In this document: piece by piece, positions 1 to 64,000 of the stretch | Layout of the letters: each line of letters opens with the position of its first letter | Numbering within the stretch: position 1 is the stretch's first letter | The notes under the pieces: generated by a model | Databases searched by the model: none | Told to the model about the DNA's origin: nothing | The model's input: the letters and a program-made list of their open reading frames with translations, nothing else | Made by a program: the position numbers and the translations under genes | Origin: Paenibacillus ginsengihumi DSM 21568 | GTDB lineage: Bacteria; Bacillota; Bacilli; Paenibacillales; NBRC-103111 | DNA: 64,000 nucleotides | Direction: 5' to 3' | Assembly (NCBI RefSeq): GCF_000380965.1 | Contig: NZ_KB905567.1 | Coordinates: forward strand, 1-64,000

Positions 1-222
1 TTGCTCCGCGTTTCTTGGCTCCCCCATGCGAAGAAGCCACCTATCCGGTATTAGCTACCGTTTCCGGTAGTTATCCCGGTCTTCCGGGCAGGTTGCCTAC
101 GTGTTACTCACCCGTCCGCCGCTCCGGATAATTCCCCGAAGGAAACCATCCAGCGCTCGACTTGCATGTATTAGGCACGCCGCCAGCGTTCGTCCTGAGC
201 CAGGATCAAACTCTCCAATAAA
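1..222 (-). rRNA. 16S ribosomal RNA, 5' end (partial)
   Basis: Read on the minus strand, the end near 222 carries the universal 16S start (AGAGTTTGATCCTGGCTCAG) followed by the conserved ACGAACGCTGGCGGCG block and ACATGCAAGTCGAGCG. The V1/V2 region and the GGACGGGTGAGTAACACG block follow before the window edge cuts the gene, so only about 220 of roughly 1550 nucleotides are present. The 5' boundary is placed at the AATAAA just before GGAGAGTTTG and is approximate, because mature ends are made by processing. The variable-region sequence is of Paenibacillaceae type, but I cannot name a genus from it. Confidence 0.96.
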
Positions 223-364
223 TATTGCTTTTACCCCGGAAAGGGGATTGGATGCTGATTCAGCTCATGGCTTTGCCTTGCTTAAAGTCGCACAAACACT
301 TGCTCGTTGTTCAGTTTTCAAGGAGCTTTCTTGTGTCACTTGTATTTTGTCGTGACAAGATCAC

Positions 365-393
365 ATCTTATCATCTTTTCCGACAAAAAGCAA
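365..393 (-). promoter_or_regulatory. rrn operon promoter (sigma-A type)
   Basis: On the minus strand TTGCTT (388-393) and TAAGAT (365-370) are separated by exactly 17 bases and lie about 140 bases before the 16S gene. The leader between them contains CTCCTTGAAAACTGAACAA (around 305-335), a sequence type common in Bacillota rRNA leaders and spacers. A second, upstream rrn promoter may exist, but I do not see a clear one. Confidence 0.6.
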
Positions 394-559
394 CAACTTT
401 TTTCAAATCTCTTGGCCGCCCACGCTCCCGTTCGTTCGAACCAGCCTCGCGGCGACAAGCAATAATGTATCACAAAACAAGAGGCAATTGCAACTGTCTT
501 TTTCTGCATGACGCGGAAAATTTGTTTGAAGCCCGCAAAACCTTCTGACAAAAGAACAA

Positions 560-602
560 GAAACGAAAAGAGCTGCCGATCTGGCCAGCCTCTCTTCGTT
601 TC
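560..602 (-). terminator. Putative terminator of the pcrB-pcrA-ligA operon
   Basis: Inverted arms GAAACGAA and TTCGTTTC, extended by AGAG/CTCT, enclose a GC-rich loop about 160 bases after the ligA stop. In the minus direction the hairpin is followed by a T-rich stretch (TTTCTTGTTCTTTTG). The distance from ligA and the imperfect T run keep confidence moderate. Confidence 0.45.
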
Positions 603-762
603 TAAATGCACGCCTATAACGAGCGCCCTTCGGCATCGGCCGGTTACCTGCGGTGTTGGAATTTCGTCGGCGCACACCGCCAAAGCCGCCATGCCGCTTG
701 CAAGGCACCACCAGAAGATGAGAATGGGCCGCGCGCCCCGGGCTATTTTCAAGCTAAACGAA

Positions 763-5153
<4,391 letters not shown>

Positions 5154-5194
5154 GACAACAAAACCTTTCTATATCAAAATCTCCCCAATCCGGA

Positions 5195-5893
5195 CTATGA
5201 GCCGGCCGATTTGACCGCCTCGACGGTAGCCAGCGCATCGTCCAGCCGCTCATACAATGCGTTGCCGACAACGATCGTATCCGCGCAGGCGGCTGCCTGG
5301 CGGGCTTTGTCCCTGCTGTCGATGCCGCCTCCGTAGAACAAACGGGCTTTCCGAAGCAGTCCCCGGATGCGGGACACCCGCTCCATGTCGCCGAACGTTC
5401 CGCTATATTCCAAGTAGACGATCGGCATGGAGAACAATTGCTCCGCCAGCCGCGCATACGCTTCCGCATCTTTATCGTCCAGCTGCGTATTCGCGCTCGT
5501 CAGACGGGCCACCGCGGAATCGGCATTCATGATGATGTAGCCTTCCGCCGCAACGCGCGTCCAATCCAGCAGCGGGCCGTATTCCTTCAGCGCCTGGTGA
5601 TGCTGGCCGACGATCCATTCCGCATCCTGCGCGTTCAGCGCGACGGGCACGAAGTACAGGTCGAAGCCGGGGACGATCGCCTCCCTCGACGAGATCTCCA
5701 GCGCGCAGGACACTTCGTAACGGCGAATGCGCGCCAGCAGATCGACCGTATTGTCGAAGGTGACCCCGGTCGAGCCGCCGACCACGACGGCGTCAGTGCC
5801 GGACAAGCAAATGCGCTCGAGCGCTTCGTCCGAAAGCTCCTTGTCCGGATCGAGCTTAAATACATGTCTCCAATGTGCGAAAGCGTCTGTCAA
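5195..5893 (-). CDS. pcrB: Heptaprenylglyceryl phosphate synthase PcrB
   Basis: PcrB condenses sn-glycerol-1-phosphate with heptaprenyl diphosphate, making an archaeal-type ether lipid precursor in Bacillota. The 232-residue TIM-barrel protein shows the phosphate-binding VVVGGSTGVT segment near the N-terminus, VPGFDLYFVPV, and the C-terminal YGGGIDS and VGNALYE motifs of the GGGP synthase family. The start is a TTG at 5893 with GGGAGGA six bases upstream. It is the first gene of the pcrB-pcrA-ligA operon, 41 bases before pcrA. Confidence 0.93.
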   Translation of the reverse strand: MTDAFAHWRHVFKLDPDKELSDEALERICLSGTDAVVVGGSTGVTFDNTVDLLARIRRYEVSCALEISSREAIVPGFDLYFVPVALNAQDAEWIVGQHHQALKEYGPLLDWTRVAAEGYIIMNADSAVARLTSANTQLDDKDAEAYARLAEQLFSMPIVYLEYSGTFGDMERVSRIRGLLRKARLFYGGGIDSRDKARQAAACADTIVVGNALYERLDDALATVEAVKSAGS

Positions 5894-5989
5894 GCTGATT
5901 CCTCCCGTATGATTCGTCGCCCGAATGCCGCCGGGACGACGCCTGGCAAGGCGGTGCCGAGAGGCCCGCCGGACAGTTATTCTCCCCTA

Positions 5990-6018
5990 AGTCTATGCTA
6001 CCCCGGGAAGCGTGTCAA
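5990..6018 (-). promoter_or_regulatory. Promoter of the pcrB-pcrA-ligA operon
   Basis: On the minus strand TTGACA (6013-6018) and TAGACT (5990-5995) are separated by 17 bases and lie about 95 bases upstream of the pcrB TTG start. The rest of 5894-6145 shows no gene. Confidence 0.6.
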
Positions 6019-6145
6019 ACCGGAGAAAACGGCATCGCCGTCCTTAAGCGGCAAGGTTGCGGCGCCGCGGCCGAGGCCGATGAATCGTCGCGATATAAAG
6101 GCTGTACGACTAGCATAACCGATCATTCGTTCGCCTGTAAATGCC

Positions 6146-6173
6146 AAAAAAAGACGGGTCCCGCAAGACCCGC
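6146..6173 (-). terminator. Rho-independent terminator after the lipoprotein gene
   Basis: On the minus strand CGGGTC and GACCCG arms with a short loop are followed by TCTTTTTTT. It lies about 30 bases after the stop of the lipoprotein gene at 6204. Confidence 0.8.
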
Positions 6174-6203
6174 CGTTATCCGGACAAACTGCGATTTTTT
6201 ATG

Positions 6204-6785
6204 TCAGGAGCTCGTTTCAAACCGGGTGATGATTAGATTGTCCCCCGACACTTGATAGACGGAGCGATGCTGCAGCCGGGGCACGGAACGATTGTTCGTG
6301 CCTGTCAGTTGAATCATGTATTGTTCCGGCGAAGGCTGTTCCTTGCGCAAAAAATATTCCTGCCACTCGCTGCGCAAGCCCAGCATCGCCCGCGAGCTGA
6401 ACGCCTGATACGTCCGGGTCGTATCGTCGCGGCGATAGAAGTAAGCGATCAGCTGATCGGCCATGTCGTAAGAGTATACTTGGCGCAGCCGATTGCGCAT
6501 CTCCTGCGCGGCGTATTCGTCCATCTCGCCCGTCACCGGAGCTGACAGCACCTGGTGGGTCCACTCGTCCACCCGCTTGATCCAGGCAATGATGTCGGCA
6601 TCGGCTTGCTGCATGATGCTCTTATTCATGGGAGGCGGAGGAAGCTGGTCGAGCGTTTGCATAATGCGCTCCTTGCCTACCGTCTTCTGCAACGTTTTCA
6701 TGTTCAATTGCTGATCCTGAGTGTTGTGCCCGCAGCCTGCCAGCAGCAAAACAGCCGCTGCGGCGATCCCGATGATCCGTTTCAT
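6204..6785 (-). CDS. Hypothetical lipoprotein
   Basis: This is a 193-residue predicted lipoprotein. It starts MKRIIGIAAAAVLLLAGCG, a short signal peptide ending in a lipobox (LLAGC, Cys18), so it should be anchored to the outer face of the membrane. The mature part is polar and mostly helical-looking, with no family I recognise. The ATG at 6785 has a clean AGGAGGGCC site; the longer frame upstream does not. It is monocistronic, with its own terminator and a gap to the coat-protein gene upstream. By its place between coat-type genes and pcrB it could be a sporulation lipoprotein, but that is only a guess. Confidence 0.8.
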   Translation of the reverse strand: MKRIIGIAAAAVLLLAGCGHNTQDQQLNMKTLQKTVGKERIMQTLDQLPPPPMNKSIMQQADADIIAWIKRVDEWTHQVLSAPVTGEMDEYAAQEMRNRLRQVYSYDMADQLIAYFYRRDDTTRTYQAFSSRAMLGLRSEWQEYFLRKEQPSPEQYMIQLTGTNNRSVPRLQHRSVYQVSGDNLIITRFETSS

Positions 6786-6883
6786 AAGGCCCTCCTGCTT
6801 TGGCTTTTGTACGTTTTTTTGCTTATTATGGGTAAATTCGGACAAAAGTATGCAGAAGCTTCACCGCCGCGCGGCCGGCCATG

Positions 6884-6922
6884 GCGCGAGCCGCGCTGGG
6901 GAGGAGCGGCTCGCGCAGGCCG
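6884..6922. other. GC-rich hairpin between coat gene and lipoprotein gene
   Basis: GCGCGAGCCGC and GCGGCTCGCGC form a perfect 11-base-pair stem around an 11-base loop, just after the stop of the coat-protein gene. There is no T run on either strand, so it is not a standard intrinsic terminator. It may block read-through or protect the mRNA 3' end. Confidence 0.5.
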
Positions 6923-6938
6923 TTACATGAAATTGGCG

Positions 6939-8066
6939 TCAATGGCTGCGGTTTTCCGGCGAGGTCGAGACGGACGACGGCTTGGCGCCCGGCGTTTCGT
7001 TGGTTCGCGCCGCCATGCCGTGGCCGTGGCTGTACGGAGACGAGCCCGAACGAACCGAAGCGGCGCCTTGCGCGCGGGTCTGCTCCGAAGTGCCGCTTTT
7101 GGCCGGCTCCTGTGTTGAGCCTAGCACGCCGTAGTCGGAGTTAGGCTTCGACGGCAAGACGAAGCTTTGGCTCTGGCTTTGGCTCTGGCTTTGGCTCTGG
7201 TCAAGCTTGGACGAAGCCGCTGGCTCATGCCGATGGCCTGAGTGCAAGGAATCGGTGCCAGCCACGGACGATGGAAAGGACGCCTCCGTCAAATCGGAGG
7301 AAACCTCGCTGGCGCCGGAGACGGAGGGAGCGTGCGCGCTTCCGGCCGCCCCTTGCTCTTGCTCGCGGTAGCTTTGGCCTGCGCCATATGCGTAGCTTGC
7401 GGCATTCGCCGGGGCGTACGCCGCAGGATGTTGGCCCATGCCGTAGCTCGGCCGCGCCTCCCGGCCGTCGTGCTGCGCATAGCTTATGCTGTGGCCCGGA
7501 TTGCCGGCCAGCCCGTAGCCCTGGCTTGAGCCGGCGCCGTACGGCAGCCGGGAAGGCTCAGACGTTCCGGCTCCATAGCCAGCGGACGGAAGGTTGCCGG
7601 ACGGCGGCAGGGAGGAAATCCCTGGCGCCGGCGCCAGGGACGGATGAACCGCGTAACCGTGAAGCGGCTGCGCATAAGCCGGATCGAACGTCTGCGGATA
7701 CGCGGCGCTTGCCGCATGGCCCGCTTCCGCAAGCCGCTGGGCCATCAGACGGAGCTCCTCCGTTTTTTGCTGCATATGCCGCAGCTCCTGATCGACTTCA
7801 TGAGCCTGCGCCGCCCGTACGGAACCGTAGCCGTTCATTTGCGCCAACAGATCGTACAGCTCCGCCTGGTCGCTCATCGTTTTTTGCGCAAGGCCCGCGA
7901 AGGTTTGCCGGACGGCCGGATGGGTCGCCTCCAGCGCCGCCGTCGTATATTCCCGCGCCGCGCGCTTCAGCTCGGACAGCACAAGATTGCCCCAATCCTG
8001 TTCCTTCATATGAACGATTTCGCCGGACTGCTGCCGGATCGGGCCATAGGTTTGCTGAGAGTACAT
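6939..8066 (-). CDS. CotF-like spore coat protein with low-complexity C-terminal half
   Basis: The first 130 or so residues (KEQDWGNLVLSELKRAAREYTTAALE ... SDQAELYDLLAQMNGY) look like the helical Coat_F domain of spore coat proteins. The remaining 240 residues are Ser/Gly/Ala/Tyr/Pro-rich and include a perfect Ser-Gln repeat encoded by a 12-base microsatellite around 7166-7201. Such a tail would suit an assembling coat component. The ATG at 8066 (MYSQQTY) has GGAGGTG upstream; a GTG three codons earlier overlaps that site and is unlikely. The small gene upstream shares the operon. Function is inferred from the domain only. Confidence 0.75.
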   Translation of the reverse strand: MYSQQTYGPIRQQSGEIVHMKEQDWGNLVLSELKRAAREYTTAALEATHPAVRQTFAGLAQKTMSDQAELYDLLAQMNGYGSVRAAQAHEVDQELRHMQQKTEELRLMAQRLAEAGHAASAAYPQTFDPAYAQPLHGYAVHPSLAPAPGISSLPPSGNLPSAGYGAGTSEPSRLPYGAGSSQGYGLAGNPGHSISYAQHDGREARPSYGMGQHPAAYAPANAASYAYGAGQSYREQEQGAAGSAHAPSVSGASEVSSDLTEASFPSSVAGTDSLHSGHRHEPAASSKLDQSQSQSQSQSQSFVLPSKPNSDYGVLGSTQEPAKSGTSEQTRAQGAASVRSGSSPYSHGHGMAARTNETPGAKPSSVSTSPENRSH

Positions 8067-8090
8067 ATCAAGCACCTCCGTGTCATTCCA

Positions 8091-8333
8091 TCAATGCATC
8101 GTGCGAGTCTGCTGCTGCAAGGTATGAAGCAGCCGTTCGGCGCCGCTTAAGCGATCGCGGGCGATCTGGGCGAGCTTCTGCTTCAACTGCGGCGACGAGC
8201 TGTTCGCCGCCCCTTCCGCCGCCAGCTTGGCGATGAGCTCTTCATTTTTCAGGCAATCGGATATGTAGGCCAATTCTTTCGAGCTGACGTTGTGCGCGTT
8301 CGCGCCCTGCGGCATCGGCTGGCCGGTAAACAT
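8091..8333 (-). CDS. Small coat-associated protein, 80 aa
   Basis: This 80-residue protein (MFTGQPMPQGANAHNV...) is helical and has no signal peptide or membrane segment. It sits 24 bases upstream of the CotF-like gene in the same direction. AAAGGAGGG lies upstream of the ATG. Its layout (NVSSKELAYISDCLKNEELIAKLA) resembles the helical part of Coat_F-type proteins, and the pair probably works together in the spore coat. The family assignment is tentative. Confidence 0.72.
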   Translation of the reverse strand: MFTGQPMPQGANAHNVSSKELAYISDCLKNEELIAKLAAEGAANSSSPQLKQKLAQIARDRLSGAERLLHTLQQQTRTMH

Positions 8334-8407
8334 GGGAAATACACCCTCCTTTTGGTAAATTCACAAAGTAGGATGCCCGCGGCTTGGAAAAATATGTGCC
8401 GTGAAAC

Positions 8408-8443
8408 GAAAAGGGTTGAACAGATCTTCTCTGCCCAACCCTG
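8408..8443 (-). terminator. Terminator of the Gld-like ABC operon
   Basis: On the minus strand GGGTTG...CAACCC forms the outer stem and CAGA/TCTG the inner stem, followed by TTTTCG. It lies about 20 bases after the stop of the DUF4340 gene. Confidence 0.75.
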
Positions 8444-8462
8444 TTACCCTTGTATTCAGCCG

Positions 8463-9548
8463 CTAGTTGGCGGAGTCTTCCGCTGAATCCGGAGACGCCG
8501 ACTCGGCCTGATCGTCCGCCGGCTGATCCTGCTCCCGCTGCTCCTGATCCAGCCCCTGCTGCTCTTGCGCTTGCTGCGCCTGCTCCTGCTGTTCTTGCGC
8601 TTGCTGCGCCTCCTGTTGCTTTTGCTCCCAATCCTTGGCCTTGTCGAACAGCTCCTGCACCCGGTCAACGGGAATCGCATATGCCCATTCGCCGCCTTGC
8701 CGGGCGATCCACACATCGCTGCCCTTGATTTTGCCCGCGTAGACGGCCGACTTCTCCTGCCCGTTCTCCAGCTCCTTCAGCTCGATGACAAGCTCGGGCT
8801 GGTCGAGCCCCTGGATCTGGGCCGCCGGTTCGACCAGACGGTTCGTGGACATAAACAGCGCATTGTCGAGGAAATTGCCCGCATCAGCTCCCTTCACTTC
8901 CTTGTCGCCGAGCTTCCAGGCAGCTTCATACGCCTTCTTGTCCTTGTCCGCTTCATTGCGGGACAAGGTCCACTTGGCTCCCTTCCAAGCTACGCTCAGG
9001 CTCTGCACCTGGTCGTACTTCATCTGAAGCGGACTTGTCTCCATGAAGTCGAACGGCTGCTTCGCCAGCGAGGTTACCGCAGAATCGCTGATCTGGAACA
9101 CCTCCGGCGAGCCACTGTACCTAGCGTATCGGTAGCCTTGAATCGGCACCGCGGCGCCGACCGCCAGCGTCTGAGACGAGCCGTCCTTCAGCTTCACCGT
9201 AAATTCCTGGGTCGGCTGATCCAGCCCGAACTGCGCCAGGTCGGACGGCTCGGCCTCCACCGTGCTCTCCTTCATCAGGCCCGTGAACGAATCGACCCAG
9301 CTGTCCGGAGAGTAGTTGTTTAGCGGCAGCGCCGACGGCTTGATCATTTGCCAGCCGCCGTCTCCCTTCTGCAGCTCGATCTCCCCATCCGGCGTCTTGA
9401 TCGTATAGCCGGAGACATCCTCCTTGCTGATCGTCACCAGCTTCGTTCCCGTTTCCGGCTGCTCCTGAAAGAAGTTTTTGCTCGAAGCGTACCAGAACGC
9501 GGCGATGCAGACGATCACCAGCACAAGCGTTGGAATGAGACGCTTCAT
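8463..9548 (-). CDS. DUF4340 domain protein
   Basis: This 361-residue protein has one N-terminal membrane segment (residues about 3-22) and an extracytoplasmic DUF4340-type region. That region has repeated beta-rich units recognisable in GEIELQKGDGGWQMIKPSALPLN and LAQFGLDQPTQEFTVKL. The last 60 residues are an extreme Gln/Glu/Ala tract, probably coiled or disordered. The ATG at 9548 overlaps the stop of the GldG-like gene (ATGA) and has GGAGGAG upstream, so the genes are translationally coupled. DUF4340 proteins commonly accompany GldG/GldF-like ABC systems; the substrate is unknown. Confidence 0.85.
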   Translation of the reverse strand: MKRLIPTLVLVIVCIAAFWYASSKNFFQEQPETGTKLVTISKEDVSGYTIKTPDGEIELQKGDGGWQMIKPSALPLNNYSPDSWVDSFTGLMKESTVEAEPSDLAQFGLDQPTQEFTVKLKDGSSQTLAVGAAVPIQGYRYARYSGSPEVFQISDSAVTSLAKQPFDFMETSPLQMKYDQVQSLSVAWKGAKWTLSRNEADKDKKAYEAAWKLGDKEVKGADAGNFLDNALFMSTNRLVEPAAQIQGLDQPELVIELKELENGQEKSAVYAGKIKGSDVWIARQGGEWAYAIPVDRVQELFDKAKDWEQKQQEAQQAQEQQEQAQQAQEQQGLDQEQREQDQPADDQAESASPDSAEDSAN

Positions 9549-10936
9549 CCTTTTCTCCTCCTCCACCAGATCGTGCCGCCAACGATCAGGAAGAGCAGCG
9601 GGAACAGCAATACCGTTCCGTAGAAAATCATATTGGCTTGATCGCCGGTCAACAGCGCTTGCTGCAGCGCGTCGCCCTCGCGCGGCCGGATCGTGACCTG
9701 ATTCTTATTCTCCTGCAGCCAGCCTACGCTGTTGAGCGCAAAGTCGCGGTTGCCCTGCTGCGAGATGAACTGGTCGAGCAGGAAGGTCGATCCGCCGAGC
9801 ACGACGGCTTTCGGATTTTTATCCTTATCCTCTACGACATAGGCGAGATTGAGCGGGCCGGCAATATCGCTGTCGTCCTTCGAGCTGCTGCTTTGCTCGG
9901 CCAGCAGCTTCAGGTCGGTTTCGCCGTAAGCTTTGCTCGTCGTCTTCAAAATCGGCGTCGTCGTATAATCCGTCTGCTCCGAGCTGCTGCCCAACGTTAC
10001 GCCCAGCGTCATGACCGTCAGCAGGTTGTATTCCTGCAGCTTGCTTGTAATATCATGGAATCCATATTCCGGAATGATCGTCAGCGGATCGAACAGCACG
10101 CTCTGCTTCGGCTCGATGGCCACGGCGTGCTGGTTCTGGATGCCGTAATCGGCCATCAGGCTATCGATATTTTTCCAGCCGTCCTTCATGTTCATGGAAA
10201 ATCCGAGCGCCATATACAGCTTGCCTTTGTCCTTCAAATACGCCTTGATCAGCTCGGCTTCCTTGTCGCTGATATCGCTCTGCGCGCCGATGATGAACAG
10301 CGCCTCGGCGTCGTCCGGAATTTTGCCCTCGCGCAGCAGATTCAGCTCGCTGACCTCGTAGTTCTCGCCCTCCAGCCCGCTGCGCCACAGGCTCATCTGA
10401 TGGAGCGGAATTTCGTTGTGCCCGGAGAGGAAATAGAGCTTGCGCTTCTCCTTGCTGCTCAAATTGACGAGCGCCTGCGTCAGCTTCTCCTCGCCGCTGA
10501 AGCGGTACTCGCCGGGCTGCATGCCGGGCAGGAACATTTCGTAGTAATAGATCGTCTTCTTCTGCGAACCGCTCTCCACGACCAGTGTGCCGGCCGGATC
10601 GACATCGTATTGATTCGCCACCGCCGGCTGCCTGACGATATCGTATTCCTCGAACGTAATTTTCCCGTTGCGCTTCTTGTATTCCTGCGCCAGCTCGACC
10701 ACCTGCCGTTTAATATACGGGTCGGTCCTGTCGCTGGTCAGCGACAGGATGCGCACGTCCTGATCGAGCGTCTTCAGCGTTTCGAGCGTCTGCTCCGCCA
10801 GGCTGAATTTCTTGTTTTGCGTCAAGTCAAACTGCAGGTTTTTGGCCGAATTCAGAAAAATCGTCAGAACAATAAATATACCGATGGCCGCCAGCGATAG
10901 CACGACCGCGTTCGTTCCGCGAATCCACTTGTTCAA
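9545..10936 (-). CDS. GldG-like ABC transporter auxiliary protein
   Basis: A 463-residue membrane protein of the GldG / ABC-type uncharacterised auxiliary family. It has an N-terminal membrane helix (about 10-30), a large outside domain with the family segments FDLTQNKKFSLAEQT and KRKLYFLSGHNE, and a C-terminal membrane helix (about 435-455) ending in WWRRRKG. Start is TTG at 10936 with AGGGAG upstream. In Bacteroidota GldFG take part in gliding. In Bacillota the equivalent ATPase-GldF-GldG-DUF4340 set has no established role, so gliding should not be inferred here. Confidence 0.87.
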   Translation of the reverse strand: MNKWIRGTNAVVLSLAAIGIFIVLTIFLNSAKNLQFDLTQNKKFSLAEQTLETLKTLDQDVRILSLTSDRTDPYIKRQVVELAQEYKKRNGKITFEEYDIVRQPAVANQYDVDPAGTLVVESGSQKKTIYYYEMFLPGMQPGEYRFSGEEKLTQALVNLSSKEKRKLYFLSGHNEIPLHQMSLWRSGLEGENYEVSELNLLREGKIPDDAEALFIIGAQSDISDKEAELIKAYLKDKGKLYMALGFSMNMKDGWKNIDSLMADYGIQNQHAVAIEPKQSVLFDPLTIIPEYGFHDITSKLQEYNLLTVMTLGVTLGSSSEQTDYTTTPILKTTSKAYGETDLKLLAEQSSSSKDDSDIAGPLNLAYVVEDKDKNPKAVVLGGSTFLLDQFISQQGNRDFALNSVGWLQENKNQVTIRPREGDALQQALLTGDQANMIFYGTVLLFPLLFLIVGGTIWWRRRKG

Positions 10937-10987
10937 AGCCCGTATCTCCCTTCTTCGCTTGTACGCCGCGCTAGGGCGCTATAAGGT

Positions 10988-11701
10988 TTATCTCCAGCGT
11001 TTGCGTTCCAGCACCTGGATGCTCAGCAGGACGAACACGCCCATAAGCATCACGTAGAACAGCACGTCGGCGACATCCAGCACGCCCTTTTGCAGATCGA
11101 GCGCCCGTCCGATAATCGAGAACATGCCGAGAAAATCTTTGACCTTGCCCCCAACCGTATCGCCGAGCCATTCAATCGTCCAAAATACGAGAAGGATGGC
11201 AAACGCGGAAATTCCCGCTACCATCTGATGCGCAGACAGCGAGGAAGCAAACAGGCCGACGGCCATCATGGCTCCGCCGACGAGAAACAGCGAGAAGTAG
11301 GACAGCCACAGCACGGGCATCTCCAAGGTTCCGTAGGCGCTCAAGATCAGCGGGTAGATCAGGCTGCCGACGACCAGCATCAGCTGCACGATCAGCGCCG
11401 CGATGAACTTGCCCGTCACAATCTCCGTAATGCTGGCCGGCGAGGTCAACAGCAGCTCGTCCGTTCCTTGCCGCAGCTCGTCGGACATCAGCCGCATCGT
11501 CAGCAGCGGAATGACCAGCAGGTACACGAAGGAAATCGAACCGACCACGGGCCGCACATCGACAATATACGGCGGATAAAGGAAGTCGGCCGAGAAGAAA
11601 TACCCGGTAATCAGGAAAAAGAAAGCGAACGCCGCGTACGCGGTCGGAGAATAAAAATACAGCTGCAGCTCTTTTCTCGCGATTGCCCACGTTCTACGCA
11701 C
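10988..11701 (-). CDS. GldF-like ABC transporter permease
   Basis: This 237-residue protein has about six membrane segments (ABC-2 type). It contains the conserved LLTMRLMSDELRQGTDELLLTSP region typical of GldF-like permeases. The GTG start at 11701 overlaps the stop of the ATPase gene by eight bases and has GGGGAGGTG upstream, so it is coupled to it. With the ATPase it should form the transporter core, and the GldG-like and DUF4340 proteins the outer parts. The cargo is unknown. Confidence 0.88.
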   Translation of the reverse strand: MRRTWAIARKELQLYFYSPTAYAAFAFFFLITGYFFSADFLYPPYIVDVRPVVGSISFVYLLVIPLLTMRLMSDELRQGTDELLLTSPASITEIVTGKFIAALIVQLMLVVGSLIYPLILSAYGTLEMPVLWLSYFSLFLVGGAMMAVGLFASSLSAHQMVAGISAFAILLVFWTIEWLGDTVGGKVKDFLGMFSIIGRALDLQKGVLDVADVLFYVMLMGVFVLLSIQVLERKRWR

Positions 11702-12791
11702 CGGTCTTCACCTCCCCGGCAGATTCGGAGCCTTCTTCGTCTGCCACGACCTCCAGCCGTTCGTCTGTCGTCAGCTTCAGGAAGATGTCCTCGAGGCTCA
11801 TGCTTTCCTTCTTCATGGACAAGATCGGGTAGCGCCGCTCGGCCATTCGATAGAACAACGCTTCGCGAATATCCGTCCGGTCCTTCGCCGTCACAATGAG
11901 TCGTACCGTCTGGCCTGCCCCTTTCTTTTCCGGCGCAGCATAGTTCTCGGAAGAAACCGCCGCATTCGCGGCATCGCCCGCCGGAGCCGAAGCCGCATCC
12001 GCTTCCGTGGACACGCTTTCGGTTTGCTGTTCCTTTACTTCCCCGACCTCGCTCATGCTTCGCAGCTCGGCGATCACCTCGTCGCGCGGCCCTTTGACCT
12101 CCAGCGATACCTCGAACGTCTCGTCCATCGAATGGGCGAGCTGGTCCGGATGTCCGTCCATCACGATGCGCCCCTGGTTAATAATCAGCACCCGGTTGCA
12201 CAGCGCATTGATTTCCGGCAAAATGTGCGTGCTGAGCAGCACCGTATGATTTTCCCCAAGCTCCCGGATCAGCTGGCGAATCTCGATAATTTGCTTCGGA
12301 TCGAGGCCTGAGGTCGGCTCGTCCAGTATGAGCAGATCGGGGTTATGAAGGATCGCCTGCGCCAGGCCCATCCGCTGCTTGTAGCCTTTGGACAGGCTGC
12401 GGATGATCTGCTTTTCGCGGCCCTGCAGCCCAAGCCGGGAGATCACTTCTTCAATGCGCTTCTTTTGCTCCCGTGCGGGAATGCCTCGTAGATCGGCAAT
12501 GAACTTGAGATAGCTGGTGACCGTCATCTCGTGATAGAGCGGCGGCGTCTCCGGCAAATAGCCGATTTTTTGGCGTGCCTTCCTCGGATGCTCCGCCATC
12601 GACAGCCCGTCGATCGAGATGGAACCGCGGGTCGGATTCAAATATCCGGTAATCATCCGCATCGTCGTCGTCTTGCCGGCGCCGTTGGGCCCGAGGAAAC
12701 CGACGATTTCGCCGCGGCTCATCGAGAAATCGATATCGTGGACCCCTCTCTGGTTCTCGTACAATTTGCTGACCTGTTTGACCTCCAGCAC
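11694..12791 (-). CDS. ABC transporter ATP-binding protein (Gld-like system)
   Basis: This is the nucleotide-binding subunit of the four-gene ABC system. It has Walker A GPNGAGKTTT, signature LSKGYKQRM, Walker B LLILDEPTSGLD and the switch His in LLSTHILPE. After the nucleotide-binding domain comes an acidic Ala/Glu-rich insert (around residues 255-300) and then a C-terminal regulatory domain. The GTG at 12791 (MLEVKQVSKLY) has GGGAGG seven bases upstream and matches the usual N-terminus of this family. An upstream GTG at 12836 would add 15 residues and lacks a good site. First gene of the operon; I see no clear promoter. Confidence 0.9.
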   Translation of the reverse strand: MLEVKQVSKLYENQRGVHDIDFSMSRGEIVGFLGPNGAGKTTTMRMITGYLNPTRGSISIDGLSMAEHPRKARQKIGYLPETPPLYHEMTVTSYLKFIADLRGIPAREQKKRIEEVISRLGLQGREKQIIRSLSKGYKQRMGLAQAILHNPDLLILDEPTSGLDPKQIIEIRQLIRELGENHTVLLSTHILPEINALCNRVLIINQGRIVMDGHPDQLAHSMDETFEVSLEVKGPRDEVIAELRSMSEVGEVKEQQTESVSTEADAASAPAGDAANAAVSSENYAAPEKKGAGQTVRLIVTAKDRTDIREALFYRMAERRYPILSMKKESMSLEDIFLKLTTDERLEVVADEEGSESAGEVKTGA

Positions 12792-12988
12792 TTCATAACC
12801 TCCCATCGTCATCGTCGATTCAATCGCTGGATACACTCATTGCCATTTTTATTCATAAATAACCAAACACAATATACCCATGAAAGGATAAACGCACCTT
12901 AAACAAATATTAAAATAAGGTGAAAATATTGTGTCTAAATTGTGAACAACGGGCGCATGGAGCGATCTGCTCCCCGATTATCAAATTG

Positions 12989-13166
12989 TACGCCCCTCCT
13001 CAGGCGCATTTAAGCCACAAATCCTGCAAAAAATGCAACATTTCCCGTATTCTCCGCATCGAAATCAAGGGGAATGTTGCATTTTATAACACATTTTACA
13101 ACATTGATCCGCAAATAGGGTGGATTGCCCGTTTTTGTTGTACAAAATACAACATTTGCGGACTCT
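12989..13166. repeat. Interspersed intergenic repeat, AACATTT family, copy A
   Basis: This AT-rich non-coding block contains many direct and inverted copies of a TGCAACATTT / AATGTTGCATTT motif, ending with GTTGTACAAAATACAACATTTGC. Much of it recurs at 15490-15715 with the same order of motifs, and its first part recurs at 44600-44670. It ends where a unit of the second repeat family begins (13167). Open frames across it are by-products of the repeat. Function unknown. Confidence 0.7.
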
Positions 13167-13330
13167 CTTGAAAATAGCCCGAGGTGCGCGGCACATTTTC
13201 ATCTTCTGATGGTGCTGCGCCAGCGGCATGGGGGTCTATTTTGAAAATTTGACGAAGTCCTTCGCCGAATTTTCAACACCGAAGGCGACGACCGATGACG
13301 AATAGAATAGCTCGTCATAGGGGCCTATCT
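13167..13330. repeat. Structured intergenic repeat, two units (copy A)
   Basis: Unit 1 (13167-13239) and unit 2 (13240-13330) match the pair found at 22338-22504. Each begins with a TTGAAAAT-type arm that pairs with an ATTTTCA arm. Unit 2 then has the conserved core GACGACCGATGACGA, a short loop, CTCGTCAT and GGCCTATC. The core arms GACGA and TCGTC pair. The arms differ between copies but stay complementary, which suggests that structure is conserved. Confidence 0.7.
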
Positions 13331-13332
13331 CG

Positions 13333-13362
13333 AAAAAAAAGCTGCCCGGCATCGGACAGCTT
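13333..13362 (-). terminator. Terminator after the DoxX gene
   Basis: On the minus strand AAGCTG...CAGCTT with an inner CCG/CGG is followed by eight T residues. It lies about 30 bases after the doxX-like stop and directly next to a structured repeat unit. Confidence 0.85.
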
Positions 13363-13390
13363 TGGAGTCGGTACTTATTCGGATGTTCCA

Positions 13391-13810
13391 TTAGGCGTCG
13401 GTCGGTCGTCCCGTTTGGGATGTGTCGCGGGCAAAGACCCGGTCGGCGGCCAGCAAGCGGCTTCCGCCAAGCAGCAGATGCACGGCCATAATGAGCAGTG
13501 CGAGCTCGAACTCATAGCCTCCGGCAAATCCGCTCGGCAGCTTCACAGTGAAGATGGCCACCAGCATAATAACGGCAAATATGGCGGAAATGATGCGCGT
13601 TCCAAGCCCGACCAGCATAAAAATGCCGCCCGCGAGCTCCGCCGCCGCTACGATCATCGCCATGATATCGGGAGCCGGAATTCCGACGCTTTCGAAAAAC
13701 TTCCCGGTATTGGCGACGCCGCCTTGAAACTTCATCAGTCCGTGCACGAAAAAGATCAGCCCCAGCGTGACCCGTATCAGAAAAGATCCGATTTGCATTT
13801 TATCAGACAT
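13391..13810 (-). CDS. DoxX family membrane protein
   Basis: A 139-residue protein with four membrane segments and the DoxX-family pattern: RVTLGLIFFVHGLMKF, then a helix pair with AELAGGIFMLVGLGTR and ELALLIMAVHLLLGG. DoxX-like proteins are quinone or redox-related membrane proteins of uncertain function. The ATG at 13810 (MSDKMQ) has AGGAGG seven bases upstream. An ATG two codons earlier sits too close to that site. A BlaI-type palindrome lies about 50 bases upstream, so the gene is probably controlled by the BlaI-like repressor encoded at 14780-15196. Confidence 0.87.
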   Translation of the reverse strand: MSDKMQIGSFLIRVTLGLIFFVHGLMKFQGGVANTGKFFESVGIPAPDIMAMIVAAAELAGGIFMLVGLGTRIISAIFAVIMLVAIFTVKLPSGFAGGYEFELALLIMAVHLLLGGSRLLAADRVFARDTSQTGRPTDA

Positions 13811-13857
13811 GTTCATTCCTCCTGCTTCAAAGAGATTAATTAACAAAATTCACAAAA

Positions 13858-13874
13858 CACTACACAATGTAGTG
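13858..13874. promoter_or_regulatory. BlaI/MecI-type operator upstream of doxX-like gene
   Basis: CACTACACAATGTAGTG is a near-perfect palindrome of the TACA...TGTA type bound by BlaI/MecI repressors. The same arms (CACTAC and TGTAGTG) occur in front of the blaI-like gene at 15212-15228. No strong -35 element is visible for the doxX gene, so the exact promoter is unclear. Confidence 0.65.
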
Positions 13875-13912
13875 TATATAGTTAAAATTTTTTGCGTTCG
13901 TTATTTCTATCA

Positions 13913-14776
13913 TTACATAATCAGCCCGATAAAAAACATCGCTGTCAGCAGCGCCAGCACATGCAGGGAAACCATCAGCGGCGTAATGGGCCACTCGAGG
14001 GGAACCGTTTCCTGCGGATCGAGAATTCTCCGGATGCGGCAGTTGACAGACGTATCCGCAAAAGATACGTGCGCGAGCGCCAACATCTTGCGCTCCCTGC
14101 GGCCGGACACCCGCTTCAGCAGCTTCAGCAATGCGCTGCCGATGAACGCCGACGAGCCCATGGCAGAGATGGCGTGATCGTCAGCCAGCAGTTCTCGCGT
14201 CAGCTTATAGTTCCGATGCAGCCACTTCAGAATCGGCAAATACCACATCAACACGGCGATCAAGGAGAGCACATACATCCGCAGCGGGTCTCTGTGCCGC
14301 TTGTGGAAACGCTCGTGATGAATGACCGCCTCCGTCTCCCGTTCGTCCAAAAGCTCGAGCAAACCGGTGGACAAGACAATTCTCGGCGCGACAAAGCCCA
14401 TCGTGAAAGCCATCGGTTCCCGATGCGCAATGACCGTCAGATCAGCTTGCCCTTCCGGGTAGCGCCGGTTTAACTCTTCCGTCAGGCGGTCGTCACGCAG
14501 GGAAGCCAGCTTGCGGGCCATGCTGCGGGACAGCCACAGTTGCCGGAAGGTCAGCGCGGCGGCGCCGGCCAAGGTGTAGAATACTAAGCCGTTCATCGGG
14601 TAAATGAGCGAATCGAAGCCGAGCGATTCCAGCCATATGGTGCAAACCTCAAACAGATTAAAGCGAAGCTGAAAGCCCAGCATGACATGCAATACATACA
14701 TCGCCATTTGCACCAGCAGAATGCCTGCAATCGCAAGACATGAGGCAAACAGCAGGCTTGAACGATTTTTCCGCAT
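13913..14776 (-). CDS. BlaR1-like M56 family metallopeptidase (short form)
   Basis: A 287-residue membrane protein of the BlaR1/MecR1 peptidase family (M56). It has about four membrane helices, a zinc-protease site HHERFH (HExxH) and the following AVLMWYLPILKWLHRNYKLTRELLADDHA segment typical of the family. It stops soon after the last membrane helix and lacks the roughly 250-residue penicillin-binding sensor domain of true BlaR1. It is therefore unlikely to sense beta-lactams directly. It starts at ATG 14776, just after the blaI-like stop, with AAAGGAACG upstream. Its expected job is to inactivate the BlaI-like repressor; the signal is unknown. Confidence 0.88.
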   Translation of the reverse strand: MRKNRSSLLFASCLAIAGILLVQMAMYVLHVMLGFQLRFNLFEVCTIWLESLGFDSLIYPMNGLVFYTLAGAAALTFRQLWLSRSMARKLASLRDDRLTEELNRRYPEGQADLTVIAHREPMAFTMGFVAPRIVLSTGLLELLDERETEAVIHHERFHKRHRDPLRMYVLSLIAVLMWYLPILKWLHRNYKLTRELLADDHAISAMGSSAFIGSALLKLLKRVSGRRERKMLALAHVSFADTSVNCRIRRILDPQETVPLEWPITPLMVSLHVLALLTAMFFIGLIM

Positions 14777-14779
14777 GGG

Positions 14780-15196
14780 TCAACGTTCCTTTAAATCCTT
14801 GATTTTTTGTTCCAGCTTCTTCATCAGCTCGGGGTCCGCCTCCTCCAGTTCATCGAGCATATGGCTGACGACCAGCGGGCCGAATTCCTCCATCAATTCA
14901 TGCGTCAATTCCTTGGACTGCTCCTCCAGAAACTGCTCCTTCGGAAGCACCGGCCGAAACAAAGAGGTTCTCCCCTGGAGCCGCTTGGTCAGAAAGCCTT
15001 TGTCCACGAGACGATTCATCACCGTCATGACGGTATTGAAGCTGAGATCCTTCTCTTTCTCCAGCTTCGCCTGCACGTCGCGGATGCTGCCCTCGCTGTC
15101 GCGGCTCTCCCACAGCACGTTCATGATCTTGGCTTCCAAGGGTCCGAAAAAACGGTTCAGCCCCCTCTCGTTATATTTGAATTTGTGTATTTTCAT
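14780..15196 (-). CDS. BlaI/MecI/CopY family transcriptional repressor
   Basis: A 138-residue winged-helix repressor: FGPLEAKIMNVLWESRD, then DVQAKLEKEKDLSFNTVMTVMNRLVDKGFLTK, the recognition region characteristic of BlaI, followed by an acidic dimerisation tail. The ATG at 15196 (MKIHKF) has GAGGTG upstream; the longer frame upstream crosses the promoter and operator and is not coding. The operator at 15212-15228 overlaps its own -10, so it should repress itself and the M56 gene. The matching site at 13858 suggests the doxX-like gene is a second target. Confidence 0.93.
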   Translation of the reverse strand: MKIHKFKYNERGLNRFFGPLEAKIMNVLWESRDSEGSIRDVQAKLEKEKDLSFNTVMTVMNRLVDKGFLTKRLQGRTSLFRPVLPKEQFLEEQSKELTHELMEEFGPLVVSHMLDELEEADPELMKKLEQKIKDLKER

Positions 15197-15211
15197 GACG
15201 CAAACACCTCG

Positions 15212-15249
15212 CACTACCCATTGTAGTGTATACCAAAACAGCAAGTCAA
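15212..15249 (-). promoter_or_regulatory. blaI promoter overlapped by BlaI-type operator
   Basis: On the minus strand TTGACT (15244-15249) and TACAAT (15220-15225) are separated by 18 bases. The palindrome CACTACCCATTGTAGTG (15212-15228) covers the -10 element. This is the layout expected for autorepression by a BlaI-family protein. Confidence 0.8.
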
Positions 15250-15429
15250 GTTTATGGGATGGCAAACAGCGGAAACCGGACATGCCGCATCCCGTTCGAC
15301 CGCTGCCCTCTCCCTCTCTTTGGCGGAGAAACCAATAAGTAAGCACGAAATTCGACATTATTCACTGCCAAAATACGCATGTTGCCTTCGGAATGGCCCT
15401 CTATAGTGCAAATCTACACTTTACTGCGA

Positions 15430-15717
15430 CGGAGATGCTCAGCCGCGGCCCCCGAAACCCGCTTTTAGCGTGCCAGCTCCGCATTAGCACGGCCCCTCCC
15501 TGGGCACATAAGGCGACAAATCCTGCAAAAAATGCAACATTTTCGGCAGCCTTCGTACAAGGGGAAGGAGAATGTTGTATTTCGTGCAACAATTTAGGGA
15601 CAATTGGCCTCAGATCAAGGAACATCGCCCGAATTGTTGCACATTCTACAACATTGAGCCGCGAATGCGGGGCATTTCCCCGTTTTTGTTGTACAAAATA
15701 CAACATTTGCTGACACC
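15430..15717. repeat. Interspersed intergenic repeat, AACATTT family, copy B
   Basis: The first part (15430-15545) has GCTCAGCCG..GGCCCCGAAAC..AGCTCCGC..TAGCACGGCCCCTCCC and ACAAATCCTGC, matching 44545-44670. From about 15490 on it shares motifs with 12989-13166, including the terminal GTTGTACAAAATACAAC. I find no coding sequence here. Small open frames on both strands are produced by the repeat. Confidence 0.7.
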
Positions 15718-15807
15718 CTTGAAAATTCAGCGGTATCCACACGCCCAATTTTCAACACCGCAGATGACGACCGATGACGATAGGAATCGTTCGTCTTAGG
15801 CGTCTAT
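15718..15807. repeat. Structured intergenic repeat, one unit (copy B)
   Basis: TTGAAAATT pairs with CAATTTTCAA. The shared core GATGACGACCGATGACGA follows, then a loop and TCGTCTTAGGCGTCTATC. Same architecture as 13240-13330, 22414-22504 and 22505-22597. Confidence 0.7.
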
Positions 15808-15842
15808 CATCCGTCATATGGACAGGCTCTGGGACAACTCGT

Positions 15843-18341
15843 TTACTTCACCAATTGGCCGCGCGTCACGCCGAGCTGGTTCGTCGCCTTCAACGTGCGC
15901 CAAACATGCGTCCCGCTCACTTCGCCGCGCAGCGCCTGCTCGTACAGGGAGAGCACCCGGCGCACCTGCTGCGGCGTCTCCTCCAAAAACTCCACGCGGT
16001 ACGTGCGCACGCCCAGCCCCTGGAACTCCGGCAAATATTCCGCCCCGGATTGCTCGATCGCATTATAAACCGTATTGCGGCAGCCTTCATCCACCCGCAC
16101 CGGATGGGAGAAACCGACGCGGTCTCTCAGCGAAACGCGGTGCTGCTCGCAAGGGCGACCGCAGTTCGTATAATCGGTGCCTTCGCTCAGGAAGGTGCAG
16201 TATACGCAGTGCTCCGTATGGAACATCGGCAAATGCTGATGAATGACGACCTCCAGCCGGGCAGCGTCCGCCCGTCCGAGCAGATCGACCATTTGCTGAA
16301 TATTCAAGTCGTATGACGGCGTCACCCTGCTCAGGCCCGCGTCCAGGAACAGGTTCACCGTCTTATGGTTGGCCGCATTCAGCGAGAAGTCGCCGATCAG
16401 CTCCGGACAACGCTCGCCCGGATGGTCCGCCCGGTGGCGGAGGAACCAGTACACCGCGCCGGTATTGCGCACGAGCACGGCGTCCGGGGCCAGCTTCAGG
16501 ATGTTTTTGAAATATCCCGTCTCTCCCGGCATATGAATGCGCGGCGTCGCCAGCGCAATCCGCTTGCCTGCGGCGCGGGCGGCGTCGATGGCGGCCGGAA
16601 ACTGCTTGATGAACTCGAAGTCGGCATAGATCAGGCCGACGTTCGCCTCGCAGGCCGCCCGCACCTGATCCATCGTGCGGCACAGCACAGTAAGCTGCGC
16701 GGTCCCGGCGGCAGATGCCGGCGGCGCCGCGTCCGCATATACGTCGACGGCGCGCTTCATGTACACGCGCGGCCGCTGGCGCGCTTCTTCGAGCAGCTGC
16801 ACGGCGCGGCGGCGCATCTGATTCAGCTCGCGCATCGGCACGATCAGTTCGCCCTTCAGATGCGCCTCCACCGACTCGAGCTCGAAGATCGTGCCGCCGA
16901 GGCGGCCAAGCTGCTCCTCGAACAGCGCCTGATCCATCGGCCGCTTCTCGGCCCTGACGAGCGGCAGCTCCGAAGCCACCGTCACGGTATGTCCGGCCAC
17001 CGTATCGGTCCAGATGCTCTTCAGCGGCTGCCCTTCGACGCCGGTCACCTTCACCCGCACCGGGAACACCCGGTACGGACGGTCGATCTCGAACGTCTGG
17101 CGAAGCCGCTTGTCCAGATGCGGGTCGTTCGTCTTCCATATCCGGTCGCCGACGTGCACCCTGCCAAGGTCAACGTCGTTGCGGCCCGGCACGATCTCGA
17201 CCAGGCCGCCCTGCGCCTCGCCTTCCAGCTTCGCTCCCTTGCGGCGCAGATCGTATACGCGGCCGCCTTCTTCCTTCTTCGTCGGATCGCCGGCGTCGAA
17301 GCAAATGCCGTCTCCCCGCTTCAGCGGCGCCTCCAGCTCGCACAGCACCGCGTCGCGCAGCACCTGCTTCACCCGGCCGAGGTAGACGCCGCGGCTTTTC
17401 GGAAAGGTGCCGTCCACCAGCTGCTTGTTGTTCGTTCCTTTCAGAAAACCGTACGTGAAGCCGCGCGAGAAGCTCTGCTGGAGCTCCCTCAGCTCCTCCT
17501 TGCTCGGCGTCGGATCTTTGCCTTCGAAATACCGGTCAATCGCCTTCCGATATTTGCTTACGACGTTCGCCACATATTCAGGGCTCTTCAGCCTTCCTTC
17601 GATCTTGAACGAAGTCACGCCGGCCTCGATCAGCTCCGGCACCAGTTCGATTGCCGCCAAATCTTTGGGCGACAACAGATAGGCGACGTCCCCCATCGGC
17701 TTCTCCACGCCGTCGACGATCATATCGTAAGGCAGCCGGCACGCCTGGGCGCATTCGCCGCGGTTCGCCGAACGCCCGCCCCACATCTCGGAGGTGAGGC
17801 ACTGCCCGGAGTAGGAGACGCACAGCGCGCCGTGCACGAACACCTCCATCGGCAGCTTCGCCTGCTCGCCGATCTGCCTGATTTGCTTCAGATTGTTCTC
17901 CCGGCCCAGGACGACGCGTTCGATGTCGAACGGCTTCGTGAACTCGACCGCCTCGGGGGAAGTAATCGTCATCTGCGTCGAGCCGTGGATCGGAAAATCG
18001 GGCGATATTTCGCGAATCAGCCGGACCAGCCCCAGATCCTGCACGATCAGCGCGTCCACGCCCGCGTCGATACAGGCTTCCACCAGACGACGCGCATCCT
18101 CCAGCTCATCCTCGAACACTAAAATATTGAACGTAACGAACCCCTTGACTCCATATAAATGAAGAAACGCCATGACGTCCTTCAGCTCGTCCATCCGAAA
18201 GTTGCTTGCCCGCACCCGGGCGTTGAACTTTTCCACGCCGAAGAAGACGGCATCCGCGCCGCAGGCCACCGCCGCCCGCAGGCAGTCCCAATCGCCCGCC
18301 GGCGCCAGCAGCTCGATATCGGCTTTGTTCGGTTTATGCAT
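15843..18341 (-). CDS. U32 family peptidase / RlhA-like rRNA hydroxylation protein
   Basis: This 832-residue protein starts with the U32 region (ELLAPAGDWDCLRAAVACGADAVFFG) and contains the U32 signature MEVFVHGALCVSYSGQCLTS with the following RGECAQACRLPY cysteines. The C-terminal part continues with a DUF3656-type region and a second Cys cluster (CVYCTFLSEGTDYTNCGRPC). Long two-part U32 proteins include E. coli RlhA, needed for hydroxylation of a 23S rRNA cytidine; others are annotated as collagenase-like peptidases. The RNA-modification role is the better guess for this length. ATG at 18341 with GGAGGAA upstream. Single gene. Confidence 0.87.
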   Translation of the reverse strand: MHKPNKADIELLAPAGDWDCLRAAVACGADAVFFGVEKFNARVRASNFRMDELKDVMAFLHLYGVKGFVTFNILVFEDELEDARRLVEACIDAGVDALIVQDLGLVRLIREISPDFPIHGSTQMTITSPEAVEFTKPFDIERVVLGRENNLKQIRQIGEQAKLPMEVFVHGALCVSYSGQCLTSEMWGGRSANRGECAQACRLPYDMIVDGVEKPMGDVAYLLSPKDLAAIELVPELIEAGVTSFKIEGRLKSPEYVANVVSKYRKAIDRYFEGKDPTPSKEELRELQQSFSRGFTYGFLKGTNNKQLVDGTFPKSRGVYLGRVKQVLRDAVLCELEAPLKRGDGICFDAGDPTKKEEGGRVYDLRRKGAKLEGEAQGGLVEIVPGRNDVDLGRVHVGDRIWKTNDPHLDKRLRQTFEIDRPYRVFPVRVKVTGVEGQPLKSIWTDTVAGHTVTVASELPLVRAEKRPMDQALFEEQLGRLGGTIFELESVEAHLKGELIVPMRELNQMRRRAVQLLEEARQRPRVYMKRAVDVYADAAPPASAAGTAQLTVLCRTMDQVRAACEANVGLIYADFEFIKQFPAAIDAARAAGKRIALATPRIHMPGETGYFKNILKLAPDAVLVRNTGAVYWFLRHRADHPGERCPELIGDFSLNAANHKTVNLFLDAGLSRVTPSYDLNIQQMVDLLGRADAARLEVVIHQHLPMFHTEHCVYCTFLSEGTDYTNCGRPCEQHRVSLRDRVGFSHPVRVDEGCRNTVYNAIEQSGAEYLPEFQGLGVRTYRVEFLEETPQQVRRVLSLYEQALRGEVSGTHVWRTLKATNQLGVTRGQLVK

Positions 18342-18427
18342 ATCGGTTAAATTCCTCCGCTCGCAAACGATCTTAATCCTTCCTAGTGTACCAGAAAGGA
18401 GGCCGACCGCGCCATCTCGGGCAAAAG

Positions 18428-18456
18428 TTAACAAAGCTAATCATCCGTGCTATAAT
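18428..18456 (+). promoter_or_regulatory. Promoter of the FG-GAP protein gene
   Basis: TTAACA (18428-18433) and TATAAT (18451-18456) are separated by 17 bases. It faces away from the U32 gene and lies about 140 bases before the start at 18597, leaving a leader in which I see no clear riboswitch or attenuator. Confidence 0.7.
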
Positions 18457-18596
18457 TGCTAGGAGTCCGATCTTGAGCTCGTGACCACCCGTTTCGGGCA
18501 AATTTTTCATCCGCCGCCGATGGCGTCCGATGCCATACAGCTTCGGTCGTTTTCTCGCGTCTGGTCGGACGAATCGTTTATAATTGAGGGATGGTT

Positions 18597-21500
18597 TTGA
18601 ATCGAATATCACGCCGCAAGACCGGCGCGATCCTGCTTGTGCTTGGGATGCTGCTGGCGGCGGCGCTTGCCGTCTTGCTCGCCGGAGGCCGGGAGCTGTC
18701 GGTTCGCATGCTGTACGCCACATCGGGCGACCAGTTCGATGCGGCCGCTTACGGCCACCTGGCGCAAGCCGGCATCGCCGGACTCAAGCTGGAGCGCAAG
18801 CCGCTGGAGGATGTCAGCGCGCAGCAGCTCGGCCGGTACGACACGGTATATTTGGACCCGTCCCTGCAGGGGGCGCTGACGCCGGAGCTGCGTCAGCGGC
18901 TGGAAGCCTTCGTCGCCCAGGGCGGGCATCTGTTCCTTGAAAATGGTTTTGCCAACGACTTCGAACCCGAATTTCTCGGCGCGCAGTCGGTCGTGCCCGT
19001 CTCCCCGCCGGAGACGCTGACAGTGCCGGCCGGCGGCCTGCCGCCGGGCTTGTCCCGCGTATCCGAGCTGGCTTTCGTCTATCCTGAAGCCGGGCTGCAC
19101 CTGCAAGGCTTGCAGGAGCTGTTCGCGCAGTTTATGGACAACTATATGAAGCATGACCTCGATGGAAGCCTGCGCAGCTTCGAGTGGGGCCACGGGCTCG
19201 TGCCGTCCACCGCCCAGACGGTCGTCGGCCTGCGAGACGCGTCCCAGCCGGTCGCGCTGTATGCGTTGAACCGATATGGCGAAGGGACCGTCTTCTTCAG
19301 CGGAATGCTGCTGCCAAACCGGTACCATATTACGGGATACGATCTCGCGAGCGGCATCGACCCGCAGCTCGGCTTCGAGCGGCTGGCCGCAGCAATCAAC
19401 GAGAAGCGCAAGCCGGAACAAGGTTCGGTCTATTTCAACCGCAACAAGCTGCCGGTCGAGCCTTATTTCAACTTCACCTTTGCCGCCGGCAGCGCGATGT
19501 TCCGCAGCGAATATGCGGCCTTCGTCTCGAAAGAGAAGCTCGGCTACAGCGTCGCGAAAGTGCTCGGCCCCTACGGCCGGCCGGCGATGGCTTACCAGAA
19601 CCACTTCGAGGCGCTGGAGGCGATCCGGGACAAGGAGGGCATCCAGTGGGCGGAGCTGCTGCGGGAATACGATCAGATTCCTTCGTTCTCGCTCGTTCGC
19701 GCCACCTACCGCTGGGGCCGCTGGACCGAATCGGCGGTCGTCCATCTGAATGAAGGAACGAACGAGAAGCCTTCGTTCCAGGGCGAGACGCCGAATTCGT
19801 TCTATTCCAGCGGCATACGGATTATGGCCGAGGACGGGCCGGTGCAGGGAGCCGATTACGGCCAGTCCTTATCGCTCGGCGATCCCGTCCAGCTGCCGTA
19901 CCGCGCTTACCCGGCGCTGGCCGATCTGGACGGCGACGGCAAGCCGGAGCTGATCGTCGGCTCGGCGGACGGCTTCATTTATGCCTACCGCAATCTCGGC
20001 GCATCGGCCGCAGCCTACGGCGACCAGCAGCTGCCGGCAAACGCGGCGCCGCCCGACGCCTTCGGCAAGCGGGAGCCGCTGCGCCTGGCCAGCGGCGAGC
20101 CGCTGGCCGCCGGATCGTACGCCAGCGTGGCGGCGTACGATCTGAACGGCGACGGCCGGCCGGATCTGCTGCTCGGGCGCGAGGACGGCACGCTGGCGGT
20201 GGCCTATGGCCAGGCCGGCGGCACGTTCGCCGCGCCGGTGCCGCTTACAGCCGGCGGGCAGCCGATCCGCGGCGCCGCTCCTCTGGCGCCGACCGTAGGC
20301 GACGTCACCGGAGACGGCATCCCCGACCTCGTGGTCGGGGATGCCAGCGGCGGGGTGACGCTGTACCGCGGCGTCCGGCCGGCGGCAGAGGCGGGCTCCG
20401 GCGCGGCCGCTTGGGAGGCCGGGCGCCTGCTGTTTCGGCTGCCTGTGCCTTACGCCGCTCCGTCCGTCCGCGACATGAACGGGGACGGACGAGCGGATCT
20501 GGTCGTCGGCAACCTCGAGGGCGACCTGCGCATTTATGTGCAGACCGAATCCGGAGGCTGGGAAGAGGCCGGCGTGATCGAAGGCGCCAGCTTGAATCAG
20601 GTCGGCAATCACGCCCTCGTCGGCGGTCACAACAGCGTGCCGCTCTGGTACGATCTGAACCATGACGGCAAGGACGACCTGATCGTCGGCCAGCTGGAAT
20701 TCGGCCTGCCGACACCGCTCGACAGCCCGCACTTCGCTTATGCCGACGAATTGAACGAATTTATTCAATACGCCAAAGAGCATCATCTTGAGCTGTATCC
20801 GCATCTGTTCTTTCATAATTACAGAAGCGACGAGCAGGAGAAGCAGGAGATCGCCCTGCATCGCGCGGCGTTCGACAAGCTGGGCATCCCGTGGGGCATG
20901 ACGGGAACGAACCAGCATACGTGGCGGGTCAGCCACGGAGACCGGATGCAGACGCTGAACAACGAGCGCGATGCCGGCATCTGGTTCAACTTCGGCTTCC
21001 GGCCGCCATACGATCCGAACGAGCCGCGGCTCGGGCTCGAATACAACTGGGGCCTGCCGTTCCTGCTGACGGACAGTACGGGCGAGCCGCAGCTCGACAA
21101 GCCGATGGTGCTGCATACACCGGCGCCGGTGCTGCGGACGGACCCGATCTATTCCACCAAAGACATCTTTACCGCCTATGCCCGGCTCGATATGCCGATC
21201 GATTATTTCGAGCATATCGAATATCATTTTCCGTCGCGAGTCGGCGAGCTGCTGAACTTCGTCCGATACATGGACGAAATCCGCGATACGTACAGCTACA
21301 ATTTCATGACCGAACCGCAGATGGCCCGCAGCTTCCTGAATACGCTGACGACAGACGTCAAGCTGTACCGTCCGTGGCGGGCGGTCGTATCCGAACGATT
21401 GCGCAAAGCCTTCGGCCTCGCCGTCGAGCCGTCCTTCGTGGTCAAGCCCGATACGTCGCGGGTGCCGGCGCAAGCCGCGGAATACAAGGGCACGCTCGGC

Positions 21501-21899
21501 CTGGTCGTGGAGCCGGGCATCCCGTACGCCGCGCGGCAGCCGGTTGCGGACGGCAGCGTCTACGATCTGCGCGGCGGCAAGCTGTACTTCGGGGCTCCGG
21601 CTAGCATTAACGTTCGATTTGCCGCTCCTTCGGAAGGCGGCAACCCCGCGGGCGGACAAGCTGCGGCGGACAAGCCGCATCTGACGCGCATTAACGTCCC
21701 TTACCGGCTGGATCGGAAGACGGACGTATGGAAGCTGGAGTTGCAGTCTGCCGGCATGCAGCAGCTGCAAGTGTACAGCCGCCGCACCGTCACCGCGGAA
21801 GGCTCGGAATGGAAGACGGAATATGACGAAGAAGAGCATCTCTATACATTTACCCGCTACGGCGACGCGGCTTCCTTGACGCTCCGCTTCGGCCCGTAA
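18597..21899 (+). CDS. Large exported FG-GAP/VCBS repeat protein with flanking carbohydrate-enzyme-like domains
   Basis: An 1100-residue protein with one N-terminal membrane helix (about 10-30), otherwise outside the cell. Residues about 35-290 look like a GATase/ThuA-type alpha/beta domain (YDTVYLDPS, VAQGGHLFLENGF). Residues about 440-700 hold five calcium-type DxDGDG motifs (DLDGDGKPEL, DLNGDGRPDL, DVTGDGIPDL, DMNGDGRADL, DLNHDGKDDL), the blades of an FG-GAP beta-propeller. The C-terminal 400 residues resemble a deacetylase-like or glycosidase-like TIM barrel (LELYPHLFFHNY, GMTGTNQHTW), but I cannot name the family. I prefer TTG at 18597, six bases after GAGGG; the ATG at 18591 touches that site. 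It lies just upstream of the carrier-protein cassette, on the same strand. Confidence 0.75.
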   Translation: MNRISRRKTGAILLVLGMLLAAALAVLLAGGRELSVRMLYATSGDQFDAAAYGHLAQAGIAGLKLERKPLEDVSAQQLGRYDTVYLDPSLQGALTPELRQRLEAFVAQGGHLFLENGFANDFEPEFLGAQSVVPVSPPETLTVPAGGLPPGLSRVSELAFVYPEAGLHLQGLQELFAQFMDNYMKHDLDGSLRSFEWGHGLVPSTAQTVVGLRDASQPVALYALNRYGEGTVFFSGMLLPNRYHITGYDLASGIDPQLGFERLAAAINEKRKPEQGSVYFNRNKLPVEPYFNFTFAAGSAMFRSEYAAFVSKEKLGYSVAKVLGPYGRPAMAYQNHFEALEAIRDKEGIQWAELLREYDQIPSFSLVRATYRWGRWTESAVVHLNEGTNEKPSFQGETPNSFYSSGIRIMAEDGPVQGADYGQSLSLGDPVQLPYRAYPALADLDGDGKPELIVGSADGFIYAYRNLGASAAAYGDQQLPANAAPPDAFGKREPLRLASGEPLAAGSYASVAAYDLNGDGRPDLLLGREDGTLAVAYGQAGGTFAAPVPLTAGGQPIRGAAPLAPTVGDVTGDGIPDLVVGDASGGVTLYRGVRPAAEAGSGAAAWEAGRLLFRLPVPYAAPSVRDMNGDGRADLVVGNLEGDLRIYVQTESGGWEEAGVIEGASLNQVGNHALVGGHNSVPLWYDLNHDGKDDLIVGQLEFGLPTPLDSPHFAYADELNEFIQYAKEHHLELYPHLFFHNYRSDEQEKQEIALHRAAFDKLGIPWGMTGTNQHTWRVSHGDRMQTLNNERDAGIWFNFGFRPPYDPNEPRLGLEYNWGLPFLLTDSTGEPQLDKPMVLHTPAPVLRTDPIYSTKDIFTAYARLDMPIDYFEHIEYHFPSRVGELLNFVRYMDEIRDTYSYNFMTEPQMARSFLNTLTTDVKLYRPWRAVVSERLRKAFGLAVEPSFVVKPDTSRVPAQAAEYKGTLGLVVEPGIPYAARQPVADGSVYDLRGGKLYFGAPASINVRFAAPSEGGNPAGGQAAADKPHLTRINVPYRLDRKTDVWKLELQSAGMQQLQVYSRRTVTAEGSEWKTEYDEEEHLYTFTRYGDAASLTLRFGP

Positions 21900-21923
21900 C
21901 CGTAACCGGACGATCGATTTTGT

Positions 21924-21981
21924 AAGGTCCGCAGCACAAGGCTCGTTCCACGTACGGCCCGGGCTGCGGCCTTCCTTATTT
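21924..21981 (+). terminator. Possible terminator between FG-GAP gene and carrier-protein cassette
   Basis: AAGGTCCGCAGC and GCTGCGGCCTT pair around a long loop, followed by CCTTATTTT. The loop is long and the T run weak, so read-through is likely. A TTGACA at 21981 with AT-rich sequence downstream (TAACGAT) may start a separate transcript, but the spacing is poor. Confidence 0.4.
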
Positions 21982-22059
21982 TGACAACGTCACTTATTTT
22001 ATAACGATACTGAGGTTCGCAATCGCTGCAAAGGCTGCAGAGCAAGGAGGAAATGATTG

Positions 22060-22305
22060 ATGGCAGACATTCTCCAGGAACTGGAGGCGCATATCCGCGC
22101 CCGTTACGAGATTGACGAGGACGACGATGAATTTACGCCGGACGTGCATTTGTTCGATTACGGGTATATCGATTCCATCGGCGCCACGGCGCTGATCGCC
22201 CATATCGAGAAAACGTACGGCATCCAGGTGACCAACCAGGATCTGATGCTGTACCCCTTGAATACCGTTCGCGAAATCGCCGACTTCATCCAGAAGAAGC
22301 GATAA
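22060..22305 (+). CDS. DltC-like acyl/aminoacyl carrier protein
   Basis: An 81-residue four-helix carrier protein. The 4'-phosphopantetheine serine is Ser39 in the motif GYIDSIGATALIAHIEKTYGI, followed by YPLNTVREIADFI, as in DltC and other stand-alone aminoacyl carrier proteins. The ATG at 22060 has AAGGAGG nine bases upstream; a TTG one codon earlier is less likely. It is the first gene of a cassette that continues with an amino acid:carrier ligase, an SGNH protein, a DltX-like peptide and an MBOAT. It should therefore carry an activated amino acid to the membrane, rather than serve fatty-acid synthesis. A structured repeat block separates it from the ligase. Confidence 0.9.
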   Translation: MADILQELEAHIRARYEIDEDDDEFTPDVHLFDYGYIDSIGATALIAHIEKTYGIQVTNQDLMLYPLNTVREIADFIQKKR

Positions 22306-22337
22306 CGGCGAGGGCGGCATTTCGCTGCCCTTCCCTA

Positions 22338-22597
22338 TCTTGAAAATAGCGCCCAGGGCCCGCGGCCCAATTTTCACCATCTGATGGTGCTGCGCAAGCC
22401 GCATGGGCGTCTATCTTGAAAAATTGGACGGAATCCTCCGGCGAATTTTTCAACGCCGAAGGTGACGACCGATGACGGCAGGAGTTGTTCGTCATAGGCG
22501 TCCATCTGGAAAAATCAGCTTTATCTACAAGCTGATTTTTCAATACCGCAGGTGACGACCGATGGCGAAGGAATCGCTCGTCATAGGCGTCTATCCC
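22338..22597. repeat. Structured intergenic repeat, three tandem units (copy E)
   Basis: Unit 1 (22338-22413) matches 13167-13239. Unit 2 (22414-22504) matches 13240-13330. Unit 3 (22505-22597) has the same core with a different hairpin. The first-stem arms are TGAAAAATT/AATTTTTCA in unit 2 and AAAATCAGCTT/AAGCTGATTTT in unit 3: different bases, pairing kept. All end with GGCGTCTATC or GGCGTCCATC. The block lies between carrier and ligase genes, and unit 3 runs into the apparent open frame of the ligase. Confidence 0.75.
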
Positions 22598-22624
22598 AAT
22601 CCGAAGAACTGCGAGGTAACTGCC

Positions 22625-23821
22625 ATGGACTGTGTTATTTCCCTGGAGGGTCTCGACCCCGGCCAGTACGGCCAATTGAAATATGCTGCGGCCTTCGTTG
22701 ACGAACATATTCAGGACATCCGCATCGAGGATGGCCATATTCATATCGCGCACCAATCGCCCAAGGGCGACGAGGCGATCCGCGAGCGTGTGCAGCGGCT
22801 GATCGAGCGCTTTTCCCACGGCGATTTCGGCTTCAAGGAGAACGTGCTGTTCGAGCACCGCGTGCAGACGCCGTACGAAGGCGACATTGTCGCCGAGCTG
22901 ATCGAACGCAAAATCATCAAGGTGCTGGAGCCCGGCCTGTTCATTTTCCGCGAGCCGTTCAGCAGCCTGATGCGTTTCTTCGATTACTCGTTCGTAACGA
23001 AGATCGCCAGCCGCTTCGAGGGCGTGAAGGAGGAGTCCTACCCGGCCGTCATTCACTGTACGACGCTGGATAAGACGAATCATTTCACTTCGTTCCCCGA
23101 GCACATTCATTTCCTGTCGCATCTGCGTGAGGATCTCGACGTCATCGAGGCGTTCTCGCAATCGGTCCGCGAGGCCGGCGGCTGGAAAGAGGACGCGCCG
23201 CTCGATCTGAACGCGAATATGCCGAAGCCGCGTTTTACGATGAATCCGTCCACCTGCTATCACTGCTATGAAGGATTGCAGAACGAGACGCTCGACACCG
23301 ACGGCCTGATCGTCAGCGCCATCGCCAAATGCCACCGCTTCGAGTCGAGGAACCATGCCGATTTTGGCCGGCTGCTCGATTTCAGCATGCGCGAGATTAT
23401 TTTCGTCGGCAAGCCCGACTTTGTGAAGGAGAACCGCCTGCAGGCGATCGAGTATTTGAAGGAGCTGGCCGCCGAATGGAACGTGGACAGCCTGCTCGAA
23501 ATCGCCAACGACCCGTTCTTCACCAACGATTTTCAGGTGAAGGCTTCGTTCCAGCGCAACCAGGAGATGAAGTACGAGCTGCGCCTGTCGATCCCGCATC
23601 TCAAGAAGTCGATTGCCTGCAGCTCTGTCAATTTCCACAGCAATACGTTCGGCAATGCCTTTAACATCAAGGTCGGCAAACGGCCAGCGGTAACCGGCTG
23701 CGTCGGCTTCGGCATCGAGCGCTGGACGTTCGCTTTTTTGGCACAATACGGTTTGGACGAGGAGCAGTGGCCGGCATCGTTCCGCGAGCAATACCGGGCA
23801 TGGCAGCAAAAAGCGCTGTAA
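22625..23821 (+). CDS. Amino acid:[carrier protein] ligase, class-II aaRS-like
   Basis: A 398-residue protein that looks like the class-II synthetase-related amino acid:[carrier protein] ligases, homologues of atypical SerRS that lack tRNA binding and load an amino acid on a carrier phosphopantetheine. A motif-2-like segment is CHRFESRN...MREIIFVG (about 236-262) and motif 3 is GFGIERWTFAF (361-371). Candidate zinc ligands, by analogy with that family, are Cys211 (PSTCYHC), Glu240 (HRFES) and Cys332 (IACSS). The frame is open from an ATG at 22562, but its first 12 codons are repeat unit 3. I choose ATG 22625, with GAGG eight bases upstream, outside the repeat. It takes the place of DltA in this cassette. 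Substrate probably small (Gly, Ala or Ser), not determinable here. Confidence 0.82.
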   Translation: MDCVISLEGLDPGQYGQLKYAAAFVDEHIQDIRIEDGHIHIAHQSPKGDEAIRERVQRLIERFSHGDFGFKENVLFEHRVQTPYEGDIVAELIERKIIKVLEPGLFIFREPFSSLMRFFDYSFVTKIASRFEGVKEESYPAVIHCTTLDKTNHFTSFPEHIHFLSHLREDLDVIEAFSQSVREAGGWKEDAPLDLNANMPKPRFTMNPSTCYHCYEGLQNETLDTDGLIVSAIAKCHRFESRNHADFGRLLDFSMREIIFVGKPDFVKENRLQAIEYLKELAAEWNVDSLLEIANDPFFTNDFQVKASFQRNQEMKYELRLSIPHLKKSIACSSVNFHSNTFGNAFNIKVGKRPAVTGCVGFGIERWTFAFLAQYGLDEEQWPASFREQYRAWQQKAL

Positions 23822-23894
23822 CCGGGAGGGGCCCTGCCGCCGGCGGCAAGCCGCACCGGTTCAATCTCCCTATAAAGTGTGGTTTTAACCGATC

Positions 23895-24791
23895 ATGATC
23901 GCTTTTATCCGCAAAAGCAGCTTTGTGCTGCTCCTGCTCGCCGCGTTCGTCGTGTCGGATGTTCTGATAACGATGTGGGACCCGATGGTGACGTCGCGGC
24001 GCTTCTATAAGGACGATTTCACCAAAACGTTATACCATCACGACTGGCGAACCAGCGGCCCGACGTTCTACGGCAACTCCGCCGTGACCGGCGCTTATAT
24101 CGAGGAGCAGTCGACGTCCGGCTTGATCGAGATGGGTCTGTCCTACGGCAAGCTGACCGATCTGAAAGCCATTTTGGAGCAGGACTTGTTCCGGCCGGAA
24201 CAGCAGCTGGTCATCGGCATCGACGTGCATACGATGCTCGACATCCTGCCGACCGACCCCACCTACCGCTGGTTCAAGCCTTGGTACCAGCCGTACGTAT
24301 ACTTTTACCGCGATTATTTCCGCGATTCGGGAACGGAATTCGTGCGCAACCTGCTGCTCAAGCGCAGCCTGGCCTATGAGCCTCGCTGGATCGACAAGCT
24401 GCTGTACTTCGGGCGCATGACAGGCGAGGACCTGAACAAAAAGTGGCATGAGTACGAGCAGCGTTTCAATTGGGCTTCTCCCCGGGAATACCAGGATAAT
24501 TTGCAGGCGCTCGATTGGATTTTGGCTTACTGCCAGGAACGCGGCTTGCCGCTGCGAGTCGTCTGGATGCCATGGAATCGCGATTACGAGCTTCCCCGTT
24601 ACATGCCTGGTCTTCGGGAAGAGGTGGATCGCCGGCTGGAGGCATACGGGATTCCGGTACTTGACAAGCTCACCGCCTATGATCCGAAATATATGCACGA
24701 CCTGGTTCACCTGAACCGGGAGGATGGCGCGCCCCTGTTCACGAAGGAGGTGGACGCATGGCTCGCTTCGCTCGCAAGCTCTTCGAAGTGA
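23895..24791 (+). CDS. DltD/AlgX-like SGNH-fold membrane protein
   Basis: A 298-residue protein with one N-terminal membrane helix (about 8-26) and an extracytoplasmic SGNH-like domain. The nucleophile motif is FYGNSAVTG with Ser62 (GNS, as in DltD-type and AlgJ/X-type members rather than GDS). The C-terminal Asp269-Leu-Val-His272 gives the matching DxxH dyad. Such proteins work with MBOAT acyltransferases to move acyl groups onto extracellular polymers; DltD does this for D-alanine on teichoic acid. The ATG at 23895 has only a weak ribosome site (GGTTTTAACCGATC). A GC-rich palindrome (around 23820-23862) precedes it. Its 3' end overlaps the DltX-like gene. Confidence 0.8.
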   Translation: MIAFIRKSSFVLLLLAAFVVSDVLITMWDPMVTSRRFYKDDFTKTLYHHDWRTSGPTFYGNSAVTGAYIEEQSTSGLIEMGLSYGKLTDLKAILEQDLFRPEQQLVIGIDVHTMLDILPTDPTYRWFKPWYQPYVYFYRDYFRDSGTEFVRNLLLKRSLAYEPRWIDKLLYFGRMTGEDLNKKWHEYEQRFNWASPREYQDNLQALDWILAYCQERGLPLRVVWMPWNRDYELPRYMPGLREEVDRRLEAYGIPVLDKLTAYDPKYMHDLVHLNREDGAPLFTKEVDAWLASLASSSK

Positions 24792-24868
24792 TTCTGTACT
24801 TGGCCATGCTGATCATGGTGCTCATTTATTTTACCGGCAAAGGGCTCTTCATCTACGAAGGCTTCTAA
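24758..24868 (+). CDS. DltX-like membrane microprotein, 36 aa
   Basis: This is a very short gene overlapping the 3' end of the SGNH gene in another frame. It starts ATG GCT CGC with AAGGAGG seven bases upstream. The peptide has a basic N-terminus (MARFARKLFE), one membrane helix (VILYLAMLIMVLIYFTG) and the C-terminal tail KGLFIYEGF. DltX proteins of dlt operons are 45-50 residues with one helix and end in a conserved FIYNEF-like motif that inserts in the DltB active site. The FIYEGF end and the place directly before an MBOAT gene fit that family closely. It is somewhat shorter than typical DltX. Confidence 0.8.
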   Translation: MARFARKLFEVILYLAMLIMVLIYFTGKGLFIYEGF

Positions 24869-24898
24869 TGCCTTGAACCTGCAAGGGAGCAATCGGTT

Positions 24899-26050
24899 AT
24901 GTGGTATTTGAACATGAACGCGGTGATGGCGATGGCCGGTATCGCCATCGTCCTCGGCCTGACCCGGCGGTGGCAGAGCAACAAGCGCTGGCTCATGCTC
25001 GCGTTCAATCTGTGCTTTCTGCTGCTGTTTAGTCAGAAGCTGTTCGCCTTCTATCTCGGCTATACGGCGCTCAATTACCTCGCTTTCCTGTGGCTAAGCT
25101 ATGCGAAGCGAATGCGCAAGCCGCTGTTCATTGGGCTGATCGCGGCGAATGTAGCTGCCGTCTCGTCGCTTCGCCTGCTCGGCATGGAGGTGTGGACACA
25201 TCCGGCCTTTGACGCCGTCATAACGCTCGGACTGATCTATAATGTGCTGAAGGTCATCGATGCGCTGTATTTCGCCTATTTCTTCGGTACGGAGGCGCGG
25301 GCGCGGGTGCTGGACTATTTCAACTACATTTTGTTTATTCCTACGTTCACTTCGGGACCGATCCTGAAGTTTCGCGATTTTATGGCCGATGCGAAGCAGC
25401 CGTACCAAGTGGACGCCCAGCAGACGGAGGCAAGCATCAAACGGATCATCCTCGGCATGTTCAAAAAAATCGTCGTCGTCGCCTGGATGACGGAGGTATT
25501 CGATGATGTCCTGGCAGGGGGACTGCACACGCACGAATCGCTGTTTCTGATGATCTGGTTTTATGCGCTCATTTATTTCGACTTTTCCGGTTATTCGGAT
25601 ATCGCGGTCGGCTTCGGCCGGCTGATGGGCTACAATATCCCGGAAAATTTCAAGAAGCCGTTCCAATCGCCGACGCTGACGCAGTATTGGCGCAATTGGC
25701 ACGCCACGCTCGGCGACTGGTTCCGCGACCATATCTTCATCTTCTTCTCCCGGCAAACGCCGACCAAATGGACGGCCGCCGGCCTGTCCGTGCTGATTAT
25801 GGTGCTTATCGGACTGTGGCACGGCTTCACCTGGCTGTATCTGGCCTGGGGCGTCTATCACGGCATCTTGCTCGCGCTGGAAAATTTGCTCGGCAAGACG
25901 ACAGTCAACAAGCGCAAAGTGTCGCGCGCTTATTTCTGGTTCCGCTGCGCCCTTGTCCAATTGTTCGTCACAGCGGCGGTCATCGTCTACGGCGGGACGG
26001 CCGAAACGGTGGAGAAAATCTACCGAGGACTGCTGAACTGGCCTTGGTAG
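24899..26050 (+). CDS. MBOAT family O-acyltransferase, DltB-like
   Basis: A 383-residue polytopic membrane protein of the MBOAT family, with about ten helices. Family segments are FIPTFTSGPILKFRDF, YALIYFDFSGYSDIAVGFGRLMGYNIPENFKKPFQSPTLTQYWRNWH (catalytic-region loop) and LIGLWHGFTWLYLAWG, which contains the conserved catalytic histidine His308. In dlt operons this enzyme takes D-alanine from the carrier protein and passes it through the membrane. Here the donor is presumably the carrier at 22060. AAGGGAG precedes the ATG, 30 bases after the DltX-like gene. A terminator follows, so it ends the cassette. Confidence 0.92.
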   Translation: MWYLNMNAVMAMAGIAIVLGLTRRWQSNKRWLMLAFNLCFLLLFSQKLFAFYLGYTALNYLAFLWLSYAKRMRKPLFIGLIAANVAAVSSLRLLGMEVWTHPAFDAVITLGLIYNVLKVIDALYFAYFFGTEARARVLDYFNYILFIPTFTSGPILKFRDFMADAKQPYQVDAQQTEASIKRIILGMFKKIVVVAWMTEVFDDVLAGGLHTHESLFLMIWFYALIYFDFSGYSDIAVGFGRLMGYNIPENFKKPFQSPTLTQYWRNWHATLGDWFRDHIFIFFSRQTPTKWTAAGLSVLIMVLIGLWHGFTWLYLAWGVYHGILLALENLLGKTTVNKRKVSRAYFWFRCALVQLFVTAAVIVYGGTAETVEKIYRGLLNWPW

Positions 26051-26071
26051 GCTAGCGCGGCGGTTTGGTCT

Positions 26072-26104
26072 AAAGGACCGCCCGTCATCGGCGCGGTCCT
26101 TTTC
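26072..26104 (+). terminator. Terminator of the carrier protein-MBOAT cassette
   Basis: GGACCGC and GCGGTCC arms with an eight- or nine-base loop are followed by TTTTC, about 25 bases after the MBOAT stop. Confidence 0.8.
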
Positions 26105-26139
26105 GTCATGCCCCGGCTTGCGTTCTCGCAAACCCAAAG

Positions 26140-26168
26140 AGGCCGTCCCCCTAAAGAGGACGGCCTTG
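26140..26168 (-). terminator. Terminator of the chemotaxis receptor gene
   Basis: AGGCCGTCC and GGACGGCCT form a nine-base-pair stem. In the minus direction it is followed by CTTTGGGTTTG, about 30 bases after the receptor stop. The T run is poor but the stem is strong. Confidence 0.6.
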
Positions 26169-26195
26169 CATTGCTGGCATTTCCATATCGTCTCA

Positions 26196-27959
26196 TTATA
26201 GCTTGAATTTCATCGCCGCTGCGTTCAGCTCCTGAGCGATGGTCGTGAGCGAGACGGTCGATGCCGAGATCTCCTGCAGTGAAGCCAGCTGCTCTTCGCC
26301 GGATGCCGCAACTGTCTGGGCATGGGCCGAAGCCTGCCGCGCGATGCCGCTCATCTCGGCAATGGAAGCCGACACTTCCTCGGAGCTTGCTGCCATTTGC
26401 TGCGCGGCGGCTGCCACCTCCTGAATCTTGGAGGCAACCTCTCCCGTCGAGTTGACGATTTGCCGGAAAATGTGATCCGCCTCGTCGACCGACTGCAGCC
26501 CCGACTGCACGTGGCCTGCGCTCGTCGCCATGCTACTTTGGACACGCTCGATACCTTGCTGAATTTGTGCGATCAATTGCTTGATACGCTTGGCGGATTC
26601 GGCCGACTGCTCGGACAGCTTTCTAACCTCGCCCGCTACCACAGCAAAGCCTTGCCCGTGTTCGCCTGCCCGCGCTGCCTCGATCGCCGCATTCAGCGCC
26701 AACAGATTCGTCTGGTCGGCAATGTCGGCAATCATCTGCACAACGAGTCCGATGTTGTCGGAATGTGCGGCAAGCTCGTGTACCTCTTGATTGACGTTCT
26801 CGAACGCTTGATGGAGCTGCTCCATCCCTTCGGTAACCTTGTTCATGGAAGCATTCCCTTGTCCGGCCAGCTTGGCCGCGTCAGAGGACGCTTCGGACAC
26901 ATCGGAAGACGCCTCGGCGATGCGCTGCACACCCGAAGACATCTCTTCCATTGCGCGGCTCGTTTCTTCCGCACCGCTCACTTGATTGTCCGCCCCGCTC
27001 GCTACTTCCTCCATCGCCTTGGCGACTTGGGCAGCTGCCTCCGACGTTTGCTCCGAGGAAGCGAGCAGCTGCTCGGACGATGCGGCGACTTGCGCAGCGT
27101 TATCCTGAATTTGCCTGATCAACACCCGCAAATTGGCCTGCATATGGTTCAAGTTGGCGGCGAGATCGGCAATTTCATCGTTGGCGCGAGTATGTATCTG
27201 CTGCTCGCTAATATCGCCTTCGGCCATCTGCTTGAGGACGCGGGATACTTTCCCGACCGCCCCCGAGATGTACCGTGTCGTGATCCAAGCAAGCGCGACG
27301 CTCAGAATGATCGCTACGCCGATGAAGACGATCACGCTGGTCCGGGCGGATTTAAACACCTGCTCGCGTGCCAATGTGCTTTGAGCCGCTCCGGCTTTAT
27401 TGAACTCAATCAGCTCGTTGGTATGCGACCGCATCACTTCAAAAGTTTGCGTCGCCGTGTTCAGCAGCGTATTCACCTCGATCATATGATTTCCGGCACC
27501 CTGCAGCAAGTTTACTTCCTCGGACAATTCGGAGAACTCGGAGTGGAAATCGAAAAATGCGAGCCATTGGTCAAGCATTTTATCGAAGATTTCCCTCTCT
27601 TCTTCTCCGTCAATCAGCTTGGCGTATCGGCTGATCGCGTCATTGATCTTGTCGAAATGTTGCTGCATCTCCAATTCGATCTGCTCGGCGATCGCCTGAT
27701 CCGGCTCGATCAGCAGCTTGAACTCGAGATTCATAACATGCTCGGTCAAATAGTTGAAGTCGTTGATCGCTTGCATCCCCGGCATCCACTTTTGCGTGAT
27801 CATCTGCGTCTCCGCTTGGATGACCCTCATCCTGTCAAACGCAAACAAGCCCATCGCCACCGAAATGAGCACGACGGCCAAAAAAGCGGCGAGCAGCTTT
27901 CTCCCGACGGTCCAGCGAATCGATTTCAGCTTCTCCTTCCATTTCCTCATGAGTATCAT
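26196..27959 (-). CDS. Methyl-accepting chemotaxis protein
   Basis: A 587-residue transmembrane receptor. It has a first membrane helix (about 22-42), a helical sensor domain of the four-helix-bundle type (about 45-205) and a second membrane helix (about 210-230). A HAMP domain ([21 protein letters not shown]) and a long methyl-accepting coiled coil with the conserved hairpin tip [38 protein letters not shown] follow. It should signal to CheA/CheW. The ligand is unknown. ATG 27959 with GGAG nine bases upstream. A TTGACA lies upstream near 28045 but without a good -10. Single gene with its own terminator. Confidence 0.93.
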
Positions 27960-28078
27960 ATCCCCTTGCTCCTAGTACAGTAGTCCATTAGTACCAATAA
28001 AATCTAACATAAAGAGTTAAGGTGCACAAGTCCCAAACTGTCAAAAAATAAGTCATTTTCTTAGCAAAATACTTCCCT

Positions 28079-28130
28079 TTGAGAAGCTCCAAAACAGTGC
28101 TATAATTTGGGTGAGCGTGTTTGTACACGC
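28079..28130 (+). promoter_or_regulatory. Promoter and possible operator of the sugar isomerase gene
   Basis: TTGAGA (28079-28084) and TATAAT (28101-28106) are separated by 16 bases. Just downstream, about where transcription would start, is the inverted repeat GCGTGTTTGTACACGC (about 28115-28130), a possible repressor site. Confidence 0.6.
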
Positions 28131-28164
28131 GTTCATTTCGGAAATCATTATACGGAGGTGCCTC

Positions 28165-29133
28165 ATGAAATTAGGAATTTTTACGGTGCTGTTTCAGAAC
28201 AAGCCATTCGAGGAAGCGCTGGATTACATCGCTTCGAAGGGCTTGGAGGCTGTAGAAATCGGAACCGGCGGTTGGCCGGGCGACGCCCACTGCAAGCCGG
28301 ACGAACTGCTCGCGGACGAAGGCAAGCGGAAGGCGTTCAAGCAGGCGGTGGAATCCCGCGGCCTTATGATCAGCGCGCTTAGCTGCCATGGCAACCCTCT
28401 GCATCCGCAAAAGCATATCGCTAAAGCGCATCACGATACGATCATCAAAACGATCGATCTGGCCGCCAAGCTGGACATTCCGGTAGTCAATACGTTCTCC
28501 GGATGCCCCGGCGATTCCGAGGACGCCAAATATCCGAACTGGCCGGTCGCTCCTTGGCCGCCGGACTTCCAGGAAATTCTCAACTGGCAGTGGGAAAACA
28601 AGGTGATTCCGTATTGGAAGGAGACGGGCAAATATGCCGAAGAGCGCGGCGTGAAGATCGGCCTGGAGCTGCACGGGGGCTTCTCGGTACATACGCCGGC
28701 CACCTTGCTGCGGCTACGCGAAGCGGTCGGCGAGGTCATCGGCGCCAACCTGGACCCCAGCCATATGTGGTGGCAAGGAATCGATCCGGTCCAGGCTGTG
28801 CAGATTCTCGGCCGCGCAGGGGCGATTCATCATTTCCACGCCAAAGATACGACGATCGATCCGGTCAATGTGCACAAGCATGGTTTGACCGATATGCAGC
28901 CTTACACGAATATGCTGGACCGCGCATGGCAGTTCCGCAGCGTCGGCTTTGGTCACGATTTGAAAACGTGGGCGGACATCATCAGCGCACTCCGTCTGGT
29001 AGGATATGACTACGTCGTCAGCATCGAGCACGAGGACGGTCTCATGTCGGTAGAGGAAGGCTTCTCCAAAGCGGTGCAAAACCTTAAACAGGTGCTGATC
29101 CGCGAGCCGCTCGGCGAGATGTGGTGGGTCTAA
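28165..29133 (+). CDS. Sugar phosphate isomerase/epimerase family protein
   Basis: A 322-residue TIM-barrel protein of the xylose-isomerase-like (AP endonuclease 2) superfamily. Metal-binding positions expected in this family are seen in GLELHGG (Glu), ANLDPSHMWW (Asp, His), HHFHAKD and VSIEHED (Glu). It has no secretion signal and should be cytosolic, probably in carbohydrate or inositol catabolism; the exact substrate cannot be given. The ATG at 28165 (MKLGIFT) has GGAGGTG upstream. The open frame begins 18 codons earlier, in the promoter leader. Single gene between its own promoter and terminator. Confidence 0.88.
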   Translation: MKLGIFTVLFQNKPFEEALDYIASKGLEAVEIGTGGWPGDAHCKPDELLADEGKRKAFKQAVESRGLMISALSCHGNPLHPQKHIAKAHHDTIIKTIDLAAKLDIPVVNTFSGCPGDSEDAKYPNWPVAPWPPDFQEILNWQWENKVIPYWKETGKYAEERGVKIGLELHGGFSVHTPATLLRLREAVGEVIGANLDPSHMWWQGIDPVQAVQILGRAGAIHHFHAKDTTIDPVNVHKHGLTDMQPYTNMLDRAWQFRSVGFGHDLKTWADIISALRLVGYDYVVSIEHEDGLMSVEEGFSKAVQNLKQVLIREPLGEMWWV

Positions 29134-29191
29134 TTCGGCCTCAATAACGAACCTCTTATGGAGGCTCGGGAGGCTCGCTCTGCCGCACAAC

Positions 29192-29236
29192 GAAAAGCCC
29201 CGAAAATTCCTGAGCAGAATTCTCGGGGCTTCTTGT
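29192..29236 (+). terminator. Terminator after the sugar isomerase gene, probably bidirectional
   Basis: AAGCCCCGA and TCGGGGCTT with inner AATTC pairs form a strong hairpin followed by CTTGTTCTC. The other direction has TTTTCG, so it may also stop the convergent small gene at 29283. Confidence 0.75.
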
Positions 29237-29282
29237 TCTCTCTTTCCCATTTAGAAATTCGCGAAAGTCCCATCCGCTTCCG

Positions 29283-29492
29283 TCAGCTCATCCATCCTCT
29301 GACCATGACAAAATCCAGAATCAGAAAGACGATCAAGCTGACCAAGCCGAAAGCAATCGCAAACGGATTCTTCTTCGGAGCCGCCAATTGGCGAACCACT
29401 CCGATAGCTATAAGAATCGTGAACAAAATCACGAATACGTCAAATCCGTTAAATTTACTCGCTTCGGCAGCTGCTTCTTCGGCCAAAAACAT
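29283..29492 (-). CDS. Small two-helix membrane protein, DUF2759-like
   Basis: A 69-residue protein with two membrane segments (FDVFVILFTILIAIGVV and FAIAFGLVSLIVFLILDFVMV) joined by a short basic loop (RQLAAPKKNP). The pattern resembles the small DUF2759 membrane proteins of Bacillales, but I am not certain of the family. GGAGG(T) lies just upstream of the ATG at 29492. Role unknown. Confidence 0.72.
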   Translation of the reverse strand: MFLAEEAAAEASKFNGFDVFVILFTILIAIGVVRQLAAPKKNPFAIAFGLVSLIVFLILDFVMVRGWMS

Positions 29493-29956
29493 GGAGAGAC
29501 CTCCTTCAGTATACGAAAATGCTATTATTTATCATATCTTTCAACAAGCTCAAGTGCAAGCGGTTCATTTTAAGTGTAACAACTTTGTCACCATTACCAA
29601 GAAGGATTTTTGGAAGCTTGCTCCGTATGAACCGCACCGATTGTTCTATAAAATGCCCCATTGCTCCAATATTTATAACCTTGCCTTACATGCTGCATTG
29701 TCCTGTCCGGCATAAGCATCCGCTAATGCGAAGATGCCCGCGACCGCGGCATAGAAAGAGCCTCCGCCGCAATACGCTTGGAGGGCGGAGGCTCGTCGTT
29801 CGCTGCCCGGCATTCATTGAACCTTCCTGCAGCACCAGGCAAGTCTTATCCCTGAATATGTTAAGCATCCTTTCGGCCGAAGCATTGAGCGTTGAATCGC
29901 GAATCGCTGCCAGGCCGATGACGAAGCAGGTTTCGTCACTGGTGGCTGCAACGATA
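29493..29956. other. Intergenic region without a supported gene
   Basis: I find no supported gene in these 460 bases. A hairpin terminator for uvrA lies at 29753-29794. A minus-strand frame at 29686-29976 overlaps the end of uvrA and runs through that hairpin, so it is unlikely to be a protein. Confidence 0.5.
29753..29794 (-). terminator. Putative terminator of uvrBA
   Basis: GAGCCTCCGCC and GGCGGAGGCTC form an 11-base-pair stem, followed on the minus strand by TTTCT. It lies about 160 bases after the uvrA stop. Confidence 0.7.
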
Positions 29957-32875
29957 TCACACCGCCGCGTTCTCAACCTCGGAACTCGCTTCCGACTCGG
30001 CTGTCCCTTCCAGTTCCCGCAATCTCATGGCATAATCCTGCGAACGCTTCGTATCCCGCTCCAGAATCGGTTTCAGATAACGGCCGGTATAGGAAGCCTC
30101 CACATTGACGATGTCCTCCGGCTTGCCGCAAGCGACGATCGTGCCACCCTTGCGGCCGCCTTCCGGTCCGAGGTCGATAATGTAGTCGGCCGTCTTGATC
30201 ACATCCAGATTATGCTCGATCACCAATACGGTATCGCCATTGTCCACCAATCGGTGTAGCACCTTCAGCAGCCGGTCGATATCGTCGATGTGCAGACCGG
30301 TCGTCGGCTCATCCAATATATAGATCGTCTTGCCTGTGCTGCGGCGATACAGTTCGGCCGCCAGCTTCACCCGCTGCGCTTCGCCCCCGGACAGCGTCGT
30401 GGCAGGCTGCCCCAGGTTCATATAGCTGAGGCCTACATCCATCAGCGTCTGCAGCTTGCGGTGGATGCGGGGAATGTTCTTGAAGAACTCGGTAGCGTCC
30501 TCAATCGTCATCTCGAGCACTTCCGAGATGTTCTTGCCTTTATACTTTACTTCCAGCGTCTCCCGGTTGTAGCGCTTGCCCTTACATACTTCGCAAGGCA
30601 CATACACGTCCGGCAGGAAGTGCATCTCGATCTTGATGATCCCGTCGCCCCGGCATGCCTCGCACCGTCCGCCTTTGACGTTGAAGCTAAACCGGCCTTT
30701 CTTGTAGCCGCGTACCTTCGCTTCGTTCGTCGCGGAAAACACGTCGCGAATATCGTCGAATACGCCGGTATAGGTAGCCGGATTGGAGCGCGGCGTCCGG
30801 CCGATCGGCGACTGGTCGATGTCAATGACCTTATCGACGTGCTCCAGCCCTTTGATCTCCTTGAACTGACCCGGCCGCGTCTTCGCTCCGTTCAGCTCCT
30901 TGGCCAACGTCTTGTACAAAATTTCGTTGATCAGCGTGCTTTTGCCGGAACCGGACACCCCGGTCACGCAGGTGAAGACGCCGAGCGGAATCTTCACATT
31001 GACGTTGCGCAGGTTATTCTCCTTCGCTCCGCGAATCTCCAGCCACTTGCCGTTCGGCTTGCGCCGCTCCGGCGCGATCGGAATGAACTTCCTGCCGCTC
31101 AAATATTGGCCGGTGAGCGACTTCTCGTCCGCCATGATCTCCTGAGGCGTTCCCTGGGAAACAACCTGGCCGCCGTGAATGCCTGCGCCCGGGCCGATAT
31201 CGATAATATAATCGGCTGCCAGCATCGTGTCCTCGTCATGCTCGACGACAATGAGCGTATTGCCCAGATCGCGCATATGCTCGAGCGTCTTGATCAGCCG
31301 GTCGTTATCCCGCTGATGCAGGCCGATGCTCGGCTCGTCCAAAATATAAAGCACGCCCATCAGACTCGAGCCAATCTGCGTCGCCAGCCGAATCCGCTGC
31401 GCTTCGCCGCCGGACAGCGTCCCCGCTGCGCGGCTTAACGTCAAGTAATCGAGGCCGACGTTGACCAGGAAGCCGAGACGGGCCCGGATTTCTTTCAAGA
31501 TCAGATGCGCGATCTGCATCTCCCGATCGCTGAGCTGCAGCGATTCCGACCATTCCGCAGCTTCTCCGATCGAAAGCGCCGTGACATCCGCAATGTTGCG
31601 GTCGCCGATCGTAACGGCCAGCGTCTCGGGCTTCAGCCGATGCCCTTTACACTTTCCGCAAGGCTTGGCGCTCATAAACTGTTCGATATGCTCGCGGATG
31701 CCGTCCGAAAATGTCTCTCGGTATCGGCGTTCCAGGTTGTGCACGATGCCTTCGAAAGCGACCATCGCTTCCTTGCGCTGGCCGAAGTCGTTCTCATATT
31801 TGAACCGGACCTTTTCCCCGCCTGTACCGTAGAGCAGCTTGTTCATCTGCTCCTTGCTCAGCTCGGACACCGGCACGTCCTGCGGGATGCCGTAATGCTC
31901 GCAGACCGCGGCCAAAAATTGCGGGTAGTAGTTCGACGTGCTTCCGGCCCAGGCTTCAAAGGCGCCTGCCTGAATACTCTTGCCCGGGTTCGGCACGAGC
32001 AGGTCCGGGTCGACGATCATCTTGCTGCCGAGGCCGTCGCATTCGGGACAAGCGCCGAACGGACTGTTGAACGAAAACATGCGGGGAGCCAGCTCCTCCA
32101 TGCTGAAGCCGCATTCGGGACAAGCCAGATTTTGGCTGAACAGCAGCTCCTCCCGGTCGATGATATCGACGATCACGCGGCCTTCGCCAAGCTTCAGCGC
32201 CGTCTCCAGCGAATCGGCCAGCCGCGCCTCCACATCGCTCTTGACGACGATCCGGTCGACAACGACCTCGATATTATGCTTCTTGTTCTTCTCCAGCTCG
32301 ATCTGCTCAGACAGCTCGCGCAGCTCGCCGTTGACGCGCACGCGCACGAAACCCTGCTTGGCGATATCGGCAAGCAGCTTCGAATGCTCTCCCTTGCGGC
32401 CGGATACGACGGGAGCCAAAATTTGCAGCCTCGTACGCTCGGGATATTCCATAATCCGATCTACCATCTGTTCGACGGTCTGCGAGGTGATCTCGATTTT
32501 GTGCTCCGGACAGTGCGGGCGTCCGATGCGGGCAAACAGCAGCCTCAGATAGTCGTAGATTTCCGTGACGGTGCCGACGGTCGACCGCGGGTTGCGGCTC
32601 GTCGTCTTCTGATCGATGGAGATCGCCGGCGACAGCCCCTCGATGGAATCGACGTCCGGCTTATCCATTTGCCCGAGAAACTGTCTGGCATAGGCAGACA
32701 GCGACTCCACGTAGCGCCGCTGCCCTTCGGCATAGATCGTATCGAAGGCCAGGGACGACTTGCCCGACCCGCTCAGCCCCGTCAAGACAACGAATTTGTC
32801 GCGGGGAATGGTGACGTCGACATTTTTCAGATTGTGCGCTCTCGCGCCTTTGATGACGATGTGGTCTCTGCCCAC
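29957..32875 (-). CDS. uvrA: Excinuclease ABC subunit A (UvrA)
   Basis: UvrA is the damage-recognition ATPase of nucleotide excision repair; it loads UvrB on damaged DNA. The 972-residue protein has two ABC modules: Walker [10 protein letters not shown] and GVSGSGKST, and signatures TLSGGEAQR in both. The Cys4 zinc modules are CPECGFS...CPECDGLG and CEACRGDG...CEVCKGKR. The GTG at 32875 ([10 protein letters not shown]) has AAAGGAAGG upstream and gives the normal N-terminus. The longer frame runs into the uvrB stop and is unlikely. It lies 19 bases after uvrB in an operon under an SOS-type promoter. Confidence 0.97.
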
Positions 32876-32894
32876 AAGGAATACCTTCCTTTCG

Positions 32895-34892
32895 TTACAG
32901 CTCTGCCTTGAGCTCCATAATCGCGTCACGCAGCTCCGCCGCGCGTTCGAACTGCAAATGTTTGGCCGCTTCCTTCATCTCCTGCTCCAGCCGCTCGATC
33001 AGGGACAAGCGGTCCTTCTTCGACATCTTCGCCATCTTCGCCTCGGCCAAATACTCGGCCTTCTGCTCGGCGACCTTCGTCGCCTCGATGACGTCGCGCA
33101 CCTTCTTGCGTATCGTCTGCGGCGTGATGCCGTGCTTCTCGTTGTAAGCGATCTGGATGGCGCGGCGGCGGTACGTCTCCTTGATCGCCTTGTCCATCGA
33201 TTCAGTGACCTTGTCGGCGTACAGAATGACCTTGCCGTTCGCATTGCGCGCTGCCCGCCCGATCGTCTGAATGAGCGAGCGTTCGGCCCGCAGAAAGCCT
33301 TCTTTATCGGCATCCAGAATGGCGACCAGCGATACCTCCGGCAAGTCGAGCCCTTCCCTCAGCAGGTTGATCCCGACCAGCACGTGGAAGGTGCCCAGCC
33401 GAAGATCCCGCAAAATCTGCATTCGCTCCAGCGTCTTGATGTCCGAATGCAAATAGCGGACCTTGATGCCAACGTCCTTGAAATAATCGGTCAAATCTTC
33501 AGCCATCTTCTTGGTCAGCGTCGTCACCAGGACGCGCTCGTCTTTGGCGATGCGGTCCTGAATCTCCGCCAGCAAGTCATCGATCTGCCCTTTGGTCGGC
33601 CGCACGTCGATCTCCGGATCGACAAGCCCCGTAGGACGGATAATCTGCTCGACGACCTCCGGACATTTCTCCAATTCATAAGGGCCCGGCGTCGCCGAAA
33701 TATAGATGATCTGCTTGATCTTCTGCTCGAACTCCTCGAAGCGGAGAGGGCGGTTATCCAGCGCTGACGGCAGGCGAAAGCCGTGGTTGACCAGCACCTC
33801 CTTGCGAGCTCGGTCGCCGTTGTACATGGCGCGTATTTGCGGCAGCGTCGCATGGGATTCGTCCACAATCACCAGCATATCGTCCGGAAAATAATCGAAC
33901 AGCGTATAAGGCGTCGCGCCCCGCTCGCGGAACGTCAGCGGCCCCGAGTAGTTCTCGATGCCGGAGCAGAAGCCCATCTCCTGCATCATCTCGATATCAT
34001 AGCGCGTGCGCTGCTCGAGCCGCTGCGCCTCCAGCAGCTTGCCTTCGGCCCTCAGCTCGGCCAGCCGCTCCTCCAGCTCCCTCTCGATGTTGACCAGCGC
34101 CCGCTTCATCTTCTCCTCGTGCGTGACGAAGTGGGACGCCGGGAAGATCGCCGCATGCTCCCGCTCTGCGAGAATTTCCCCGGTCAGCACATCGATCTCC
34201 GTAATACGCTCGATCTCATCGCCGAACAGCTCGACCCGAATCGCATGCTCCCCGTGCGAGGCCGGAAAAATTTCCACAACGTCGCCGCGCACGCGGAACG
34301 TGCCCCGGGTGAAGTTGATATCGTTGCGCTGATACTGGATATCGACCAGCCGATGGAGAATCTCGTTGCGCGAGCGCTCCATGCCGACACGCAGCGACAA
34401 CACCAGATCGCGGTATTCCGATGGAGAACCGAGACCGTAGATGCACGATACGCTGGCGACGATAATGACGTCCCTCCGCTCGAACAGCGAGCTGGTGGCG
34501 GAGTGGCGCAGCTTATCGATCTCGTCGTTAATGCTGGAATCCTTCTCAATATAAGTATCCGAAGACGGTATATACGCCTCCGGCTGATAATAATCGTAGT
34601 AGCTTACGAAGTACGAGACCGCATTGTTCGGAAAAAATTCCTTCAGCTCGCTGCACAGCTGAGCGGCCAGCGTCTTGTTGTGGGCGATCACAAGCGTCGG
34701 ACGATTCAGGCGAGCAATCACCTGAGCCGCCGTAAACGTCTTGCCTGTCCCCGTCGCCCCCAGCAGCGTCTGATGCTTCTTGCCGGCAAGAACGCCCTGC
34801 ACCAGCTTGTCGATTGCCTGGGGCTGATCCCCCTGAGGCTTGTAATCCGATACCAGCTCGAATTTCCTGTCGCTGACGATCACTTCGTTCAT
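32895..34892 (-). CDS. uvrB: Excinuclease ABC subunit B (UvrB)
   Basis: UvrB is the helicase-like core of nucleotide excision repair, which verifies damage and recruits UvrC. The 665-residue protein shows Walker [11 protein letters not shown], the beta-hairpin region [29 protein letters not shown] in [10 protein letters not shown], motif [10 protein letters not shown] and a C-terminal UVR domain ([22 protein letters not shown]). ATG 34892 with GGGTGATAGG upstream. First gene of uvrBA; its promoter carries a LexA-like box. Confidence 0.97.
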
Positions 34893-35008
34893 CCTATCAC
34901 CCGTTTCCGAAAAAGATCGCGTTATTCTAAACTTTCGCCCTTCGGAATCCGATTAAATAAATAGGCGTCCGAGGTCGCGTCGCTGCTGTTTCAGCATGGT
35001 TATGCATA

Positions 35009-35056
35009 GGAATAAATGTTCCCATCCATTATACCTTTTTTCTCCGTTCGTTGCAA
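35009..35056 (-). promoter_or_regulatory. uvrBA promoter with LexA (SOS) box
   Basis: On the minus strand TTGCAA (35051-35056) and TATAAT (35028-35033) are separated by 17 bases. Immediately downstream GGAACATTTATTCC (35009-35022) resembles the Gram-positive LexA/DinR box (GAAC-N4-GTTC) with one changed base. This placement would allow repression until DNA damage. Confidence 0.7.
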
Positions 35057-35074
35057 ATAGATTCCTTTTATTTC

Positions 35075-35101
35075 TATTTGGTGGACTACCTTTGCAGATA
35101 T
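35075..35101 (+). promoter_or_regulatory. Sigma-D-like flagellar promoter upstream of motA
   Basis: TATT (35075-35078), 15 bases, then GCAGATAT (35094-35101) resembles the sigma-D consensus TAAA-N15-GCCGATAT, about 50 bases before motA. The -10 match is seven of eight; the -35 match is weak. motAB is known to be sigma-D dependent in B. subtilis. Confidence 0.45.
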
Positions 35102-35149
35102 ACAGGGACCGTTAGTGAATCGACAACATTACTCAGAGGGGGAACGTTA

Positions 35150-35938
35150 GTGGATATCACAACAATTATCGGTATCATCGCAGGCATTGCCGCCTTGGTC
35201 GGCGGTTACCTGTGGGATGGCGGCCACCTTGAGGCGCTGTTCGTGCCGTCCGCTCTGCTGATTGTAGTCGGCGGGACGATCGGCGCCGTCATCGTCAGCT
35301 TCCCGATGGCCCGGCTGAAGGAGATCGGCAAGGCGCTGAGCATGGCCTTCAAGGAGCCGAAGCGCGATCAAGGGGCAACGATCGATGAGATTGTAGACAT
35401 GGCCACCGTCGCCCGGCGGGAAGGCGTGCTCGCGCTGGAGCAGCGGGCGCTGGAGCACCCGAACCCGTTCCTCCGGGACGGCCTGATGATGGTGGTCGAC
35501 GGCACCGATCCGGAGCTAACCCGTCAAATCCTCGAGCTTGAGATAGACTCCATGGAGCGCCACCATGAAGGCTGGGCCAAGATCTTCGAGGCCGCCGGAG
35601 GGTTCGCCCCGACGATGGGCATCATCGGGACGGTAATGGGCCTCATTCACGTACTGGGCAACTTGACCGATCCCGAGGGCCTCGGGCCGGCGATTGCCGT
35701 TGCGTTCTGCGCCACCTTGTACGGCGTAAGTACGGCGAACGTCATCTATTTGCCGATCGCCAGCAAGATCAAGATCCGCAGCAAAGAGCAAGTCGCCGAA
35801 ATGGAGCTCATGCTCGAGGGCATTCTCGCCCTTCAGGCCGGCGAGAACCCCCAGCTGATCAAGAAAAAGCTGCATTCCTTCCTGCATCAGGAGCGTAAAC
35901 CAACGGAGGGAGCGGGTGAAGCCGTTGCCAAGGCGTAG
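35150..35938 (+). CDS. motA: Flagellar motor stator protein MotA
   Basis: MotA forms the proton-driven stator with MotB. The 262-residue protein has four membrane segments and the MotA signature region GGFAPTMGIIGTVMGLIHVLGNL. The cytoplasmic loop between helices 2 and 3 carries the charged residues that contact the rotor (around AVIVSFPMARLKEIGKAL to EEGVLALEQRALEHPN-like positions). The GTG at 35150 (MDITTIIGI) has GAGGGGG seven bases upstream. The longer frame upstream lies in the promoter region. The 3' end overlaps motB by 23 bases. Confidence 0.93.
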   Translation: MDITTIIGIIAGIAALVGGYLWDGGHLEALFVPSALLIVVGGTIGAVIVSFPMARLKEIGKALSMAFKEPKRDQGATIDEIVDMATVARREGVLALEQRALEHPNPFLRDGLMMVVDGTDPELTRQILELEIDSMERHHEGWAKIFEAAGGFAPTMGIIGTVMGLIHVLGNLTDPEGLGPAIAVAFCATLYGVSTANVIYLPIASKIKIRSKEQVAEMELMLEGILALQAGENPQLIKKKLHSFLHQERKPTEGAGEAVAKA

Positions 35939-36692
35939 GAAACGAACGGAGACTCCAGACAACCACGAGCGCTGGCTCATCACGTATGCCGACCTGATTA
36001 CGCTCTTGCTCATTTTCTTTATTATCATGTATGCCATGAGCAAGCTCGATCAATCCAAATACGAAGAGCTGGCGCAATCGTTGAAGTTCCAGTTCCAGAG
36101 CGCGGACACCGTTATGCCGCAAGGATCGGGCATTATGGATCGGCTCCGCCCGATCCCAGAGCCGACAGCTCCGGATGCGGCCAGAGACCAGGAGGCGTTG
36201 GAACGCGAGAGGCAGCTGGAGAATTTGCTCGAGAAGGTGCAAGCCTATATCGAGCAAAACAACCTGCAGGGGCACGTATCGGTCGGCGACACGCCCCGAG
36301 GGGTCGCCGTATCGCTGAACGATCTGTTCCTGTTCGACCTGGGCAAGGCGGAGCTGAAGCCGGAGGCGTATCCGATCTTGAATCAGCTGGCTACGCTATT
36401 CCCGACGCTGAACGCCTCGATCAGCATCGAAGGGCATACGGATAACTTGCCGGTGCTGACCGGTTCGCCCTTCAAAGACAACTGGGGCTTGTCCCAGGCC
36501 CGCTCCTTGTCCGTTCTGAGATACTTCGTGGACGACGCGGGGCTTGATCCGAACAAGTTCGTATCTACCGCCTACGCGGACACCCGGCCGATTGCCCCCA
36601 ACGATTCCGACGCCAACCGGCAAAAAAACCGGCGCGTGGAAATCGTCGTGCTGCGCGAAATCATGGACGATACCCGAAAAGCCGTCCCCTGA
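35916..36692 (+). CDS. motB: Flagellar motor stator protein MotB
   Basis: MotB anchors the stator to peptidoglycan and carries the ion-binding aspartate. The 258-residue protein has a basic N-terminus, one membrane helix with the essential Asp26 (ITYADLITLLLIFFIIMYAMS), a linker and a C-terminal OmpA-like peptidoglycan-binding domain (SIEGHTDNLPV, NRRVEIVVLRE). The GTG at 35916 has GGAGGG five bases upstream, inside the end of motA, so translation is coupled. A terminator follows at once. Confidence 0.94.
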   Translation: MKPLPRRRKRTETPDNHERWLITYADLITLLLIFFIIMYAMSKLDQSKYEELAQSLKFQFQSADTVMPQGSGIMDRLRPIPEPTAPDAARDQEALERERQLENLLEKVQAYIEQNNLQGHVSVGDTPRGVAVSLNDLFLFDLGKAELKPEAYPILNQLATLFPTLNASISIEGHTDNLPVLTGSPFKDNWGLSQARSLSVLRYFVDDAGLDPNKFVSTAYADTRPIAPNDSDANRQKNRRVEIVVLREIMDDTRKAVP

Positions 36693-36713
36693 TCGGTCAG
36701 GGGGCGGCTTTTT
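36677..36713. terminator. Bidirectional terminator between motB and minJ
   Basis: AAAAGCCG-CCCCTG and CAGGGG-CGGCTTTTT arms form a strong hairpin with T runs in both directions. It serves the convergent motB and minJ-like genes and overlaps both gene ends. Confidence 0.85.
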
Positions 36714-37992
36714 CCGATTCCTGCGAGCGTTTGTTGGCCACAAGTCCTACCAGCCGGCGGCGCACATATGCGAAGATCGATAGCGGCCTGGACTCCGCGT
36801 AGTATAGGGCATTCTCGTCCGGAGCCAAAATGATGCCCAGTTGATGATGCTCGCCCGAAAACAGGGCTCGCTTCAAAAATTTGCTCTCGCCGGCAAGGTT
36901 GACGACCTCCAGCTTGCAATAAGCGGCGTTCAGTTGCATCGCCTCATACATTTCCTGCTTCGTCCGCACCGCCACGCCGTTCACCTTGCGGATCGCTTCT
37001 CCCGCGACAAGTCCGAGCTCCTCAGCCGGACTGCCCGGCAGCACGCCTAATATTTTCAGCCCATTCCCGCCATGCACGTAAATCGGCGACCTTCTGGACT
37101 CATCCCAGCGGCTGTACCAAATAATGCCCTCATGAAGCAGCACGCACATTAGCGATGCGGTCAGCGTCAGCGCCGCCGCCAGATGGGCAAGCCAGGCGAA
37201 GAGCAGCATCGCCGCCGCATACACCATCAGCAGATTGGAGCTGATGCGCACCTTCTCCGCCGGCAGCCGGGACATCGTCAACTCGGTAAAGCCGATCATC
37301 ACCGGAAGCCCGAGCAGCGCCCAGCCGTGCTGCCAACCATCGCCTCCCAAGAGAGGCGTCCATGGAAGCGCCTCCCCCCCGGCATACGGGACGAGCAAAA
37401 CAAGCGGAACCGGCCAGAACCCCTGCAGCTGGTAGCCGCCTACGATCTTCCCCCGCTTGCTTTCGTAGAACATAGGCGTGCCGAAGCGCGAGCCCTGAAA
37501 CCGGACGAACAGCGACTCTATCAAATGGAGAATCGCAACCAATGCCAGCATGGCGGGCATATGAAGGCCGAGCAGAGGCTTGCTGAGCCAAGCGAGCGGC
37601 GCCCATTCGCCAAGCATCGGTACGGAGCCGAACACCGCCTGCAGAACGCCGATCGTTCCGACCGCATAAGCCGAGCACAAAAATCGCACTCGAATAAGGA
37701 TCAGCAGCAGCGACACCCCCCAGATCAGCCATACGGCTTCCGGCTGCAGCGTCGCTCCGACCCCCCCCATCACCGCTGAAGCTACGAGGCCTCCTGCCAG
37801 GCCCCAAAGCACCGTGCGGCCCGTCTCCCCGGGCAGAGAGTGCAGCTTGGTCGCGTACAGCCTCCGTTCGAAGGCGATCTGCCGCCGATAATGCAGCAGG
37901 ATGAAGAGAATTCCGACATAATAATAAGGATGCAGCAGCATGTGCAGGAAGGCCCTGCCTCCCTGGGCTGCAATCTCCATAACCGCGCTCAT
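36697..37992 (-). CDS. minJ: MinJ-like PDZ-domain membrane protein
   Basis: A 431-residue polytopic membrane protein with about eight helices and a C-terminal PDZ domain (GLKILGVLPGSPAEELGLVAGEAIRKVNGVAVRTKQEMYEAM). In B. subtilis the equivalent gene next to ctpB encodes MinJ, which links MinD to DivIVA at poles and septa. Length, topology and synteny (ftsE-ftsX-M23-ctpB-minJ) agree, but I infer the MinJ role mainly from position. ATG 37992 with AAGGAG six bases upstream; the TTG at 38010 overlaps that site. Confidence 0.82.
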   Translation of the reverse strand: MSAVMEIAAQGGRAFLHMLLHPYYYVGILFILLHYRRQIAFERRLYATKLHSLPGETGRTVLWGLAGGLVASAVMGGVGATLQPEAVWLIWGVSLLLILIRVRFLCSAYAVGTIGVLQAVFGSVPMLGEWAPLAWLSKPLLGLHMPAMLALVAILHLIESLFVRFQGSRFGTPMFYESKRGKIVGGYQLQGFWPVPLVLLVPYAGGEALPWTPLLGGDGWQHGWALLGLPVMIGFTELTMSRLPAEKVRISSNLLMVYAAAMLLFAWLAHLAAALTLTASLMCVLLHEGIIWYSRWDESRRSPIYVHGGNGLKILGVLPGSPAEELGLVAGEAIRKVNGVAVRTKQEMYEAMQLNAAYCKLEVVNLAGESKFLKRALFSGEHHQLGIILAPDENALYYAESRPLSIFAYVRRRLVGLVANKRSQESEKAAP

Positions 37993-38011
37993 GGCGTACT
38001 CCTTCGACAAT

Positions 38012-38070
38012 CAAAAATGAGAAGGCGTCTTCCGCATGCCCGCGCAGGGCGGCGGTGATGCCTTCTCATT
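38012..38070 (-). terminator. Terminator after ctpB
   Basis: AATGAGAAGGC and GCCTTCTCATT form an 11-base-pair stem around a GC-rich internal region, followed on the minus strand by TTTTTGATTG. It separates ctpB from minJ, although the stem ends only about 20 bases before the minJ start. Confidence 0.75.
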
Positions 38071-38133
38071 GAATTCGACGCCGGCCGGCCAAACTCCTGC
38101 CGTACGCCTTAAATTGCCAAGCGGCAGCGCAGC

Positions 38134-39579
38134 TTACTTGCCCGTTACGCTGAGCATATATTCAAGCGCCGCTTTGAGCTGAAGATCGTTCTTCGGATCG
38201 CGGATGGCTTCCACGATCGCCTTCTCCACCTTGGCCGCCGTATCCTTGTCGACCTCTCCGGTGACGGGCAGGTCATTCGCCTGCTGGAACGCCTTGACCG
38301 CCTTGGCAGTCTGCGCACTGAAATATCCGTCCGTCCGATCGACCTGCAATCCCAGGCCCTGCAGCATAATCTGCAGGTTCTTTATGTCCTCGCTGGACGT
38401 ATCCGGCTTCAGCGTCTCCTTCTTGGTGAGCGGAGCCACTTTGAAATAAGCCGGCTGCTCCACCTTCATGTCCGGCTCGATCCCCGTCTTGTGGATCCAT
38501 GTGCCGTTCGGAGTGAGCCACTTGTAGACGGTCAACTTGATATTGCTGCCGTCGCCCATCTCTTTGGCGAAGGTGACCTGCACCGTGCCTTTGCCGAACG
38601 TCGTCTCGCCGATCAGCTTGCTGCCCGCCGAATCGCGCAGGGCTCCGGCCAAAATCTCCGATGCGCTGGCGCTGCCTTTGTTGATCAGCACCGAGACCGG
38701 ATACGGCTTGCCGGTGCCGTTCGAAGGCGTCATTTCCTTCTTGCCTTGGCGGTTCTCGATCTGCACGATGCCCTTGCCCTTGGCAATGAACGGCTCGACG
38801 ATCTCGACGACCTCTTGAAGCAGTCCTCCCGGATCGTTCCGGACATCGATAATCAGCCCCTTCATCCCTTGCGACTCAAGCGATTGCAGCTCCTCCGCAA
38901 AGCGCTCGGCCGTATTGCTCGCGAACTGGCGAATCTCGATTTTGCCGATTTGCCCTTGCAGCATCTCGGCATAGACCGTCTCCACATCGATATCGTCCCG
39001 GACGACGATCACCTCGATCGGCTCTGTCGTGCCGGCCCTGAGCACCTCCAGCTTCGCCTGCGTGCCTTTCGGACCGCGAATTTTCATGATCGCCTGGTTC
39101 AGCGTTAAGCCCTCGAGCTTCTCCCCGTTCACGGACAGGATGACGTCATTGGCATGCAGGCCAGCTTTCTCCGCCGGCGATCCTTTAATCGGGGCGACGA
39201 TGACCACCTTGCCGTCCTCCGAAGTCACCTCGGCTCCGATGCCTTGGAACGAAGACGTGATATTTTCGTTAAACTGCTCGGCCTCCCGCTGGTCCATATA
39301 GACGGTATACGGGTCGTCCAACGTAGCCAGCATGCCGTTGATCGCGCCGTTCACGATCTTGTCCTTGTCCACCTGCGTTAAAAAATTGTTCTCGATAAGC
39401 GAGTAGGTCATGGCAATCTTGTTCAAATCCTTGCTGGACAGGCCCGACTTGACCGAGCCTGCCTGATCCCTTCCTCCGACCGCCGCCAGAATGGACGGGT
39501 TCACCAGGGTCAGCGTCAAAATGCTGCTGGCAAACATCGATAACAACACAAATGCCAGTACCGTACGACCTTTAAACAT
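38134..39579 (-). CDS. ctpB: S41 family C-terminal processing protease CtpB
   Basis: A 481-residue secreted or membrane-anchored serine protease. It has an N-terminal membrane helix (about 6-28), a PDZ domain (GSPAEKAGLHANDVILSVNGEKLEGLTL) and the S41 catalytic core. The nucleophile is in INKGSASASEILAGALRD and the general-base lysine in ETTFGKGTVQ. A C-terminal peptidoglycan-binding-1 domain follows (LQIMLQGLGLQVDRTDGYFSAQTAKAVKAFQQ). In B. subtilis CtpB cleaves SpoIVFA to help activate sigma-K. An inverted repeat CTTGTC...GACAAG lies about 45 bases upstream (around 39619-39645), possibly a control site. Confidence 0.92.
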   Translation of the reverse strand: MFKGRTVLAFVLLSMFASSILTLTLVNPSILAAVGGRDQAGSVKSGLSSKDLNKIAMTYSLIENNFLTQVDKDKIVNGAINGMLATLDDPYTVYMDQREAEQFNENITSSFQGIGAEVTSEDGKVVIVAPIKGSPAEKAGLHANDVILSVNGEKLEGLTLNQAIMKIRGPKGTQAKLEVLRAGTTEPIEVIVVRDDIDVETVYAEMLQGQIGKIEIRQFASNTAERFAEELQSLESQGMKGLIIDVRNDPGGLLQEVVEIVEPFIAKGKGIVQIENRQGKKEMTPSNGTGKPYPVSVLINKGSASASEILAGALRDSAGSKLIGETTFGKGTVQVTFAKEMGDGSNIKLTVYKWLTPNGTWIHKTGIEPDMKVEQPAYFKVAPLTKKETLKPDTSSEDIKNLQIMLQGLGLQVDRTDGYFSAQTAKAVKAFQQANDLPVTGEVDKDTAAKVEKAIVEAIRDPKNDLQLKAALEYMLSVTGK

Positions 39580-39666
39580 TCCACACCGCCTTTGCTGCTC
39601 TTCACGACTCTGAAAGACTTGTCTCTATAGTATACGACAAGCCGTTGGAAAATATGAACAGGCAGT

Positions 39667-40908
39667 TTAGCGGAGATACGGCTTCGGATCGACGGGAGTT
39701 TCATTAACGCGCACTTCGAAGTGAAGATGGTTGCCAGTGGAGCGTCCTGTGGAACCGACCTCCGCGATCTTCTGGCCCCGCTTCACGTAATCGCCTTTCT
39801 TCACTTTGATGCCGTCGTTGCGGATATGTCCGTATAACGTCCAAACATTGTTGCCGTGGTCGATAATGACGGCGTTGCCGTATCCGCTCCACCACTGGGC
39901 CAAAATCACATATCCGTCCTCCGCGGCCAAAATGTCCGTGCCCGCCGGCGAAGGCAGGTCGATGCCGGAATGGCTTGACGTCTTGCCTGTGAAAGGATCG
40001 CGACGTTTGCCGAAATCCGATGACATATTGACGACTTTCGGCAGCGGGTAAGCGAATTTCCCGCCGCTGAAGGCTACTGTCGGCTGAGCGGAGCTGCTGC
40101 CCTTGCCGCTCGCCCGGGCCGCTTGGGCCGCCTCCGCCTGCTTCGCCGCGCGAAGCCGCTGCTGCGCCGCCGCGGTTTCGCGGGCGAGCTTCATCAACTG
40201 CTTGTCCTCTTCCTCGCTGAGAAGCTCCAGCTGCTTCTCCTGTTCGGAGAGGCTGGCGATCTTGACTTCCTTCTCCTTCTCCTTCACCAGCAGCTCTTGC
40301 TTAATCGCGGAGGTCTGGGCGTACAGATTCTTCACCAGCTCGAGCTGCTGTTCGATCTGCACCCGCTTCTCCGCAATCAGATTGCGGTCCTTCTTGTTGT
40401 CTTCCAAAATCTTCTTGTCTTGTCCAACGATCGACTTGAGCGCATTCAGGCGGTCCAGGAAGTCGCTGAAGCTCGTCGAGCTGAACAACACGTCGGCGTA
40501 GGACACGACGCCGTTCATGTACATCAGACGAATTCTGGAGCGCAGCAGCTGATCGCGGGCAGCGACCCGCTCCTCCGCTTCCTCCAGCTGAATGGCGTTT
40601 TGCTCCAGATTGGCGGTTTCGCTCTCGATCTGCTCATTCAGCTGAGTCAGCTTTTGGTTCGTCGTGTCGATTTGCTGCAGGATCGTGTTGATATCGTTCG
40701 TCACTTGCTGCTTTTCTTGTTGTATGCGGTTAAGCTCCTGCTCGGTCTGGGCGTTCTTCTTCTTCAGCTGGGCTTCCGAATTTTTCAGCCGGCTTAGCTC
40801 CTGCTGGATTCGCTGCGATTCGCTGAGCGCCAGTCCCTGCTGCGGCACAAGCAGCGTCGCCAGGAGAACTGCGGTCAATACAACGGGCAAAACAGACTTT
40901 TTCAACAC
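39667..40908 (-). CDS. EnvC-like murein hydrolase activator, M23 peptidase domain
   Basis: A 413-residue exported protein. It has a signal peptide (about 1-27, ending GLALSES) and a long coiled coil (about 30-255, rich in Gln/Glu/Lys). The C-terminal LytM/M23 domain keeps metal ligands in SSHSGIDLPSP (HxxxD) and NHLHFEV (HxH). Coiled-coil M23 proteins next to ftsEX are typically controlled by FtsX to open peptidoglycan (EnvC in E. coli, PcsB-like in others). The intact site suggests it may itself be a hydrolase. GTG 40908 with AGGAGG six bases upstream. It lies 52 bases after ftsX in the same operon. Confidence 0.9.
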   Translation of the reverse strand: MLKKSVLPVVLTAVLLATLLVPQQGLALSESQRIQQELSRLKNSEAQLKKKNAQTEQELNRIQQEKQQVTNDINTILQQIDTTNQKLTQLNEQIESETANLEQNAIQLEEAEERVAARDQLLRSRIRLMYMNGVVSYADVLFSSTSFSDFLDRLNALKSIVGQDKKILEDNKKDRNLIAEKRVQIEQQLELVKNLYAQTSAIKQELLVKEKEKEVKIASLSEQEKQLELLSEEEDKQLMKLARETAAAQQRLRAAKQAEAAQAARASGKGSSSAQPTVAFSGGKFAYPLPKVVNMSSDFGKRRDPFTGKTSSHSGIDLPSPAGTDILAAEDGYVILAQWWSGYGNAVIIDHGNNVWTLYGHIRNDGIKVKKGDYVKRGQKIAEVGSTGRSTGNHLHFEVRVNETPVDPKPYLR

Positions 40909-40960
40909 GTGGTTCCTCCTCTAGGCTCGTGGCTATACAATCAAACGGCATGAACGACAG

Positions 40961-41878
40961 TCAGACTCGCAAAAATTTGCGCACGGAAAGCACGCTTCCC
41001 CAAATTCCGATGATGACGCCGATTCCGATCAAAAGTCCGCCGACCTTCAGTCCGATGGCCTCGAACGGCAGCAGCTGGATGAGCATCAGGTTCAGGTCGA
41101 TCTGAATCGACCGCATGAGCTGCCAGTAGCCGTACAGCAGCACCGCAACGGGGACGATGGACCCGAAAATGCCCAGCAGCGCCCCTTCGATGAAGAACGG
41201 CCAGCGAATGAATGAATTGGTCGCTCCGACGAGCTTCATGATGGAAATTTCCCTGCGGCGCGCGATGATCGTCAGCTTGATGGTGTTGGCGATCAGGAAC
41301 ATCGCCGTCAGCGCCAGCCCGGCGACAAGCACCAAGGCGACATTGCGCACGATGGCCGTCGCCTTGAACATCGACTCGACCGTTCCTTGCCCATAACTGA
41401 CCCGATAGATCGGCTTCGGATCTTTGCCGTCATTGAGCTGGCCGATCTTCTGGGCGACGGCCGCCACCTCTCTCGGCTCCGTGACTTCGATCGTGAACGA
41501 ATCGTTCAAGGGGTTGTTGTCCCCGTCGAAACCTTCCAGCAGGTCATGTCCGCTCTCCCCAAGCTTCTCGCGCAAATAGACGAGCCCCTCTTCCTTGGAG
41601 ACGAACTGCACCTTCTTGACGTTCGGAATGGCGGCAATCTCGCCATTCAGCTGCGCGATCATCTCTTCCGTCGTACCCAGCTCCAGATAGACGCGAATCT
41701 CCACCTGATTCTCGATCTGCTGCGCCAGGTAGTTCACATTCAGCGACAACAGCAGAAAGACGCCGAGGATAAACAGCGAAATCATAATGGAGCTGATGGA
41801 GGCAAAGGACATCCAGCCGTTGCGGATAACGCTCTTGCTGCCTTCCCGGAGATGGCGGATTCCCGTGCTAATCCTCAT
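40961..41878 (-). CDS. ftsX: Cell division protein FtsX
   Basis: A 305-residue membrane partner of FtsE. It has a first membrane helix (about 24-48), an extracytoplasmic domain (about 50-175) that in this family binds peptidoglycan hydrolases, and then three helices. Typical segments are RNGWMSFASISSIMISLFILGVF and KLTIIARRREISIMKLVGATNSFIRWPFFIEG. ATG 41878 overlaps the end of ftsE by 11 bases with GAGAGGGG upstream. In B. subtilis FtsEX triggers CwlO activity and sporulation entry; here the likely target is the M23 protein just downstream. Confidence 0.95.
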   Translation of the reverse strand: MRISTGIRHLREGSKSVIRNGWMSFASISSIMISLFILGVFLLLSLNVNYLAQQIENQVEIRVYLELGTTEEMIAQLNGEIAAIPNVKKVQFVSKEEGLVYLREKLGESGHDLLEGFDGDNNPLNDSFTIEVTEPREVAAVAQKIGQLNDGKDPKPIYRVSYGQGTVESMFKATAIVRNVALVLVAGLALTAMFLIANTIKLTIIARRREISIMKLVGATNSFIRWPFFIEGALLGIFGSIVPVAVLLYGYWQLMRSIQIDLNLMLIQLLPFEAIGLKVGGLLIGIGVIIGIWGSVLSVRKFLRV

Positions 41879-42554
41879 AGCCGTAATCCCCTCTCCATTC
41901 GTCGCGCGTGATCTGCCCCTGCTCGATGGCCAGCACTCTTTTGCGCATCGTGTTGACGATTTCTTTGTTGTGCGTCGCCATGACGATCGTCGTGCCCCGG
42001 AAGTTGATCTCTTCCATCAGCTTCATGATCTCCCACGACGTATCCGGGTCCAGATTGCCGGTCGGCTCGTCCGCCACGATGACGGACGGATTGTTGACGA
42101 TGGCTCTGGCAATGGCGACCCGCTGCTGCTCACCGCCGGACAGCTGCGTCGGCAAGGAATGGATCTTATCCTGCAGGCGGACCAGCTCCAACACTTCCAT
42201 CACCCGCTTGCGGATGATCTTCTTCGGAGCCTCGATGACCTCCATGGCAAAAGCGACGTTCTCGAACACCGTCAGCTTCGGAAGCAGCCGGTAATCTTGA
42301 AATATGACGCCGATATTGCGGCGCACATAGGGGATTTTGCGCTGCCTGAGCTTTTCCAGATTAAATCCGTTCACAAAGATGCTGCCCTTGGTCGGGCGCT
42401 CCTCTCGGTACATAAGCTTCATAAACGTTGATTTGCCGGCTCCGGACGGGCCCACGACATATACGAATTCATTGCGGTCTACCTTGACGCTGATTCCTCT
42501 CAGCGCATGTGTGCCGTCGGCATATGTCTTCCACACGTCCTGCATTTCGATCAC
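41868..42554 (-). CDS. ftsE: Cell division ATP-binding protein FtsE
   Basis: A 228-residue ABC ATPase, the expected family length. It has Walker A GPSGAGKST, the signature LSGGEQQR, Walker B VIVADEPTGNLD and switch His in MATHNKE. The GTG at 42554 (MIEMQDVWKTYADG) has AGGATGTG upstream and matches the N-terminus of known FtsE. The ATG at 42698 would add 48 unrelated residues. First gene of ftsE-ftsX-M23; its promoter lies in the divergent region shared with the VanW gene. Confidence 0.95.
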   Translation of the reverse strand: MIEMQDVWKTYADGTHALRGISVKVDRNEFVYVVGPSGAGKSTFMKLMYREERPTKGSIFVNGFNLEKLRQRKIPYVRRNIGVIFQDYRLLPKLTVFENVAFAMEVIEAPKKIIRKRVMEVLELVRLQDKIHSLPTQLSGGEQQRVAIARAIVNNPSVIVADEPTGNLDPDTSWEIMKLMEEINFRGTTIVMATHNKEIVNTMRKRVLAIEQGQITRDEWRGDYGYED

Positions 42555-42879
42555 ATTATCACATCCTGAATCGTCGTTGAAAAAAGCCTTGGATCGAAGC
42601 GGTGCTTGCCGCCTGACATACCGATTTCCGACATTTTCCGCCGCCTTCGCCGTCCTTCGTCGCATGTTGGCGAACTGCAGCGCAAGGGACGCGTGCAAAG
42701 GCGCATGCTGCGACTTAGCCTTTATAACTTCGACATAAAGAAAGAAATTCCTTTATCGATCCGTCAATTTCTACACAGTTTTCACATTTCGCCGGTTTCC
42801 GGACAAACCTGCATATGCGCGTCCAAACCGCATATATATGGAAAAAAGCGCAAGCTTACTCGGAAAAGGAGTTTCGGCC
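42555..42879. other. Divergent intergenic region between ftsE and the VanW gene
   Basis: This holds the start regions of two divergent genes. A TTGACG (minus strand, near 42760) and AT-rich sequence suggest an ftsE promoter, but I cannot place a good -10. No RNA gene or repeat is seen. Confidence 0.35.
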
Positions 42880-44490
42880 ATGCCACAGCTACATATCCGA
42901 TGGGTTCGTGCGGCGGCGTTAGCGCTTGTCATGGCGGCAGCGGCCATGCTGTCCGTCGCCTGGTACGGGACGAGGCCGACGCTGCCGGCCGGGATCACCG
43001 TCGGCGACTGGGCGGTCGGCGGCCTGCCGATCGACGAGTTCGAGCGGCAGCTGGCCGCCAAGCAGCGGCTGCTGATGGCTGAGCGCGTCCGGCTGAGCGC
43101 CGCTCCCGCAAGCGTCAGCGGGCCGGCCGCCGCCCCGCAGACGCTGACCGCGGAGCGAACGCTGGAACAGCTCGGGCTCGAATTGGCGAGCCAGGAGCTG
43201 CTGTCCAAGCTCGCTCCGCTGCGCGAAGGCTCGCCGCTCCGCCGGGCGATATACCGCTGGGGACAGCGCGGCGCCGACTGGACGCCGCCGGCCCGCTTCG
43301 CCGAGGCGAAGCTCGCCGCCGCGCTGCGCGAAGCTTTCGCGCCGCTGTACGCCCGGGAGCCGGTCGATGCGCGGCGGGTCGTCGAAGCCAACGACACCAT
43401 TCGCTATATCCCCGAGGTGCCTGCCGTGCGGATCGACGAAGCCGCGCTGCTGCGCGAGCTGGAGCGGCTGCTGCCGGGGTGGGGGACCATGGAGTGGACG
43501 GCCGGGTTGCCGCTCGGCCGGGGCGAAGCCGGCCCGGATGGCGGCTCGCCCGCCGGCGAAGCGGTTCAGGCTGCCAGCTCCGGCAGCTCCGACACGGCCG
43601 ACGCTGACGCCGACGGCGGGGTGATCGCAGTCGCCGTGCCGCTGCGGCTGGTGCAGCCCCCGGTTACTGTAGAGACACTGAAAGCGCAAGGCATCGAACG
43701 CAAGCTGGCGGAGTATACGACCCGCTATCCGCCCAGCGCGCTACCCGCCTCAGGCTCCGCCGGACGGCTGCATAACGTGAAGTCTACCGCGGCTTCCATT
43801 CAGGATGTCGTGCTGAAGCCCGGCGAATTGTTCGACTACGCAACCTTCATCGAGCAGACAGAGAAGCGCTTCGGCTTCCGGGAAGCGCCCGTCATCCTGA
43901 ACGGCAAGCTCGTTCCGGGCATCGGCGGCGGCATCTGCCAGGTGTCCTCCACCTTGTACAATGCCGTGCTGCGCGCCGGACTCGCCGTCGTCGAGCGGCG
44001 CAATCACTCGCTGCCGGTCAGCTATGTGCCGCTAGGGCTGGATGCGACGTTCGCCAGCGGTCACATCAATTTCAAGTTCCGCAACAGCACGGAGCATCAC
44101 TTGCTGATCCGCACCTACGCCGACGATACGAAGCTGACAGTGAAGCTGTTCGGCCAAGCGCCGCAGGACGTTGCGTACGAGATCGAGTCGAAGACGCTGG
44201 AAACGCTGCAGCCGCCCGTCAAATACGTCAGAAATCCGAAGCTGCCCCAAGGCAAGCAGCAGCTCATCACCCGGGGCAAGCCCGGGTATGTCGTCGAAAC
44301 GTACCGCCACAAAAAGCAAAACGGAGTCCGCGTGGCGACTGAGCTCATCTCCCGCGACACCTACGCCGCCCAGCCGACCATAATGGCCAGCAATGTCGGC
44401 GACGGGAAGGACGGCCGCTCCGATCAGCCCCCGCCTTCCCCGAGCAAGCCGCTCGTGGAGGACGGCCTGAAAGGACCGACTTTCCGTTAA
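42880..44490 (+). CDS. VanW family protein with peptidoglycan-binding-like domain
   Basis: A 536-residue exported protein with an N-terminal signal or anchor helix (about 8-28). A variable Ala-rich region (about 30-260) resembles the PG_binding_4 domain often found before VanW. The VanW domain follows: LHNVKSTAASIQDVVLKPGELFDY, VPGIGGGICQVSSTLYNAVLRAGL, ERRNHSLPVSYVPLGLDATF. A G5-like tail comes last. VanW proteins occur near cell-wall and glycopeptide-resistance genes, but their activity is unknown. No vanHAX genes are nearby, so resistance should not be inferred. ATG 42880 with AAAAGGAG eight bases upstream; the upstream ATG at 42838 has none. Confidence 0.87.
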   Translation: MPQLHIRWVRAAALALVMAAAAMLSVAWYGTRPTLPAGITVGDWAVGGLPIDEFERQLAAKQRLLMAERVRLSAAPASVSGPAAAPQTLTAERTLEQLGLELASQELLSKLAPLREGSPLRRAIYRWGQRGADWTPPARFAEAKLAAALREAFAPLYAREPVDARRVVEANDTIRYIPEVPAVRIDEAALLRELERLLPGWGTMEWTAGLPLGRGEAGPDGGSPAGEAVQAASSGSSDTADADADGGVIAVAVPLRLVQPPVTVETLKAQGIERKLAEYTTRYPPSALPASGSAGRLHNVKSTAASIQDVVLKPGELFDYATFIEQTEKRFGFREAPVILNGKLVPGIGGGICQVSSTLYNAVLRAGLAVVERRNHSLPVSYVPLGLDATFASGHINFKFRNSTEHHLLIRTYADDTKLTVKLFGQAPQDVAYEIESKTLETLQPPVKYVRNPKLPQGKQQLITRGKPGYVVETYRHKKQNGVRVATELISRDTYAAQPTIMASNVGDGKDGRSDQPPPSPSKPLVEDGLKGPTFR

Positions 44491-44988
44491 CGGCGTCATA
44501 CCTTTCATGACAACGTCACGCCGAAGGCGGAGCCGCCAAGGTTCGATAACTGCAGGAGATACTCAGCCGGCGGCCCCGAAACTTCGCGTTAGCGCTGCGA
44601 GCTCCGCGTTAACGCGGCCCCTCCCCAGGGCATGAGGCTCTACAAATCCTGCCAAAAATGCGACATTTTCCGTATGTTTCGCCCACATTATCATTTCTAA
44701 CGCTAGCGACAAACGCTATTTGGATGAATCGAACCCTTTTTAAAATGTAACGAAACTGAGCAGCGCTATTTGGCCTGAACCGCTGAATCTGGCAGCCAAA
44801 AATGAGGAATAAGATCACCCACAAGCGTTAGAATGGCAAAACGACCGTTTCGAGTGAAATAAGCTCTGTGGCTAGCGTTAGGCTGAAGCTTGGACACCAG
44901 GCGATGGCTGGCGAAGCGAGCGATCCATTGCCGGCAGCTCGATCCGTCAACCGCGAATGCCGGCGATGCTCGGTTGCCGCGATATGCT
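44491..44988. repeat. Gene-free region with intergenic repeat, AACATTT family, copy C
   Basis: 44545-44670 matches the first 120 bases of the repeat at 15430: ACTCAGCCGGCGGCCCCGAAAC, AGCTCCGCGTTAACGCGGCC and ACAAATCCTGCC. The later part (44690-44880) has several TAACGC / AACGCTATTTGG motifs (AACGCTATTTGG, AGCGCTATTTGG, AAGCGTTAGAATGG, TAGCGTTAGG), probably a different repeat type. I see no coding sequence. Confidence 0.6.
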
Positions 44989-45031
44989 AAAGAAGCCCCG
45001 CAGCTGCATGAGGCAGCGCGGGGCTTCTTTC
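44989..45031. terminator. Bidirectional terminator after argH
   Basis: AAAGAAGCCCCGC and GCGGGGCTTCTTT arms pair perfectly around a loop with an inner GCTG/CAGC. It lies 20 bases after the argH stop and ends the arginine operon. Confidence 0.9.
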
Positions 45032-45050
45032 ACGACTCTATATGGGACAG

Positions 45051-46466
45051 TTAACGGCTCTTTTCGAAATACTCCTCGAACCAGCCGTTCGTCTCCTGCA
45101 GCTTCGCTTCCGCCCGGTCGATGGCAGCCGCAACCTGCGGCGCCGCCGTGCCGCCGTAGACGTTGCGCGCGTCGACGACATGCTCCGGCTGAAGCACTTC
45201 ATAGATATCCTTGTCAAACAGCTTCGAGAATTGATGGAATTCCTCCAGCTTGAGATCAAGCAAAAATTTGCCGTTCTGGATGCAATACAGCACGGTTTTG
45301 CCGATGACTTCGTGCGCTTGGCGGAACGGCAGTCCTTTGTTCACCAAGTAATCGGCGATATCCGTCGCGTTAGAGAAGTCCTGATTGACGGCCTGGCGCA
45401 TCCGGTCCTTGTTCACCTTCATCGTGGCGACCATCGGCGCATACAGCTGGAGTGCGCCCTGCAGCGTCCGCACCGTATCGAACATGCCTTCTTTGTCTTC
45501 CTGCATATCCTTGTTATAGGCGAGCGGCAGCGACTTCAGCACGGTGAGGAGGCCGATCAGATTGCCGTACACGCGGCCGGTCTTGCCGCGCACCAGCTCG
45601 GCGACGTCGGGATTTTTCTTCTGCGGCATAATGCTGCTGCCTGTGCAGAACGCGTCGTCCAGCTCGATGAAATGGAACTCGGTGCTGGACCACAACACAA
45701 ATTCCTCGCTAAGCCGCGACAGATGCGTCATGATCAGCGAGGCGTTGGCGAGAAACTCCACGATGAAATCGCGGTCGCTTACCGCATCGAGCGAATTCTC
45801 GTACACGCCGTCGAATCCGAGCTGCTCAGCGACAAAATGGCGGTCGATCGGGAACGTCGTTCCGGCCAGCGCCCCCGCGCCGAGCGGCAGCACGTTGATG
45901 CGCTTGTAGCTGTCCTGAAGCCGTTCGATGTCGCGCTGGAACATGGCGACGTACGCCATCAGGTGATGGGCGAACAGGATCGGCTGCGCCCGCTGCAGAT
46001 GCGTATATCCCGGCACGATGGTGTCCAGGTTGTTTTTGGCCTGCCCAATCAGCGCTTCCTGCAGCTTGGCCAGCAGCCCGACGAATTCGACGACCCGCTT
46101 GCGCAGCCACAGATGCATGTCCGTTGCCACCTGATCGTTGCGGCTGCGTCCGGTATGAAGCTTGCCGCCGACCGGGCCGACCTCGTCGATCAGCGCCTTC
46201 TCGATGTTCATGTGAATGTCCTCGTCGGACACGTTGTACTCCAGCTCGCCGCGGCGTATCATCCCCTGCACGTGGTGCAGCCCGTCCTTGATCTTGTCCA
46301 CATCGTCGGCGGACAAAATGCCGCATTTGCCCAGCATCGTCACATGCGCCAGGCTGCCCTGAATGTCCTCTTCCGCAAGCTCCTTGTCGAACAGGATCGA
46401 CGCTGTATATTCCTCCACGAGCTGATCCGTTTTTTTCGTAAATCTGCCACCCCAAAGCTTTGACAC
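45051..46466 (-). CDS. argH: Argininosuccinate lyase ArgH
   Basis: This enzyme makes arginine and fumarate from argininosuccinate, the last arginine step. The 471-residue protein has the fumarase/ASL signature [25 protein letters not shown] and [12 protein letters not shown]. The GTG at 46466 (MSKLWGGRF) has AGGAGGAGT seven bases upstream and matches the family N-terminus. The frame stays open for 42 more codons, but that part is the translation of tandem repeats (46482-46599) and gives a thrice-repeated APLAGAWTG peptide. It is almost certainly not part of the protein. Last gene of the arg operon. Confidence 0.95.
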
Positions 46467-46481
46467 GTTATAGACTCCTCC

Positions 46482-46690
46482 TGTCCACGCTCCTGCGAGA
46501 GGAGCGACGCATTCCCTTCCTGTCCACGCTCCCGCCAGAGGAGCGACGCATTCCCTTCCTGTCCACGCTCCCGCCAGAGGAGCGACCCGCATTCCTTTCT
46601 ATCCGCGCTCCTAGTTTCAGTCCACGCATATGGGTTTCAATCCACGACGCACGTGGGTTTCAATCCACGCACCTGCGCAGAGAGCGAACC
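46482..46690 (-). repeat. Degenerate type I-C-like CRISPR repeat tract
   Basis: Three head-to-tail units of 39-40 bases (46482-46520, 46521-46559, 46560-46599) each contain TCCACGCTCCCGCCAGAGGAGCGAC or a close variant. Truncated units follow with GTTTCAGTCCACGC, GTTTCAATCCACGAC and GTTTCAATCCACGCACC...GAGCGAAC. On the minus strand these read GTCGCTCC...GGGAGCGTGGATTGAAAC, the typical form of type I-C repeats in Bacillota. The pieces between are 7-14 bases and nearly identical, not real spacers. No cas gene is in the window. A decayed or repeat-derived element, not a working array. Confidence 0.65.
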
Positions 46691-46882
46691 GGATTCCTTG
46701 GCTATGCCGCTGCTGCGCCTGGTTCTTACTCATCCTCGGTGAAAGGTCGTCAGGCGGCAGATAGATGACCATCGATCTCGCTGGTCCGTTACATTCGTCC
46801 TAACAGGCGAGAAGGGCTTCCCCGTGTAGGGAAACCCTGCCTTGGCCGAACGCCCCCCGTTCGGCATTCCTATACAGCAGCT
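46691..46882. other. argG-argH spacer
   Basis: The remainder of the argG-argH spacer. A hairpin with G-U pairs (about 46806-46840, AGGGTTTCCC / GGGGAAGCCCT on the minus strand) follows argG. It may be a weak terminator or attenuator that lowers argH expression. No gene is seen. Confidence 0.4.
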
Positions 46883-48121
<1,239 letters not shown>

Positions 48122-48178
48122 TGGGTGTTCCTCTCCTTGTCTTCGAATCGCGCCGACCCGCCTCATGCCCGCTGAAGG

Positions 48179-49132
48179 CTACATGATGGCGGCCATGATC
48201 GCTTTCTGGGCGTGCAGCCGGTTCTCGGCCTGATCGAAAATAATCGAATTCGGTCCGTCGATGACGCCCTCGGACACTTCCTCGCCGCGGTGAGCCGGCA
48301 GGCAGTGCATGAACAAATAATCTTTCTTCGCGTAGCGGACGAGCTCCTCGTTCACCTGATAGCCAGCAAATGCGATCTCCCGCTCCCGCTGCTCGGCTTC
48401 CTGACCCATGCTGGCCCAGACGTCCGTGTATATGACATCCGCATCGGCGACCGCCTCTTTGACATCGTAACCGACATAGATCGTCGAGCCGTTCTGCTTG
48501 GCAGCCTCCGTGGACAATTGAATCACTTCGCTGTCCGGCTCGTAGCCCTTCGGCGTCGCCACGGCGAAATGAACTCCCAGCTTGGAAGCGCCCATCATCA
48601 ATGAGTGTACCATATTGTTGCCGTCTCCGATAAACGCCACCTTCAGCCCTTCCAGACGGCCTTTTTTCTCCAAAATCGTCTGATAATCGGCCAGCGCCTG
48701 GCACGGATGGGAGAAATCGGTCAGACCGTTGATGACCGGCACCGTCGCTCCGCGGGCCAGCTCGATCACCGTCCGGTGCGCGAATGTGCGGATCATGATG
48801 CCGTCCAAGTAACGCGACAACGTCTGCGCCGTATCCCAGACCGTTTCGCCGCGGCCCAGTTGAATATCGTTTTTGCTCAAGAAGAGCGCGTGTCCGCCCA
48901 ATTGGAACATGCCTACCTCGAAGGAAACGCGCGTACGCGTCGACGATTTCTCGAAAATCATCCCGAGCGTCTTGCCTTTGAGCGGCTGGTACGTCTCTCC
49001 TGCCTGCTGCTTCTTCTTCAGTTCGATGGCCAAATCGATCAAATATCGAATTTCTTCGGGAGTGTAGTCGACCAAACCGATAAAGTCGCGTCCTTTGAGC
49101 TGAAGCTCCATATCCTGCATCGTCTGCGCCAT
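48179..49132 (-). CDS. argF: Ornithine carbamoyltransferase ArgF
   Basis: This makes citrulline from ornithine and carbamoyl phosphate. The 317-residue protein has the carbamoyl-phosphate motif STRTR (FEKSSTRTRVSFEVG), DFSHPCQALAD and the ornithine-binding HCLPAHRGEEV. ATG 49132 (MAQTMQDM) has GAAAGGAG eight bases upstream. It lies about 115 bases after argD. No carAB genes lie in this window, so carbamoyl phosphate must come from elsewhere. Confidence 0.95.
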   Translation of the reverse strand: MAQTMQDMELQLKGRDFIGLVDYTPEEIRYLIDLAIELKKKQQAGETYQPLKGKTLGMIFEKSSTRTRVSFEVGMFQLGGHALFLSKNDIQLGRGETVWDTAQTLSRYLDGIMIRTFAHRTVIELARGATVPVINGLTDFSHPCQALADYQTILEKKGRLEGLKVAFIGDGNNMVHSLMMGASKLGVHFAVATPKGYEPDSEVIQLSTEAAKQNGSTIYVGYDVKEAVADADVIYTDVWASMGQEAEQREREIAFAGYQVNEELVRYAKKDYLFMHCLPAHRGEEVSEGVIDGPNSIIFDQAENRLHAQKAIMAAIM

Positions 49133-49248
49133 GAAACCGGCTCCTTTCAAATAAGGGAGGACGGCAAAAAGATCCTGCGCCGCGTTGTGCTCCGGCGCTG
49201 CCTCTGCCGTCTGTCCCCGTTCATCGATATTTCAGCTTTGCGAATATA

Positions 49249-50439
49249 TTATACCGCGGTTGCGGCTTGCTGCGCCAGAACGGCGCAGATTGCTTCCAAT
49301 CCCCGGTCGACGTCTTCCTTCGCAATCAGCAGGCTCGGTGCAAGCCGGATGACGTTCAGGCCTGCCGCTACGACAAGCACGCCCCGCTCCTGCAGCTGCC
49401 GGATCATCTCCGCAACCGGCTGCTTGCATTCGATGCCGAGCAGCAGGCCGAGCCCGCGCACCTGCGATACGAGCGGATTGTCTGCAAGGCGGCTGCGCAG
49501 CGATTCGACGATGTAATTGCCCAGCTCCGCCGCGCGCTCCGCCACCTTCTCCTCCAGCATAATCTCCAGCGTCGCTATGCCCGCCGCCGCGGACAAGTAA
49601 TTGCCTCCGAACGTCGAGCCGTGACTCCCCGCCCCGAAGGCGGCGCGCAGCTTCTCCTTGCCGAGCATCGCGCCGATCGGAATGCCGCTGCCAAGCCCTT
49701 TGGCCAAGGTGAAGATGTCCGGCTCGATGCCGTAATGCTCGTAAGCGAACAGCTTGCCGGTCCGTCCCATGCCTGTCTGAATTTCGTCGACGATGAGGAG
49801 CAGGCCGTGCCGGTCGCACAGCTCTCTCGCTTTGGCAACGAATGCCGGATCGGCCGGATTGACGCCGCCCTCGCCTTGAACCATCTCCAGCATAATAGCG
49901 CATGTTTTCGGTCCGATCGCCTGCTCCAGCGCTTCCGCATCGTTGTACGGAGCATAGACGAAGCCTTCGGGCAGCGGCGCAAAGCCATCCTTCACTTTGT
50001 CCTGGCCCGTGGCCGTCAACGTAGCGAGCGTCCGCCCGTGGAACGACATGTGGAAGGTAATAATTTCATAACGTTCGGGTTGATTCAAGACCTGCTTATA
50101 ATACCTGCGCGCCAGCTTGATGGCCGCTTCATTCGCTTCTGCGCCGCTGTTGCAGAAAAAGACGGCGTCCGCGCAGCTGTTGCGGACCAGCAGCTGCGCC
50201 AGCTTCTCCTGATCGGGGATGTGAAACAGGTTGCTCGTATGCCACAGCGTGTCGACCTGCTGCTTCAGCTTCTCGGCGACCCGCTTCGGCGCGTGGCCAA
50301 GATTAGTAACGGCCAGTCCGCACATCAGATCCAGATATTCCTTGCCGCTGTCGTCCCACAGCCGGCTGCCCTCCCCTTTCACAAAGCGAAGCGGATACCG
50401 CGCGTATGTCGGAAACAAAGCGTTGCCGGACTCTCCCAT
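49249..50439 (-). CDS. argD: Acetylornithine transaminase ArgD
   Basis: A PLP-dependent class-III aminotransferase that makes N-acetylornithine. The 396-residue protein has NSGAEANEAAIKLAR, LLIVDEIQTGMGRTGK and the PLP lysine in FTLAKGLGSGIPIGAM. ATG 50439 (MGESGNALF) has GGGAG eight bases upstream, which lies right at the argB stop. A GTG three codons earlier is less likely. It may also serve in lysine synthesis, as ArgD often does. Confidence 0.95.
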   Translation of the reverse strand: MGESGNALFPTYARYPLRFVKGEGSRLWDDSGKEYLDLMCGLAVTNLGHAPKRVAEKLKQQVDTLWHTSNLFHIPDQEKLAQLLVRNSCADAVFFCNSGAEANEAAIKLARRYYKQVLNQPERYEIITFHMSFHGRTLATLTATGQDKVKDGFAPLPEGFVYAPYNDAEALEQAIGPKTCAIMLEMVQGEGGVNPADPAFVAKARELCDRHGLLLIVDEIQTGMGRTGKLFAYEHYGIEPDIFTLAKGLGSGIPIGAMLGKEKLRAAFGAGSHGSTFGGNYLSAAAGIATLEIMLEEKVAERAAELGNYIVESLRSRLADNPLVSQVRGLGLLLGIECKQPVAEMIRQLQERGVLVVAAGLNVIRLAPSLLIAKEDVDRGLEAICAVLAQQAATAV

Positions 50440-50452
50440 GCCATTCACTCCC

Positions 50453-51262
50453 TTATATGTTCGATGATGGTTCCTTGATAATCCGGGTGCCGATGCCGGC
50501 CCCCTTGATCGCCTTGCTCAGCACCCCCGGCTCCGCGCCGTCGACAATGACGACTTCGCGGACACGGCCCTGAATGCATTGGATCGCTGCGCGAACCTTC
50601 GGAATCATGCCTCCGTAAATTTCGCCGCTAGCGATCATCCGTTCGATATCGTTAACGGTCACGGAAGGCAGCACGGTCTTCCGGCCGTCCACCGTCTTCA
50701 AAATGCCCGGCACGTCGGTCACGACGATCATTCGTTCGACGCCGATCTGCGAGGCTACCGCTCCCGCCGCCGTATCGGCGTTAATGTTGTAGCGCTGAGA
50801 GCCGCCGGCGTCAATGCCCACCGGAGCAATGACCGGGATATAGCCCATATCGACGACGCCCTGCACCAGCTCGGCGTTCACGCGGGATACATCCCCTACG
50901 AGGCCGACCTCATGCGCATTGGCTACCGGCTCCGCTACGATCAGCCGGCCGTCGATGCCGGACAAGCCGATGGCCCGGGCGCCGCTCCGCTGAATTTTTC
51001 GGACGATCTCCTTGTTGATCTGCCCGGCCAGCACCATCTCTACCACATCCAGCACCGCTTCGTTCGTCTTTCGCAGCCCATTCACGAATTCCGTCTCGAT
51101 GCCGAGCTTGGCGAGCGTGTCCGAGATAGCAGGCCCTCCCCCGTGAACGATCACCGGAATCGTTCCTTCATCCTGCAGCCGCTTCAGATCGTCGAAGAAC
51201 GCATCCGGCAGCGCCGCCAGCGTGCTGCCGCCGCATTTCATCACAAAACATTGGCCATTCAT
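50453..51262 (-). CDS. argB: Acetylglutamate kinase ArgB
   Basis: This phosphorylates N-acetylglutamate. The 269-residue protein has the amino-acid-kinase signatures MKCGGSTLAALPD, VIVHGGGPAISD, LSGIDGRLI and YNINADTAAGAVA. It starts at ATG 51262 (MNGQCFVMKCGG), which fits the family. The upstream Shine-Dalgarno (AGGGGACGCGGG) is farther away than usual, so the start is less certain. Feedback sensitivity to arginine cannot be judged from the sequence alone. Confidence 0.94.
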   Translation of the reverse strand: MNGQCFVMKCGGSTLAALPDAFFDDLKRLQDEGTIPVIVHGGGPAISDTLAKLGIETEFVNGLRKTNEAVLDVVEMVLAGQINKEIVRKIQRSGARAIGLSGIDGRLIVAEPVANAHEVGLVGDVSRVNAELVQGVVDMGYIPVIAPVGIDAGGSQRYNINADTAAGAVASQIGVERMIVVTDVPGILKTVDGRKTVLPSVTVNDIERMIASGEIYGGMIPKVRAAIQCIQGRVREVVIVDGAEPGVLSKAIKGAGIGTRIIKEPSSNI

Positions 51263-51350
51263 CGTTCGCCCGCGTCCCCTTTGCCCCAATTTCTCACATT
51301 TCGACCGGATGGCGGCCGGCGGGCCTGTTGCCGCCTAACCGCCCTGTGTC

Positions 51351-52583
51351 TTACGTCCGGTAAGCCGCATTAATGCGCACATAATCATACGTCAGGTCGC
51401 ATCCCCAGGCAGTGGCAGTCTCCTCGCCCATATGAAGGTCGATATGAATCTGCACGAAGTCGCCCTTCAAGTACGCCGCCGCCTGATCTTCGTCGAAGCG
51501 GACCGGCCGGGACTGCTGCAGCGTAACGATGTCGCCTAGCCGGATATCGACCGTCTCCGTTTGCACCGGATGACCCGCGCGGCCGACGGCGGCAATAATC
51601 CGCCCCCAGTTCGCATCGGCGCCGAAGCAGGCCGACTTGACCAAGCTCGAGCCGATCACCGTCTTGGCGATGGCCCTCGCCGCTTCGCGCGACGCCGCGC
51701 CGGCTACCGTCACCTCGATCAGCTTGGTGGCGCCTTCCCCGTCCCGGGCGATCGCCTTGGCCAAATATTCGGCCACATACGCGAACGCCGCGCGGAAGGA
51801 GCCCCAGTCCGCATGCTCGGGCGTCAGACGGCCGCTGCCGGCCAAGCCGCTGGCCATCGCGACGACCATATCGTTGGTGCTCGTATCGCCATCGACAGTG
51901 ATCATATTGAACGTCGAGTCGGTTACTTCGTTCAGCAGCCCTTGCAGCACGGAGCTCTCGATATCGGCATCCGTCGTCATAAAGCCGAGCATCGTCGCCA
52001 TGTTCGGGTGAATCATCCCCGAACCTTTGGCTGCGCCGGCGATATGTACGGGGCGGCCGTTCACATTCAGACGGACGCATACTTCCTTCTTGACCAGGTC
52101 TGTCGTCAAAATCGCCTGGCAGAAGTCATCCCCGCCTTCGCTGCTCACCTCGGCCGGCAGCCGCTCGATGCCGGAGAGCACCTTCTCCATCGGGAGCAGC
52201 TCGCCGATGACGCCCGTCGAGGTGACGCCGACATAATGCTCTGCTACTCCGAAAGCGCGCGCCGCCGCAGCCCGCATCGCCCGCGCGTCGTCCTCTCCCT
52301 GCTTTCCCGTGCAGGCGTTGGCGTTGCCGCTGTTAACTAGCATAACCTGCAGCTTGCCTTCCGCGCCGATGCTTTCCTTCGTCACGGCCAGCGGCGCTGC
52401 CTGGAATTGGTTCAGCGTATATACGCCCGCCGCCTGGGCCGGAACGTCGCAGACGATGACGCCGAGATCGTGCCGCTCCGTCTTTTTCAAGCCGCAGTGC
52501 AAGCCGCCGGCCCGAAATCCCGCTGGCGTCGTTACCGAACCGCCCTCCACTACTACATACCCTTCATTCCCCAAGGCCGTCAT
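51351..52583 (-). CDS. argJ: Bifunctional glutamate N-acetyltransferase / amino-acid acetyltransferase ArgJ
   Basis: ArgJ recycles the acetyl group from acetylornithine to glutamate. In its bifunctional form it also uses acetyl-CoA. The 410-residue precursor has KGSGMIHPNMATMLGFMTTDA, where the protein cleaves itself before the threonine of ATML. It also has NSGNANACTGKQG and NTSTND-type segments (DGDTSTNDMV). ATG 52583 (MTALGNEG) has GTGAGG six bases upstream. There is no separate argA in the operon, which favours the bifunctional form. Confidence 0.94.
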   Translation of the reverse strand: MTALGNEGYVVVEGGSVTTPAGFRAGGLHCGLKKTERHDLGVIVCDVPAQAAGVYTLNQFQAAPLAVTKESIGAEGKLQVMLVNSGNANACTGKQGEDDARAMRAAAARAFGVAEHYVGVTSTGVIGELLPMEKVLSGIERLPAEVSSEGGDDFCQAILTTDLVKKEVCVRLNVNGRPVHIAGAAKGSGMIHPNMATMLGFMTTDADIESSVLQGLLNEVTDSTFNMITVDGDTSTNDMVVAMASGLAGSGRLTPEHADWGSFRAAFAYVAEYLAKAIARDGEGATKLIEVTVAGAASREAARAIAKTVIGSSLVKSACFGADANWGRIIAAVGRAGHPVQTETVDIRLGDIVTLQQSRPVRFDEDQAAAYLKGDFVQIHIDLHMGEETATAWGCDLTYDYVRINAAYRT

Positions 52584-52616
52584 CGTCAACCTCACCCGTT
52601 CCTTCCGCTCGCATAA

Positions 52617-53666
52617 TCAGGGATACACCGGGCTGAAGGCCAGCCCTGCCGCTTCATCCCAGCCCATCATCAGATTCAAATTTTGCACCGCTTGCCCGGC
52701 GGCGCCCTTAACCAGATTGTCGATGACCGAAATCACCGTCAGACGGCCGGTTCTCTCATCGAGAGAGAGACCGATGTCGCAATAGTTGGAGCCGTACACT
52801 TCCTTCGTCGCCGGATAGACGCCGCGCTCGCGAATCCGCACGAAGCGGCGTCCTTCATAGTACGAGCGGTAAGCGCCCCAAATCTCTTCCTCGCTGCGGG
52901 CTTCCTGCAGATTCATATACATCGTGCACAGGATGCCGCGCGTCATCGGCACCAGATGCGTGGTGAACGTCACGACCACATCCTGCCCCGCTACCCGGCT
53001 AAGCACCTGCTCGATTTCCGGCGTATGCTGGTGCTTGTTGACCTTGTAAGCCTTAAAGTTCTCGTTGATCTCCGCATAATGGCTCGTCAGGCTGAGTCCC
53101 CGTCCCGCACCGGATACACCCGATTTGGCATCGACGATGATCGATTTCGGATCGGCCCAGCCGCTCGCCAGCATCGGCACCAGGCCGAGCAGCGTTGCGG
53201 TCGGATAGCAGCCGGGGTTGGAGATAAAATCGCGTCCTCGCACTTCATCTCCGAATACCTCGGCGAGCCCGTATACGGCTTTATTCAAATAGGCGGCATC
53301 AGCCGGCTTATGCTTATACCATTGTTCGTATACCTCTCCGCTGCTTAACCGGAAATCGCCGGACAGATCGATCACCTTCAGACCGGCATCGAGCAGCTTC
53401 GGCGCCATCTCGGCGCTGACGCCGTGAGGCGTCGCCAAAAATACGACATCTGCCTTCTCCTTCAGCAGGCCGACATCGACCCCATCCAGGCGGTCCGTAA
53501 CGATCTGATTCAAATGCGGAAAACCTGCGGCGATCGGCGCCCCTGCGCTGGATGAAGATACGACAGATGCAATCTCCACCTGCGGATGCGTCAGCAGAAG
53601 GCGGATCAACTCCACCCCGCCGTAGCCCGTTGAGCCGATAATGGCCGCTCTTATTTTCGTAGACAT
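52617..53666 (-). CDS. argC: N-acetyl-gamma-glutamyl-phosphate reductase ArgC
   Basis: This NADPH-dependent reductase carries out the third arginine step. The 349-residue protein has the nucleotide loop IIGSTGYGGVELIRLL, ATPHGVS, the catalytic cysteine in FISNPGCYPTATLLGL and the GVSGAGRG segment. ATG 53666 with GGAGGG upstream. First gene of argC-J-B-D-F-G-H; ArgR-type boxes overlap its promoter. Confidence 0.96.
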   Translation of the reverse strand: MSTKIRAAIIGSTGYGGVELIRLLLTHPQVEIASVVSSSSAGAPIAAGFPHLNQIVTDRLDGVDVGLLKEKADVVFLATPHGVSAEMAPKLLDAGLKVIDLSGDFRLSSGEVYEQWYKHKPADAAYLNKAVYGLAEVFGDEVRGRDFISNPGCYPTATLLGLVPMLASGWADPKSIIVDAKSGVSGAGRGLSLTSHYAEINENFKAYKVNKHQHTPEIEQVLSRVAGQDVVVTFTTHLVPMTRGILCTMYMNLQEARSEEEIWGAYRSYYEGRRFVRIRERGVYPATKEVYGSNYCDIGLSLDERTGRLTVISVIDNLVKGAAGQAVQNLNLMMGWDEAAGLAFSPVYP

Positions 53667-53688
53667 AGCCGTCCCTCCACATGAAACT

Positions 53689-53725
53689 ATGCATTATTAT
53701 ACATCTGACGGTATATTAATTCAAT
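53689..53725 (-). promoter_or_regulatory. argC promoter with two ArgR/AhrC-type boxes
   Basis: On the minus strand TTGAAT (53719-53724) and TATAAT (53696-53701) are separated by 17 bases, 30 bases before argC. ATTGAATTAATATACC (53710-53725) and GATGTATAATAATGCATA (53689-53706) resemble ARG boxes (TGAAT-N4-ATTCA) and cover both promoter elements. ArgR binding with arginine would block the promoter. Confidence 0.7.
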
Positions 53726-53726
53726 G

Positions 53727-54003
53727 GATTTTTCCCCAGGCCGTCCTGGCCTGTCCGAATATTTCCGATATTCCCGCCGCCCGGGCGCTGCTTCGGAACC
53801 GGCCCCGCAGTCTGTCGCCGCGCTGTCTCAAGGGCCGCCGGCCAGCCGCCCGATTCACTGCTTCATCTTGATAAATGCCGTCGTCTTGAATGTACCTAAA
53901 ACGCGGCTTGAATTCAATCTTTTTTTAGCCGGTCTCTGAGCTCCGGCGTTCATGCTGGCCCTCTCCCGGCACATGAGGCGACGAATCGGCGCGCGATGCG
54001 CTT
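53727..54003. other. argC-YitT intergenic region with weak repeat remnant
   Basis: No gene is supported. Around 53925-53985 there is CTCTGAGCTCCGGCGTTCATGC..CCCTCTCCCGGCACATGAGGCGAC, similar in part to the start of the AACATTT repeat family (copies B and C). It may be a decayed copy. Confidence 0.35.
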
Positions 54004-54930
54004 TTATGCGGTTCCGTATCGCTTGAAGCCTTCGCCCAGCACCTCGTTCGTATCGCTCAGGATGACGAACGCTCCGGGATCGGTGCGCCGCACCAAGTCT
54101 TTTAACCGGCTGACTTCCGTTTGCCCTACGACGACCATCAGCACTGTCCGGTCTTCGCCGGTGAAGCCGCCGGTGGCGCGCAGCGACGTCAAGCCGCGGT
54201 CCAGCTCGTACAAAATGACCTCGCGAATCGCCTCGGCCCGATCCGATATAATAAAAGCCACCTTCGAATAGGCCATTCCGAGCTGGACGATATTGATCGT
54301 CTTGCTCGTGACGAACAACCCGATCAGCGCGAACAGCGCCTTCTCCGGCGAGAACACGAATGCCGCCGTCAAGATGACCATCCCGTCAAGCATGGCGACG
54401 CATAAGCCAAGGCTGATTCCCGTGTATTTATGGACGATTTGCGCGGCCAAGTCCAGTCCGCCGGTCGATCCTCTCCCGCGAAAAACGAGGCCGAGCCCGA
54501 GGCCGATCAGCATTCCCCCGTAAATACTCGCCAGCAGCAAGTTGTCCGTCAATGGCGGCAGTCCGCGCGTGAACCATACGAACAGCGGCAATACGATCGA
54601 GCCGATCAGCGTCTTGATGCCGAAATGTTTGCCAAGCAGCCACGTTCCGGCGATAAACAGCGGTATATTCAGCGCCCATTGGGTAACGGCCGGTTCAATC
54701 CCCAGCAGCTGCCGGACAATAATGCTGATGCCGGACACGCCTCCGGACGCCACCTCGTTCGGGTTGAGGAATATATTGAAGCTGATCGCCACAAGCAGCG
54801 AACCGAGCAGAAGCAGTCCATACTCGATTGCCGCATTACTCCCTGCCTTTCTCCCGCTTCCTCTGGCAGTCGTCCCGCGCCTTGCCGCCGCCTTGCCTCG
54901 TCGCTTGCCGAGCGCCGCTTCCTTCATCAT
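54004..54930 (-). CDS. YitT family membrane protein (DUF161 + DUF2179)
   Basis: A 308-residue protein with a basic N-terminal tail, about six membrane helices containing LNPNEVASGGVSGISII and GRGSTGGLDLAAQIVHKYTGISLG, and a cytosolic DUF2179 domain (RGLTSLRATGGFTGEDRTVLMVVVGQTEVSRLKDLVRRTDPGAFVILSD). Function of this widespread family is unknown. In B. subtilis a paralogue (YvjA) sits in the same secA-prfB-ftsEX neighbourhood. ATG 54930 with GAGGCGG upstream. It lies about 70 bases after the prfB terminator end. Confidence 0.9.
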   Translation of the reverse strand: MMKEAALGKRRGKAAARRGTTARGSGRKAGSNAAIEYGLLLLGSLLVAISFNIFLNPNEVASGGVSGISIIVRQLLGIEPAVTQWALNIPLFIAGTWLLGKHFGIKTLIGSIVLPLFVWFTRGLPPLTDNLLLASIYGGMLIGLGLGLVFRGRGSTGGLDLAAQIVHKYTGISLGLCVAMLDGMVILTAAFVFSPEKALFALIGLFVTSKTINIVQLGMAYSKVAFIISDRAEAIREVILYELDRGLTSLRATGGFTGEDRTVLMVVVGQTEVSRLKDLVRRTDPGAFVILSDTNEVLGEGFKRYGTA

Positions 54931-54946
54931 CCATCCGCCTCTCCCA

Positions 54947-54997
54947 CAAAAAAATCCTACACTTGCCGGGTCCGTACAACACCGTCAAATGTAGGAT
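54947..54997 (-). terminator. Terminator after prfB
   Basis: On the minus strand CCTACATTTG and CAAGTGTAGG pair around a long loop, followed by ATTTTTTTG. It separates prfB from the YitT gene. Confidence 0.8.
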
Positions 54998-55044
54998 GAG
55001 CTTAGCGCCTTGAAATTATTTGGGCGGCGACGCGAGCGGACGAA

Positions 55045-56170
55045 TCAGGCTTCCTTGTTCTGCGCAGGTTTGGCTACCTGGGCTCTCAAATAGGCATCGA
55101 TAAACATATCCAGATCTCCGTCCATCACAGCGCTGATGTTGCCCGTCTCGGCGTTCGTGCGATGATCCTTCACCATGCTGTATGGATGGAAGACGTAAGA
55201 GCGAATCTGGTTCCCCCAAGCGATATCGGATACTTCGCCGCGGATTTCGGCCAGATGCTTCTGCTGTTCCTCGATCTTCCTCTCGTAGAGCTTGGAGCGG
55301 AGCATCTTCATCGCACGCTCCCGGTTTTTGATCTGGGAACGCTCCGTCTGACAGCTGACGACGACGCCGGTCGGAATGTGGGTAATCCGCACGGCCGAAT
55401 CGGTCGTATTGATGTGCTGGCCGCCGGCGCCGCTGGAACGGTAAGTATCGATCTTCAGATCCTCGGTGCGGATCTCGATCTCCACATCGTCGTCAATCTC
55501 CGGCATGACGTCGCACGAGACGAACGACGTATGTCTGCGGCCCGAGGCGTCGAACGGGGAGATGCGCACCAAGCGGTGCACGCCCTTCTCCGCCTTCAAA
55601 TAACCGTAAGCGTTGTAGCCTTTGATCGAGAGGGTAACGCTCTTGACTCCGGCTTCGTCGCCCGGCAAGTAGTCGAGCACCTCGACTTTATAATCATGCT
55701 GCTCTGCCCAGCGGCGGTACATGCGCAGCAGCATTTCGGCCCAGTCCTGGGACTCGGTGCCGCCAGCGCCCGGGTGCAGCTCCAGAATGGCGTTGAGCCG
55801 GTCGTACGGCTGGTTGAGCAGCAGCTGCAGCTCGAAGGATTCGAGCTTCGAGACGAGCGCTTTGATGCCGCCTGCGATCTCGCCGGACATGCTCTCATCC
55901 TGCTCCTCCTGCATGAGCTCGACCATCACCTCGAGATCGTCGTACTCCGATTGCAGACTTTGGAATTGGTCGACGACGCTCTTGACCGCATTGGCTTCGG
56001 CAATCACCTTCTGGGCCCGTTCATTGTCGTCCCAGAAATCGGGAGCCGCCATTTTCTCGTCGAAATCCGCAATCTGCTCCAGCTTCAGATCTAAGTCAAA
56101 GAGACCCCCTAAGCTCAGCCAAACGCTTGGCCGTTTCTTGCAAATCGCGCTTTACTTCTGGATCCAACAT
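55045..56170 (-). CDS. prfB: Peptide chain release factor 2, with programmed +1 frameshift
   Basis: RF2 ends translation at UGA and UAA. The main frame (55045-56097) encodes the GGQ motif in [19 protein letters not shown] and the tripeptide-type region GRRHTSF. It lacks a start of its own. Upstream, ATG 56170 ([10 protein letters not shown]) with GAGGTG runs 24 codons to an in-frame TGA at 56096-56098. The slip site reads AGGGGG TCT CTT TGA C, the conserved RF2 autoregulation signal, in which the internal Shine-Dalgarno and CTT favour a +1 slip when RF2 is scarce. The joined product is about 374 residues, skipping base 56098. It follows secA in the same direction. Confidence 0.94.
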
Positions 56171-56212
56171 GTCTTATACACCTCGTCGATATATTTTCAG
56201 ATTGAACAATTA

Positions 56213-58723
56213 TTACCCTTGACCGCCGTGGCATAGCTTATACTTCTTGCCGCTGCCGCACGGGCACAGATCGTTGCGGCCGATCTGCTCCTTGGCTTGC
56301 ACCGGCCGCTTCGGCGCCGGTTCGCCGTTGGTGGTAATCGCCTGATTATCCGTTACCGATTCGCGAACGAGATTGGTTTCCACATGCGCCCTCATGACAT
56401 AAGTGGCCACTTCTTCCTGGATGCTCTGAACCATCTCCTGGAACATCTCATAGCCCTCGAACTGATATTCGCGAAGCGGATCGGTACCGCCGTATGCGCG
56501 AAGGTGAATGCCTTGGCGAAGCTGATCCATCGCATCGATATGATCCATCCATTTGGAATCGACGGCCCGCAGCAGCACGACCTTCTCGAATTCCCGCATG
56601 AACGGCTCGCCAATCTGCTTCTCGCGCTCTTCGTACAGGTTCCGGACCAGATCCTGGAGATAATTGATGATCTCGTCCTTTTCCTTGCGCTCGATCTCTT
56701 CGACAGTCAATTGGCCGTCGCGCAGGAACGTGCGGTTGGCGTAATCGACGATCGCCTGCAAATCCCATTCTTCCGGTACGAGATCGTCCGGACAGTGAGC
56801 CGTCACAATCCGTTCCACAACCGGCAAAATCATGCCAAGCACGATATCGCGGATGTTCTCCGACTCGATAACCTCTTTGCGCTGCTTGTAAATGATCTCC
56901 CGCTGCTGGTTCATCACGTCGTCGTACTGCAGGACGATCTTCCGCACGTCAAAGTTGTTGCCTTCCACCCGCTTCTGGGCCGATTCGATCGCTTTGGTAA
57001 TGAGCTTGCTCTCGATCTCCTGATCCTCTTCGAAGCCGAGACGGTCCATCATGCCCATGATGTTCTCGGCCCCGAAACGGCGCATCAATTCGTCCTCAAG
57101 GGAAAGATAGAATTGCGACGAGCCCGGGTCCCCTTGCCGGCCGGCACGGCCGCGCAGCTGGTTATCGATCCGGCGGCTCTCATGCCGCTCCGTACCTATA
57201 ATATGCAGCCCGCCGAGTTCCGCGACCCCTTCGCCCAGCATAATGTCCGTACCGCGTCCGGCCATGTTGGTCGCGATCGTCACCGCTCCGCGCTGCCCCG
57301 CGCGGGATATAATCTCCGCTTCTTCGGCGTGATACTTCGCGTTCAATACCTTGTGCGGAATGCCTTTCTTCTTCAGCATATCGGACAGGCGTTCGGAGTT
57401 CTCGATCGATACCGTACCGACGAGCACCGGCTGACCCTTCTTATGCCGCTCGACGATCTCGTTTACGACCGCGCGGAATTTGCTGCCGATCGATTTGTAT
57501 ACGACATCGGGCAAATCTTGCCGGATCATCGGTTTGTTCGTCGGAACGACGATGACGTCCAGGCCGTAGATTTTCTTGAACTCCTCCTCTTCCGTCTTGG
57601 CTGTGCCGGTCATGCCGGCCAGTTTGCGGTACATCCGGAAGTAGTTCTGCAGCGTAATCGTTGCCAGCGTCATCGATTCGTTCTGCACCTGCAGCTTTTC
57701 CTTCGCTTCGATCGCCTGATGCAGTCCTTCGCTGTAGCGGCGGCCGACCATCAGCCGTCCCGTGAACTCGTCGACGATGAGAATTTCGCCGTCCTGCACG
57801 ACGTAGTCCACATCCCGCTTCATAATGGCGTGCGCCTTCAGCGCCTGCTGAATATGGTGGTTCAGCGTCACGTTCTCGTGATCGAACAGGTTCTCGATAT
57901 GGAATGCGGCTTCCGCCTTCGCGACGCCGGCTTCGGTCAGCGCCACCGACCGCATCTTCACGTCGATGGTGTAATCCTCTTCTTCCTTCAGACGGCTCAC
58001 AAAATGATCCGCAACCTTATACAGCTCGGTCGATTTGGTGGCTTGTCCGGAAATAATAAGCGGCGTCCTCGCTTCGTCGATCAAGATGGAGTCCACCTCG
58101 TCGATTACGGCAAAATGTAGCGGACGCTGCACCATTTGCTCTTTATACACGACCATATTGTCGCGCAAATAGTCAAAGCCGAATTCATTGTTCGTTCCGT
58201 ACGTAATGTCGGCGCGGTAGGCTTCCTGCTTCGCTTCGTGCGACATTTGCGCCAGGTTGACGCCGACGGTCATGCCGAGAAACTCGTATATTTTGCCCAT
58301 CTCCGCGCTATCGCGCTGCGCCAAGTAATCGTTGACCGTGACTACGTGCACGCCCTTGCCCGCCAGCGCGTTCAAATAAACCGGAAGCGTGCCGACCAGC
58401 GTCTTCCCTTCCCCTGTGCGCATCTCCGCGATCCGGCCTTCGTGCAGTACCATGCCGCCGATCAGCTGGACGTCATAATGGCGTTTGCCCAGCACGCGCT
58501 TGCTCGCTTCCCGCACAACGGCGAATGCTTCCGGAAGCAGGTCGTCCAGATCCTCGCCTTTCTCGAGACGTTCGCGGAACTCGACCGTTTTATGACGAAG
58601 CGCTTGATCGGACAATTTCTCGATGTCCGGCTCAAGCGAATTAATATGTTCTACCGCTTTCCACATGCGCTTAAGCTCACGCTCATTCGAATCGCCAAAA
58701 ATCTTTTTAACGAGACCTAGCAT
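56213..58723 (-). CDS. secA: Preprotein translocase ATPase SecA
   Basis: SecA drives protein export through SecYEG. The 836-residue protein has Walker [15 protein letters not shown], the [19 protein letters not shown] segment, NMAGRGTDI and [11 protein letters not shown]. It ends with the zinc-binding [18 protein letters not shown] tail that contacts SecB-like partners or phospholipid. ATG 58723 ([10 protein letters not shown]) with AAGGGGAT upstream. It lies upstream of prfB, the arrangement known from Bacillus. Confidence 0.97.
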
Positions 58724-58826
58724 ACCCGCTAATCCCCTTTCTACCTGTTCGAACGAAATACCTTAGCCTAAATTGTAACAGTTTGCGACAATGACCGCAA
58801 CAAACGACTGCATTTCCCTGACATGC

Positions 58827-58857
58827 CAAAAAAGAGCTTGCCGGACAGGCAAGCTCT
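58827..58857 (-). terminator. Terminator after hpf
   Basis: AGAGCTTGCC and GGCAAGCTCT form a ten-base-pair stem followed on the minus strand by TTTTTTGG. It separates hpf from secA. Confidence 0.9.
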
Positions 58858-58895
58858 CGCTTTTGTACCATATTAATAAGACATTCTGCAGGGCT

Positions 58896-59444
58896 TTAGG
58901 AAGTCGGCTCGATCAAGCCGTATTTTCCGTCATTGCGCTTGTAAACGACGTTCACTTGGGAGGTATCTGAATTGGCGAATACGAAGAAATTATGTCCGAT
59001 CATATTCATCTGCAGAATCGCTTCCTCCACGTCCATCGGCTTCAGATCGAAGCTCTTCGTCCGTACGAGCTCGAAATCCTCCTCCTGCTCCAATGCCGCG
59101 GCGGCCCCGTTGTCCATCCGGAACAGGTCCTTCAGCCCGCCCTTCTGACGAAGCTTGCGGTTGGCGCGCGTCTTATGCTTGCGGATTTGGCGTTCCAGCT
59201 TATCGACGACCAGATCGATGGATGCGTACATGTCGGTATGTCTTTCTTCGGCCCTCAGCATCAGGCCCTGCATCGGGATCGTGACCTCGACGGTTTGCAT
59301 GCCCTTAATGACGCTCAAGGTGACATACACTTCGGAAGTAAGGGGAGCCTCAAAGTACCTTTCCAGCCTGCCTAATTTTTTCTCCGCATAATCTTTCAGA
59401 GCTGCAGTCAGTTGGATGTTCTGTCCTCTAATGTTGAATTTCAT
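58896..59444 (-). CDS. hpf: Long ribosome hibernation promoting factor HPF
   Basis: HPF pairs ribosomes into inactive 100S dimers in stationary phase. The 182-residue protein is the long form. The N-terminal beta-alpha domain (MKFNIRGQNIQLTAALKDYAEKKLGRLERYF) binds the decoding centre; a charged linker follows. The C-terminal dimerisation domain (LVRTKSFDLKPMDVEEAILQMNMIGHNFFVFANSDTSQVNVVYKRNDGKYGLI) ends the protein. ATG 59444 with GGGAGGAG upstream. Upstream lie sigma-A-like and sigma-H-like elements, in line with stress and stationary control. Confidence 0.95.
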   Translation of the reverse strand: MKFNIRGQNIQLTAALKDYAEKKLGRLERYFEAPLTSEVYVTLSVIKGMQTVEVTIPMQGLMLRAEERHTDMYASIDLVVDKLERQIRKHKTRANRKLRQKGGLKDLFRMDNGAAAALEQEEDFELVRTKSFDLKPMDVEEAILQMNMIGHNFFVFANSDTSQVNVVYKRNDGKYGLIEPTS

Positions 59445-59469
59445 TCAGTACTCCTCCCTTCTTGACTAC

Positions 59470-59507
59470 ATTATACTATATTCGGGATGCCCCTTAAAGA
59501 ATCCTTC
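59470..59507 (-). promoter_or_regulatory. hpf promoter region: sigma-A-like and sigma-H-like elements
   Basis: On the minus strand GAAGGATTC (59499-59507), 14 bases, then CGAAT (59480-59484) fits the Bacillus sigma-H pattern RWAGGAxxT-N14-HGAAT except for one base. A sigma-A-like TATAAT (59470-59475) with TTTAAG 17 bases upstream (59493-59498) overlaps it. B. subtilis yvyD (hpf) is under sigma-B and sigma-H. Confidence 0.5.
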
Positions 59508-59588
59508 AAACAATTGACGGAAAATTCAAAAATTTTTTACACATTTTTTACACATCTATAGAAGAGATCGGCCGCCTTGTCCTGCCAA

Positions 59589-59623
59589 TAAAAAGACACC
59601 CCGGAGCATGCTCCCAGGGTGTC
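59589..59623 (-). terminator. Terminator after the cold-shock gene
   Basis: GACACCC-GGAGC and GCTCC-GGGGTGTC pair with few mismatches, followed on the minus strand by TTTTTA. About 70 bases after the cold-shock stop. Confidence 0.85.
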
Positions 59624-59691
59624 GTCGTTTGCTGATTCATGGAACCGAACGATAACCATCTATTCTTCCAAGGCTGCAGACAGCCGGACGA

Positions 59692-59889
59692 TTAGAGCTT
59701 CGTTACGTTTGCTGCTTGCGGACCGCGAGCGCCTTCCACGATATCGAATTCTACCGCTTGGCCTTCTTCCAGCGTCTTGAAGCCTTCAGCCTGGATCGCG
59801 GAGAAATGTACGAATACGTCGCCGCCGTCTTCGCGCTCGATAAAGCCATACCCTTTTTCAGCATTGAACCATTTTACTTTACCTTGCAT
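59692..59889 (-). CDS. CspA/CspB family cold-shock protein
   Basis: A 65-residue single cold-shock domain that binds single-stranded RNA and DNA. It has RNP1 KGYGFIER and RNP2 [10 protein letters not shown], the full five-strand OB length and the ending [13 protein letters not shown] 59889 with GAAGGGAATG upstream. Single gene with its own promoter (59946-59975) and terminator; the transcript leader is about 50 bases, which is short for a classical cold-inducible csp. Confidence 0.96.
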
Positions 59890-59945
59890 GCAAAATACAT
59901 TCCCTTCGTTATCAAGTAACTGTGAGTCTTGCCCCCCACATTTTG

Positions 59946-59975
59946 ACTATACCACTCAGCCTAACCCAATGTCAA
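59946..59975 (-). promoter_or_regulatory. Cold-shock gene promoter
   Basis: On the minus strand TTGACA (59970-59975) and TATAGT (59946-59951) are separated by 18 bases, about 55 bases before the start codon. Confidence 0.7.
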
Positions 59976-60093
59976 CGAAAGTCAGCGTTGTTCGCAAAAT
60001 ATTTCGAAAATTCGATTATTAACAATCGTTTAAAATAATATGCACAACGGCTTGTCCTTGTTACATCGGGTTTTTTCGACAATTTCCTCAAAG

Positions 60094-60137
60094 TTATCAA
60101 CAAAGTTATCCACATTGTCCACAAGGGAAGTGGATAA
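60094..60137. promoter_or_regulatory. Cluster of four DnaA-box-like sites
   Basis: TTATCAACA (60094-60102), TTATCCACA (60106-60114), TTGTCCACA (60115-60123) and, on the other strand, TTATCCACT (60129-60137) lie within 44 bases. The second is a perfect DnaA box and the others differ by one base. The site is between the cold-shock gene and fliT, far from any dnaA or dnaN gene in this window. Confidence 0.7.
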
Positions 60138-60171
60138 CCGTTTAGGGCGAGTTCTCTCGTTCACGGGTAAA

Positions 60172-60200
60172 GAAAAAGCCCCCTCGCAGAAGGGGACTTG
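60172..60200 (-). terminator. Terminator of the flaG-fliD-fliS-fliT operon
   Basis: AAGTCCCCT and AGGGGGCTT pair around a TCTGCG loop, followed on the minus strand by TTTTTC. It begins right at the fliT stop. Confidence 0.85.
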
Positions 60201-60202
60201 GA

Positions 60203-60556
60203 TCATTTACGTTTGTCCACAAAGGCGCTGTCCATGGCATAGCTCATTTCATATCCGTTCCGTTGAATACGGCTGGCCGCCACCTTATTCATTCCGCTTT
60301 GGGCTTCCTGCCGCAATTCCTCGCACCTGGCCTGAATGATGCGGTCGTATTGTAAAATGCGCTCCATCGATAAGCGATAAGGCCGGCGTTCTTCGGTTGT
60401 CGCCGGATGCTGCACCCATGCCTCGACCCACTGCTGCCTGTCCGCAATGAACGCTTCGACGTCTTCGGCCGTTGCTTCCGGGAGCCTCGCGACGAAGCTC
60501 TCCGTCAACGCTCCGAGTTCGCGAGCGATCTTATCCAAGCTTTGCATGCGATTCAC
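60203..60556 (-). CDS. FliT-like flagellar chaperone
   Basis: A 117-residue all-helical protein directly after fliS. Its sequence is not strongly conserved, but the position, size and helical character (LDKIARELGALTESFVARL, VEAFIADRQQWVEAWV) fit FliT, the export chaperone of the cap protein FliD in fliD-fliS-fliT operons. GTG 60556 overlaps the end of fliS; an ATG at 60547 is also possible. I rely mainly on context. Confidence 0.72.
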   Translation of the reverse strand: MNRMQSLDKIARELGALTESFVARLPEATAEDVEAFIADRQQWVEAWVQHPATTEERRPYRLSMERILQYDRIIQARCEELRQEAQSGMNKVAASRIQRNGYEMSYAMDSAFVDKRK

Positions 60557-60923
60557 TGCCTGTCCGCGCCGCCTGAATCCACGTTTCCTTCAATTGCAGC
60601 AAATAACCGAGCACTTCCTCGGCAGACTCCGCCTTCTTCTGGACGTTCGCCTCGATTAAGCGGAAGTTAAAGTACTCGTACAGGCGCAGCAAATTTTCGG
60701 CTATGGCCGAATTTTTATCCAATGTGATCACGAATTCGCTGATGATTTCCTGAACGCGGGTCAAGCTCTTGTTGGCTTCTTCATAATTTTTCTGCTTGAT
60801 CGCTTCAATTCCTTGCCGGCAAAAACGGATCGCTCCGTCATAAAGCATGATCAGCAGCTGGGCCGGAGTTGCCGTCTGGACCGTTGTTTCCAAGTACTTG
60901 TTTCGCTGTTGGCTCGTAATCAT
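60531..60923 (-). CDS. fliS: Flagellar export chaperone FliS
   Basis: FliS binds flagellin and prevents premature polymerisation. The 130-residue helical protein has the family start NKYLETTVQTATPAQLLIMLYDGAIRFCRQG and the pattern LTRVQEIISEFVITLDKN...NLLRLYEYFNFRLIEANVQK. ATG 60923 (MITSQQRNKY) has GGGGAGG six bases upstream. It lies 30 bases after fliD and overlaps fliT. Confidence 0.95.
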   Translation of the reverse strand: MITSQQRNKYLETTVQTATPAQLLIMLYDGAIRFCRQGIEAIKQKNYEEANKSLTRVQEIISEFVITLDKNSAIAENLLRLYEYFNFRLIEANVQKKAESAEEVLGYLLQLKETWIQAARTGSESHAKLG

Positions 60924-60953
60924 CGTCATCCTCCCCTGGAATCCGTCCATCGA

Positions 60954-62453
60954 TTATTGGCCATTGCCGCCAAATGCGCTTAACAGCTGTGCCGATTGCG
61001 CGTTCAAACGCTGGATTGCTTGCTCCATCGCTGTAAATTGGCGATAGTAGCGCTGTTCAAGCTGCTGGACGCGGCGGTTGCCGGCATCGATGCGCTCGGC
61101 AAGGCTTCTCATTTGTTTGCCCATCAAGCTATCGTCATGCAGCGTGGCGACCGTACCTACTTTTTGGGTGATGCTTTTCATCGTCTGCTCCAAAGAAGCG
61201 TACAACCGTTCGCCAATCCCTACATCGGAATCATCGTCATCGCCGTTTCCGTTGGCTGTGAACAAATCTACGATGGCTTGAGGGTCTTCCTCGATCGCTT
61301 TTCTAAGCTTTGCTTCATCTTTAAGGTAGAGCTTGCCGTTCTCGGTATATTCCCCCGTTTCAATGCCGATGGCGCTAATCGTATTGTATTTGGAGCCGTT
61401 ATCGACCGGGGAGATCATGGCAAGACGCATGTCCGATATTAACTGAGATAACATCGTATCGTTCTTGAGCAGTCCGCTCTTGGCTTTTTCTTCCCACAGC
61501 TCGATTTCTTTGTCGGACATTTCCTTTCTCTGCTCTTCTGTGAGCGGCGGGAAATCCCGGAATCGCTTCTCGCTCACTTTATCCTGGAGCGTTTTCAGCA
61601 TCTCATTGTAGTCATTGATGAACGCTTTGATCGATTCGACAATTTTATCCGTATCCGTTTTGGTCGTAAGCGTTGTAGCAATGTAATCATTATTATCAGC
61701 GGTTTTGGGACTTACTTGATTCAAAGTCACTTCGATGCCGTTCACGGTAAATGTATTGCTTGTGCGGGTCGTCTCCACTCCGTTGATCTCCAGTTGGGCA
61801 TCCTCTGCTTTTTGCTCCTGCTTTCCCGCTTCGATCTTGAGAACATCTGCAAACAGAGTGCCGGAGAACGTGATGGTGTCGCCCGTTCGTTTACCGCTGC
61901 CATCCGGGTTCCCGTTAACTTTGCCGGTTTCCTTGGAGGTAAGCGCCACTTTTTGTGCTACTTCATCATAGAAAGCCGTCACATTCGTTTCTTTAGTGAT
62001 TTTCGCCAAAACATCCTTCAACGTGTCCTCTGCGTTAACTTGAACCTTGTAACCGTTAATGGTAATCTCCTCGGTGACATTGATCTTGTCTCCCGGCTTG
62101 ACCGTCATCACCGTATCGCTCTGAATGCTGGCCGCCTTAGCCAAGCTCTTCACCTTAATGCTCATCGTCCCCGGAACCGCGTCGCCCTTGGCTCTTGCGC
62201 TCACCGCATCGGCGTATCCGCGCAGTTCGACTTTTTTGGCCCCTAAATTGCTTTCGAGTTTAAAATTAAACACCTTATTGTTACGAAAATCGTACAGCTT
62301 CGTATTCATGTCCAGCAATGCTTGCCGCTGCCACTCGACTGTCTTCCGCTGCTGCCATATTTTGTCCACAGGGGCTTTGGCTGCCTGAACCATTTTTTGG
62401 ATAAGGGCATCTGTATCGATCCCCGACACCAATCCTGAAACTCGTTGTACCAT
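60954..62453 (-). CDS. fliD: Flagellar filament capping protein FliD
   Basis: FliD forms the pentamer cap that helps flagellin assemble. The 499-residue protein has the N-terminal RVSGLVSGIDTDALIQKMVQAAKAPVDKIWQQRKTVEWQRQ region and the central variable domain. The C-terminal coiled region (VQQLEQRYYRQFTAMEQAIQRLNAQSAQLLSAFGG) is also typical of FliD. ATG 62453 with GGAGGTG upstream. Transcribed with flaG, fliS and fliT. Confidence 0.95.
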   Translation of the reverse strand: MVQRVSGLVSGIDTDALIQKMVQAAKAPVDKIWQQRKTVEWQRQALLDMNTKLYDFRNNKVFNFKLESNLGAKKVELRGYADAVSARAKGDAVPGTMSIKVKSLAKAASIQSDTVMTVKPGDKINVTEEITINGYKVQVNAEDTLKDVLAKITKETNVTAFYDEVAQKVALTSKETGKVNGNPDGSGKRTGDTITFSGTLFADVLKIEAGKQEQKAEDAQLEINGVETTRTSNTFTVNGIEVTLNQVSPKTADNNDYIATTLTTKTDTDKIVESIKAFINDYNEMLKTLQDKVSEKRFRDFPPLTEEQRKEMSDKEIELWEEKAKSGLLKNDTMLSQLISDMRLAMISPVDNGSKYNTISAIGIETGEYTENGKLYLKDEAKLRKAIEEDPQAIVDLFTANGNGDDDDSDVGIGERLYASLEQTMKSITQKVGTVATLHDDSLMGKQMRSLAERIDAGNRRVQQLEQRYYRQFTAMEQAIQRLNAQSAQLLSAFGGNGQ

Positions 62454-62499
62454 AAGGCACCTCCAACCATATCTTTTTCATTTGCGGAGCAGCTCTATA

Positions 62500-62907
62500 T
62501 CACCGACGCTCATCGACAAGAATTCCCGCCATATCCCAGATTTTGGCTACCAAATCGAGATTTTTTTCCGGGGGAATTTCCCTGATCACATCACCGGATT
62601 CCTTATCCAGCACTTTCACCATGATTTGTTTGGTCTTCTCATGGACCGAAAACTCCAAGGAAGTATACGGCCCCTGGATTGCTTTAATGGCTCGCTCGAT
62701 GGCCTTCACAAGCTGCTCGTCACTGATCGAAAAGTGTTCTCCCTGCAATTCCGCCCGCCGCAATTGATGCTCGTTATTAATGGTGGGAGGAATCAGCGTA
62801 ACCGATTGCTGAAATTCCTTCGCGAGTGCTTTGCTCCTGGTGCTGGTCTCCACCTGCGAGCTCCATTCCCCCCCTCCCCCGTTGACATTAGGCCCATTTG
62901 TGTTCAT
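62500..62907 (-). CDS. flaG: FlaG family flagellar protein
   Basis: A 135-residue FlaG-type protein. The N-terminal part is polar and Asn/Gly-rich (MNTNGPNVNGGGGEW). The conserved C-terminal region is SLEFSVHEKTKQIMVKVLDKESGDVIREIPPEKNLDLVAKIWDMAGILVDERR. FlaG affects filament length in some bacteria. ATG 62907 has GGAGGGG five bases upstream. The frame is open to 62961, but that part contains the promoter region and this ribosome site. First gene of the flaG-fliD-fliS-fliT operon. Confidence 0.92.
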   Translation of the reverse strand: MNTNGPNVNGGGGEWSSQVETSTRSKALAKEFQQSVTLIPPTINNEHQLRRAELQGEHFSISDEQLVKAIERAIKAIQGPYTSLEFSVHEKTKQIMVKVLDKESGDVIREIPPEKNLDLVAKIWDMAGILVDERR

Positions 62908-62942
62908 GCCAACCCCTCCATCTGACATGGTATCTAAGTCTA

Positions 62943-62970
62943 ATATCGGTCTATAGAACAAGAAGCATTA
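62943..62970 (-). promoter_or_regulatory. Sigma-D-like promoter upstream of flaG
   Basis: On the minus strand TAAT (62967-62970), 16 bases, then ACCGATAT (62943-62950) resembles the sigma-D flagellar promoter TAAA-N15-GCCGATAT. It lies about 35 bases before the flaG start. Confidence 0.5.
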
Positions 62971-63011
62971 GCTTTTTTGAGCATTTTTGCAGATGCTTTC
63001 TACATCATCTA

Positions 63012-63048
63012 GAAAAGAAGACATCCCTAAAATCAAGGAGATGTCTTC
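63012..63048 (-). terminator. Terminator after the aminotransferase gene
   Basis: GAAGACATC and GATGTCTTC form a nine-base-pair stem followed on the minus strand by TTTTC, about 50 bases after the aminotransferase stop. Confidence 0.8.
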
Positions 63049-63095
63049 CGGATCGAAACGGGTGACGATACATCGCTTTGGCAAACCGTGTATTT

Positions 63096-64000
63096 TTATT
63101 TGGAAAAAAAGGAATGAATACGATGGGCAATCTTGCTTTGTTGCTCTCTGGTTATAAACGGCCATATCGGCAAGCTCAATACTTCATGGGATGCCTGCTC
63201 GGAATGCGGCATGGAGATCTGCAAATCTCCAAAGACCGGAAGTTGATGCAATGGGCGCGGGTAGTAAACCATTGTGCCTATTCCTTCCTGGGCCAAATAC
63301 TCCTTTAATTCATCTCTCTTCCCTTGCAAGACGCGGATCGTATATTGATGGTAGACATGTTTAATATGCTCTTTCTCGACAGGCAGAACAATGCCTTGGA
63401 TTCCAGCCAGCAGCTGATGATAGGTATGCGCGGCAGTTCTCCTCTGTTGATTCCATTCTTCAATATATGGCAGCTTTACTCGCAAAATGGCCGCTTGAAT
63501 CTCATCCAGGCGAGAATTATAGCCAAACTGTTCATTGCAATATTTCTTTCTTGAGCCATGAGCACGAAGCATGGCCGCCGCCCCTGCTATCTCATCATGA
63601 TTGGTCGCAATTAATCCGCCGTCCCCATATGCGCCAAGATTTTTGGTCGGAAAAAAAGAAAAGCAACCCGCATCCCCTATTGTCCCGAGCTTCCTATGCT
63701 TAAATTCTCCTCCAAACGCTTGCGCCACATCCTCGATGATCTTTAAGCCGTACCGATCAGCTATAGTTTGCAGCTCGTCCATTGCAACCGAATGGCCATA
63801 TAAATGAACAGGCAGCACAGCCTTGGTTCTCGGGGTAATCGCTGCTTCAATGTTGCTAGCATCTATCGCGTATGTATCTTCTTCAATATCGACAAAAACA
63901 GGGCTTGCGCCAACTTGATGAATTGCTTCTGCAGTTGCAAAAAAAGTGAACGGCGTCGTAATAACCTCATCCCCCGCTCCGATTCCGGCAGCGCGCAAAG
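63096..64000 (-). CDS. DegT/DnrJ/EryC1/StrS family sugar aminotransferase (partial, 5' end beyond window)
   Basis: A PLP-dependent aminotransferase for nucleotide-sugar synthesis; about 300 residues lie in the window and the N-terminus is cut. Visible are AAGIGAGDEVITTPFTFFATAEAI, DIEEDTYAIDASNIEAAITPRTKAVLPVHLYG, DVAQAFGGEF, the PLP lysine in CFSFFPTKNLGAYGDGG and the C-terminal YPRPLHQLPVF. Enzymes of this family make amino sugars for polysaccharides or flagellin glycans. It lies just upstream of the flagellar cap operon, so flagellin glycosylation is a reasonable but unproven role. Confidence 0.92.
   Translation of the reverse strand, partial: LRAAGIGAGDEVITTPFTFFATAEAIHQVGASPVFVDIEEDTYAIDASNIEAAITPRTKAVLPVHLYGHSVAMDELQTIADRYGLKIIEDVAQAFGGEFKHRKLGTIGDAGCFSFFPTKNLGAYGDGGLIATNHDEIAGAAAMLRAHGSRKKYCNEQFGYNSRLDEIQAAILRVKLPYIEEWNQQRRTAAHTYHQLLAGIQGIVLPVEKEHIKHVYHQYTIRVLQGKRDELKEYLAQEGIGTMVYYPRPLHQLPVFGDLQISMPHSEQASHEVLSLPIWPFITREQQSKIAHRIHSFFSK

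Follow-up and report, generated by a model that had tools for sequence, protein, structure and literature searches.

A conserved six-gene operon in many Paenibacillus species resembles the D-alanylation machinery, with probable tRNA-synthetase-like activation

The Dlt system (DltXABCD) for D-alanylation of teichoic acid shares with the locus considered here a carrier protein, a DltB-like MBOAT, a DltD-like SGNH protein and a separate FXYXXF microprotein, with a presumed route from carrier to tyrosine to serine to polymer. In the AlmEFG system, glycine is placed on lipid A by AlmE, AlmF and AlmG, where AlmE is an adenylation-domain (ANL) enzyme and the acceptor is LPS; we know of no MBOAT or SGNH protein in AlmEFG. 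The substrates of class-II aaRS cores are generally known to be L-amino acids or glycine. Carrier-based glycine transfer to the envelope has been described for AlmE and LPS glycylation (PMC11253843). The FXYXXF motif has a published role as an acyl-tyrosine shuttle in DltX and PatA, and in PatA, which works with acyl-CoA, the motif is part of the MBOAT (PMC12148441). The substrates of amino acid:[carrier protein] (aa:CP) ligases are Gly, Ala or Ser; these enzymes are zinc-dependent, and a review describes their biological role as unknown (PMC9437257).

The locus lies in Paenibacillus ginsengihumi DSM 21568 (GCF_000380965.1, contig NZ_KB905567.1, positions 1-64,000; this whole stretch of 64,000 nucleotides is the window). 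Six genes, all on the + strand, make up the unit (18591-26050): PelA-like protein, carrier, ligase, SGNH protein, microprotein and MBOAT. The features are as follows.

18591..21899, + strand: membrane-anchored PelA-like protein, 1102 aa, with a GATase/ThuA-like domain, an FG-GAP beta-propeller, a barrel-like region and a C-terminal beta-sandwich
22060..22305, + strand: phosphopantetheine carrier protein (PF00550, E 9e-13), Ser39 in FDYGYIDSIG
22306..22624, no strand assigned: direct repeats between the carrier and ligase genes, which are copies of a roughly 90-bp dispersed repeat
22625..23821, + strand: class-II aaRS-like amino acid:[carrier protein] ligase, 398 aa (PRK07080, E 1e-44; Bll0957, E 8e-29)
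23895..24791, + strand: membrane-anchored SGNH transferase, DltD-like, with S62, D269 and H272
24758..24868, + strand: DltX-like microprotein, 36 aa, one hydrophobic helix, C-terminal FIYEGF with Tyr33
24899..26050, + strand: DltB-like MBOAT, 383 aa (PF03062, E 2e-20), with H268 and H308

A sequence-only reading of this DNA had placed five genes, from carrier to MBOAT, in this order on one strand. All five open reading frames are present on the + strand, together with the residues singled out in them: Ser39 in DSIG of the carrier, GNS and DxxH of the SGNH protein, the FIYEGF end of the 36-residue peptide and His308 of the MBOAT. The extent given to the unit, 22060-26050, was too short, since conservation extends further upstream, to 18591. 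Gene order was expected to recur beyond this genome, and a co-occurrence survey of Paenibacillaceae bears this out: all six genes keep their order in 77 of the 80 named loci. These loci were found by two exact peptide patterns, so the scan is limited to close relatives; 80 of 94 were kept, and a further 25 loci are not independent of the 80. The carrier gene adjoins the ligase gene in 80/80 loci, and both occur together with the SGNH and microprotein genes in all of them. The MBOAT accompanies carrier and ligase in 77 loci, in two of which it lies 1.6 or 5.5 kb away. The microprotein ends in F.Y..F throughout (80/80) and is the sole one to end in this motif among 677 window ORFs of at least 25 aa. 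Conserved order, invariant peptide end and uniqueness of that end in the window argue that the operon is not a chance arrangement.

Two other cassette genes were present or absent along with the ligase: cassette-type MBOAT and PelA-like protein were found in 4/4 ligase-positive and 0/16 ligase-negative genomes tested. Within the order, 49 genera were sampled and 19 have the cassette; P. chitinolyticus is another species that carries it. A search of the phylum (398 genomes) returned the P. ginsengihumi genome itself and one distant paralogue. Other phyla were covered via plasmids only (93 records, none above 60% identity among the 40 listed), and seven plasmid loci were inspected, six of them annotated. 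Among the titles and abstract openings listed in a literature search, which covered few subscription papers, none described this gene combination.

The ligase had been assigned to the aa:CP ligase family, and the assignment held in profile searches against that family and DltA. Its best NCBIfam match is PRK07080, and because the 152.7 bits fall below the equivalog cut-off of 357, the ligase is a relative of this curated subfamily and not the same subfamily. The nearest solved structure is Bll0957 (3mey). None of the cassette proteins has an ANL match, and kinship of the ligase with DltA was rejected on this ground. Motif 2 (R238/E240), motif 3 (R366 in GFGIERW) and C211, E257 and C359, which we take to be the zinc ligands, are invariant in 17 orthologues and recur in Bll0957 and 21 further ligases. 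These residues are common to the SerRS segment too and are therefore not specific relative to SerRS, whose profiles score 145 bits on the ligase against 153 for PRK07080. A misread SerRS was judged unlikely: PRK07080 and Bll0957 match best, with SerRS close behind, and a carrier gene is adjacent in every named locus. Among 39 rows of aaRS-like ligases, the 17 from cassettes fall into a single clade, in a tree that does not bear on a SerRS origin because its one SerRS row was set as outgroup.

The earlier coordinates gave the gene order correctly and started the ligase at 22562, a start that most likely needs correcting. The ATG at 22562 falls inside the dispersed repeat, of which this genome holds many copies, and 44 of 80 relatives lack any in-frame start codon ahead of the position that corresponds to 22625, so 22625 is the most likely start. 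The other 36 have an upstream in-frame start at most 17 codons from that position. Counted on the longer reading, the match to PRK07080 starts at residue 107 and leaves about 100 N-terminal residues outside it. The gap between carrier and ligase genes is 9-53 bp in 80/80 named relatives.

Ser39 is invariant in an alignment of 19 carriers that includes two DltC proteins, and the cassette carrier scores 28.5 bits against a curated DltC cut-off of 68. H268 and H308 of the MBOAT are invariant in 17 sequences. The MBOAT scores 171 bits on the DltB family TIGR04091 (E 3e-50; cut-off 375). The P. ginsengihumi genome also has an AlgI-like MBOAT that bears its own C-terminal motif and scores 143 bits on this family, and the family score alone was therefore rejected as a test; length, motif position and tree were used to class the MBOAT instead. 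The cassette MBOAT has no FxYxxF at its C-terminus. Among outside MBOATs the motif is found at the end in 15/18 of those of at least 450 aa versus 1/15 of the shorter ones. The PDB matches of the MBOAT profile are DltB chains only (E 1e-36). Cassette MBOATs group with DltB with support of 97/98, a grouping that joins long branches, and a forced grouping with carrier-less split MBOATs was not rejected (p-AU 0.08).

The microprotein gene, whose first bases lie within the 3' end of the SGNH gene, codes for the separate FXYXXF peptide that is a Dlt trait; peptides of DltA-type loci end in FIYNGF, FVYNEF and FIYTEF. Nine other Bacillota loci hold an MBOAT, an SGNH protein and an FxYxxF microprotein with no carrier gene in the flanks (about 1.5 kb), and thus the microprotein alone is no proof of an aminoacyl cargo. 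The SGNH protein has GNS at S62 and D269xxH272, with Glu for D269 in 1/18 rows. It is predicted to have a DltD-like fold: its modelled structure aligns to four DltD entries, with the longest stretches among the matches listed. At the level of sequence, the SGNH protein scores 17.5 bits against a DltD cut-off of 150, a PDB sequence search with its profile gave zero matches, and the profile matches the SGNH proteins of the carrier-less trios with probability 91.5 versus 76.0 for DltD, each over fewer than 100 columns. The catalytic His of the MBOAT, the SGNH Ser and DxxH, and the shuttle Tyr are the traits of an MBOAT-SGNH acyltransferase, and all are present.

A rival reading is O-acetylation, in which MBOAT, SGNH protein and microprotein modify a polymer from acetyl-CoA while carrier and ligase do an unrelated job and are merely co-located. 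The existence of carrier-less trios, the tolerated kinship of the MBOAT with theirs and the slightly nearer match to their SGNH proteins lean this way; it is nevertheless unlikely, as carrier and ligase stand with SGNH protein and microprotein in every named locus and with the MBOAT in 77, the MBOAT and PelA-like genes are absent where the ligase is absent, and the MBOAT groups with DltB. Protein families, catalytic residues, the shared gene order and joint absence give good support to an MBOAT/SGNH shuttle of the Dlt type that receives its substrate from a class-II aaRS-like ligase in place of DltA.

The sequence-only reading went further and had DltA replaced by the class-II ligase. The ligase-fed shuttle stands; simple replacement does not. 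The DltA profile is over its cut-off in 3/117 relatives, with a fourth genome just under, and all four of these genomes also carry the cassette ligase. Other dlt genes adjoin in the three DltA loci inspected, where one carrier gene was not picked out, and the P. ginsengihumi genome has no DltA over the cut-off. The scarcity of DltA and a gene set that mirrors dltXABCD except for DltA would fit plain D-alanylation of teichoic acid, with a non-homologous loader taking D-alanine. This is improbable, because the ligase would be redundant in the four DltA-type genomes, class-II cores are generally known to select L-amino acids or glycine, and no TagF-family match (PF04464) was found in the P. ginsengihumi genome. 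The same genome has 17 sulfatase-domain places, and the two scanned score 65 and 25 bits against an LtaS cut-off of 970.

As to the acceptor, the PelA-like protein hints at an amino-sugar polysaccharide. It matches the overall fold of PelA (PelA / CE18 deacetylase), with a GATase/ThuA-like domain at about 37-316; it differs from PelA in its 11% identity and in the inserted FG-GAP propeller at about 400-707. The consensus FAAAN presumably stands where NodB-type TFDD might be expected. DUF2194 matches weakly in 2/18 PelA-like proteins (best E 0.036), searching the PDB with part of its sequence gave no useful match, and the PelG family PF16933 was not found in the P. ginsengihumi genome.

Gene content, order, co-occurrence, homology and catalytic residues, all observed, provide the basis for a mechanism whose reaction steps, amino acid and polymer we infer. 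The ligase would use ATP to form an aminoacyl-adenylate and pass the amino acid as a thioester to the phosphopantetheine of the carrier (Ser39). On the cytoplasmic side of the membrane, the MBOAT would receive the aminoacyl group from the carrier and hand it to Tyr33 of the FIYEGF microprotein, as a DltX-like step. The SGNH protein could then accept it on Ser62 and esterify a hydroxyl of an extracellular polymer, which may contain amino sugars and which the PelA-like/FG-GAP protein may bind or trim. The envelope would thereby gain free amino groups and hence positive charge. The class-II synthetase fold of the loader, and the Gly, Ala or Ser given for its studied relatives, make glycine or a small L-amino acid (Ala, Ser) the likely cargo. 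A precursor role in a small secreted metabolite acylated by the MBOAT is very improbable: although distant ligases stand with a carrier and an acyl-CoA dehydrogenase in 5/6 annotated plasmid loci, once with NRPS genes, the cassette has no dehydrogenase, NRPS or PKS gene, contains two membrane-anchored proteins, and is spread over 19/49 genera with the same order in 77/80 loci, unlike a typical metabolite cluster. A transmembrane Dlt-type aminoacylation system with its own loading enzyme is probable. Chances are about even for the fuller reading of a distinct class, in which a class-II synthetase-like ligase, and no ANL enzyme, puts glycine or an L-amino acid on a carrier and a DltB/DltX/DltD-type shuttle esterifies an amino-sugar surface polysaccharide handled by the PelA-like protein.

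A ligase fixed beside a transmembrane acyl shuttle predicts where the amino acid goes, and this can be tested with few genes. The operon suggests a job for the aa:CP ligase family. If this is true, these ligases have a physiological role that links a translation-derived fold to cell-wall modification, and an activating enzyme unrelated to DltA can feed the Dlt route, which widens the known chemistry of surface-charge control. Compared with Dlt, the cassette lacks DltA and uses a class-II aaRS-like ligase as loader; it also has the extra PelA-like protein, another gene order and NCBIfam scores below the Dlt cut-offs. It resembles the aa:CP ligases (Bll0957) in the class-II core, the presumed C/E/C zinc site, motifs 2 and 3 and the carrier gene next door, and differs in the N-terminal residues (about 100) beyond the PRK07080 match. 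The distant plasmid ligases have other partners, namely acyl-CoA dehydrogenase in 5/6 and a BtrH or DUF1839 gene in 3/6, whereas the cassette ligase is paired with MBOAT, SGNH protein and microprotein. O-acetylation pairs of the PatAB and AlgI type share an MBOAT, an SGNH protein and a C-terminal FXYXXF motif with the cassette, which adds a carrier and a ligase and has the motif on a peptide of its own.

The cassette is best read as a pathway whose parts and linkage are established and for which we infer the reactions, the cargo and the acceptor. The ligase would load the carrier in an ATP-dependent reaction, the MBOAT would transfer the cargo to Tyr33 of the microprotein, and the SGNH protein would pass it onwards to a polymer that the PelA-like partner may also handle. 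The genes are as follows.

18591-21899, plus strand: PelA-like/FG-GAP protein
22060-22305, plus strand: carrier protein
22625-23821, plus strand: class-II aaRS-like amino acid:[carrier protein] (aa:CP) ligase
23895-24791, plus strand: SGNH protein
24758-24868, plus strand: 36-residue DltX-like microprotein ending FIYEGF
24899-26050, plus strand: MBOAT

The last five had been noted in the sequence-only reading, and their presence and order are borne out. The carrier matches PF00550 (Pfam, E 9e-13) and the MBOAT matches PF03062 (Pfam, E 2e-20) and DltB (NCBIfam TIGR04091, E 3e-50), while the SGNH protein gives only weak matches to DltD (0.013 and 0.002; Pfam/NCBIfam). The top NCBIfam match of the ligase is PRK07080, amino acid--[acyl-carrier-protein] ligase (E 1e-44, 153 bits), followed by archaeal-type SerRS (E 3e-42, 145 bits). 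Its nearest solved structure is Bll0957 (3mey, E 8e-29), followed by archaeal-type SerRS 3w3s (E 8e-23). Since the carrier, ligase, SGNH protein and MBOAT all score below the curated NCBIfam cut-offs, they are related to Dlt and PRK07080 proteins but lie outside the curated subfamilies.

The catalytic residues of the ligase have been kept rather than lost, as the proposal needs: C211, R238, E240, E257, C359 and R366 are invariant in 17 aligned ligases and also occur in 21 distant ligases, in Bll0957 and in the SerRS segment. By chain numbering, the two cysteines and E257 correspond to Cys131, Glu176 and Cys279 of Bll0957, which we take to be its zinc ligands. The 17 cassette ligases form one clade in a 40-row tree, in which a single long-branched SerRS was imposed as outgroup. 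Also invariant are H268 and H308 of the MBOAT (17 proteins), Ser39 of the carrier (19 carriers) and S62 and H272 of the SGNH protein, where D269 is nearly so (18 proteins).

The ligase probably begins at ATG 22625, judging from the sequence and its relatives. The carrier-ligase interval of 319 bases (22306-22624) is occupied by copies of a roughly 90-bp repeat that is dispersed in many copies through the genome (at least 60 matches from the 40 candidates scored out of 449), and ATG 22562 sits within this repeat. In 44 of 80 named relatives there is no in-frame start codon 5' of the position equivalent to 22625; the other 36 have one at most 17 codons upstream, which would mostly enter the carrier gene, as the gap in relatives is 9 to 53 bp. 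A gap of 319 bases is unmatched among the 80.

These relatives come from a named-genome scan with two exact peptide patterns, which gave 94 ligase relatives; of the 80 retained loci, one is from Gordonibacillus, three are from MAGs of the same family and the rest are from Paenibacillus. The order is not peculiar to this genome, being complete from PelA-like gene to MBOAT on a single strand at 77 of the 80 loci. That count includes two split cassettes, with the MBOAT 1.6 kb (L154, a MAG) and 5.5 kb (L136, Paenibacillus sp. YN15) from the microprotein gene. At L138, L139 and L150 no MBOAT is seen in the stretch that remains before the contig end, which is 0.6, 4.1 and 0.01 kb, respectively. The microprotein ends in F.Y..F at 80/80 loci, and its gene shares 34 or 35 nt with that of the SGNH protein at 78. 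Three loci, L048, L054 and L074, have the ligase gene in two open pieces; at the latter two further genes are interrupted as well, so assembly error is likely there.

The ligase was found at E 1e-100 or better in 98 of 392 genomes of the order (96 in the window's family, two in another), and at least eight members of the window's family were ligase-negative among the genomes listed (274 negatives are unlisted). Across 398 genomes drawn from the phylum, 1e-20 was reached in the own genome and otherwise by a single distant paralogue. The MBOAT and PelA-like protein were searched in 20 genomes (four ligase-positive, eight family members without the ligase, eight from other families). The PelA-like protein and the cassette-type MBOAT (E below 1e-160) were each present in 4/4 ligase-positive and 0/16 ligase-negative genomes; 12 of the 16 hold other MBOATs at 25-33% identity. 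This co-loss, which covers these two genes, supports the cassette being a single functional unit.

At six annotated plasmid loci that hold a distant ligase (a seventh is without annotation), a carrier and an acyl-CoA dehydrogenase accompany the ligase in five, a BtrH or DUF1839 gene in three and an annotated MBOAT in none; the window MBOAT has no match at E 1e-3 in 12 distant Paenibacillales ligase loci. A very divergent relative (22% identity) on an Apilactobacillus kunkeei plasmid from this honeybee lactobacillus (L197, 6295-7699) adjoins a carrier-like gene and ddl-annotated genes. A review gives the cargo of aa:CP ligases as Gly, Ala and Ser and calls their role unknown (PMC9437257).

The F.Y..F terminus can be compared with 33 outside MBOATs. 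It ends 15 of the 18 with 450 residues or more, the exceptions being L178 (YIYAGF), L182 (PIYAGF) and L167 (DltB within an over-long open frame), and one of the 15 shorter ones, the fragment L177. The cassette MBOAT, at 383 residues, is without it. A second MBOAT of the genome (L156, contig 10; AlgI-like, 467 residues, ending FLYFRF) is likely an acyl-CoA dependent O-acyltransferase. Cassette MBOATs group with six DltB rows at 97/98 in a 50-row tree, but the tree software flags a joining of long branches; grouping with nine carrier-less split MBOATs instead is not rejected (p-AU 0.08). These nine stand in Bacillota trios of split MBOAT, SGNH gene and separate F.Y..F microprotein (L168, L169, L170, L171, L172, L175, L176, L180, L181), with no carrier or ligase gene seen within flanks of about 1.5 kb or less; their microproteins are thus DltX-like peptides found outside Dlt. 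In PMC12148441 the motif of DltX and PatA is assigned a covalent acyl-Tyr intermediate, and other MBOAT pathways are said to be without a DltX-like microprotein; the nine trios suggest that there are exceptions to this restriction.

A survey for normal dlt genes alongside the cassette, as had been proposed, found DltA over the cut-off in three of 117 relatives, while one more falls just short of it with 545 of 560 bits; none was found over it in the own genome. By eye and tblastn, the DltA loci of three relatives (G009, G010, G029) run in the order DltX-type peptide (ending FVYNEF, FIYNGF and FIYTEF), DltA, DltB-like MBOAT and DltD-like gene, with a carrier gene recognisable in two. All four genomes with a DltA or near-DltA score also carry the cassette ligase. 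The proposal that an aaRS-like ligase replaces DltA thus holds as to ligase family, with PRK07080 and Bll0957 nearest, but not as to simple substitution: the cassette can occur side by side with Dlt and is more than a substitute for it.
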